Source of the DNA: Coriobacteriia bacterium
GTDB taxonomy: Bacteria > Actinomycetota > Coriobacteriia > Anaerosomatales > SLCP01
Reading direction: 5' to 3'
DNA: 40,880 nt
NCBI GenBank assembly: GCA_019429145.1
Contig: JAHYJI010000008.1
Span: 1-40,880, forward strand
The notes under the pieces were generated by a model that had not been told where the DNA came from, did not search any database, and saw only the letters and a program-made list of their open reading frames with translations. A program made the position numbers and the translations under genes. Shown piece by piece: positions 1 to 40,880 of this stretch. Every line of letters starts with the position of its first letter. Position 1 is the stretch's first letter.

Positions 1-2
1 CG

Positions 3-1373
3 TTGGCGCGTGCGCGCGCCGATGCGTCCGTGGTGCGTCTCGCGTGCATGGCCCGCGTCGCCTCCGGGGAGGTGACCGTGCGACCGTTGGCGGCTGCTGC
101 TGCGGTAACAGCGGCAGGGGAAGTCAGTTCCGCCCCTCGCCTGGTGGCCGGGGTCGACCTCGGGACCACATCGGTCGCCGCGCAGCTCATCGATGCAGGC
201 CTGCGCACACGCGTGGGATCGGCGCGTATCCCGAACCGCCAGGCGCCGTTCGGCGGCGACGTGCTCTCACGGATCTCGGCGGCGCTCGGAGGTGAGCAGA
301 AGCATCTGATGGCAGCTGCCGAGGACTCCATTCTCGACGCCCTGTCCACGGCTGGTGTTGGTCCGTCGGTAGCGGCATCTACGCTGGAGAGGATCGTTGT
401 CGCCGGCAACACCGCCATGACGTCACTGCTCATCGGAGCGGACGTGTCGGGTTTGGCCTCCCACCCGTTCTCGCACGCGCTGGACGGAGTGGACCGGGTC
501 CCCGACAGCGGGCTGGCGGCACGTCTGAGTGGAGTGGAGATTCGCATCGTGCCGCCGGTAGCGGCGTTCGTCGGCGGCGACCTGGTGGCCGGGGTGATCG
601 CCGCAGGCCTGGCGGACGAGACCGCCGACGCGCTCCTGATCGATCTTGGCACCAACGCCGAGGTCGCGGCGGTGACCGGTGGGAAGGCCGTGGTCGCCTC
701 CGCACCGGCCGGACCCGCATTCGAGGGCTGGGGCATCGCCTGCGGCGGCCAGGCGGGGCCGGGAGGCATCGTCCGGGTCGCCCCCGGGGAGTCTGCGGCA
801 GGACTGCAGGCGATCACCGTCGAGGGGCCTCCATCGCATCTGACGGGCTCGGGACTTATCTCCGCCATCGCGTACCTGCGTCGAGCCGGCCATCTGGATG
901 CCGACGGCCTGCTGCGACCCGAGGGGCCGTGCAACGAGCGATTCTTCACTGCGGGCGGGGTCCTGGCGGTCTCGCTCGGAACCGACCCGCTCGATCGCCG
1001 CGTCTTCCTGTCACAGCTCGACGTACGTGCACTGCAATCAGCGAAGGCGGCGGTGTGCGTTGCGGTGAAGGCGGTCGTGCGGGCAGCGGGAGCGAACAGC
1101 GTGAGGCACGCTGTCGTCACCGGCGCCTTCGGCGGCGCCCTTGAGACCGGGGATCTTGTCGAGTTGGGAATCGTGCCGACCGAGGCCGGGGGGGCGTTGC
1201 GCTACCTACCGGAGGCAGCACTGCAGGGGGCCGCTGCGATGGCGCTCGAGCCAGGCTTGTTCGAGGACGCTCAGGCGTTCGTGTCCCGCGCCGAGCACCT
1301 CGATCTGGCGGCCGGGGAGTCATTCACCAGTGAGTTCGTCGCCGCCCTGCGCCTGGAGGCGTTCTCGCTGTAA
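3..1373 (+). CDS. ASKHA-domain corrinoid-activation (RACo-like, DUF4445) protein, 5' partial
   Basis: The reading frame is open at the left edge, so the gene starts outside the window. The first visible residues (RLACMARVASGEVTVRP) look like the end of a plant-type [2Fe-2S] ferredoxin domain carrying its last cysteine. An actin-like ATPase fold follows, with the phosphate-binding motif GVDLGTTSVAAQ about 50 residues in, VVAGNTAMTSLL near 133, LLIDLGTNAEVA near 215 and a glycine-rich segment near 245. This order matches reductive activators of corrinoid proteins, which use ATP to return inactive Co(II) corrinoid to Co(I) for methyltransferases. The corrinoid partner is not in view, so the substrate is unknown. 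The family call is firm; the exact role is inferred. Confidence 0.85.
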   Translation: MARARADASVVRLACMARVASGEVTVRPLAAAAAVTAAGEVSSAPRLVAGVDLGTTSVAAQLIDAGLRTRVGSARIPNRQAPFGGDVLSRISAALGGEQKHLMAAAEDSILDALSTAGVGPSVAASTLERIVVAGNTAMTSLLIGADVSGLASHPFSHALDGVDRVPDSGLAARLSGVEIRIVPPVAAFVGGDLVAGVIAAGLADETADALLIDLGTNAEVAAVTGGKAVVASAPAGPAFEGWGIACGGQAGPGGIVRVAPGESAAGLQAITVEGPPSHLTGSGLISAIAYLRRAGHLDADGLLRPEGPCNERFFTAGGVLAVSLGTDPLDRRVFLSQLDVRALQSAKAAVCVAVKAVVRAAGANSVRHAVVTGAFGGALETGDLVELGIVPTEAGGALRYLPEAALQGAAAMALEPGLFEDAQAFVSRAEHLDLAAGESFTSEFVAALRLEAFSL

Positions 1374-1397
1374 TCCGGGTCGTACCGGTCGGAAACC

Positions 1398-1433
1398 GAA
1401 GACCCCGGCCTTCGGGCCGGGGTCTTCTCATTC
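1398..1433 (+). terminator. Rho-independent terminator after the ASKHA gene
   Basis: A perfect 13-bp stem (1398-1410 with 1415-1427) closes on a TTCG tetraloop and is followed by a short pyrimidine tract, TCATTCC. It lies 24 bases after the stop codon. Confidence 0.85.
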
Positions 1434-1871
1434 CTTCCCCTGCTTACCCCTGAGTCTCTGGCGGATGCATGGGGTGCCTGGTTCCCGCATGCGCGTCGGA
1501 TGCCGGTCGCGACGCCCGCCCTCTGTGCTGTCCGGATTCCCCGGTCAGCGCTGCTGGGAAGGGAAGATTGTCTGCTGAGAAGGTACCCCATTACCGGGTA
1601 GTGTGCAACATTTGTTACAAGATAGGTACGTTCAGGTTTGTGCTCCGGGGACGGTCCTTCGAGATCGTCCGCCGCCCACCGAGCGGTTTGCGCCGTCCAC
1701 CTGATCCACCGGTACTGAAGTGCGTTGCGACGCGATACGCTAGGGCACGCAACGCCCTCGCGCTGTGCTGAGAAGCGCGCAGCGTCGGGGCTCGACAGCC
1801 CGCAAGAGAGGTGGACGCGCGTGTCCACCGAACCGACTGGACTGACCGATGCCATGAGTAGGAGGCCGCTT
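1434..1871. other. Intergenic region upstream of acetyl-CoA synthetase
   Basis: About 440 bases lie between the terminator and the chosen acs start. No open frame here resembles a protein family. A weak inverted repeat TACCC/GGGTA sits near 1584-1602, just before a relatively AT-rich stretch (ACATTTGTTACAAGATAGG, about 1608-1626) that is the best place to expect the acs promoter or an operator. No convincing -35/-10 pair is visible. A GTG at 1821 is in frame with acs and would add 17 residues. Confidence 0.5.
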
Positions 1872-3863
<1,992 letters not shown>

Positions 3864-3895
3864 AGGCGCGGGCGACCGATGTGCGAGTAATCAGT

Positions 3896-3936
3896 CGAGG
3901 CTCCGGCCCCCGTGGGGGTCGGAGCCTCGCATCTTG
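3896..3936 (+). terminator. Rho-independent terminator after acs
   Basis: A 15-bp stem (3896-3910 with 3915-3929, one G-T wobble) closes on a four-base loop and is followed by CATCTTGT. It separates acs from the haem operon. Confidence 0.85.
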
Positions 3937-3939
3937 TTG

Positions 3940-3945
3940 TAGACT
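3940..3945 (+). promoter_or_regulatory. Possible -10 element of the haem operon
   Basis: TAGACT lies 46 bases before the hemE start and just after the acs terminator. The same hexamer sits upstream of ndk at 33233. No clear -35 is visible, because the upstream DNA is the terminator hairpin. Confidence 0.3.
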
Positions 3946-3990
3946 ACACGCGGCTTTGTTCTTTCATCCGGCAGTGAAAGGTAACCGCAC

Positions 3991-5046
3991 ATGGCCTTCA
4001 ATGACCTGTTCCTCCGTGCCTGCAGGCGCGAGCCCACCGAGCGCACCCCTATCTGGATGATGCGCCAGGCCGGGCGATACATGCCCGAGTACCGCGCCAT
4101 TCGCAAGGATCACGGCTTCCTCGAGATGTGCAAGCGGCCCGAGCTGGCCGTAGAGGTGACGCTGCAACCTGTGGACCTCATCGGGGTTGACGCGGCGATC
4201 CTGTTCGCGGACATCCTGCTGCCGCTCGAGGGTATGGGGCTCGACCTCGCCTTTGCGAAGGGGGAGGGCCCGGTGATCCACAACCCGGTGCGGACCTTGT
4301 CGGACGTCAAGAAGTTGCGTGTCTCCGACGCGGTGGCGGACACCGGGTATGTGATGGAGGCGATCCGGCAGCTGCGCCACGAGTTGCGCGACAAGGTACC
4401 GCTTATCGGATTTGCCGGTGCCCCGTTCACTCTTGCGTCCTACATGATCGAGGGCGGCTCCACGCGGGCCTACATCAAGTGCAAGAGTCTCATGTGGTCG
4501 GACCCCGAGGCATGGGCGCGACTCATGGAAGTCACCACGGACACGGTGATCGAGTACCTGCTCGCGCAGATCGAGGCAGGTGCTCAGGCGGTACAGATCT
4601 TCGACTCGTGGGTCGGATTCCTCTCTCCGGCAGACTACGAGCGCTCGGTCCTGCCGCACACGACCCGGCTGATCGCCGAGGTGAGCAAGGCCGGAGTCCC
4701 GGTGATCAACTTCGCGAACAACGCCACGGCGATGCTCTCCAAGGTCAAGAGCGCGGGCGGTGATGTCATCGGGCTCGACTGGCGTGTCGACATCGCTGAT
4801 GCGGTCGAGTGGATCGGGCCCGACTTCGCTATCCAGGGCAACCTCGACCCGATGGCGCTGTTTGCACCGGTCGAGGTCATCGATGCGGCGGTGCGTGACA
4901 TCCTCGAGAAGGTCGGCACGCGTCCCGGGCACATCTTCAATCTCGGTCACGGCATCCACAAGGACACCGATCCCGAGCACGCAAAGGCACTTGTGCACTC
5001 GGTCAGAGAGCACTCGACCCGGATCCGGAGCGGGGTGACGTCATGA
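3991..5046 (+). CDS. hemE: Uroporphyrinogen decarboxylase
   Basis: A 351-residue cytoplasmic enzyme that removes four acetate carboxyls from uroporphyrinogen III to give coproporphyrinogen III. The UroD signature is complete: PIWMMRQAGRYMPEYR near residue 20 (with the substrate-binding arginines), then FADILLPLEGMGL near 73 (with the conserved aspartate), GFAGAPFTLASYMIEGG near 137, and the C-terminal FNLGHGIHKDTDPEHA. Length is typical. A GAAAGG ribosome site precedes the ATG. The stop overlaps the hemH start by four bases (ATGA), indicating translational coupling in hemE-hemH-hemG. Confidence 0.97.
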   Translation: MAFNDLFLRACRREPTERTPIWMMRQAGRYMPEYRAIRKDHGFLEMCKRPELAVEVTLQPVDLIGVDAAILFADILLPLEGMGLDLAFAKGEGPVIHNPVRTLSDVKKLRVSDAVADTGYVMEAIRQLRHELRDKVPLIGFAGAPFTLASYMIEGGSTRAYIKCKSLMWSDPEAWARLMEVTTDTVIEYLLAQIEAGAQAVQIFDSWVGFLSPADYERSVLPHTTRLIAEVSKAGVPVINFANNATAMLSKVKSAGGDVIGLDWRVDIADAVEWIGPDFAIQGNLDPMALFAPVEVIDAAVRDILEKVGTRPGHIFNLGHGIHKDTDPEHAKALVHSVREHSTRIRSGVTS

Positions 5047-6035
5047 GTGGCAACGGTCAGGTTCCTACAGCGGTCATGATCGTGGGCTTCGGGGGGCCTG
5101 ACTGCCTCGACTCCGTGCAGCCGTTCATGTGTAACCTCATGGGCTACGAGCCCTCCGACGAGCTCGTCGAGCGGGTTCGCTTGCGTTACCTGACGATCGG
5201 CGGGTCCTCGCCGTTGACCGCGATCGCCGGAGAGCTGGCGAACAAGCTCGAGGCGAAGCTCGCCGAGGGCGGTCACGAGGTTCCCGTGGTGCTCGGCATG
5301 CGCTACTGGGACCCGCTCATCTCAGACACGCTGCGCGGGTTGCATGCCCACGGGTTCCGGAAGGTCATCGTGGTCTCCCTCTCGCCGTTCGAGTCGAAGG
5401 TCGCCACCGGCGCCTATCGCGAGGCGCTCGATGAAGCGGCAGAGGACCTTCCGGGCATGGAGCTCGTCGAAGCACCTCTGCTTCACACGCTCTCCGGCTT
5501 CGGGGGGCTGCTTGTCGGAGGCGCCGCCGAGGCGCTGACCGAGGTCAAGGACCACGGGCCCGCTCTGCTCGTGTTCACGGCGCACAGTCTGCCGGTCGAG
5601 GACCTGGACGATGAGGACCCGTACGTCCCGGCCCTGCGCGGGGTCGTCGACCGTATCGTCTCCATCCTGCAGATGGAGCCGGGTGGCGAGCTCGACGGAA
5701 CCGACCCGCGTCTGGCAGGCGTGAAGGCGTACGGGTCGCTCGAGGAGCCGCAGTCGTGGGTCATGGCGTTCCAGTCCAAGGGCAACCGTCCCGGGGAGTG
5801 GCTCGGGCCGGACGTCGACGACGTCGTCGATGCGGCCATAGCCGGCGGGTTCAAGTCCATCGTCGTTGCGCCCGTCGGATTCGCGACCGATCACATGGAG
5901 ACGCTGTACGACCTCGATGTGGTGCTCGCCGGTCGAGTGCTGGAAGCGGACATCGAGTTCGCGCGCGCCGGTGTGCCGAACTCCGACGAGCTTTTGGTCG
6001 ACTCGATCGCCGAGGTGATAGAGCCCCTGCTGTAA
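5043..6035 (+). CDS. hemH: Ferrochelatase (possibly coproporphyrin ferrochelatase)
   Basis: A 330-residue chelatase that inserts Fe2+ into a porphyrin. Seen are GMRYWDPLISDTL near 86, the catalytic-histidine motif FTAHSLP near 180 and the metal-site motif APVGFATDHMETLYD near 278. These match the short, soluble Gram-positive type (Bacillus HemH/CpfC). In Actinomycetota and Firmicutes that type usually acts on coproporphyrin III before ChdC makes haem b, so a coproporphyrin-dependent role is likely but not proven; no chdC lies in the window. The start overlaps the hemE stop. No C-terminal cysteine cluster is seen. Confidence 0.93.
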   Translation: MSGNGQVPTAVMIVGFGGPDCLDSVQPFMCNLMGYEPSDELVERVRLRYLTIGGSSPLTAIAGELANKLEAKLAEGGHEVPVVLGMRYWDPLISDTLRGLHAHGFRKVIVVSLSPFESKVATGAYREALDEAAEDLPGMELVEAPLLHTLSGFGGLLVGGAAEALTEVKDHGPALLVFTAHSLPVEDLDDEDPYVPALRGVVDRIVSILQMEPGGELDGTDPRLAGVKAYGSLEEPQSWVMAFQSKGNRPGEWLGPDVDDVVDAAIAGGFKSIVVAPVGFATDHMETLYDLDVVLAGRVLEADIEFARAGVPNSDELLVDSIAEVIEPLL

Positions 6036-6064
6036 GACGACGGACTGACGAGGAGCGCACACGC

Positions 6065-7540
6065 ATGAAGAAGGTCATCATCATCGGCGGAGGCATCGCC
6101 GGACTGGCTGCGGCGTACAAGGTCGCCCGTGCGGCAGAGGCCGGCCACGAGGTCGAGTTCACGCTCGTGGAGAAGGACGAGCGCCTCGGTGGCAAGATAG
6201 CCACGCACTACGTCGATGGTTTCGTGATCGATGGCGGACCGGACTGCTTTCTGACCGAGAAGCCCGCGATTCACCGCATCGCGAAGTTGCTCGGGATCTT
6301 CGACGATGAGCTTCCCACCGATGACGCTCGCAAGAGGACCTACATCCTGTCGCGCGGACGGCTGCACGATCTCCCTGACGGCGTGATGATGTTCGCGCCC
6401 ACCAAGTTCTGGCCCTTCGCGACCACGGGGCTCTTCTCGTGGCCCGGCAAGATCCGCATGGGCGCCGACCTGTTCATCAAGGCCAAGCCGGCGGGGCCGG
6501 ACGGTCCGGCCGACGAGACGCTCGAGAGCTTCGTGGTGCGGCGGATGGGCAGGGAGTGTCTGGACCGGCTTGCAGAGCCGCTCGTCGGCGGGGTCCACGC
6601 GTCCGATCCGTCGAGGATGAGCCTTGCTGCCACCTTTCCGCGCCTGCTCGAGATGGAGCAGAACTACGGGGGCATGATCAAGGGCTTCTATGCCGCTCGC
6701 AAGAAGGTTGCTGAGATGCGCAGAAAGTACCCGCCCAAGCCGGGCGCCAAGCCCCGGACGTTCTTCACTTCATTCGAACGTGGCATGCAGTTCCTCACCG
6801 ATGCGATGGCCGATGCGGCGGGCCGGGAGCGGATGACCGTTGGTGCTGCGGCCACGAGCATCGCGCCTGCCGAAGAAGGCTGGGTCGTGGAGCTGGATGA
6901 CGGGACACGGCTTCACGCCGACGCCGTGATCGTAGCCACCGAGAGCTGGGCGGCCGAAAAGCTCATCCGGCCGGTGGACTCGGGGATTGCAGACGCGCTT
7001 GCCGGCATCGATCACTCCTCCTCGGCAACGGTGTCACTGGCGTTCGAGGAGTCGCAGGTCGGAATCGACATGAATGCCTTCGGTGTGCTCTGCCCACTCG
7101 CCGAGAAGCGCTCGCTGATGGCCGCGACGTACTCGTCTACCAAGTGGCCCGGGCGTGCTCCTGACGGCAGGGTGCTGCTGCGCGGGTTTGTCGGCGGACC
7201 GCACAACCAGGCGATCATGGCCGAGTCAGACGAGCGCCTGGCCGAGATCGTGCTGGGCGAGCTGCGCGAGGTGCTTGGCGTGAAAGGGGATCCGCTCTTT
7301 GCCAAGGTCTTCCGCTGGGAGAAGGGCATGCCCCAGTACACGATGGGCCACCTGGGACGCGTAGAGACCATCGAGGAGCGTTCGGCCGCGCACGAAGGGC
7401 TCGCTCTCGCCGGTGGCTCCTACCGCGGGGTCGGTGTGCCGAACTGTGTCGAGAGCGGCGAGCGAGCGGTGAGCAAGGTGCTCGGCGAGTGGGGGATGGA
7501 GCTGGCCGAGGACTCCGAGGAGCAGAAGCGCTACTACTGA
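6065..7540 (+). CDS. hemG: Protoporphyrinogen/coproporphyrinogen oxidase, HemY/CgoX type
   Basis: A 491-residue flavoprotein that oxidises a porphyrinogen to the porphyrin by removing six electrons. The N-terminal dinucleotide fold VIIIGGGIAGLAAAY starts at residue 4, followed by the flavin-ribityl segment EKDERLGGKIATHYVDGFVIDGGPD. The C-terminal FAD motif ALAGGSYRGVGVPNCVESGE closes the chain. AGGAG (6051-6055) sets ATG 6065. It lies 29 bases after hemH in the same operon. The HemY class uses O2 as acceptor in characterised members. In a probable anaerobe another acceptor would be needed, or the organism tolerates some oxygen. The last seven bases overlap the convergent monophosphatase gene. 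Confidence 0.93.
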   Translation: MKKVIIIGGGIAGLAAAYKVARAAEAGHEVEFTLVEKDERLGGKIATHYVDGFVIDGGPDCFLTEKPAIHRIAKLLGIFDDELPTDDARKRTYILSRGRLHDLPDGVMMFAPTKFWPFATTGLFSWPGKIRMGADLFIKAKPAGPDGPADETLESFVVRRMGRECLDRLAEPLVGGVHASDPSRMSLAATFPRLLEMEQNYGGMIKGFYAARKKVAEMRRKYPPKPGAKPRTFFTSFERGMQFLTDAMADAAGRERMTVGAAATSIAPAEEGWVVELDDGTRLHADAVIVATESWAAEKLIRPVDSGIADALAGIDHSSSATVSLAFEESQVGIDMNAFGVLCPLAEKRSLMAATYSSTKWPGRAPDGRVLLRGFVGGPHNQAIMAESDERLAEIVLGELREVLGVKGDPLFAKVFRWEKGMPQYTMGHLGRVETIEERSAAHEGLALAGGSYRGVGVPNCVESGERAVSKVLGEWGMELAEDSEEQKRYY

Positions 7541-8364
7541 TCGGCCGGGATCTTTGCGCTCGTCGCGCGGATGAGGTCAAGCATCGCTTCGTGCAAGGCG
7601 GGGTTGGCGACGAGGATGCCGCTGTTGGCCGCGGGTGACCACTCGCGGCCCTCGATGTCGGTGACTCGCGCTCCCGCCTCGCGACAGATGACCGCACCGG
7701 CAGCCGTATCCCACGCCTGGAGCCCGTACTCCCAGAAGCCGTCGGCCCGCCCCGCGGCGATGTGGCAGCAGTCCAGTGCAGCCGAGCCGTCCCGGCGGAT
7801 GCCGTGGACCGGCGCGCGCAGGAACGCCCCCAGCACCGCGAGCTGACGGTCGAGCGGGAGGCCGCGGTCGTACGGAAAGCCGGTGACGAGCAGCGCCTCG
7901 GCGAGCCGGTTGGTGTGCGAACAGCGGACCGGGCGGCCGTCGAGATCCGCTCCCAGGCCCACCGCCCCACTCATCATCATCTCGCGGGACACATCGCAGA
8001 TCGCACCAGCAACCGCAACACCGTTGCGCAGGAGCGCTACCGACACGGAGTAGGCGGGAAAGCCGTGCACGAACGATGTCGTCCCGTCCACGGGATCGAT
8101 GACCCAGACCTCCGGTCCGTCGAGCTCGCCGGGCTCGACGCCTACCAGATCGTAGACCTCGTCTTCCTCGACGACTATCCGTGCTGCCGGATCATGGTCG
8201 AGCAGTGCACGGACGACCGCGACCCCGGATGCGATGTCTACCTCGGTCACGAGGTCGGTCTTGGAGGACTTCGAGCGGACCGGACCCATGTCGTCGGCGC
8301 GTGTGCGAACCACCGCTGCTCCGGCCCGGGCGGCCGCGATCGCCGCCGCGCGTTCTGCATGCAT
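7534..8364 (-). CDS. Inositol monophosphatase family protein
   Basis: A 276-residue Mg2+-dependent phosphatase. All metal-site motifs are present: KTDLVTEVD near 36, VVEEDE near 64, WVIDPVDGTTSFVHGFP near 88 and the C-terminal WDTAAGAVICREAGA near 217. Family members hydrolyse inositol-1-phosphate, PAP, fructose-1,6-bisphosphate or histidinol phosphate, and motifs alone do not decide which. It is the last gene of a minus-strand group with the hydrogenase protease (19-base gap) and the radical SAM gene, and it overlaps the 3' end of hemG tail to tail. Confidence 0.9.
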   Translation of the reverse strand: MHAERAAAIAAARAGAAVVRTRADDMGPVRSKSSKTDLVTEVDIASGVAVVRALLDHDPAARIVVEEDEVYDLVGVEPGELDGPEVWVIDPVDGTTSFVHGFPAYSVSVALLRNGVAVAGAICDVSREMMMSGAVGLGADLDGRPVRCSHTNRLAEALLVTGFPYDRGLPLDRQLAVLGAFLRAPVHGIRRDGSAALDCCHIAAGRADGFWEYGLQAWDTAAGAVICREAGARVTDIEGREWSPAANSGILVANPALHEAMLDLIRATSAKIPADQ

Positions 8365-8383
8365 AGTGCGACCCTCCGGTCGG

Positions 8384-8932
8384 CTAGGCGTCGGGCATGT
8401 CGCTGCGCGTGCGGATCGCCTCGATGATGTCCGCGTCGATCGAGGAGCCCTCGAGCGGCAGAAGCTCGATTCCGCGGGCTGCGAGCAGGTCGAGCACCGC
8501 CGCCACGGCAGCGGGAAGCGCGGCCTCGACTTCGGGTGTCAGCTCGGTCACCCACTGCTCGAGGCTGGCGACCTGCACGCCGATGCAGATCGCCTCGGGC
8601 TGCATCCCCGTCAGCGCTGCCGCTTCGAGCACGTTCGTGAAGCGCGTGTCGTGCAGGGAGTGCATGATCTGCGAGGGAGCGAGTTCCTCGGGGGTGAGCA
8701 GGACGACGGTACCGGGCTCGTGGCCGGTGTTATCGATCGCGTCGACGACGATGATGAAGTCCCGGTCGCGCAAGAGGTTCATGATGCCGAGGCCCATCGT
8801 GCCCGCGTCGATGACCTCGACGTCGTCGGGCAGCTCGAAGCCGCTGAGGAGGAGCTCGGCAACGCGGACGCCCACGCCCTCGTCGGTCATCAGAGGGTTG
8901 CCGATGCCGAGTATGAGAACCCGATCGCTCAC
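8384..8932 (-). CDS. Hydrogenase maturation protease (HupD/HyaD/HybD family)
   Basis: A 182-residue endopeptidase that cleaves the C-terminal peptide of a [NiFe]-hydrogenase large subunit after nickel insertion. Seen are the family start VLILGIGNPLMTDEGVG with Glu18, VVDAID with Asp64 and SLHD with His94, which correspond to the nickel-sensing residues of HybD. Translation starts at GTG 8932, six bases after the radical SAM stop. Its probable substrate is the large subunit encoded at 11154-12800, where cleavage after the final His would release 20 residues. Since that subunit contains selenocysteine, this would be a protease matched to a [NiFeSe] enzyme. Confidence 0.92.
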   Translation of the reverse strand: MSDRVLILGIGNPLMTDEGVGVRVAELLLSGFELPDDVEVIDAGTMGLGIMNLLRDRDFIIVVDAIDNTGHEPGTVVLLTPEELAPSQIMHSLHDTRFTNVLEAAALTGMQPEAICIGVQVASLEQWVTELTPEVEAALPAAVAAVLDLLAARGIELLPLEGSSIDADIIEAIRTRSDMPDA

Positions 8933-8938
8933 GGTTGT

Positions 8939-10270
8939 CTACACCGCAGCGGCGCGCTGCGGCTCGGTGCGAGGCACGCTACACGGCTCGGCCTCGATGA
9001 GGAGCATACGCTCGTCGGGCGGCAACTCGTCACGGGCGTGGTCCCTCAGATCGTTCGAGGTCGCGAGGGTTTCCCGCATCATGACCATGAGCAGGTAGCG
9101 ACCCTTCTCGGTGAGCGTGATGAACTCTCCGTCGTCGCCGGCGATGCCGCCGGCAGCGCGCATGAAGGCGAGCTCGGCGGCCAGTCCCCGCTCGACCGGG
9201 ATTCCGAAGTCGCGCTCGAATCGCTTCTTGTCGAGCTTCAGGCCGAAGAGGTCCGTGACAAACCGATATCGCCGCATCGCCGTCTTCGAGTAGGGGTTAC
9301 CCGCTTTGGCAACGGACATCTGACCCGCGTCGATCCGGGCGATGTAGTCGCGCAGGGAGAAGGTGTTGCCGAAGATGCGCCCATCAAGAAAGGAGAGCGC
9401 TCCCGAGCCGACACCGACGTACTCCCCGTAGTCGACGATGTACTCGTCGATCATGGCGTCTGTTTCGCGCGAGTAGGTCCACGCCGACGTCGGCTGGAAA
9501 TCAGGCGAGAGGCTCTCGGCGATGATGCGGTAGTAGACGGCCTCGCGTGCGTAGTCGATGTGGCCGACCTGGCGTGCGAGCTCGGCACGGGTGCGCGGGG
9601 ACGCCATAAGCGGGTAGAACGTCGTCTGGTTTGCACCGGACTGCTTAAGGAGCTCTATGTCACGCGCGAGCATCTCCTCTGTCTGCGAGGGGAAGTTGAA
9701 GATGAGATCGACGTTGAGCGAGTGGAACTGGCCGGCGACCGAGTTGATGTGCCCGAAGATCTCCTCGCCGCTGCCGTACTTGTCGTAACGGTCGACCTGT
9801 CGCAGTATCCCGTCGTCGAAGCTCTGGATGCCGACGGACAGCCGCTGAACGCGCTCTTTGAGGACTGAGACGAGTTCCGGTCCCAGGTGGTTAGGGCTCG
9901 TCTCGCTGGAGACCTCCTCGATCGAGAAGAGGTCGCGCGCAAGGTCGATGGTCTCGGCGAGTTCGTCCAGAAGGATGGTGGGAGTGCCGCCTCCGATGTA
10001 GAGGGAGGGAAAGTCGTAGCCGAGGTCTGCGACCATATGCATCTCGCGACGGAGACGCTTGAAGTACTCGCGGGCTCGCTGCTCCTGGAACAGGTAGCGG
10101 TTGAACGAGCAGTACAGACAGAGACGCTCGCAGAAGGGGACGTGTGCGTAGAGGACGTACCCGTGTCCCGGCCGAGGTCCGGGGACCGACTCCATGTCGA
10201 CCGGCTCCTGGTGCAGGTACTGTTTGTTGAGCACTCTGAGGGCGCCGGTGACGATCCGTTCAGACAGCAT
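8939..10270 (-). CDS. Radical SAM protein of the HemN/HemW (coproporphyrinogen III oxidase-like) family
   Basis: A 443-residue radical SAM enzyme. The cluster motif is C-x3-C-x2-C (Cys47, Cys51, Cys54) followed by S-F, where true HemN has a fourth cysteine, so it is nearer HemW and the HutW/ChuW group. Other landmarks are LYIGGGTPT near 105 and RLSVGIQSFDDGIL near 150. HemW relatives are haem chaperones, ChuW-type relatives open haem anaerobically, and HemN makes protoporphyrinogen. Which applies here is undecided. ATG 10270 is preferred over a longer frame from 10315 because AAAGGA precedes it at good spacing. It heads the minus-strand group with the hydrogenase protease. Confidence 0.85.
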   Translation of the reverse strand: MLSERIVTGALRVLNKQYLHQEPVDMESVPGPRPGHGYVLYAHVPFCERLCLYCSFNRYLFQEQRAREYFKRLRREMHMVADLGYDFPSLYIGGGTPTILLDELAETIDLARDLFSIEEVSSETSPNHLGPELVSVLKERVQRLSVGIQSFDDGILRQVDRYDKYGSGEEIFGHINSVAGQFHSLNVDLIFNFPSQTEEMLARDIELLKQSGANQTTFYPLMASPRTRAELARQVGHIDYAREAVYYRIIAESLSPDFQPTSAWTYSRETDAMIDEYIVDYGEYVGVGSGALSFLDGRIFGNTFSLRDYIARIDAGQMSVAKAGNPYSKTAMRRYRFVTDLFGLKLDKKRFERDFGIPVERGLAAELAFMRAAGGIAGDDGEFITLTEKGRYLLMVMMRETLATSNDLRDHARDELPPDERMLLIEAEPCSVPRTEPQRAAAV

Positions 10271-10417
10271 GCAGATCCTTTCGTGCGCGCGACGACCTTG
10301 CTGGTTCACTCGCAAGTAGTGCGGACTCGGCGTCCGGGCACGTACCCCGATACTCTACCGCATTACGGCGTGTCTGGCGTGATGTCGAACGGCGGCTCCG
10401 CGGCCGGTTGCAAGAAG

Positions 10418-10447
10418 CAAGGCCCCGGACGTGCGTCCGGGGCCTTG
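10418..10447 (-). terminator. Terminator of the hydrogenase operon
   Basis: A perfect 13-bp stem (10418-10430 with 10435-10447) with a four-base loop lies 28 bases after the cytochrome stop. On the minus strand it is followed by CTTCTTG. It separates the hydrogenase operon from the radical SAM gene. Confidence 0.8.
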
Positions 10448-10475
10448 CCGCTCAGACAGAACGCCAAGAGGGACC

Positions 10476-11153
10476 CTAGTGACCGGATCCTCCGATGACC
10501 TTGCCGTCTGCGTCGAACCGCAGGCCTTCCTCCTCTTTCCACGCGAAGATCAAGCGGGAAGGAGCGACGCCTTCGACGTTGGCCAGGTAGGCGTGGACGG
10601 CTGTGAACAGGATGAAGACCCACATGATGTAGTAGTGGATGATCCGCATGTTCATCTGCCCGCCGACCCAGTCAGTACCTGCCGCGAAGAAGGCTGCATC
10701 CATGAAGGGTGCGTAGATCGCGAACCCGGTGTAGGCGGCTGCGAGCGTCAGCGGGATCGTGACGATGTAGGCGATCTTCTGGAGAACGCCGTACTTCGCC
10801 CCGATCGGATGGTCCTTCTTCAGGAACAGGTAGTACTTGAGCCACGCGCCGAGCTGGTGGCGGTTGAGCTTCTGCGGCAGCCAGTTCTTGATGTCCGTCT
10901 CGACCTCACGCGTGCCCAGGCGCGTCGCCGACTTGACGAAGAACGCGGCGACGATGCGCACGAACAGGTTGATGAGGATCACGTACATGAAGAAGAAGTG
11001 CATGCCACGGGCCACTCCCATGAAGTTCGCAAAGAACGGGTAGTGGATGTAGAAGCCCGAGAATGCGAGTGCCACCATCGAGATCAGGTTGATCCAGTGC
11101 GTGAACACGAAGATCAGCGGATGGGCCTCACGGTAGTGTGCAGGATGCGACAT
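10476..11153 (-). CDS. Hydrogenase b-type cytochrome subunit
   Basis: A 225-residue membrane cytochrome b of the HyaC/HydC type that takes electrons from the exported hydrogenase into the membrane, presumably to a quinone. Four to five hydrophobic helices are visible, at roughly 13-36, 48-72, 120-150 and 168-192. Candidate haem ligands are His19, His52, His173 and His187. The ATG follows the large-subunit TAG directly (TAGATG). Its ribosome site (GGGGGTGAGG) lies inside the C-terminal coding extension of the large subunit that is read only if the TGA is recoded, so translation of the two genes may be coupled. Confidence 0.9.
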   Translation of the reverse strand: MSHPAHYREAHPLIFVFTHWINLISMVALAFSGFYIHYPFFANFMGVARGMHFFFMYVILINLFVRIVAAFFVKSATRLGTREVETDIKNWLPQKLNRHQLGAWLKYYLFLKKDHPIGAKYGVLQKIAYIVTIPLTLAAAYTGFAIYAPFMDAAFFAAGTDWVGGQMNMRIIHYYIMWVFILFTAVHAYLANVEGVAPSRLIFAWKEEEGLRFDADGKVIGGSGH

Positions 11154-12800
11154 CTACCTCACCCCCATCGGCTTCGTGTAGACAGTTGCTTCCTTGCCGG
11201 TTGTCGGTTCAATCACGTGAACCGCGCACCCTACTCAAGGATCGAAGCTGCGTGCGATACGCGCGGCTTCAAGCGGCCGCTCGACTTCGATGATCGGCGT
11301 ACCGACAAGCGCCTCCTCCATCGGGCCACGAACGCCCCCGTCGTCGCGGGACGAGCAGTCCCAGGTCGAAGGGGTGATGACCTGATAGCGAGCGATCTTG
11401 CCGCCCTGGATGTCGATGAAGTGTCCGAGTGCACCGCGCGGCGCCTCCCAGAGGCCTGCGCCCATGCCTTCGTCCACGTCGTGGGGCTCGAAGAACTTGG
11501 AGTCTCCACCAGCGACAGCCCCGATGAGCTCGTTGACCCATTCGAGCGACCAGTCGGAGACGACCTTGGTCTCGAGGTTGCGAGCCGCGACACGGCCGAG
11601 CAGTGAGACGAGGACCTCCGGACGTCCGGCGGCACCGAGTGCTTCCAGAGCGCCGTTGACGAGGTCCTGGACAGGCTGCACGCCACGCAGGTAGGCGACG
11701 AGCATGCGCGAGAGAGGACCTGCCTCCATCGGCGCGCCGTCGTAGCGCGGCGCCTTGACCCACGAGTACTGGTCGTCGACGTTGTACTCCGAGAAGTTCG
11801 CATCCGCTTCGCCTGCGGAGGGATGCAGTCCCGTGGCCGAGTCGTACCATGACCTCTGAACGTCCTCGGTGAGGACAGAGGCGTCTGCATCGGCGACGGT
11901 GAGACCCTGTGCGACCTTGATGACGCCTGCGGGCATGTAGCGGTTGTTGGCCTCGAAGGACTCGTCGTTGAACACACCCCACGACAGGAAGTTGCCATGG
12001 CCTCCGCCGTATCCCAGCGCACCCGCGTAGAAGGGTGCAATGGCGAGCGTATCGGGGATCATGGTGTTGGTGACCCACTCGTTGAGCTTGACGAAGCGGA
12101 ACAGGATGTCGTCGAGCTTCTGCTCGGTGGGCATGAACGTCGTGCCGCCGGGCAGCGAGGTCATGAAGTGCGGGAACTTCCCGCCCATGATCGCGATGAT
12201 CTCGGCTGCGACGGCCTGCATCTCGAGCGCCTCAAGGTAGTGGGCGACTCCGATCAGGTGCAGCTCGGCAGGCATGTCCTCCGCGTAGGCCGGGTGCCCG
12301 AACCATCCGTTGGTGAAGATGGAGAGCTGGCCATTGTCGACGAACGCCTGGAGACGCTTGGCAACCGCACCGAAGTCGGAGACGCCGGTACCGGCGGCCT
12401 GCGCGAGCGCGTAGGTGTCGGCGATATCGGCCGACAGTGCCTTGACCGGATCCACGTAGTCCAGTGCAGCCAGCGTGTAGAACCACAGGATGTGGCTGTG
12501 GATGTACTGGGCGGCCTCGATGAGGTTGCGTACGATGCGGGCGTTGTTGGGGATGGTGATGCCGAGCGCGTCCTCGGTAGAGGCGGTCGACGCGTGCCCA
12601 TGCGAGATCGGGCAGACTCCACAGATGCGCTGTACCACGTAGAACGCGTCGGAGGGACGGCGGTCGAGGAGGATCTTCTCCATGCCCCGGTACAATCCGC
12701 CTGAAACCCAGGCGTCGGTTACGACGCCGTTATTGACCTCGACCTCGACACGAAGATGTCCTTCGATCCGGGTCAACGGGTCGACAACTGAGCGAGCCAC
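11154..12800 (-). CDS. [NiFeSe] hydrogenase large subunit with in-frame TGA read as selenocysteine
   Basis: The catalytic subunit of a group 1 uptake hydrogenase (H2 to 2H+ plus 2e-), 548 residues with recoding. The N-terminal nickel motif is R-I-C-G-V-C-P-I-S-H (Cys60, Cys63). The frame appears to stop after ARSFDP at TGA 11235-11237, in the middle of the C-terminal nickel motif. Reading on gives U-VGCAVH (Sec522, Cys525, His528), a 20-residue tail starting VIEPTTGKE and a TAG at 11154-11156. The position of U is the terminal Ni ligand used by characterised [NiFeSe] enzymes. Start is GTG 12800, with GGGAGG upstream, sharing one base with the small-subunit stop (TAGTG). Cleavage after His528 by the protease at 8384 is expected. 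Sec insertion machinery is not in the window. Confidence 0.93.
11205..11224 (-). promoter_or_regulatory. Candidate bacterial SECIS hairpin
   Basis: On the minus strand CGGTTCA (11224-11218) pairs perfectly with TGAACCG (11211-11205) around the loop CGTGAT. The stem starts 10 bases after the TGA and the loop begins 17 bases after it, with G as the second loop base. This agrees with the known distance range and apical G of bacterial SelB-binding elements. It lies wholly inside the predicted extension. Confidence 0.7.
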
Positions 12801-13966
12801 TATTTACCGCCTCCCTTCTGCATCCGCTTCTTGTCGTGCGCTTTCATCTCCTCGTAGGGAGCACCGCCGTCCATGCGTCCGGTGACCTTCATCCCGACCG
12901 CGTGCAGACCGAGACCCAGTGCCGCGGCACCGGCTACCACACCCGCAACGACGCCGGGCTGGGTGTTGCCGACGCTGGGCAGGGGCAGATCGCGGTGACG
13001 GTTGAGGAACGGGGCGCCCACATCGACCCAGTTGAGGTTCCCGCACCCGATGCACGGCGCGCCAGACTCGACACACCAGCTCGTGCGGCGGTTCCACCGG
13101 ACGATCGGGCAGTTGGTGTAGGTCTGGGGGCCCTTGCAGCCTACCTTGTACAGGCAGTAGCCGAGAGCCTCCTCCTCGGTGCCGAACTCGTTGACGAAGT
13201 TGCCGTTCTCGAAGTGGCCGCGACGGGGGCAGTTGTCGTGAATGGTCTGACCGAAGATGTACTTCGGACGTCCCCAGTCATCGAGCTTGTCGAGGATCGC
13301 GCCGCTTTCCAGCGAGCCGAGCAGGAGCACGTCGACGACGATGGCGACCAGCCATTCGGGATTGACCGGGCAGGTCGGCAGGTTGACGACGGGGGTGGTG
13401 ATGCCCTTTGACTCGAGGTAGGGCTTCACGCCGGTCGCGTCGGCGGGGTTGGGGTTGGCCATGACGAATCCGCCGTCGACCGCACAGGAACCCACCGCGA
13501 CGATAGCCGCAGCGTTCGGTGCAGCGTGATCGAGCTCCTCGAGCCCGGTCTTTCCGCCGATCCGCAGTGCATTGCCGTCGAAGCCCTGCATGACCGAGCC
13601 CTCGTAGATCAGTATGTAGCCGGGCTCTTCGAAGACGGCCTCTGCTGCAGCGAGTGCATCCTCGCCCATCGCCATGGAGAGCGTCTCCATGAAGTCGATC
13701 GAGAGCAGATCGAGCACGATGGTCGCCACGTCGGGCGTGTCCACCTGCGCGATCGACTCCGTGCACCCGGTACACGCGCCGCCGTTAAGCCAGACAGCCG
13801 GCTTCAGCTTCGCGCCGTGGTTCACGGCCGCCGCGATCTGCGGGACGAACGACTCGGACAGTCCCAACAGCGCCGCGATCGAGCCGCAGTACTTGAGGAA
13901 ATCGCGACGAGACACGCCTCTCGCAGCGAGTAGGTCGTAGATCGCGCCGTGGTCCTCATGCGCCAT
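12800..13966 (-). CDS. [NiFeSe]-type hydrogenase small subunit, Tat-exported
   Basis: The 388-residue electron-transfer subunit. It begins with a Tat signal, S-R-R-D-F-L-K at 19-25, which exports the folded heterodimer. Cluster ligands can all be placed: proximal Cys65, Cys68, Cys161, Cys199; distal His243, Cys246, Cys271, Cys277; medial Cys286, Cys298, Cys305, Cys308. Standard group 1 enzymes have Pro at the position of Cys298 and a [3Fe-4S] medial cluster, so three [4Fe-4S] clusters are predicted here, as in [NiFeSe] enzymes. A hydrophobic segment at 338-358 could anchor it next to the cytochrome. ATG 13966 was chosen for AGGAGG at 13980-13975 and the signal peptide; a longer frame from 14011 lacks these. 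Confidence 0.93.
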   Translation of the reverse strand: MAHEDHGAIYDLLAARGVSRRDFLKYCGSIAALLGLSESFVPQIAAAVNHGAKLKPAVWLNGGACTGCTESIAQVDTPDVATIVLDLLSIDFMETLSMAMGEDALAAAEAVFEEPGYILIYEGSVMQGFDGNALRIGGKTGLEELDHAAPNAAAIVAVGSCAVDGGFVMANPNPADATGVKPYLESKGITTPVVNLPTCPVNPEWLVAIVVDVLLLGSLESGAILDKLDDWGRPKYIFGQTIHDNCPRRGHFENGNFVNEFGTEEEALGYCLYKVGCKGPQTYTNCPIVRWNRRTSWCVESGAPCIGCGNLNWVDVGAPFLNRHRDLPLPSVGNTQPGVVAGVVAGAAALGLGLHAVGMKVTGRMDGGAPYEEMKAHDKKRMQKGGGK

Positions 13967-14220
13967 GCCATACACCTCCTTGTTAGAATCCAGACGTCGT
14001 ATGCGCACCATTCCGCAGAGTGCGGGCCGGTGCTTCGGTCAGGTACCCACGATGATCACGGTGTCGTCAGCGCAAACCCCCTTCCCGTGAACAACTGGAT
14101 CGTCCTTGGTGCCTCTGTTGGTACACAGCGTCTTCGGCCCGGAACGGGCCGACGCTGCAAAGGCCGATAGGAGAGGGGAGCGCCAGCGGTCTCCCGGGGA
14201 ACGCCCGTGAGTCGGCGTCA

Positions 14221-14236
14221 TGTGAAGTGGAGCACA
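14221..14236. promoter_or_regulatory. Crp-like palindrome, site 1
   Basis: TGTGAAGTGGAGCACA fits the TGTGA-N6-TCACA half-site arrangement at nine of ten positions. It shares 13 of 16 bases, including most of the spacer, with site 2 at 15869. The Crp-family regulator at 19049 is the obvious candidate to bind it. Confidence 0.45.
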
Positions 14237-14402
14237 AACATGCGTCCCGGACACACGGTCCGGGCCGATTTCGGAGGTTCACATCGAGAAACTGTACAAG
14301 GGTACCGGCACCCCCTCGGTCAGGAACACGATCTGTCCGGTCGACCTCGGCCCGCACATCCCCCAGGCAGGAAGCGTGCGAGCACCTTCACGAATCACCG
14401 TC

Positions 14403-14408
14403 ATTCTA
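14403..14408 (-). promoter_or_regulatory. Possible -10 element, minus strand, upstream of the hydrogenase operon
   Basis: On the minus strand TAGAATGACG is identical over ten bases to the likely promoter of the cyclophilin gene at 31152. A weak -35 (TTAGCG, 14432-14427) lies 18 bases upstream. Use would give a leader of about 430 bases before the small subunit. Confidence 0.35.
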
Positions 14409-14483
14409 ACTGTTCATCGGGGTTTACGCTAAGAATCTCGGCGAAGTTGGGAATGACTTACAGAGAGGGTATCGAGTGGACTG

Positions 14484-14702
14484 ATGAGTGGAGTGGCTGC
14501 CATGCCTGACCTACCTCGCGATGACGAGCGTCGTACCTCCCTCGGCAACGCTCCTGACACGCCGCTGCCGGGCGAGGACGAAGAGGCCTTCAGGGAGCGA
14601 TGCGACGCCGACCTGGCGTCGATGTCGCCCCGGGAGACCGCGGACTGTGCTGGAGCTGACCTCGCCGAACTGTACGAGAACGAGGAGGATGGCGGGTCGT
14701 AG
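14484..14702 (+). CDS. Small acidic protein, unknown function
   Basis: A 72-residue frame rich in Asp and Glu, with no recognisable domain, signal peptide or membrane segment. It carries two cysteines (about 46 and 57). AGAGAGGG lies about 14 bases before the ATG, a loose spacing; ATG 14502 is another start. It precedes the DUF2249 gene by 61 bases on the same strand, and this neighbour is the main reason to believe it. It could be spurious. Confidence 0.4.
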   Translation: MSGVAAMPDLPRDDERRTSLGNAPDTPLPGEDEEAFRERCDADLASMSPRETADCAGADLAELYENEEDGGS

Positions 14703-14763
14703 TGTTGAACCAATGAGGTGAACGCGGGCGTGGGTGCCCCGGAGGATCTCGGAGGGGTGAGAG

Positions 14764-15024
14764 GTGGCCAGCACTTCACAGGGGGTCGTACTCGACGTTC
14801 GCGGGTGTAATCCCGATATCAGGAAACCCCTGATCTTCTGCGTCATCGACAAGATGCTCGAGGTCGACGCCAGCGACAGCCTGCTCGTGGTCACTGACTA
14901 CGATCCCTCCGGGATCGGCTACCAGCTCGACCTGCGCAAGGAGACCCGGGGCAAGTTCGAGTACTTCTTCGACCAGCGGCTGGACGGCGCGTGGGTCGCG
15001 TTGATCAGGCGGAAGACCTTCTAG
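14764..15024 (+). CDS. DUF2249 domain-containing protein
   Basis: An 86-residue protein that is a single DUF2249 domain, a small fold related to TusA. Seen are VLDVRGCNPDIRKPLIF at the start, then SLLVVTDYDPSGIGYQLDLRKE and the aromatic KFEYFF before the end. DUF2249 proteins often occur beside redox and nitric-oxide or iron-sulfur repair genes, but no reaction is assigned. A cysteine follows VLDVRG, near the position of the TusA active-site cysteine; that may be chance. Start is GTG 14764 after GGAGGGG. The convergent HAD gene ends seven bases beyond its stop. Confidence 0.85.
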   Translation: MASTSQGVVLDVRGCNPDIRKPLIFCVIDKMLEVDASDSLLVVTDYDPSGIGYQLDLRKETRGKFEYFFDQRLDGAWVALIRRKTF

Positions 15025-15031
15025 CGAGTGC

Positions 15032-15736
15032 TTACCATTCGTTCACGAGGCGTGGCAGGTCGCGAGCGAGCAACTCGAGGTCTCCGCGAAGATCGGCCCC
15101 GGCATCAGTGTCGGGGCCGACGTAGTAGGTGCGCATGCCGGTTGCCGCTGCGGGAAGGTCCAGCGCTGCGTCGTCGCCGACCATCAGGCAGCGTTCCGGC
15201 GCGACTCCGATGAGCCCCGCCGTCTCCAGGAAGTACTCGGCCATCGGCTTGCATGCGTGCATCGTCTCGTACGACGTCACGACGTCCAGTGGCAGATCGT
15301 CCACACCGGCCCACGACATGCGGTGTTTCACGGCGGCAAGGGGGAAGATGGGGTTGGTCGCGACCGCGATCTTGAGTCCGAGGTCCATCGCCCTCTCGAT
15401 CGCCTCCCGCGCTCCGGTCGCCGGTCCGAACCCGTCGCCGAGCAGTGGGAACTCCTCGGCGTAGAACCTCTCGAAGACCTCCTGATGCTCCTCGATGTCG
15501 ATGCCTGTCGACGCCTTGAACTCGGCGGTGAAGATCTGCTGGTTCGTATGACCGGGGTGGGGAAGCATCATCGCACGCGTGGAGAGGTTCAGTGCGTGCA
15601 TCGCATGGTCGAGGGCTTCCGGACCGCTCGTCAGCGGCTCCATCGCACGGGCCAACGCAGCGAAGTAGCGCTCGACGAACGCCCCGATGTCGATGTCGAG
15701 GAGGGTGCCGTCGAGATCGAAGAGAATTCCCTGCAC
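15032..15736 (-). CDS. HAD-family hydrolase
   Basis: A 234-residue phosphatase-like protein. The nucleophile motif FDLDGTLLD is at the N-terminus, motif II (VATN) near 123, the lysine of motif III (ACKP) near 164 and motif IV (LMVGDDAALD) near 187, with a helical cap between motifs I and II. GTG 15736 was chosen because AAGGAG lies six bases upstream. Upstream in-frame starts (ATG 15751, or as far as 15805) have no ribosome site and would put extra residues before the usual HAD N-terminus. The substrate is unknown; phosphoglycolate-phosphatase-like enzymes are the nearest group. Confidence 0.85.
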   Translation of the reverse strand: MQGILFDLDGTLLDIDIGAFVERYFAALARAMEPLTSGPEALDHAMHALNLSTRAMMLPHPGHTNQQIFTAEFKASTGIDIEEHQEVFERFYAEEFPLLGDGFGPATGAREAIERAMDLGLKIAVATNPIFPLAAVKHRMSWAGVDDLPLDVVTSYETMHACKPMAEYFLETAGLIGVAPERCLMVGDDAALDLPAAATGMRTYYVGPDTDAGADLRGDLELLARDLPRLVNEW

Positions 15737-15868
15737 GACGTGCTCCTTCATCCGAGAGTGGCATACGGGCGCCATGGTATCACGGGCCGGGCATTGACCG
15801 AGCATACCGGGAGGGGTATGCTCCGGCTATCACACGTATACCCATGAGGGTATCGAAGTCGAGTGATA

Positions 15869-15884
15869 CGTGAAGTGGGTCACA
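15869..15884. promoter_or_regulatory. Crp-like palindrome, site 2
   Basis: CGTGAAGTGGGTCACA lies 29 bases before the start codon of the GlcD/HdrD gene and matches site 1 (14221) at 13 of 16 positions. The position between promoter and ribosome site would suit repression better than classical activation. Confidence 0.45.
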
Positions 15885-15913
15885 AGAACCCCGTTCGAGA
15901 AGGAGCGATCTTG

Positions 15914-18900
15914 ATGGCACCGGTCAGCCAGCATGTGAGGGAGTCCCTGCAGGAGATCTTCGGCGATCGGGTGCGAACCGACCGCGTCGAGCGGAAGATG
16001 TACTCGTTCGACATCGGGGCGATGCCCCGGCTGGTGAAGCCGGTGGTACCAGCGGGCCTGGCAGGTGCGGTAGTGCGCCCACAGAGCGAGGCCGAGGTGG
16101 TCGCGCTGCTCGAACTCGCTTCACGCTCGGGCTTCGCCGTTGTGCCGCGCGGCTGGGCGACCTCCGGCTACGGCGGGGTCCTGCCGCGCGCGGGGGCCGT
16201 TGTCGCCGACATGTCCGGCATGAACCGGATCGGTACGGTCGACCACGCGAACATGACCGTGACCGTCGAGCCCTCGGCTATCTGGCAGGACATCGACCGG
16301 GAGCTTGCCAAGGACGGTTTGACGCTGAGGCTCTATCCGTCGTCGACGCCGAGCTCGGGCGCGGCCGGGTGGCTTGCGCAGGGCGGCGCCGGCTTCGGAT
16401 CGTACGAGTACGGCACCTTCAAGGAGAACGTCGTCTCAGCGCGGGTCGTGCTCCCCGGTGGCGAGGTCCGTGAATTTGCCGGTAGCGACCTGGAGCGCTA
16501 CGTGGCGGACGCCGAGGGCATCACCGGTATCATCACCGAGCTCACGTTCCGGATCCGGGCTCTCGAGCCGGAGGTCCATCGCCTCTTTGCGTTCCCGGAT
16601 GCGCGCTCGCTGGCCGGTATGCTCGAGGCGGTCTCGCGCGCCGGGCTTCCGTTGTGGTCGGTCACCTTCCTCAACCCGGCGTCTGTCTCGCTCAAGAAGC
16701 AGCTGCCTCACCGGCACGGCCATCCCTACGAGGAGGCGCATCCGCACGTAGCGCCGCACCTGCCCGAATCCTATCTGGCTGTCGTGGCATACCCCGAGTC
16801 TCGCGCGCCACAGATCGACGAGGGGCTCGGGGAGATCGTGCGGACAATCGGGGGTACGGATCTGGGACCGGAGGCTGCCGAGCACGAATGGGAGATGCGC
16901 TTCTCACCGATGCGGCTGAAGCGCATCGGTCCCTCGCTCGTGCCGACCGAGGTTGTGGTCCCGCTCGAGTCGCTCGCAGACGTGCTAGCCCAGATCGACA
17001 CCCGTGTCCGGCAGCCGTTCATCCTCGAGGGGATGCAGGCGAAGGGCGACCGGATCGTCCTGCTCGGATTCATCCCGCACGACGAGCGCTCGTTCGCGTT
17101 CAATCTTGCCTTCGCCCTCTCACTCTCGGTGATCCGTATCGCCAAGCAGCACGGTGGCTCTGCGTACTCGACCGGGTTGTACTTCCGCCGCGAGGCCGAA
17201 AGTGTTCTCGGCAGGGACAAGGTCAGGGCGCTATCGGCGTTCAAAGCCGAGGTCGATCCGCGGGGGATCATGAACCCCGGCAAGGTCCTCGGCCGCGGTG
17301 CGCTTGACGTGTTGATGGGAACTGCTGCAGCGTTCGAACCGTTCGTCAGGCCGATCGCGAACGCGGCCACACCGCCGGCCCGCAACGGAGATCTCCGCGA
17401 TGTGCGCGGTGTTCCGGGTGACGTCGCGTTCATGGCGTACGCGTGTGCGCGGTGCGGCTACTGCGTGCCCACGTGCGAGCAGTACAGCGGGAGGGGATGG
17501 GAGTCCCAGTCGCCGCGCGGGAAGTACGCCTACCTGCGTGAGGTCATCGAAGGGCGCGAGACATTCGACCGCACCGCGGTGGATACCTTCCTCGTCTGTA
17601 CGACGTGCGAGGTCTGCAACACGCGATGCCAGCTGCAGCTTCCGATCGAGCACAACTGGATGGCGATGCGTGGGAAGCTTGTGCACGAGCAGAAGCTCGG
17701 AACCTTCCCGCCGTTCGAGATGATGGCGGCCTCGTTGCGCGGCGAAAACGACATCTGGGCCGGCAAGCGTGAGAACCGCGCGAACTGGGTGCCCGAGGAT
17801 ATCAAGCCCAAGCTCAAGGAGAGCGGCGAGCTGATGTACTTCGCGGGCTGCACGGCAAGCTACGTCGAACACGACGTTGCCGAGGCGAGCGTGCGCCTTC
17901 TCACCGACGCCGGCTACGACATCTCCTACATGGGCACCGACGAGGCGTGCTGCGGCATTCCGATGAAGGTCGCCGGCAAGTGGGACGTCTTCGAGGAGAT
18001 CTACGAGCACAACACCTCCGAAGCACGTAAGCGCGGTGCTAAGACCATCATCACCTCGTGCCCGGCTTGCGCGCTGGTATGGAAGGAGCTCTACGCGAAC
18101 CTGGCCGCCGAGCGCGGAGATGCCTACGAGTTCGAGGTGAAACACTACTCCGAGCTGGTGAGCGAAGCGCTCGCTGACGGGCGGCTCGAACTCGCAAATC
18201 CGGTCGAGGGCCGCATCACCTTCCACGACTCGTGCCATGCAGGGCGCGCTCAGGGGCTCTACGAGCCGCCTCGCGACATGCTCAAGGCGATTCCGGGCGT
18301 CGACTACGTCGAGATGGAGCACAACCGCGAAGAGGGCTACTGCTGCGGCTCGGTGCTGACGCTCGTCGGCGAGATCGAGGTCGCTCCCGTGCTCGGAAAG
18401 CAGCGGCTGCAGGAGGCTGTCGACGTCGAGGCGGACACGGTGGTCGCACTCTGTCCCTGCTGTCAGGTCCAGCTGCGCGACAGCAACATCAAGAACGACC
18501 TCGGCCTGAAGATCGACGATCTGTCCCGTGTGGTGGCCCAGGCCGCCGGTTACGACATCCCCGAGACGACCGAGCGAGCGATGTACTACTGGGGGTACTT
18601 CGACAAGTTCATCATCCTCATGCAGCCCGAGAACATGGCAGCGCTCATGGAGCGCATCTTCCCGCAGATGATTAACGCGATGCCGGCGGGCATGAAGCCG
18701 ATGATGCTCGGCATGGGCCGGATACCCGGAGGCCCGAAGCTCATGGAGAAGATGATGCCGCTGATGTTTCCCCTGCTGGTGGACGGCATCATGAAGAAGG
18801 TCATGCCCGACCTGATCGCGGCGGTCCAGGAGTACATCGGTCCCATGCCCGATGACATGGAGGAGCTCGTCCCCGACCTGCTGCCTCGCACGATGGAATC

Positions 18901-19003
18901 GCTGATGCCGACCTACCTGCCCGAGCTCATACCGCACCTAACGCCGCAGCTGATCGAGTGCATACGTCAGGGCTGTCGCGAACAGGCGCCTGCCGCGTCA
19001 TAG
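15914..19003 (+). CDS. FAD/iron-sulfur oxidoreductase, GlcD-HdrD fusion with Met-rich tail
   Basis: A 1029-residue protein. Residues 1-480 are a VAO-type FAD domain (PRGWATSGYGG near 75, GWLAQGGAGFGSYEYGT near 153) as in D-lactate and glycolate dehydrogenases. Two ferredoxin-type motifs follow (CARCGYCVPTC near 511 and CTTCEVCNTRC near 561). Two CCG domains come next (FAGC...DEACCG near 645-680; DSCHAGRA...GYCCGS near 773-811) as in HdrD/GlpC, which bind [4Fe-4S] clusters. It probably oxidises a 2-hydroxy acid and passes electrons to a quinone or thiol carrier. Residues 896-1029 are an unusual tail with 19 methionines. AAGGAG at 15899 sets ATG 15914. Substrate unknown. Confidence 0.88.
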   Translation: MAPVSQHVRESLQEIFGDRVRTDRVERKMYSFDIGAMPRLVKPVVPAGLAGAVVRPQSEAEVVALLELASRSGFAVVPRGWATSGYGGVLPRAGAVVADMSGMNRIGTVDHANMTVTVEPSAIWQDIDRELAKDGLTLRLYPSSTPSSGAAGWLAQGGAGFGSYEYGTFKENVVSARVVLPGGEVREFAGSDLERYVADAEGITGIITELTFRIRALEPEVHRLFAFPDARSLAGMLEAVSRAGLPLWSVTFLNPASVSLKKQLPHRHGHPYEEAHPHVAPHLPESYLAVVAYPESRAPQIDEGLGEIVRTIGGTDLGPEAAEHEWEMRFSPMRLKRIGPSLVPTEVVVPLESLADVLAQIDTRVRQPFILEGMQAKGDRIVLLGFIPHDERSFAFNLAFALSLSVIRIAKQHGGSAYSTGLYFRREAESVLGRDKVRALSAFKAEVDPRGIMNPGKVLGRGALDVLMGTAAAFEPFVRPIANAATPPARNGDLRDVRGVPGDVAFMAYACARCGYCVPTCEQYSGRGWESQSPRGKYAYLREVIEGRETFDRTAVDTFLVCTTCEVCNTRCQLQLPIEHNWMAMRGKLVHEQKLGTFPPFEMMAASLRGENDIWAGKRENRANWVPEDIKPKLKESGELMYFAGCTASYVEHDVAEASVRLLTDAGYDISYMGTDEACCGIPMKVAGKWDVFEEIYEHNTSEARKRGAKTIITSCPACALVWKELYANLAAERGDAYEFEVKHYSELVSEALADGRLELANPVEGRITFHDSCHAGRAQGLYEPPRDMLKAIPGVDYVEMEHNREEGYCCGSVLTLVGEIEVAPVLGKQRLQEAVDVEADTVVALCPCCQVQLRDSNIKNDLGLKIDDLSRVVAQAAGYDIPETTERAMYYWGYFDKFIILMQPENMAALMERIFPQMINAMPAGMKPMMLGMGRIPGGPKLMEKMMPLMFPLLVDGIMKKVMPDLIAAVQEYIGPMPDDMEELVPDLLPRTMESLMPTYLPELIPHLTPQLIECIRQGCREQAPAAS

Positions 19004-19048
19004 GGTTGTCCTCTCAAGCGCCACTGCGCCAGGGCCGATACTCCTGAC

Positions 19049-19747
19049 ATGAGAAGCACCGTTGTGCCCAAGAGCGCAGCGGGGAAGCTCGCTGCATTCC
19101 CGCTGTTCTCCACGTTGCAGACGTCCGACCTTGAGGAACTCGCGGGCATGCTTCGCTCCCGGCGATACTCCAAGGGTGTCTTCGTCGCATCGCGGGGTGA
19201 ACCCTGCACCGCGATGTATCTGCTCGCAGCCGGCCGCGTCAAGCAGACCATTCCCTCGCCGGACGGCAAGGAGTTGGTGCTGGGCCACCTCGACGCTCCC
19301 GCGCACTTCGGCGAGGCGAGTCTGGTGGAGACGCAGCCTCACGTGGCAGACGTCGTCGCGCTCACAGAAGCCGAGGTACTGACGCTCGACGCGCGCGAAC
19401 TCGAGCACGCGATCCATATCCAGCCACGCCTTGCGCTCTCTCTGATCGCCGCTCTCTCGTCACGACTGCGGGAGGCCGTCGAGCGGCTGGAGAGCCTGAC
19501 ATTTTACGATGCCTCGCACCGCGTCATGCGGGTCTTGCTCAACATCGCCTCGGCGCGCCAGAGCATGACGGGTGCGTCGACGATCTCCGGTTTCACCCAC
19601 TACGACATCGCGACACTCGCCGGAACATCGCGCGAGACCGCGAGCAGGGTGATCTCCTCGCTGGGCCGCGATGGCACTGTTGCGGTGCGTGGGAGAACGA
19701 TCCTCGTCGATCTCGAGAAGCTGCGTGCGGAACTCGCTTCGCGGTAG
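19049..19747 (+). CDS. Crp/Fnr-family transcriptional regulator
   Basis: A 232-residue regulator with a cyclic-nucleotide-type sensor fold (about 15-125), a dimer helix and a winged helix at 155-230. The recognition helix reads T-S-R-E-T-A-S-R (Arg195, Glu196, Arg200), which matches the Arg-Glu-Arg contacts by which Crp reads GTGA. Fnr-type cysteines are absent; only Cys53 is seen. It does not look like an oxygen-sensing Fnr. It lies 45 bases after the GlcD/HdrD gene, whose upstream region carries a GTGA-N8-TCAC-type palindrome, so autocontrol of this group is plausible. The ribosome site before ATG 19049 is weak; GTG 19064 is an alternative. Confidence 0.92.
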   Translation: MRSTVVPKSAAGKLAAFPLFSTLQTSDLEELAGMLRSRRYSKGVFVASRGEPCTAMYLLAAGRVKQTIPSPDGKELVLGHLDAPAHFGEASLVETQPHVADVVALTEAEVLTLDARELEHAIHIQPRLALSLIAALSSRLREAVERLESLTFYDASHRVMRVLLNIASARQSMTGASTISGFTHYDIATLAGTSRETASRVISSLGRDGTVAVRGRTILVDLEKLRAELASR

Positions 19748-19861
19748 CTTCGTCCGAATGCGACCCTGACGCCTCCGGATGTTCGTCCTGCCGAGTGGTT
19801 TCGTGACGCCTTGTCGGGGGAGATATACCAGGCAACGGCAACCTCAAACCACGGAGGCATC

Positions 19862-20089
19862 ATGAAGGACTTCACCCTCGAGGAACTCGGGCGCTACAAC
19901 GGCAAGGACGGCCAGCCGGCGTACGTGGCCTTCAAGGGCATCGTGTATGACGTCACCGAGAGCGCGATGTGGGGCGAGGGCGATCACGAGGCGATGCACG
20001 ACGCCGGCGCCGATCTGACCGAAGCGCATGCTGACGCGCCGCACGACGAGTACATCGTCGACTTCCCCGAGGTCGGTCGCCTCGTCTAG
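19862..20089 (+). CDS. Cytochrome b5-like haem-binding domain protein
   Basis: A 75-residue single-domain protein. It shows FTLEELGRYNG, PAYVAFKGIVYDVTES and W-G-E-G-D-H-E-A-M-H-D-A-G, the layout of short bacterial cytochrome b5-like (haem/steroid-binding) domains. The GDH and MHDAG histidines are candidate haem ligands. GGAGG lies six bases before the ATG. No signal or anchor is present, so it would be cytoplasmic. It stands between the Crp regulator and the convergent rlmD, overlapping the latter by four bases. A redox role is likely but no partner is shown. Confidence 0.85.
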   Translation: MKDFTLEELGRYNGKDGQPAYVAFKGIVYDVTESAMWGEGDHEAMHDAGADLTEAHADAPHDEYIVDFPEVGRLV

Positions 20090-21390
20090 AGGTCGTCCCG
20101 CTCGAAGATGGCGACACTCTCGACGTGGTAGGTCTGCGGGAACAGATCGTGAGGTGTCACGCGAGCGATGCGGTATCCGGAGGCGCACAGCTCCCGGGCA
20201 TCACGCGCGAGTGTCGCCGGGTCGCACGAGACGTAGGCGATCGTGCGCGCACCCGTTCCGGTGAGTGCGGTGCGTGCCTCGCGGTCGAGGCCTGACCGGG
20301 GCGGGTCGAGCACCGCGAGGTCGAACGTGCCCAGCGCAGGGAGCTCCCTGGAGACGTCTCCTCCGACAACGTCCGCGTACACCTGTGCCGACTCGAGGTT
20401 TCGGCGCAGGTCAGCAAGGGCGTGGCGTGACCCCTCGACAGCCACCACTTCTCCTGCCCGGGCCGCAAGCGGAAGCGTGAAGGTGCCCGCTCCCGAGTAG
20501 AGGTCGAGGACACGGTCGTTCTCGCCGGGTGAAAGGGCTTCGATGACGTGATCGACGAGTGCTTCGGCCGCATGCGTGTTTACCTGGAAGAACGACGGCG
20601 CAGAGATTGCCATCCGGTTTCCCCCGAGCGTCTCACGCCAGTTGCCGCGCCCTTTGAGGACCTCCACTCCGGTGACGTTGCGCTGGTTCGGTGGTCCCTT
20701 CACGAGGACGCGCACCACGCCGCTGGCGCCGACCGCATCCGCAAGCGCCTTGGCGGCCATCTGCCGCGGAAAGTGACCGGGACTGGTCCAGAGCGCGACC
20801 TCTACATCTGTTGTGTGCCGTGCGACACGGATCCCGACCCGGTGGACGCCGAGCGGGCCATGGCGACCGGCGAGATAGCGAAGCGCTCCCGCGAGTGCAT
20901 GAGGGGCTTTCTGCAGTTGGCGCGGCAGCAGCAGGCAGCTCAGTACCGGCAGCAAAGTCGTGTCGCCTCGCCGGTGCAGGCCGAGTTGCAGGCCCCGGTC
21001 GGACTCCTCGACGACGAACTCGACCTTGTTGCGGTACCCGTAGTCGCTCGAGGAGCTGACGATGGGGCTCACCGCGACATCGAGTTTGCCAATGCGAGCC
21101 AGCGCATCCGACACGTTTCTGGTCTTCGCGGCGTGCTGGACCTCGGCAGACACGTGCTGCCACTGGCACCCTCCGCACCTGCCGAAGTACAGGCAGGGTG
21201 GCTTCACGCGATCGGGGGAGGGATCGAGAACCGAAGCGATCATCGCGTCGACGCGGCTACCGTGATCGGCGATGATCTCGATCTCGAGGACATCTCCGGG
21301 GCAGCCACCACGCACGAACGCGACGCGTCCGTCGTCAAGCCGTGCGACGGCGTCTCCGCCGTGGGCGAGCGACTCTACTGAAACACGCAC
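20086..21390 (-). CDS. rlmD: 23S rRNA (uracil-5-)-methyltransferase, RlmD/RumA family
   Basis: A 434-residue SAM-dependent methyltransferase. An N-terminal TRAM-like segment is followed by the cluster motif C-x5-C-x2-C (CLYFGRCGGC near 73), with a further cysteine (VLSC) as in RumA. The catalytic domain has FFQVNTHAAEALV, VLDLYSGAGTFTLPLA, the motif LDPPRSGLD and SCDPATLARD with the nucleophilic cysteine. It methylates a uridine in 23S rRNA, or possibly a tRNA; the family includes both. GTG 21390 was preferred over the longer frame (21432) because GGAAGGA lies seven bases upstream. It is divergent from the PilT-like gene. Confidence 0.9.
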   Translation of the reverse strand: MRVSVESLAHGGDAVARLDDGRVAFVRGGCPGDVLEIEIIADHGSRVDAMIASVLDPSPDRVKPPCLYFGRCGGCQWQHVSAEVQHAAKTRNVSDALARIGKLDVAVSPIVSSSSDYGYRNKVEFVVEESDRGLQLGLHRRGDTTLLPVLSCLLLPRQLQKAPHALAGALRYLAGRHGPLGVHRVGIRVARHTTDVEVALWTSPGHFPRQMAAKALADAVGASGVVRVLVKGPPNQRNVTGVEVLKGRGNWRETLGGNRMAISAPSFFQVNTHAAEALVDHVIEALSPGENDRVLDLYSGAGTFTLPLAARAGEVVAVEGSRHALADLRRNLESAQVYADVVGGDVSRELPALGTFDLAVLDPPRSGLDREARTALTGTGARTIAYVSCDPATLARDARELCASGYRIARVTPHDLFPQTYHVESVAIFERDDL

Positions 21391-21553
21391 GGAGCGGTCC
21401 TTCCGGCAGGCGACTCGAACATCGTAGCGCACCGCTCATCCCCGTAGAACGGGCGGGACTGAAGCATTCTGACACTGATGCCGATAACCCGAACGAGTGA
21501 CCGTGAAGGAGGTCGTCAGAAGCAGTTGGCGGCCCCGAGGAGGAGGTAGTGCG

Positions 21554-23248
21554 GTGTCGGCATCAAAGAAGGTGCTCATAGTCCACGACGATGCAGCGCT
21601 CGTCGAGCGCGTGCGTGCGTCTCTTGTCACCTCGGGAGCGCCCATCGAGGTCGTGAGCGCGATCGGGGGCCCGAGGGCACTCGGCATGATGGCGACACAG
21701 CACCCCGACGTCATCGTGGTCGATGCCGAGTTGGTCGGCATCGATGGCTACGCCCTCACCCAGCAGCTGAAGGAGAATCCCGAGACCGCCCGGGTTCCGG
21801 TGGTCATCGTCACGCTGAACCCGACCGAGTCCTCCGCGCTGAAAGCACGCCAGTGCGGTGCGGCGGCTCATCTGCCGGCAACCGGACCGGTCGACGCGAT
21901 CGTCGCGAAGGTGATATCGCTTGCGGGCGCCGGGGATGCGGTGCGCTCGGCACAGCCGATACCAGTTCCTGTCGGAGTGGGGGCCCACAGTGCCGCCAGC
22001 GTCGCCCCCGCGGTCACCTCGAGGGCAGCCGGCGTCTCGGCGCCTGCCTCGCAGGTACCGCCCGCGTCTTCGTCCGGCGTCGAACTCCCGGCTCATCCGT
22101 CGGGGACCCGTGCGAACCAGCGCGACCTGTCGTTCGTTCCGGAGGTCTCCGTGGGCACGGGGCAGCCGCCCGGGCACGAGAACGCGCACATCGACGATCT
22201 CCTGCGCATCATGATCGATCGCGGCGGGTCCGATCTGCATCTGACGGTGGGGAGCCCTCCGGGTATCCGGCTGCGGGGCGAGATCGTCCCCCTGGAAGAC
22301 GCCCAGCCACTGCAGCCGCGCGACACGATGGAGATGATCCTGAGCCTTCTGTCCGAGGAGCAGAGGCGCCGGTTCGAGACGGAACTCGAGCTCGACTTCG
22401 CCTACAGCATCCCAGGTGTCTCCCGCTTCCGTGCCAACGTCTTCCAGCAGCGCAACTCGATGGGTGCCGTCTTCCGCGTCATCCCGATCCAGATCCCGAC
22501 GCTTGAGGACCTCGGTCTGCCCAAGGTCTGCCGCTTCCTCGCGGACAGGCCCCGAGGTCTGGTGCTCGTGACCGGCCCGACAGGGTCGGGTAAGTCAACC
22601 ACGCTGGCGGCGATGATCGACCACATCAATGAGACTCGCCCCCTGCATATCGTCACGCTCGAGGACCCGATCGAGTTCATGCATCGCAACAAGCGGGCCT
22701 ACGTCAACCAGCGCGAGGTCGGCGAGGACACCCACTCGTTCGCGGCAGCTCTCAAGCGGGTGCTGCGCCAGGACCCCGATGTGATCCTCGTCGGCGAGAT
22801 GCGCGACCTGGAGACCATCTCGGCTGCGATCACCGCTGCCGAGACCGGGCACCTTGTGCTCGCGACCCTGCACACCACCGGAGGCCCTGCCACCGTCGAC
22901 CGAATAATCGATGTATTCCCGCCTCATCAGCAGCAGCAGGTCCGCATGCAGCTCTCGGGGACCCTCGAGGGCGTGCTCTCCCAGGTCCTTCTGCGCTCTA
23001 CGGACGGCAAGTCACGCGTCATGGCCATGGAGATCATGCTCGGCGTTCCCGCGATCTCCAACCTCATCCGTGAGGGTAAGACGCACCAGATGCCGACGAT
23101 CATCCAGTCCGGCGCCTCGGTAGGCATGCAGACGCTCGATCAGCATCTCAAGACGCTGCTTCAGGCCGGCAAGGTCACGTTCGAAGAGGCGATCAGCAAG
23201 GCGCAGAGCCCCCGCGAACTCGCACAGATGGTCGGTCGCAAGATTTAA
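21554..23248 (+). CDS. PilT-like ATPase with N-terminal degenerate receiver domain
   Basis: A 564-residue fusion. Residues 1-125 have a response-regulator fold: acidic pair Asp12-Asp13, phospho-acceptor position Asp57 (VIVVDAEL) and Thr87, but the conserved lysine is replaced (HLPAT at 106-110), so normal phosphorylation switching is doubtful. A Pro/Ala/Ser-rich linker runs to about 210. The rest is a type IV pilus retraction ATPase: HIDDLLRIM, Walker A GPTGSGKST near 341, Asp box LEDPIEF, Walker B DPDVILVGEMRD near 407 and the His-box HTTGGPATVDRIIDVFP. GTG 21554 follows AGGAGG by seven bases. No pilB or pilC is adjacent. Confidence 0.9.
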   Translation: MSASKKVLIVHDDAALVERVRASLVTSGAPIEVVSAIGGPRALGMMATQHPDVIVVDAELVGIDGYALTQQLKENPETARVPVVIVTLNPTESSALKARQCGAAAHLPATGPVDAIVAKVISLAGAGDAVRSAQPIPVPVGVGAHSAASVAPAVTSRAAGVSAPASQVPPASSSGVELPAHPSGTRANQRDLSFVPEVSVGTGQPPGHENAHIDDLLRIMIDRGGSDLHLTVGSPPGIRLRGEIVPLEDAQPLQPRDTMEMILSLLSEEQRRRFETELELDFAYSIPGVSRFRANVFQQRNSMGAVFRVIPIQIPTLEDLGLPKVCRFLADRPRGLVLVTGPTGSGKSTTLAAMIDHINETRPLHIVTLEDPIEFMHRNKRAYVNQREVGEDTHSFAAALKRVLRQDPDVILVGEMRDLETISAAITAAETGHLVLATLHTTGGPATVDRIIDVFPPHQQQQVRMQLSGTLEGVLSQVLLRSTDGKSRVMAMEIMLGVPAISNLIREGKTHQMPTIIQSGASVGMQTLDQHLKTLLQAGKVTFEEAISKAQSPRELAQMVGRKI

Positions 23249-23298
23249 AGGGGGTACATACACCGCGACAGAAGGGGTCGCAACGAGAGGCGTGGTGT

Positions 23299-23745
23299 AT
23301 GGACACGGTGCGCGTTCGGTGGAGTGAGAATCGGCAGTTCATCGGGTGGGACGAGGCTGGTCACGGCATCGTCATGGATGCGAGCCCCGCATACCACGGG
23401 GAGGGCACCGGGATACGCCCGATCGAGCTGGTCCTCTACGGCATAGCAGGCTGCACGGCCATGGATGTCATCTCGATCCTCGAGAAGAAGCGCCAGGACG
23501 TCCGTGGTGTGGAGATCGTCGTCGAAGGCGATCAGCGCACCGACGAGTATCCGAAGGTCTACACAGAGATCCGTCTCCATTACATCGTGACCGGGTTCGG
23601 GGTCTCCGAGGAGGCCGTCCGGCGCTCTATCGAGCTTTCCGAAGAGAAGTACTGCTCGGTCGGTGGTATGCTCAAGCCTCATGTGCGGATCGCGACCTCG
23701 TACGAGGTCCGCGAGGCGCGCGAGCCCAACACTCCGTCACGATAG
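23299..23745 (+). CDS. OsmC family protein
   Basis: A 148-residue protein of the OsmC/Ohr fold. The two redox cysteines are placed as expected, Cys52 (GIAGCTAMDV) and Cys119 (EEKYCSVGGML). Family members reduce organic hydroperoxides with thiols, and many OsmC paralogues have unknown substrates. The ribosome site (GAGAGG) is weak. It lies 50 bases after the PilT-like gene and 11 before the glycosyltransferase, so it may be the first gene of that group. Confidence 0.88.
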   Translation: MDTVRVRWSENRQFIGWDEAGHGIVMDASPAYHGEGTGIRPIELVLYGIAGCTAMDVISILEKKRQDVRGVEIVVEGDQRTDEYPKVYTEIRLHYIVTGFGVSEEAVRRSIELSEEKYCSVGGMLKPHVRIATSYEVREAREPNTPSR

Positions 23746-23756
23746 GATCATCGTCG

Positions 23757-24461
23757 ATGTCCGATGCGGTACTCCTGCCTGTCTACAACGAAGAGGAGAC
23801 CGTCGGCTCAGTGCTTGATGCGGTTCGCCGGTACTTCCACGGCGACGTGCTCGTGGTCGACGACGGATCCACCGACGCGACGGTAGAGGTTCTCTCTGCG
23901 CGCAGTGACGTCTCTGTGATCACCCATCCGTTCAACATGGGCTACGGTCGCGCACTTGCCGAGGGATTCTCGGTGGCCCGTGCTCGCGGGTGCGGGCGGG
24001 TCGTGACCATGGACTGCGACGGTCAGCACGAGCCGGCGCACATCCCGGAGTTCCTTGCCGTGCTCGACGAGGGTTGGGACATCGTCTCGGGCAGTCGCTA
24101 CCTGCCGGAGAGCGAGGAGCTCGGGATAGTCGCGCCGGGACAGCGCCAGCAGGTCAATCTGCGAGTCACCGACGAGATCAACCGCGTGACCGGGTGGTCG
24201 ATCACCGATGCGTTCTGCGGCTTCAAGGCCTACCGCCTGGCCTCACTCGACGGGATCGATCTGTCCGAGTCGGGATACGCCATGCCGCTCGAGATGTGGG
24301 CAAAGGCGTACCGGGCAGGACTTCACGTGCGGGAGATGGCGGTCGCTCGCATCTACTGTGACCACAATCGCTCCTTCGGCGATGGACTCGACGATGCGGA
24401 GCACCGGTTAAGCTACTACATGCGTGTCTGGCACCGGGCGCTCGGCACCGAGGGAGTGTGA
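23757..24461 (+). CDS. Glycosyltransferase family 2 protein
   Basis: A 234-residue GT-A enzyme resembling dolichyl-phosphate mannose synthase-type transferases. It shows LLPVYNEEETVGSVL, VVDDGSTD near 36 and MDCDGQHEP near 84 (the DxD-type metal site), then FCGFKAYRL near 155. No membrane helix follows, so it would be soluble or peripheral. Donor and acceptor are unknown. It sits in a run with the PIG-L deacetylase (five-base gap) and the GHQP-motif protein, suggesting a sugar adduct that is later deacetylated. Confidence 0.85.
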   Translation: MSDAVLLPVYNEEETVGSVLDAVRRYFHGDVLVVDDGSTDATVEVLSARSDVSVITHPFNMGYGRALAEGFSVARARGCGRVVTMDCDGQHEPAHIPEFLAVLDEGWDIVSGSRYLPESEELGIVAPGQRQQVNLRVTDEINRVTGWSITDAFCGFKAYRLASLDGIDLSESGYAMPLEMWAKAYRAGLHVREMAVARIYCDHNRSFGDGLDDAEHRLSYYMRVWHRALGTEGV

Positions 24462-24465
24462 GAAC

Positions 24466-25149
24466 GTGGTTGACGTGGTATGCGTGGGGGCCCACCCCGA
24501 CGACGTGGAGATCGGAATGGGAGCGACCGTCGCCGGCATGGTTCGCAGCGGACTGTCGGTTGCCATCGTCGATCTCACCGATGGCGAACCGACGCCGGCA
24601 GGCACGCGTGTAACGCGGCTCGCTGAAGCGGAGGCCGCCGCTCGCGTCCTGGGAGCGAGCGAGCGCCGGACGCTTGACCTACCGAATCGGAGTCTCTTCG
24701 ACACCGGGGAGGCACGCGCAGCTCTGGCCGAGGTCTTCCGCGAGTTACGTCCACGCGTCGTGTTCGGGCCGTACCCGGTCGATGCGCATCCGGACCACAT
24801 CGCAGCCTCGGCCATCGTTCAGGCCGCGCGTTTCTGGGCGAAGCTCACCAAGAGTGCGATGCGGGGCGAGCCGCACTACCCGGCGCGGCTCTACCGTTAC
24901 ATGGCGGTACACATGCGTCTCGTGCGCGAACCTTCGTTCGTGGTGGACGTGAGCGAGGACCTCTCGACCAAACTTGAAGCGCTCGCGATGTACGAGTCGC
25001 AGTTTCTCGCCAACCCGGCCAACACCGGCATAATCGAGATGATGGAGGCAACGGCGCGCACGTGGGGCGGCACTATCGGGACAGCAGCCGGGGAGCCCTT
25101 CTTCTCCGACGAGCCAGTCGGTATCCGCTCGGTCGATGCGCTCGTCTGA
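24466..25149 (+). CDS. PIG-L family deacetylase (BshB1-like)
   Basis: A 227-residue zinc-dependent N-acetylglucosamine-type deacetylase. The metal motif A-H-P-D-D is at 9-13, followed by VEIGMGATVAGM and DLTDGEPTPAGT, and the second zinc motif DAHPDH is near 106. The segment order is close to BshB1 of bacillithiol synthesis and, more distantly, MshB of mycothiol synthesis. Start is GTG 24466 after GGGAG. It lies between the glycosyltransferase and the GHQP-motif gene, which may overlap it slightly. The acceptor could be a GlcNAc-conjugate, but this is inferred. Confidence 0.88.
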   Translation: MVDVVCVGAHPDDVEIGMGATVAGMVRSGLSVAIVDLTDGEPTPAGTRVTRLAEAEAAARVLGASERRTLDLPNRSLFDTGEARAALAEVFRELRPRVVFGPYPVDAHPDHIAASAIVQAARFWAKLTKSAMRGEPHYPARLYRYMAVHMRLVREPSFVVDVSEDLSTKLEALAMYESQFLANPANTGIIEMMEATARTWGGTIGTAAGEPFFSDEPVGIRSVDALV

Positions 25150-25162
25150 GGTGCCGGCTGCC

Positions 25163-26731
25163 ATGCGTCCTCGTGCTGATATGCCCGCCGCCCATGGAGA
25201 GCTCACCGCGGTTCCCCCCGTCAGCGAGTGGGCCGATCTTGCCCGCACTAACGCGCGCGCGGCAGATTCGTGGGAGTTCGAGGTCGCAGGAGCTCCCGTT
25301 TCCGACGTGCGGTCCGAGGCGCGCAAGACGCTGCTGGCGGTCGCGGCGAACGTTACCGCGGCGATGGGCCTGGATGCTCCGCCCGTCCCTGACGATCCCG
25401 GTCCGATCGTGGTTACCGGCCATCAGCCGGACCTCTATCATGCCGGCGTGTGGGTCAAGGACTTCCTGGTCCAGCACATCGCCCACCAAACCGGGGGAAC
25501 CGGCGTGGACATCGTTGTGGACACCGATGGGTTCGACCGGTTGGGCGTCGACGTTCCCTGTCTCGATCTCGCAGAGAAACGGTGCCGACATGACCTTGCC
25601 GTCGGTTCGGGGGCCTCCTGCTTCGGGTGCGCCCCGGTGCCCTCAGCGGATCAGATCGAGGCCTTCTGTCAGGAGACCGCGGCGGCGATCCGTACGCTCC
25701 CCACACCCGCCGTCGCCGGTCACTTCTCCGATTTCTGCGATGCCCTCCGGGAGGCGCGCCCGTTCAGTCGCTCGCTCTCAGACCTCATCACCGGGGCACG
25801 GCGGCGCTTCGAAGGCGAGCTTACCGACTACCTCGAGTTGCCGGTGACCGACGCCGCGGCGACCCGCCCGTACCTGCGCTTCGCGCTCGACATCCTGCTC
25901 GATGCCGAGCGGTTCGCCCGGTGCCACAACGCGGTGCTCGACGAGTTCCGTTCTCGAAACCGGGTGCGCACTCCGGCACAGCCCTTCCCGAACCTGAGCG
26001 TGTCGCACGGGAGCGTCGAGGTCCCGTTCTGGCTCGTCAGTGCCGAGGGCCGCTTTGCGGCGAGGATCGCGGAAGCCGGCGATGGCATCGATCTGCTCGG
26101 CCCCGAAGGTCCCGTCCTCCACCTGCCGAGCGACACCGAGGTAGCCCTGACCGTTCTCGCGGACTCAGGTCTGACCCTGGCCCCGCGTGCGGTGACGCTC
26201 ACGCTCTTCTTCCGGACGTTCCTGGCTGACCTGTTCATCCACGGGCTCGGGGGAGACCGGTACGACCGGGTCACCGATGGCATCGCGCGAGCGTGGTGGG
26301 GAATCGAGCTTCCGCCGTACGTGGTCGCCTCGCTCACGATGTACCTCCCGCTGGAAGCGCCGATCGTCAGCGACGAGGACATCGCGGACCTCGATCGGCG
26401 TGTGCACCGCCTGACGCACAATCCGGACGAGGCGCTCGCAGAGATGTCGTTCGACAGCGCCGATGAGCAGCGCCATGCTCTGGCGCTTGTCGAGGAGAAG
26501 CGCCGACTCGTGCAGGAGATCTCTGTCGACGGCGCGGACAGGAAGGCGCTCGGGACCCGTATCCGGGCGGTGAACGACGAGATGGGCATCCTTGTCGCGC
26601 CGCTCGTCGCCGAGGTGCGTGCGCGTCGTGACGCTCTGGTGGCGCAGCAGCGCGATTCCGAGGTCCTGACCGATCGGACCTACCCGTTCTGCCTGTGGAG
26701 TCCGGCACAGATCGCGGACGAGATCAGGTGA
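25163..26731 (+). CDS. Uncharacterised GHQP-motif protein, possibly a distant BshC relative
   Basis: A 522-residue protein whose function I cannot assign. The most telling motif is VVTGHQPDLYHAGVWVKDF (about 82-100), which recalls the nucleotide-site region of BshC, the putative cysteine ligase of bacillithiol synthesis (TGQQ-type motif followed by a basic helix). A charged helical stretch lies near 410-490 and the end reads FCLWSPAQIADEIR. Ten or so cysteines cluster at 130-180. Start is uncertain: ATG 25163 has TGAGGTG nine bases upstream, while ATG 25136 would overlap the deacetylase gene. Its place after a deacetylase supports a BshC-like reading, but the motif match is partial. Confidence 0.6.
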   Translation: MRPRADMPAAHGELTAVPPVSEWADLARTNARAADSWEFEVAGAPVSDVRSEARKTLLAVAANVTAAMGLDAPPVPDDPGPIVVTGHQPDLYHAGVWVKDFLVQHIAHQTGGTGVDIVVDTDGFDRLGVDVPCLDLAEKRCRHDLAVGSGASCFGCAPVPSADQIEAFCQETAAAIRTLPTPAVAGHFSDFCDALREARPFSRSLSDLITGARRRFEGELTDYLELPVTDAAATRPYLRFALDILLDAERFARCHNAVLDEFRSRNRVRTPAQPFPNLSVSHGSVEVPFWLVSAEGRFAARIAEAGDGIDLLGPEGPVLHLPSDTEVALTVLADSGLTLAPRAVTLTLFFRTFLADLFIHGLGGDRYDRVTDGIARAWWGIELPPYVVASLTMYLPLEAPIVSDEDIADLDRRVHRLTHNPDEALAEMSFDSADEQRHALALVEEKRRLVQEISVDGADRKALGTRIRAVNDEMGILVAPLVAEVRARRDALVAQQRDSEVLTDRTYPFCLWSPAQIADEIR

Positions 26732-26752
26732 GGTCGGCCGCGTTTACTCGCG

Positions 26753-26761
26753 TGATATCAT
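26753..26761 (+). promoter_or_regulatory. Possible extended -10 promoter of the ferredoxin gene
   Basis: TGATATCAT fits the TGN-TATAAT extended -10 form and lies 49 bases before the ferredoxin ATG. No good -35 is visible. Confidence 0.35.
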
Positions 26762-26809
26762 GGTCGCCACCCCACGGGGTTTCGGCTTCATCGGAGAAAG
26801 GAACCAGGC

Positions 26810-26983
26810 ATGGCCATACCCGTCGTCGACTCGAACCTTTGCACCGCGTGCGGCATCTGTGTGGACGAGTGCCCCCAGAGCTGTTACGACCTCGAGGACG
26901 TTGCGGTACTCGCGCGTCCCGACGACTGCACCGAGTGCGGCATCTGTGTCGATGCCTGCCCGAGTGAAGCGATCTCGATGTAG
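26810..26983 (+). CDS. 2[4Fe-4S] ferredoxin
   Basis: A 57-residue clostridial-type ferredoxin, too short for a usual ORF list. Two C-x2-C-x2-C-x3-C-P motifs, CTACGICVDECP and CTECGICVDACP, bind two low-potential [4Fe-4S] clusters. GAAAGGA precedes ATG 26810. The gene is isolated, with its own likely promoter and a terminator at 27003. It could serve the Rnf complex encoded further right, but no direct link is visible. Confidence 0.95.
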   Translation: MAIPVVDSNLCTACGICVDECPQSCYDLEDVAVLARPDDCTECGICVDACPSEAISM

Positions 26984-27002
26984 TTTTCTCTGCCCGAGCG
27001 TG

Positions 27003-27032
27003 ACGAAGGCCGGCCAGATGGCCGGCCTTCGT
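27003..27032. terminator. Terminator between the ferredoxin gene and plsY
   Basis: A perfect 13-bp stem (27003-27015 with 27020-27032) with loop AGAT lies 19 bases after the ferredoxin stop and 21 bases after the end of plsY on the other strand. It probably serves both. The T-run is weak on either side. Confidence 0.75.
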
Positions 27033-27053
27033 GCGTTTCAGGCCCGTGTGTCT

Positions 27054-27845
27054 CTACCCTCGTGGACCCATGCGGTCTTCGACGTAGAGCTTCGGTTCCT
27101 GACCGCGGAGTAGGCCCACGAAGCGTCGGTGGTGCCTGATGTACACGAGGCCGCCGAGGAGCAGCACGAAGAGCATGTCCTGTTGACCGGTGACGAGGAC
27201 GTACACGGGAAGCGACAGTGCCGCTGCGACCTGCCCTGCCATCATGTAGCGGGTGATCGCGATCACGGCCAGCCCGACACCGAGCACGATCAGGAAGTAG
27301 CGCCAATCGTACGCGAGCAGCGCGCCGCTGCCCGTAGCCAGGCCCTTTCCTCCGAGCATCCGCCGCTTGGCGATCGAGAGCCAGAGCGAGTAGTTGTGCC
27401 CGATCACCGCTCCGAGTACGACTGCCTGGGGCCCGAGCATCGCTGCGGCCGCGAACGGCGCCGCTCGTTCGCTCCACACCGCTCCGCCGACCGGCAGCGA
27501 CGGGTCGACCAACAGCAGGGGGATCGTCACCGCCGCCAACGTCGGCAGCAGCCCTTTGAGCGCATCGGCCAGCATCGCGACGGTGAACCACGCCCACGAC
27601 CCGGTCGTGCGTCGTACATTCATCGCGCCCACGTTGCCGGTTCCGTGCTCGGTGATGTCCTCTCCGGCCACGGTCTTGACGATGATGTAGGCAAAGGGGA
27701 CCGACCCGATCAGATACGCGGCCGCTCCCATGATCGCGACGGGTGCCAGGAGTACCGGCAGATGCTCCACGCCGACCTCTCGCACGAGGGAGAAGAGCGA
27801 CATCCGCATCTCCATGTTCTGGCCGACGAGAGACAGGATGGACAT
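27054..27845 (-). CDS. plsY: Glycerol-3-phosphate acyltransferase PlsY
   Basis: A 263-residue membrane enzyme that transfers the acyl group from acyl-phosphate to glycerol-3-phosphate, the first step of phospholipid synthesis. Landmarks are YLIGSVPFAYIIVK near 43, HGTGNVGAMNVRRTTG near 67, GHNYSLW near 149 and GGKGLATGSGALL near 164, plus about five to six hydrophobic helices. It carries about 30 residues before the usual start of the family, so a downstream start is possible. The ATG lies three bases after the lipid-kinase stop, forming a two-gene lipid operon. Confidence 0.92.
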   Translation of the reverse strand: MSILSLVGQNMEMRMSLFSLVREVGVEHLPVLLAPVAIMGAAAYLIGSVPFAYIIVKTVAGEDITEHGTGNVGAMNVRRTTGSWAWFTVAMLADALKGLLPTLAAVTIPLLLVDPSLPVGGAVWSERAAPFAAAAMLGPQAVVLGAVIGHNYSLWLSIAKRRMLGGKGLATGSGALLAYDWRYFLIVLGVGLAVIAITRYMMAGQVAAALSLPVYVLVTGQQDMLFVLLLGGLVYIRHHRRFVGLLRGQEPKLYVEDRMGPRG

Positions 27846-27848
27846 CCC

Positions 27849-28751
27849 CTACCACCTTTCGGGCACGATGACGTCGAGGGCTCCCGGCAGAATGGAGATG
27901 TCGTAGGTCGAGGAGAGTGTCACCTCTCCGTCGATCTGTCCTTCGATCGGGACGTCGGAGCGGATCTGTACCGAACGGTGCAGTTCGAGCGCGACCCGGC
28001 GCATCCATCCGTGATGGCCGACCACGACAAACGGGAGACGGGCCAGCGCGCCGAGCAGCGAGACCTTCCAGATGATGCAGGTATCGAGGAGACCGTCGTC
28101 ATCCAGCGCCTTGGGCGTGATCTTGAAGCCGCCGCCGTAGGTAGGTCCGTTGGTGGCTGCCACGAGGAGCAGCTCGGTCTCTACGGGCGGCTCCCCGTCG
28201 ATGGCAAGAGTGACGCGGTGGGTGTAGAACTGCCGGAAGAGGACGATGAAGAGCGCACGCATGTAGAGCATGATGCCCGACCAGCCGGTCGTACTCTTGA
28301 GCTCGACGGCCTTGGCGGTGACTCGTGCGTCCAGCCCGACGGCCACCGAGTTTGCGAAGTAGACCCCGTTGACCACGCCGATGTCGACCCGCTTTCGCAC
28401 GCCACCGATGATCTGGCGGCCGGCGGTCGTGAGGTTCGTGGAGATACCGAGGGTGCGGCGGTAGTCGTTTCCCGTGCCTGTGGGAAGCAGTGCGAGGGCG
28501 GGGCGGTCTGCGGGTGGTCGCCCCATAAGCCCGTTGAGGACCTCGTGCACCGTCCCGTCACCGCCTACGGCAACGACGGTGTCGAACCCGTCCGCCTCCC
28601 GGGCCAGTATGGTGGCGTGCCCCGGGCTCTCGGTGACTCTCAGTTCGTACTCGACCTGGCCGTCGAGAAGGCCGGAGACGACCGGGATGAGGTCCGCGGT
28701 CACACCGTGGCGCGCTGCGGGATTGACGATGACTAGAGTCCTTCCGAGCAC
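27849..28751 (-). CDS. Diacylglycerol kinase-type lipid kinase (DagK/YegS family)
   Basis: A 300-residue lipid kinase. It has VIVNPAAR at the N-terminus, the nucleotide motif VVAVGGDGTVHEVLNGL near 60 and LLPTGTGNDYRRTLG near 88, then the lipid-binding half with NGPTYGGGFKITPKALDDDGLLD near 201. Members phosphorylate diacylglycerol or related lipids with ATP, and phosphatidate would feed back into the PlsY pathway. GTG 28751 is supported by GGGAGG six bases upstream. Confidence 0.9.
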   Translation of the reverse strand: MLGRTLVIVNPAARHGVTADLIPVVSGLLDGQVEYELRVTESPGHATILAREADGFDTVVAVGGDGTVHEVLNGLMGRPPADRPALALLPTGTGNDYRRTLGISTNLTTAGRQIIGGVRKRVDIGVVNGVYFANSVAVGLDARVTAKAVELKSTTGWSGIMLYMRALFIVLFRQFYTHRVTLAIDGEPPVETELLLVAATNGPTYGGGFKITPKALDDDGLLDTCIIWKVSLLGALARLPFVVVGHHGWMRRVALELHRSVQIRSDVPIEGQIDGEVTLSSTYDISILPGALDVIVPERW

Positions 28752-28820
28752 CGCGTTCCTCCCTGCTCTGCACGGGTCCGCACTCCTCCCGGCGACCTGG
28801 TGACCGCTCGCGTGGTGTGA

Positions 28821-28826
28821 TAGAGT
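28821..28826 (+). promoter_or_regulatory. Possible -10 element of the tRNA-Arg gene
   Basis: TAGAGT lies 10 bases before the mature 5' end of the tRNA. A poor -35 (TGGTGA, 28798-28803) stands 17 bases upstream. Confidence 0.35.
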
Positions 28827-28836
28827 GCGTTCGCTC

Positions 28837-28912
28837 GCCCTCGTAGCTCAGTGGATAGAGCGCCTGCCTCCGGAGCAGGAAGTCACAGGTTCGAATCCTG
28901 TCGAGGGCACCA
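28837..28912 (+). tRNA. tRNA-Arg, anticodon CCG
   Basis: A complete 76-base cloverleaf. The acceptor stem GCCCTCG pairs with CGAGGGC, the anticodon stem CCTGC/GCAGG encloses CTCCGGA with anticodon CCG at 28870-28872, and the T arm is ACAGG-TTCGAAT-CCTGT. The CCA end is encoded. It reads CGG arginine codons. Confidence 0.97.
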
Positions 28913-28924
28913 TTCGAATCTATC

Positions 28925-28953
28925 GCACGGGCCCGGCTGAGCCGGGCCCGTGC
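28925..28953. terminator. Terminator after tRNA-Arg
   Basis: A perfect 13-bp GC-rich stem (28925-28937 with 28941-28953) has a three-base loop. It lies between the tRNA (plus) and the 3' end of the EF-G-like gene (minus) and may stop both. There is no clear T-run. Confidence 0.75.
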
Positions 28954-28968
28954 GCTGTCAGTGCGGCT

Positions 28969-31038
28969 CTACGAGGACTCCTTCTCCGCCCTGGCCTGCT
29001 CGATGACCTTCTTGGCCATGTCGAACGGTACCTCGGCATACTCGTCAACTGAGATGGTGTAGGTTCCCGTGCCGCTGGTGATCGACCGCAGGTGCGGGGA
29101 GTAGTGCACCACCTCGGCGTAGGGGACCTGTGCTTTGATCGTCTGGATCCCGGCTTCGGGAGAGTCCATGCCCAGTATCCTGCCGCGCATGGAGCTGATG
29201 TCGCCCATCACTGCTCCGGCGTGCTCGTCGGGCACCTCTATCTCGAGTGTCGCGATCGGCTCGAGCAGCACCATGTCGGCCTTCTCGGCAGCCGCGCGAA
29301 ACGCGATGCGCGCGGCGGTCTTGAACGCGATCTCCGAGCTGTCGACCGAGTGGTACGAGCCATCGAAGACGGCGGCCTTCACGTCCACGACCGGGTATCC
29401 GGCCAGAACGCCCTGGACAAGTGTGTCCTGGATGCCCTTGTCGACCGCGGGGATGAACTGGCGCGGGATCTTGCCGCCGACGATCTCGTCGACGAATTCG
29501 TATCCCTTACCGGGGTTAGGCTCCAGGCGCAGAGAGCAGTCGCCGAACTGACCCGAACCGCCGGTCTGCTTCTTGTGGCGGCCCTGGGCGCTGGCGCTCT
29601 TGCGGATGGTTTCGCGGTAGGGGATACGGATGTCGATCGTCTCCGCCTCGACGTGGTTTCGGTCTCGAAGATGCGCGAGCGCGACGTCGATCTGCACGTC
29701 GCCGAGACCGGACAGCACCGTCTGGTGCGTCTCCTCGTCGCGGAGCAGGTGCAGGGTGGGCTCCTCCTCGACGAGCTTGTTCAGCGCGGTGCCGAGTTTG
29801 TCCTCGTCGGCTTTTGTCTTGGCCTGGATCGCGACGGGGTAGAGGGGTTCGGGCAGCGGGAGCGGTGCGTAGGTAACGGAGCCGTCGGCCGAGAGCGTGT
29901 CGCCCGTGACAACGTCGCCGAGCTTCGGCAGGACCGCGATGTCGCCGGCCGGGATCGACTCTACGTCGGTAGCCTCCTTGCCGACGACCTTGTAGACGCG
30001 GCCGATCCGTTCCTTCTTGCCGGTACGCGAGTTGGTCATCTCGCTGTTAGGGGTGATCTCGCCGGAGACGACCTTCACGTAGTTCAGTCTGCCGATGTAG
30101 GGGTCCGACACGGTCTTGAAGACGAAGGCCGAGGCAGATCCCTCTATCGAGACCTCGCGCTCGCCACCATCGGCTGTAGCGATCGGCCCGTGAGCGGTGG
30201 GCTGAGGAAAGAACGACACTATCTCGTCGAGCAAGTCCTCAACGCCGTGGAGGGCCGTAGCCGAAGCAACGAACACGGGGATGAATATGCCCTGGTAGAT
30301 TGCCTTGTCCAGGAGTGTCTCGAGTTCCTCCTGGGTCAGGCGCTCACCGTCGATCAGGTACTTCTCCATCAAGGCGTCGTCGGCCTCTGCGACGAGTTCG
30401 GTGAGCTTCTCGCGAGCTGACTCTGCGGCCGCCTTGAACGCCGCGGGAATGCCGGTGACCTCTTCGCTGTCGCCCTCGTGCATGTAGGCCTTCATCCGGA
30501 TGACGTCGATGACGCCGTGGAAGTCGGCCTCTGCGCCCATGGGGATCTGGACGGCGCCGACGCGGTGGCCGAACTTGGCGTCCAGTGCGGCCATGACCGC
30601 GTCGAAGTCAGCGTTCTCCTTGTCCATGCGGTTGATCAGGACGGACCGGGCGATACCCATCTGCCCGGCGAGTCGCCAGAGACGCTCCGTCTGGACCTGG
30701 GGTCCGGCGACGGCGTCGACGACGAACAGGGCCATCTCGGCTGCTGCCATGCCGGCGATCGCGTCACCCAGGAAGTCGGCGTAACCGGGCGTGTCGATGA
30801 TGTTGATCTTCACACCCTTGTGCACCACGGGGGCCAGCGCGAGGCTGATGGAGTTCTTGCGGCGGATCTCCTCGGGATCGAAATCGAGGTTCGAGTGCTC
30901 ATCGTCAACGCTGCCGAGCCGGTGCGTGACACCGGCGAGGTGCAACATCGCCTCGGCGAGCGAGGTCTTGCCCGATCCCCCGTGGCCGACGAGCACTACG
31001 TTTCGGACCTTGTCAGTTGCAGGTGCGCCCAAGTACAT
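28969..31038 (-). CDS. Elongation factor G-like protein (FusA2 type)
   Basis: A 689-residue translational GTPase with the domain order of EF-G. G1 is GHGGSGKTSL near 18, where true EF-G has GHIDAGKTT; G3 is DTPGYADF near 83 and G4 is NRMDKE near 137. Domain IV motifs (SGQFGDCSLRLEPNPG, AGYPVVDVKAAVFDGSYHSVDSSE) and domain V (DISSMRGRILGM) are intact. Such paralogues accompany a canonical FusA and may act in ribosome recycling or stress; the role is not established. AAGGAGG lies only two bases from ATG 31038 but eight from TTG 31032, so translation may begin at TTG. Confidence 0.9.
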   Translation of the reverse strand: MYLGAPATDKVRNVVLVGHGGSGKTSLAEAMLHLAGVTHRLGSVDDEHSNLDFDPEEIRRKNSISLALAPVVHKGVKINIIDTPGYADFLGDAIAGMAAAEMALFVVDAVAGPQVQTERLWRLAGQMGIARSVLINRMDKENADFDAVMAALDAKFGHRVGAVQIPMGAEADFHGVIDVIRMKAYMHEGDSEEVTGIPAAFKAAAESAREKLTELVAEADDALMEKYLIDGERLTQEELETLLDKAIYQGIFIPVFVASATALHGVEDLLDEIVSFFPQPTAHGPIATADGGEREVSIEGSASAFVFKTVSDPYIGRLNYVKVVSGEITPNSEMTNSRTGKKERIGRVYKVVGKEATDVESIPAGDIAVLPKLGDVVTGDTLSADGSVTYAPLPLPEPLYPVAIQAKTKADEDKLGTALNKLVEEEPTLHLLRDEETHQTVLSGLGDVQIDVALAHLRDRNHVEAETIDIRIPYRETIRKSASAQGRHKKQTGGSGQFGDCSLRLEPNPGKGYEFVDEIVGGKIPRQFIPAVDKGIQDTLVQGVLAGYPVVDVKAAVFDGSYHSVDSSEIAFKTAARIAFRAAAEKADMVLLEPIATLEIEVPDEHAGAVMGDISSMRGRILGMDSPEAGIQTIKAQVPYAEVVHYSPHLRSITSGTGTYTISVDEYAEVPFDMAKKVIEQARAEKESS

Positions 31039-31148
31039 CTCCTCCTTGATCGTGAACGTCTCGGAACGAGAATCCTGGTATCTCTACCGCACGCCGTGCG
31101 GTGGCATCCTTCGCGACAGCATACTCCTTTATGCCCTTCCAGCCACAC

Positions 31149-31157
31149 TGCTAGAAT
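31149..31157 (+). promoter_or_regulatory. Extended -10 promoter of the cyclophilin-TPR operon
   Basis: TGC-TAGAAT is an extended -10 element 68 bases before the cyclophilin start, in the divergent gap from the EF-G-like gene. Its ten bases TAGAATGACG recur at 14408-14399 on the minus strand. Confidence 0.45.
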
Positions 31158-31225
31158 GACGAACTGTGCCCGGAACGACCCGGAGCGCACCGATTTGGAC
31201 GGCTAGCGAGAGGACGCTCCCACGC

Positions 31226-31879
31226 ATGCGCACTGCCTACAATGTACTTCTGCCATTGACCCTCGCCATCCTCCTGGTTTTTGCAGTCCTGGCGCTGCCC
31301 GGCTGCTCGACCCGGGCCGAGGAGCCGGTGCTGACGCCGCCGGCGAACACGCCTGCCGAACAGTCCGAGACCGAACCGTCCGTCCCTGAGGAGGATCCCT
31401 TGTACACCGCTGAATACACACCGACCGGCACCGAGGTAGCGGTCATCACTACGCCCAAGGGCATCATCAAGTTCGAGTTCTACCCCGACGACGCCCCCAA
31501 TACAGTTGCGGCGTTCATCGAGCGCGCCGATGAGGGCTTCTACGACGGAACGAAGTTCCACCGCGTCGAACCCGGCTTCGTCATCCAGGGCGGGGACCCG
31601 CTGTCGAAGACCGACGATGCGATGGTGGGCACGGGCGGCCCGGGTTACCAGCTCAAAGCCGAGTTCAACGACAGGAGCCATCTTGATGGTACGGTGGCGA
31701 TGGCGCGTTCCCAGCATCCTGACTCGGCGGGTTCGCAGTTCTACATCTGCCTGGGGCCGCAGCCGTTCCTCGACAACCAGTACACCGTGTTCGGCCAGGT
31801 GACGGAGGGCATGGACGTCGTCCGGCAGATCGCGGTCGGCGATGTGATGGAGAGCGTGCGTATCGAGCGTTCCGAGTAG
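31226..31879 (+). CDS. Lipoprotein peptidyl-prolyl cis-trans isomerase, cyclophilin type
   Basis: A 217-residue exported cyclophilin. The N-terminus is a lipoprotein signal with a hydrophobic core and lipobox L-P-G-C (Cys28), followed by a Pro/Glu-rich linker to about 65. The isomerase domain shows [20 protein letters not shown], then [20 protein letters not shown] and [14 protein letters not shown], with the catalytic Arg and Gln-Phe residues present. It would fold proteins outside the membrane. ATG 31226 was chosen because the signal peptide starts there; an upstream frame has no such feature. The TPR gene follows after 11 bases. Confidence 0.93.
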
Positions 31880-31890
31880 ACGGGAATACC

Positions 31891-33207
31891 GTGGACCAGG
31901 CTCGCTTCGAGGAAGGTCAGGCAGCATACGCCGCCAAGGACTACCGCGCTGCAGCGAAGGCGTTTCTCGCTGCTGCAGACAGGGGCGAAGGGAACGGCCC
32001 GGCGTATCACATGGCCGGGAACTCCCTCGTCAGGCTCCGCCGGTTCTCCGATGCGGTGACCGTCTACCGTCACGCAATCAACGACGAGAGCTACGAGCGG
32101 CGCAGTGCTGTTCGGGCGAACCTGGGTGCCGCCCACGTCGCGCTCGGCGAGTACGCGGAGGCGATCAAGGTATACGACGCCGCGCTGGACGACCCGGGCT
32201 ATGCAGGGCAGTTCAAGGCGCTCCAGGGTAAGGCGGGTGCTCTCTTCGAGATGGGACGCATCGAGGAGGCCGCAACCGCCTATCGCCAGGCCGCGCTTGA
32301 CGGGGACAACCCCGATCCCGGGAAGGCGCTCAACAACCTCGGGCTGTGCTTCATGGCGATGGACCGGCCGACGGATGCCGTTGAGGCGTACCGGGCAGCG
32401 CTCGGGTTCGACACGTACACCGGTCGCGGCCGTGCGCTTGCCAACCTCGGCATGGCGTATCACGTGATCGGCCGTCACGAGGATGCCGTCAGGTCGTTCG
32501 AGAAGGCCACCGAGCTTCACGGCTATAAGCTTCCGGAGACCGCTCAGGCGGCGTACGTGGCGAGCGCAGGCGAGTTACGCTCTCCCGAGCAGCGAGAGAT
32601 CGTCGACGGCTGGAGCACGGGTGAGATGCCGCCGGTCATGATCAGCGCTGAGGATACGGATGCGAAGTCCAAGGCATCCCCGGACGCGACGACCTCGATG
32701 CCGCATGCCAGCAAGGAGGACGTCGACTCGTTCTTCCGCATGACCGATGTGGAGATGCGCGAGCGCGACCGAGAGGCGAGGCGTTCGGAGCGCCAGATGA
32801 GGCAGAGCGAGCGCAATCCGTGGTCGGCGCTGATCGCCGTCGTGCTCGCGGTCGCGCTCGTCCTGGGCGGCACGGCCGCCCTGTTCGCGATGGGGATCGG
32901 CTACCCGACGCAGCGGATGACTGTCGCGGGCATGCTCGAGGCACGTGCGAGTGGCGATCCGGTCGCTCGCTACTGGGTGGCGGTCCCTACGGCGGACGTG
33001 GACAAGGAGATGGCGAAGCTGCCCCCGCTGACGGAGTTCTCGATAGACAGCGTGGAGCGTTCGCCGCGGACTTCGCTCGTGACCGTCACCGTCACCCCCG
33101 AGAGCGGTGCTCCCTTGAGCTACGAGATCACCCTTGCCCGCGAAGGAGTGGGCTGGAAGGTCACGGGCGTGGAGAACGACTGGCGGTCGACGGGCGGCGG
33201 TTCGTAA
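31891..33207 (+). CDS. TPR-repeat membrane protein
   Basis: A 438-residue protein. Residues 1-215 form about five to six tetratricopeptide repeats (for example GKALNNLGLCFMAMDRPTDA and GRALANLGMAYHVIGRHEDA), a protein-binding scaffold. A charged, Arg/Glu-rich stretch (285-308) precedes one membrane helix (about 311-336), and a small C-terminal domain of 100 residues would lie outside. With no signal peptide, the TPR half is predicted to face the cytoplasm. Start is GTG 31891. It is co-transcribed with the cyclophilin gene. The function is unknown; a scaffold linking cytoplasmic partners to an envelope process is one possibility. Confidence 0.85.
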   Translation: MDQARFEEGQAAYAAKDYRAAAKAFLAAADRGEGNGPAYHMAGNSLVRLRRFSDAVTVYRHAINDESYERRSAVRANLGAAHVALGEYAEAIKVYDAALDDPGYAGQFKALQGKAGALFEMGRIEEAATAYRQAALDGDNPDPGKALNNLGLCFMAMDRPTDAVEAYRAALGFDTYTGRGRALANLGMAYHVIGRHEDAVRSFEKATELHGYKLPETAQAAYVASAGELRSPEQREIVDGWSTGEMPPVMISAEDTDAKSKASPDATTSMPHASKEDVDSFFRMTDVEMRERDREARRSERQMRQSERNPWSALIAVVLAVALVLGGTAALFAMGIGYPTQRMTVAGMLEARASGDPVARYWVAVPTADVDKEMAKLPPLTEFSIDSVERSPRTSLVTVTVTPESGAPLSYEITLAREGVGWKVTGVENDWRSTGGGS

Positions 33208-33229
33208 GGCCGCACAGCCGCACAGGTAC

Positions 33230-33238
33230 TGGTAGACT
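33230..33238 (+). promoter_or_regulatory. Possible extended -10 promoter of ndk
   Basis: TGG-TAGACT fits the extended -10 form and lies 40 bases before the ndk start. The hexamer equals that upstream of hemE. Confidence 0.4.
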
Positions 33239-33278
33239 CGCACACTTACGGAGTGCGAATCACGACGGAAGGATGAGC

Positions 33279-33683
33279 GTGAATCAGAGGACTTACATCA
33301 TGATCAAGCCCGACGCGGTCGCCCGCGGACTCATCGCGCCCATCGTGGCGCGGTTCGAAGCGTGCGGCCTGAAGATCGAGCGCATGGAACTCGGCACCGT
33401 CACGCGGGAGCAGGCTGAGGCCAACTACGCGGAGCACGAGGGCAAGCCGTTCTATACGGGACTGGTGGCCTACATCACGTCCGGACCCGTGGTGAAAATG
33501 GTGCTCTCCGGCCCCGAGGCCGTCATGGTCTGCCGCAAGCTCATGGGTGCGACCAACCCGCGCGATGCCGCTCCCGGCACGATCCGGGGCGACTTCGGCC
33601 TGACGCTCGACGCGAATATCATCCACGGCTCCGACTCTCCCGAGTCGGCCGCACGTGAGATCGCCATTTTCTTCGGCGAGTAG
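33279..33683 (+). CDS. ndk: Nucleoside diphosphate kinase
   Basis: A 134-residue enzyme that passes the gamma-phosphate from ATP to other nucleoside diphosphates through a phosphohistidine. It begins TYIMIKPDAVARGL, has the ATP-site segment SGPVVKMVLSG and the active-site motif NIIHGSDS with the catalytic histidine, and ends in the usual FF-E region. GTG 33279 was preferred to ATG 33273 because the ribosome site AAGG (33269-33272) would touch the ATG but lies six bases from the GTG. Confidence 0.95.
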   Translation: MNQRTYIMIKPDAVARGLIAPIVARFEACGLKIERMELGTVTREQAEANYAEHEGKPFYTGLVAYITSGPVVKMVLSGPEAVMVCRKLMGATNPRDAAPGTIRGDFGLTLDANIIHGSDSPESAAREIAIFFGE

Positions 33684-33833
33684 GGGTCTGGGAGCCAGCG
33701 CACGCATGGGGTGCGAACACGCGGAGGTGTGACCCGGGGCCGGCTTGGCCGTCCCGGAGATTGCAGGATTGCAGCCCTCGTGGTCGAAGCCCATTCTATT
33801 CGCCGGATGTGATTGACGAGGGGACGACACGCA

Positions 33834-35135
33834 GTGGCCACCCGTGCCTTCAATGGAGGGATACACCCCGCAGACCGTAAGGACGCGACCAGCGCCCTGG
33901 CGGTGACGCGCGCGCGTGTGCCGCAGGTCTTGCGGGTTCCGCTCTCCCAGCATCTCGGTGCGCCATGTGCTCCGACTGTCGGGAAGGGCGACCGCGTGCT
34001 ACGTGGTCAGGTCATAGGGGATGTCGAGGCGATGGTGAGCGCGCCCGTTCACTCCCCGGTCACCGGTGAGGTCGTGGAGATCGGCCCGGTGCTTGTGGCC
34101 TCCGGTGCCCGCGTCCAGGCAGTTTCCATCGCTCCCGACGAGGTCCAGGAGTTCGATCGGTTCGAGCCTGTCGAGCGTGGCGCAACTGTTCCGGAGACGG
34201 TCCGGGCCGCAGGCATCGTCGGCATGGGCGGCGCGGCGTTTCCCACCGCGGTGAAACTCCAGCCGCCCAAGGGCATGGAGGTGCGCACTCTCATCCTCAA
34301 CGGGTGCGAGTGCGAGCCGTACCTCACCTGCGATCACCGGACGATGCTCGAGTATCCCGAGCGGGTGGTCCGGGGAGCGGAGCTGATCGCTTCGGCGGTC
34401 GGCGCGACGCGCACCGTCATCGCGGTCGAGGACAACAAACGCGACGCAGCTGCCGCTCTCGAAGAGAGGGCGGGCGCATCTGTCGAGGTCATGGTCGTGC
34501 CGACGCGCTACCCGCAGGGCGCCGAGAAGCAGCTTATCTGGGCGGTGATCGGCTCGGAGGTGCCGCACGGCAAGTTGCCGGCGGCAACCGGAGCGCTCGT
34601 GCACAACGTGAGCACGGCCGCGGCAGTCGCCGATGCGGTCGACCGCGGTCGCCCGCTCATGGAGCGGGTGGTGACCGTCACCGGCAACGTCCGCAACCCC
34701 GGTAACTACCTCGCGCTCCTGGGCACCCCGGTCGCCGATCTCATCGAGGCGGCCGGCGGTCTTCACGGCGAGTACGGTCGCATCATCGCCGGGGGCCCGA
34801 TGACCGGGATGGCACTGGCGGACCTTTCGGTCCCTGTCGTCAAGGGAATGGGCGGGATCGTCGTGCTCGATCCCGGCGACACGGCGCCTGCAGTCCACGG
34901 CGATCAGCCGTGCATCCGCTGTTCGCGCTGTTCCGATGCGTGCCCGATGATGCTCGAGCCGTTCGCCATCGGAATCTACGCGAACAGGGCCGACTGGGAC
35001 GGCACGCAGCGGTTCCACGCACTTGACTGTATCGAGTGCGGCTGTTGCAGCTACGTGTGCCCGACCCGCCGACCGCTCGTGCAGTTGATACGTCGGGCCA
35101 AGCAGGTCCTGCTGGAGAAGGGGGCTTCGCTGTGA
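33834..35135 (+). CDS. rnfC: Rnf complex subunit RnfC
   Basis: The 433-residue peripheral subunit of the ion-translocating ferredoxin:NAD+ oxidoreductase. It begins with the family motif GGIHP, has the NADH/FMN-site segment GMGGAAFPTAVKL near 128 and ends with two [4Fe-4S] motifs, CIRCSRCSDACP near 361 and CIECGCCSYVCP near 400. It is the NAD(H)-facing input/output module in studied complexes. Start GTG 33834 follows GAGGGGA. It heads an operon in the order C-D-G-E-A-B with overlaps or very short gaps. A possible hairpin at 33734-33757 separates it from ndk. Confidence 0.96.
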   Translation: MATRAFNGGIHPADRKDATSALAVTRARVPQVLRVPLSQHLGAPCAPTVGKGDRVLRGQVIGDVEAMVSAPVHSPVTGEVVEIGPVLVASGARVQAVSIAPDEVQEFDRFEPVERGATVPETVRAAGIVGMGGAAFPTAVKLQPPKGMEVRTLILNGCECEPYLTCDHRTMLEYPERVVRGAELIASAVGATRTVIAVEDNKRDAAAALEERAGASVEVMVVPTRYPQGAEKQLIWAVIGSEVPHGKLPAATGALVHNVSTAAAVADAVDRGRPLMERVVTVTGNVRNPGNYLALLGTPVADLIEAAGGLHGEYGRIIAGGPMTGMALADLSVPVVKGMGGIVVLDPGDTAPAVHGDQPCIRCSRCSDACPMMLEPFAIGIYANRADWDGTQRFHALDCIECGCCSYVCPTRRPLVQLIRRAKQVLLEKGASL

Positions 35136-36142
35136 GTGCCGGCGCCACCCCTGCCCCGATGAAGGTAGCAGCATCCCCGCACATCGCCGCGCGCGAGAAC
35201 GTGACTCACATCATGCTGTGGGTGGTCGCCGCACTTGCCCCCGCGACCCTGTGGGGCGTCTGGAACATGGGCATGGTCGCCGTCGTGCTCCTTGCGTCGT
35301 GCATCGGCGGTTCGGTAGGCACGGAGTGGCTCTGGAACAGGCTCGCCAAACGCACGCAGACCCTGTGGGACGGCAGCGCGCTCGTCACCGGCCTCCTGCT
35401 CGCGCTGGCGCTGCCTCCCCGCACGCCGTGGTGGATGGGCCTTGCCGGCGGCATCGTCGCCATCGGCCTGGCGAAGATGCTCTTCGGCGGTCTTGGCTGG
35501 AACCTCTTCAATCCCGCGCTGGTCGGCAGGGCGTTTCTCTCCGTCTCGTGGATGGGCGTGCTGGCGGACGTGCGCCCGTTCCCCGGCGGCTGGTACTCTG
35601 CGATCGACGTTCCCGCAACCGGCACCCTGGATGCGATCAACGGGGCGACCCGCCTGGCCATCGCGGCTGCCGACCGTGCTGCCGACGGCGGATACGGAAT
35701 CGATCTGACCCGCTACTACGAGCCGCTTCTCCTGCGCAACCTGGAAGGGTCGTTCGGCGAGGTCTCGGGGCTCTTGCTCATCGCGGGTGGACTCCTTCTG
35801 ATCGCGAAGCGAATCATCGACTGGCGGATCCCTGCGGGATACATCGCCACGGTCGCTCTGATGTCGTGGGCGTTCGGCTCCGATCCGCTCTTCAACGTCC
35901 TTGCCGGCGGGGTGCTTCTCGGAGCCTTCTTCATGGCTACCGACTACGTCACCTCTCCGATGACACGCACCGGGCGCCTGGTGTTCGGGTGCGGCTGCGG
36001 CCTGTTCAACGTGGTCGTGCGGTTCTTCGGACCGATGCCAGAGGCCACTACCTTCGCGATCCTCTTCATGAACGGGCTCGTGCCCCTGATCGACCGCGGG
36101 TTCGCGCCGAGGACGTTCGGGTGGGTGAAGCGCCGTGGCTAA
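35132..36142 (+). CDS. rnfD: Rnf complex subunit RnfD
   Basis: A 336-residue polytopic membrane subunit with about nine to ten helices that carries a covalently bound FMN and takes part in ion transport. Conserved segments are SPHIAARENVTHIM at the start, GWNLFNPALVGRAF near 125 and ATDYVTSPMTRTGRLVFG near 269. The usual FMN-attachment signature [S/T]-G-A-T appears as DAINGATRLA (about 169-178), with Asn at its first position. Start GTG 35132 overlaps the rnfC stop by four bases, with GGAGAAGGGGG upstream. Confidence 0.94.
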   Translation: MSAGATPAPMKVAASPHIAARENVTHIMLWVVAALAPATLWGVWNMGMVAVVLLASCIGGSVGTEWLWNRLAKRTQTLWDGSALVTGLLLALALPPRTPWWMGLAGGIVAIGLAKMLFGGLGWNLFNPALVGRAFLSVSWMGVLADVRPFPGGWYSAIDVPATGTLDAINGATRLAIAAADRAADGGYGIDLTRYYEPLLLRNLEGSFGEVSGLLLIAGGLLLIAKRIIDWRIPAGYIATVALMSWAFGSDPLFNVLAGGVLLGAFFMATDYVTSPMTRTGRLVFGCGCGLFNVVVRFFGPMPEATTFAILFMNGLVPLIDRGFAPRTFGWVKRRG

Positions 36143-36734
36143 GCGGGCAGCATCGACACCACTCAACATGATCGGGGCCGTGCTCGCCACGTGCCTGGTG
36201 GCGGCGAGCGCGTTGACCGTTACCTACGAGCTGACCCGCGAGCGCATCATCGAGCAGGAGCGGGCCGCCGAGCGTGCCGCGCTCGATGCGGTACTCCCGG
36301 GCACCGGAAGCATCGAGTCGGCCGAGGAGCTCGTGGCATCGGCCACGGAAGCAGCGGGCAGCGTCACGCTGCAGGGAGTCTACCGGGCCTACGACGCGGC
36401 GGGAGCGCTCTCCGGATGGGGCGTGCGGGTCGCGCCGCGTGGTTACTCGGGTCCGGTAAGTATGGTTGTGGGATTGGATAGAGATGGGTCAGTACTCGGT
36501 GTCAGTATCATCACTATGAGCGAGACACCTGGTCTGGGGACCAAGATCGTGACCCAGGAGGGCTGGATCGAGCAGTTCGTGGGGTGGCAGGGAGCCGACA
36601 TCGACGCTTCGGCACGCGAGTTCGACGCGATCGCCGGCGCGACGCGCTCCTCTGCCGCCGTTCGCAACGGCGTGACGGCCGCCGGCCGTGTCTACGCCGA
36701 GGTGCTCTCGGCTGAAGAGGGAGGTGCGCAATGA
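36135..36734 (+). CDS. rnfG: Rnf complex subunit RnfG
   Basis: A 199-residue subunit with one N-terminal membrane helix (about 10-32) and an exported FMN-binding domain. The covalent-flavin motif appears as DAIAGATRSSAAVRNG near 166-181, with the acceptor threonine present and Ala before GAT where Ser or Thr is more usual. It passes electrons between RnfB/RnfA and RnfD in models of the complex. GTG 36135 overlaps the rnfD stop by eight bases. Confidence 0.94.
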   Translation: MAKRAASTPLNMIGAVLATCLVAASALTVTYELTRERIIEQERAAERAALDAVLPGTGSIESAEELVASATEAAGSVTLQGVYRAYDAAGALSGWGVRVAPRGYSGPVSMVVGLDRDGSVLGVSIITMSETPGLGTKIVTQEGWIEQFVGWQGADIDASAREFDAIAGATRSSAAVRNGVTAAGRVYAEVLSAEEGGAQ

Positions 36735-37390
36735 GGGAGTGGATCGAGGTCTTCAAGCGCGGCATCTCCATCGACAACCCTCTGACCGTGTTGATGATCG
36801 GCCTGTGCGCGACACTCGCCGTCTCCACCAAGCTCGAGGGCGCGCTGTTCATGGGGCTGGCCGTCATCTTCGTGCTGGGGATGTCGAGCATCATCGTCTC
36901 GTCGATCCGCTCGCTCGTTCCCGAGCAGGTCCGCATCCCGGTGTTCATCGTCATAATCGCATCGTTCGTCACCGTGGTGGATCTCACCATGAAGGCGTTC
37001 CTGCCGGACATCTACACCTTCCTCGGCGTGTGGATCCCGCTGATAGTCGTGAACTGCATGATCCTCGGGCGGGCCGAGGCGTTCTCCTACCACCAGCCGG
37101 TCAGACTGGCGATCGCTGACGGCCTCGGTATGGGACTGGGCTTCAGCATCGTGATCGTGTTGCTCGCCGCCATACGCGAACTCTTCGGGAGTGGTGAGAT
37201 CGTCTTCCTGGGCGCGCGTCTCATCGCGCTTCCCGGGTGGTACCGGCCGCCGGGAGTCCTTCTGTTGTTCCCGGGTGCGTTTCTCGTGTTCGGGTTCATC
37301 GTCGCGCTTGCGAAGTGGTACAACACCCGCACCTCGGGGCGCGTGGTGCAGACCGACGCACACTGCACGATCGAAGAGGGGGTGAGGTAG
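36731..37390 (+). CDS. rnfE: Rnf complex subunit RnfE
   Basis: A 219-residue integral membrane subunit with about six helices, related to RnfA and NqrD. Seen are NPLTVLMIGLCATLAVST near 17, the conserved FLGVWIPLIVVNCMILGRAEAF near 97 with a membrane cysteine (proposed [2Fe-2S] ligand shared with RnfA), and DGLGMGLGF near 130. The start overlaps the rnfG stop by four bases (ATGA). Confidence 0.95.
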   Translation: MREWIEVFKRGISIDNPLTVLMIGLCATLAVSTKLEGALFMGLAVIFVLGMSSIIVSSIRSLVPEQVRIPVFIVIIASFVTVVDLTMKAFLPDIYTFLGVWIPLIVVNCMILGRAEAFSYHQPVRLAIADGLGMGLGFSIVIVLLAAIRELFGSGEIVFLGARLIALPGWYRPPGVLLLFPGAFLVFGFIVALAKWYNTRTSGRVVQTDAHCTIEEGVR

Positions 37391-37392
37391 GC

Positions 37393-38013
37393 ATGGAGAT
37401 CCTCCAGCACTTCGCCTTGCTGCTCGTCGGCGGTGCGCTCGTCAACAACATCCTCCTGACCCGATTCATCGGGCTGTGCCCGTTCTTCGGTGTCTCGAAC
37501 TCGCTCGATACGAGCCTGGGTATGGCGGGCGCCGTGGTGTTCGTGATGACGCTCGCGACCACTGCCACCTGGGTGTTCTGGAACGTGCTGCTCGCTCCGC
37601 TCGGGGTAGGCGACTTCCTCTACATCCCGGCGTTCATCCTCGTGATCGCCGCGCTCGTGCAGTTCGTAGAGATGTACCTGCGCAAGGCGAGCCCGTCCCT
37701 CTACCGCTCGCTCGGCATCTTCCTGCCGCTGATCACCACCAACTGTGCCGTGCTGGCGACGGCGACCGAGTCGGTCCGCCCCGGCTTCTTCAAGATGGGG
37801 GTCGAGTACGGGTTCACCTTCGGCGAGGCCCTCGTCTACACGGTCGGGGTGTCTCTCGGCTTCGGTATCGCGCTTCTGACCTTCGCCGCGCTGCGCGAAC
37901 GACTCGAGGTCGCTCCCGTGCCTGACGTGATGCGCGGGACGCCTATGGCATTCATCACCGCGGGCCTTCTGTCCTTTGGCTACGTGGGCCTCGCCGGATT
38001 GTTCGGTTTGTGA
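37393..38013 (+). CDS. rnfA: Rnf complex subunit RnfA
   Basis: A 206-residue integral membrane subunit with six predicted helices, paired with RnfE. It has NNILLTRFIGLCPFFGVS near 19 and GIFLPLITTNCAVLATA near 109; the two cysteines (GLCPF and TNCAV) are the proposed ligands of an intramembrane [2Fe-2S] cluster. It lies two bases after rnfE. Confidence 0.95.
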   Translation: MEILQHFALLLVGGALVNNILLTRFIGLCPFFGVSNSLDTSLGMAGAVVFVMTLATTATWVFWNVLLAPLGVGDFLYIPAFILVIAALVQFVEMYLRKASPSLYRSLGIFLPLITTNCAVLATATESVRPGFFKMGVEYGFTFGEALVYTVGVSLGFGIALLTFAALRERLEVAPVPDVMRGTPMAFITAGLLSFGYVGLAGLFGL

Positions 38014-38026
38014 GAAAGGTGAGCGT

Positions 38027-38935
38027 GTGGACCCGTTGCTCGTCATAAAGGCCGTCGCTGCGTTGAGCGTGATCGGCCTCGCGGCTGCCGCGATGCTCAC
38101 CGCGGCTTCCCGCAAGTTCAGCGTGGAGGTCGACCCGAAGGTGGAGCGGGTCTTGAGCGTGTTGCCCGGAGCCAACTGCGGTGCCTGCGGCAACCCTTCA
38201 TGCTTCGCTGCCGCCGAGGCCCTGGTCGAGGGCACGATTCCCGTCACCGCGTGCACCGCAGGCGGTCAGGCGGTTGCGGACGGGGTCGCCGACGCCCTTG
38301 GCGTGGAGAAGTGCGCCGTAGCATCGATCGTGTCGTTGCGCCACTGCGGCGGGGGGCGCGCCGCCTCTCGCTCCTTCGAGTACAGCGGCGTGCTGGAGTG
38401 CAACTCCGTCGCTCGTTTGGCTGGTGGCGACCTCACATGCCCGGCAGGCTGTTTCGGCTACGGAGACTGCGCGCGGGCGTGCCCCTTCGGTGCGATCACG
38501 ATGGACAGCCGCGACCTTCCCGTTATCGACCTGGACCGGTGCACGGGCTGCGAGGTCTGCGTCCGCGAGTGCCCCCGCGGGGCAGCAGGTCTGCTCGCCA
38601 TGGTTCCCGAGGATGCGGCCATCGCCGTGCGCTGCAACTCGCATGACAAGCCCCGCGCACGCAAGGACTACTGCTCCATGTGCTGCATCGCATGCAAGAA
38701 GTGTGAGAAGGCGTGCCCTGCCGATGCGATCCACGTGGTCGACCTGCTGGCGGTCGTCGACTTCGACAAATGCACCGAGTGCGGCATGTGCGTCGATGTC
38801 TGTCCGCAGGAGTGCATCGATCTCACCGGCCGTCAGGCGATCGCGCCTGCACGTTCTCTCGACGGTCGCGGGCCGAAGGCCGACGGGTTCGCGCCGCTCG
38901 TCGCGGGGCCTTCCGCAGGAGATGAGCAAACATGA
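38027..38935 (+). CDS. rnfB: Rnf complex subunit RnfB
   Basis: A 302-residue iron-sulfur subunit, the usual contact for ferredoxin. A membrane helix (about 4-26) is followed by the C-x2-C-x4-C-type cluster domain GANCGACGNPSCFAAAEAL near 52 and then several [4Fe-4S] motifs (CFGYGDCARACP, CTGCEVCVRECP, CIACKKCEKACP, CTECGMCVDVCP). The four ferredoxin-type motifs and extended length resemble the multi-cluster RnfB forms of anaerobes. Start GTG 38027 follows AAAGG. The stop overlaps the next gene by four bases. Confidence 0.95.
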   Translation: MDPLLVIKAVAALSVIGLAAAAMLTAASRKFSVEVDPKVERVLSVLPGANCGACGNPSCFAAAEALVEGTIPVTACTAGGQAVADGVADALGVEKCAVASIVSLRHCGGGRAASRSFEYSGVLECNSVARLAGGDLTCPAGCFGYGDCARACPFGAITMDSRDLPVIDLDRCTGCEVCVRECPRGAAGLLAMVPEDAAIAVRCNSHDKPRARKDYCSMCCIACKKCEKACPADAIHVVDLLAVVDFDKCTECGMCVDVCPQECIDLTGRQAIAPARSLDGRGPKADGFAPLVAGPSAGDEQT

Positions 38936-39288
38936 CGAGGGGCGACACGCTGGTTGTTGTGGCCGTCGTCGCACTTGCGCTTCTCTCTGTGCCGGGCGCC
39001 GCGGCGATGCTGGCTCCCGCGGGTGACGCTGCCATCCTGAGCAGCCCGGCGGGAAGCACTACGGTCGAACTGGCCTCTCCCGGAACCTACGTCGTCGAGG
39101 GTCATGTCGGGCGTGTGGTGTTCGAGGTTGCCGGGGGCGAGGTCATCGCCGCTGCTGCCGACTGTCCGGACCATCTCTGCGTGCGGATGGGCGCTGCGGC
39201 ACCCGGGCGACCCATCGTGTGTGCCCCTAACGGTGTCAGTGCGACGCGCGCGAGCGGGGGAGAGGGACTCGATGCCGTCTCCCGTTAG
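38932..39288 (+). CDS. NusG domain II-containing protein
   Basis: A 118-residue protein with one N-terminal hydrophobic helix (about 7-28), then a small exported domain of the NusG-II type: Y-V-V-E-G-H-V-G-R-V-V-F-E-V, then DCPDHLCVRMG and IVCAPNGVS. Two cysteines flank a CPDxxC motif and a third lies in IVCAPN. Such proteins commonly follow Rnf or FMN-binding genes in anaerobes, but no activity is assigned. It is coupled to rnfB by ATGA and overlaps the next gene by 17 bases, so it belongs to the Rnf operon. Confidence 0.85.
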   Translation: MTRGDTLVVVAVVALALLSVPGAAAMLAPAGDAAILSSPAGSTTVELASPGTYVVEGHVGRVVFEVAGGEVIAAAADCPDHLCVRMGAAAPGRPIVCAPNGVSATRASGGEGLDAVSR

Positions 39289-39811
39289 ACAGAACTCCGC
39301 GCACCGCCTGGCTGCGGGTGCGCTTCTCCTTGCCCTTGCCGCGCTGCTGGGGTACCTGGAGAGCGTGATCCTGCCACCTCTGCCGGTCCCGGGCTTGAGA
39401 CTCGGACTCGCAAACATCGCGGTCGTTCTGGCACTGGCTATGCACGGTCCCCGTGTGGCAGCGGTCGTCTCACTCGGCCGTGTGCTGATTGTGGCACTGG
39501 CCACCGGCACGGCCGGCGGCCCGGCATTCCTGCTCTCTCTCGCCGGCGCGTGTGCTGCTCTGGCAGCGATGGTGCTGCTGGCATCCGCCGGTCCCGCCTT
39601 CTCCGTGGTCGGCTGGTCGGTGGTGGGTTCGGCGGCTCACGTCACGGGCCAGTTGCTCGTCGCTTCACTCCTCGTCTCCTCGAGCGTTCCGCTCGCGCTT
39701 CTCCCGGTCTCTCTCGGCCTGAGTGTCCCTCTCGGACTCGCTGTCGGTTCCACCGTCCGTCTCCTTCTCTCCCGCATCCCCGACCTGTCGCTGTCGGCTG
39801 CCGGAAGATAG
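39272..39811 (+). CDS. Gx transporter family (Hpre_diP_synt_I-like) membrane protein
   Basis: A 179-residue membrane protein with about five helices. The start of the domain, LLALAALLGYLESVILPPLPVPG, followed by LRLGLANIAVVLAL, is the hallmark of the family once called heptaprenyl diphosphate synthase component I and now regarded as a Gx (small-molecule) transporter. In anaerobes it often stands next to Rnf and NusG-II genes. ATG 39272 has GAGAGGG upstream and lies within the end of the NusG-II gene. Confidence 0.85.
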   Translation: MPSPVRQNSAHRLAAGALLLALAALLGYLESVILPPLPVPGLRLGLANIAVVLALAMHGPRVAAVVSLGRVLIVALATGTAGGPAFLLSLAGACAALAAMVLLASAGPAFSVVGWSVVGSAAHVTGQLLVASLLVSSSVPLALLPVSLGLSVPLGLAVGSTVRLLLSRIPDLSLSAAGR

Positions 39812-39824
39812 GGAGGTGGGCGCC

Positions 39825-40487
39825 ATGGCGCCTCGCCTGATGGAGAACGGGGCTACGCCCCGCGAGATCGTACTGTCCGGTCGCGTCGAGTCGCTCTCGG
39901 ATGCGGCGTTGCTCTCTGTGCTGATCGGAGAGGAGGGCGACGACCGGGCCCGGGTCCTGCTCGAGCGACACCCCGTACCCGATGCGCTGTGGCGCGTGTG
40001 TGCGGAGGACCTTGTTGTGCTTCCGGGCGTCGGTCCTGCCGCGGCCTCACGTGTCCTGGCGTGTCTGGAGATAAGCCGGAGGGCGGCCGTCTGGCGCACC
40101 GGCTCGAAGAAGACCGTCTCCACGCCGGAGGATGTGGTCGCGCTGTGCTGGCCCCAGATGCGCGGTGCCGACAAGGAGCACTTCTGGGCGCTCGCGCTCA
40201 ACACCAAGAATCACGTCATGCGCGTCGTGGAGGTCTCGGTGGGAAGCCTCAACGCCTCGATCGTTCACCCGCGCGAGTTGTTCAAGGAAGCCGTGCGGCT
40301 CTCGGCAGCGTCCGTTGTGGTGGTACACAATCATCCGAGCGGAGACCCGACCCCGTCGGGCGCCGACATCCAGCTGACGCGCCGGCTGGTCAAGGCGGGC
40401 GACGTGCTGGGCATCGAACTCATCGACCACGTCATCATCGGTGACGGAGGCGAGCACTCGAGCCTCCGGGAACTGAACCTGATGTGA
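39825..40487 (+). CDS. radC: RadC family (JAB domain) protein
   Basis: A 220-residue protein with an N-terminal helix-hairpin-helix region (LVVLPGVGPAAASRVLA near 62) and a C-terminal JAB metal domain with the motif VVVVHNHPSGDPTPSGAD near 164. RadC was once linked to DNA repair, but its activity is not established. GGGAGG lies eight bases before ATG 39825; longer frames from 39723 have no such site. mreB follows on the same strand, as is common in Gram-positive genomes. Confidence 0.92.
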   Translation: MAPRLMENGATPREIVLSGRVESLSDAALLSVLIGEEGDDRARVLLERHPVPDALWRVCAEDLVVLPGVGPAAASRVLACLEISRRAAVWRTGSKKTVSTPEDVVALCWPQMRGADKEHFWALALNTKNHVMRVVEVSVGSLNASIVHPRELFKEAVRLSAASVVVVHNHPSGDPTPSGADIQLTRRLVKAGDVLGIELIDHVIIGDGGEHSSLRELNLM

Positions 40488-40523
40488 GTTGCGTGGAGCC
40501 TCACGGGCGTTGCCGTATCGTAG

Positions 40524-40880
<357 letters not shown>

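Follow-up and report, generated by a model that had tools for sequence, protein, structure and literature searches.

The window analysed here, a 40,880-nucleotide stretch of a Coriobacteriia genome, encodes a hydrogenase whose small subunit carries Cys at a medial-cluster position where standard group 1 enzymes have Pro, and it raises the question of whether this residue tells anything about selenium at the Ni site. A review gives the rule that the medial cluster is [4Fe-4S] in [NiFeSe] and [3Fe-4S] in [NiFe] hydrogenases (PMC10779653). Because the two differences co-occur under this rule, the low O2 inhibition and the H2-production bias of [NiFeSe] enzymes could stem from either. The earlier note on this DNA counted the medial Cys as a third, separate argument that the enzyme is of the [NiFeSe] type.

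The small subunit and its cluster ligands

The hydrogenase small subunit (388 aa) is encoded at 12800..13966 on the minus strand, as are all genes and codons of the operon described below. Profile searches matched it to TIGR00391 (301 bits against a cut-off of 179.5) and to both PF14720 and PF01058. The ATG at 13966, on which the residue numbering of the earlier note is based, is the likely start, because AAGGAGGT sits directly 5' of it. The protein has a Tat motif, SRRDFLK (residues 19-25, 13892..13912; TIGR01409 match), and a C-terminal membrane-anchor helix at residues 337-361 (12884..12958) was indicated by helix prediction and hydropathy. An AlphaFold model (pLDDT 78, pTM 0.72) resembled solved small subunits, with TM-scores, normalised to the window small subunit as target, of 0.86 to 1e3d and 0.83 to the [NiFeSe] structures 6z8o and 3ze9. 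The medial loop was modelled with modest confidence (pLDDT ~53-72).

Codon checks and alignments placed Cys286 (13109-13111), Cys298 (TGT, 13073-13075), Cys305 (13052-13054) and Cys308 (13043-13045) around the medial cluster (13043..13111), as the earlier note had proposed; its range of 13039-13110 cuts one base off the Cys286 codon, which is trivial. In phmmer alignments with PDB sequences Cys298 faces Pro in the small subunits of D. vulgaris Miyazaki (1h2a), D. fructosovorans (1yqw) and D. desulfuricans (1e3d), and SFPIQSG is the sequence at this site in both E. coli HyaA and R. eutropha HoxK, consistent with the claim that Cys298 stands at the Pro of that motif. By BLASTP, with HysB letters taken from PDB alignments, the same residue faces the medial Cys of both solved [NiFeSe] small subunits, the HysB proteins of D. 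baculatum and D. vulgaris. Sequence alignment with HysB and with standard [3Fe-4S] small subunits thus puts Cys298 in the medial cluster. Among PDB chains of E. coli Hyd-1, 4gd3 reads SFCIQSG and 6g94 SFPIQSG, and the title of 7odh names MBH-P242C.

The statement that each cluster has four protein ligands also stood. Codons and alignment columns gave Cys65 and Cys68 in a CxxC (13763..13774), Cys161 (13484-13486) and Cys199 (13370-13372) for the proximal cluster, and His243, Cys246, Cys271 and Cys277 (13136..13240) for the distal cluster, and the medial cluster has its four Cys ligands, as a [4Fe-4S] cluster would need. A medial [4Fe-4S] cluster is expected, and is our best prediction, because there are four protein ligands per cluster and because P-to-C exchange at this site turned the medial cluster of E. 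coli Hyd-1 into a [4Fe-4S] cluster (PMC4747160) and likewise converted that of D. fructosovorans (PMC3701524). On the same two grounds the proposal that the Pro-to-Cys change makes this cluster [4Fe-4S] is supported as a prediction. The native cluster could instead be [3Fe-4S], with Cys298 present yet unligated: sequence alone cannot give a cluster type, and the loop beside Cys298 is unlike that of HysB, having one residue more in the BLASTP alignment (SGAPCIGC vs NAVCIGC). We consider this improbable, as virtually all aligned members keep the four medial ligands and the P-to-C variants gained a fourth iron at the very site of Cys298 (PMC4747160).

With a medial [4Fe-4S] cluster, the fourth medial thiolate supplied by Cys298 would give a relay of three [4Fe-4S] clusters, ligated by four Cys (proximal), four Cys (medial) and His plus three Cys (distal). 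Electrons from H2 would then reach cytochrome b and, beyond it, quinone along this relay, with no high-potential [3Fe-4S] step on the way. The cluster type, potentials and electron acceptor given here for the window enzyme are predicted ones.

The first medial ligand (Cys286 column) appeared to be lost in five loci (L332, L336, L340, L343 and L350); this looks like an alignment offset, a Cys lying two residues earlier, and was discounted. One Coriobacteriia small subunit at a contig end (L085, G128:C111) has Ser for the third medial Cys (SGSPSIGC).

Selenocysteine and the hydrogenase operon

With an in-frame TGA read through, the large subunit spans 11154..12800 (PF00374, 541.7 bits). Its start codon overlaps the stop of the small subunit gene, and the next stop after the TGA is the TAG at 11154-11156. 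Read through, the C-terminus is DPUVGCAVHVIEP, and translation, codon check and 65 Sec-type pairs in the class identify the TGA (11235..11237) as Sec522 of DPUVGCAVH, the terminal Ni-ligand position. A SECIS-like hairpin, CGGUUCA-CGUGAU-UGAACCG, folds 10 nt after the UGA (11205..11224). Rfam matched no SECIS family in the window, and the hairpin was judged by folding and stem counts: stem cells were paired in 85% of cases in 83 distinct Sec-type sequences vs 40% in 147 Cys-type sequences, and two-sided stem exchanges were found (CGG/CCG, GCG/CGC, GGG/CCC, CCG/CGG and AGG/CCU). The genes selD, selA, selB and selC lie together in the same genome (L290, C17:46012-51546 of G000).

Because the UGA falls at the Ni-ligand position and is joined by a covarying SECIS-like hairpin and by sel genes, the large subunit is, as read from the DNA, a selenoprotein and the enzyme Sec-type; selenium is presumably inserted at this position. 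The [NiFeSe] type assigned by the earlier note is thus borne out, on these grounds instead of the medial Cys. Of the [NiFeSe] traits, the in-frame UGA with a SECIS-like element for the terminal Ni ligand is present in the sequence, and so are the medial Cys and the ligands for three [4Fe-4S] clusters, but the latter are not a defining trait. An annotation halting at the UGA would drop the C-terminal Ni ligands of the large subunit. The selD gene of this genome also carries an in-frame TGA, and SelD is probably a selenoprotein.

The operon (8384-13966) has the order small subunit, large subunit, cytochrome b, radical SAM protein and maturation protease. The b-type cytochrome subunit (10476..11153) matched PF01292 with 82.3 bits and TIGR02125 with 101 bits, the latter under its cut-off of 121.5, and the hydrogenase maturation endopeptidase (8384..8932) matched PF01750 and, over the cut-off, TIGR00072. 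Between these two genes, and so inside the hydrogenase operon, lies a gene for a HemN-like radical SAM protein (8939..10315; NF006385, 505 bits, cut-off 355).

The window enzyme is a group 1i hydrogenase by its place in the tree, within the group 1 clade of Coriobacteriia, and by its cluster of small subunit, large subunit, cytochrome b and maturation protease genes, the same set as reported in PMC9686372. This clade is group 1i in the literature, and the enzyme shares with that group its class, gene set, Tat signal and membrane anchor (PMC5037454, PMC9686372). Quinone-linked anaerobic H2 respiration by group 1i is putative (PMC5037454). Group 1i is described as [NiFe], whereas the window enzyme and ~60 further class members of its type have an in-frame UGA at the Ni ligand. 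In the classification, only groups 1a, 3a and 3c have [NiFeSe] variants (PMC5037454), and the description of the Anaerosomatales calls its own 1i enzyme [NiFe] (PMC9686372). Since both sources give 1i as [NiFe], and no description of a Sec-type group 1i enzyme was found in the open PMC literature, which does not prove absence, the Sec form seems undescribed within that literature.

With HysAB of D. vulgaris and D. baculatum (1cc1, 2wpn, 3ze6) the enzyme shares Sec at the Ni ligand, the medial Cys and the 4+4+4 ligands. Nevertheless, it groups with the Coriobacteriia clade and not with HysAB. BLASTP identity between HysB and the window small subunit was 33-36%, and scores against the HysAB families NF045520 and NF045518 stayed below the cut-offs (231.5 against 470 bits for HysB, 434.7 against 780 bits for HysA). 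Unlike HysAB, the window enzyme carries a membrane anchor at the C-terminus of its small subunit and comes with a cytochrome b subunit; HysB is not known to have a cytochrome b partner of this kind. The genomes behind the named loci yielded no HysB that passed the curated cut-off. E. coli Hyd-1 and R. eutropha MBH share the anchor and the cytochrome b partner, and their P242C variants (4gd3, 7odh) have Cys at the Cys298 position. The natural Hyd-1 and MBH differ in having Pro, a [3Fe-4S] medial cluster and Cys at the Ni ligand, and are of the O2-tolerant type.

Medial cysteine and selenocysteine across Actinomycetota

Small subunits were paired with neighbouring large subunits from 200 Coriobacteriia and 397 Actinomycetota genomes, 80 named GTDB loci, E. 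coli, plasmid records and a few further genomes. A large subunit was scored Sec if it had an in-frame TGA at the Ni-ligand position of DPxxxCxxH, and Cys otherwise. Among 216 pairs, 82 combined Sec with medial Cys, 75 Cys with medial Cys, 51 Cys with medial Pro and 8 Sec with medial Pro; with sampling centred on Actinomycetota, these proportions do not hold for hydrogenases at large. Medial Cys was present in 107/107 Coriobacteriia pairs, 65 with a Sec and 42 with a Cys large subunit, so Cys298 is not a chance residue. Outside the class there were 33 Cys-type enzymes with medial Cys, and all 8 Sec-type enzymes with medial Pro.

The eight Sec-type enzymes with medial Pro (L163, L164, L165, L166, L313, L320, L327 and L330) are HysAB-like and come from Actinomycetota MAGs, L163 and L164 being labelled Thermoleophilia. 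These [NiFeSe] enzymes run against the usual medial-Cys rule. A stray UGA as artefact was ruled out, as all eight loci keep the full C-terminal peptide and a SECIS-like hairpin and selA was over the curated cut-off in 8/8 genomes.

Given 8 Sec-type enzymes with Pro and 75 Cys-type enzymes with Cys among the 216 pairs, the [NiFeSe] type neither requires medial Cys nor follows from it. The opposite reading, that medial Cys is a [NiFeSe] signature and an independent support for that type, draws on its presence in D. vulgaris and D. baculatum HysB, on the rule as stated in PMC4070099 and PMC10779653, and on a raw association between Sec and medial Cys after dereplication. It is scarcely credible in the face of the 42 Cys-type enzymes of the class and 33 others that have medial Cys and the Sec-type enzymes that have Pro; as a diagnostic it is already refuted by these two dissociating classes. 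The ligand pattern fares no better. The earlier note regarded 4+4+4 ligands as the pattern of [NiFeSe] hydrogenases, but R. eutropha HoxBC, the regulatory hydrogenase, has three [4Fe-4S] clusters like those predicted here and is a Cys-type enzyme (PMC5665086), so a relay of this kind is not special to [NiFeSe]; HoxBC differs from the window enzyme also in being a cytoplasmic sensor. Within Coriobacteriia, where Sec- and Cys-type pairs alike carry it, medial Cys adds nothing to the [NiFeSe] call and is not the third, separate line of evidence that it was taken for.

We are highly confident that the window encodes a membrane-anchored, cytochrome-b-linked respiratory hydrogenase of Coriobacteriia, with a predicted three-[4Fe-4S] relay and a selenoprotein large subunit, in which the medial Cys is lineage-wide and uncoupled from selenium.

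Among Sec-type large subunits, L140 and L124, and also L235, read DPUxxCxxQ, with Gln for the motif-final His. The maturation protease normally cuts after this His. In L280, L284 and L286, near medial-Cys small subunits, the large subunit stops at the His of DPCxxCxxH and has no cleavable C-terminal peptide.

Descent of the two traits

Dereplication at 80% left 44 Sec+Cys, 45 Cys+Cys, 30 Cys+Pro and 4 Sec+Pro representatives, in which Sec and medial Cys were associated (44/4 vs 45/30, odds ratio 7, P = 1e-4, Fisher test ignoring descent). As the test ignores descent, it was set aside as proof of coupling. A tree was built from the concatenated subunits with the trait columns removed, and a second, more careful one from 43 rows with a mixture model; canonical HysB entered only the PDB alignments and is absent from the tree. 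The Sec/Cys label changed 4 times and the medial label 3 times, with the same counts in the mixture-model tree, and the two labels changed on different branches. No coupled change was found among the independent pairs on the tree, which are few and give low power.

The window enzyme grouped with 53 other class representatives in a 54-representative clade (100*; 100/100 in the mixture-model tree). The Cys-type enzymes of gut Coriobacteriia form one clade (100*; 100/98) inside the Coriobacteriia clade, which also holds Sec-type enzymes. The Sec+Pro enzymes are a single clade (100/100) that sits among Sec+Cys enzymes, within a HysAB-like Sec clade of Actinomycetota.

With only 3 to 4 changes, a weak tendency of Sec to go with medial Cys may still be compatible with the tree. 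Sec could be favoured or kept where the relay is all-[4Fe-4S], neither requiring the other, and 44/89 representatives with medial Cys are Sec-type vs 4/34 with medial Pro. We regard such a coupling as rather unlikely, in view of the few independent changes, the clade-biased sampling and an independent-pairs comparison that was underpowered but without a trend. We are confident that evolution can separate selenium at the Ni site from the nuclearity of the medial cluster. All four combinations occur naturally. Among them, Thermoleophilia-like Actinomycetota combine Sec with Pro (predicted [3Fe-4S]), and in a group 1i lineage an invariant, predicted all-[4Fe-4S] relay goes with Sec as well as with Cys.

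The medial Cys itself is ordinary for the lineage; what is of interest is that the two traits are separated in nature. If the two are separable, effects commonly attributed to [NiFeSe] enzymes as a type could be assigned to selenium or to the medial cluster, and natural enzymes that split the traits would make the question testable without mutagenesis. For annotation, medial Cys is no basis for calling a hydrogenase selenium-type.

Elsewhere in the window, on the plus strand, translations read by eye indicate an apparent complete Rnf complex (RnfC, D, G, E, A, B; 33813-38935). A large fusion of FAD-linked oxidase, 4Fe-4S and CCG (heterodisulfide-reductase-like) domains lies at 15863-19003, also on the plus strand, and is adjoined by a Crp/Fnr-like gene at 19049.
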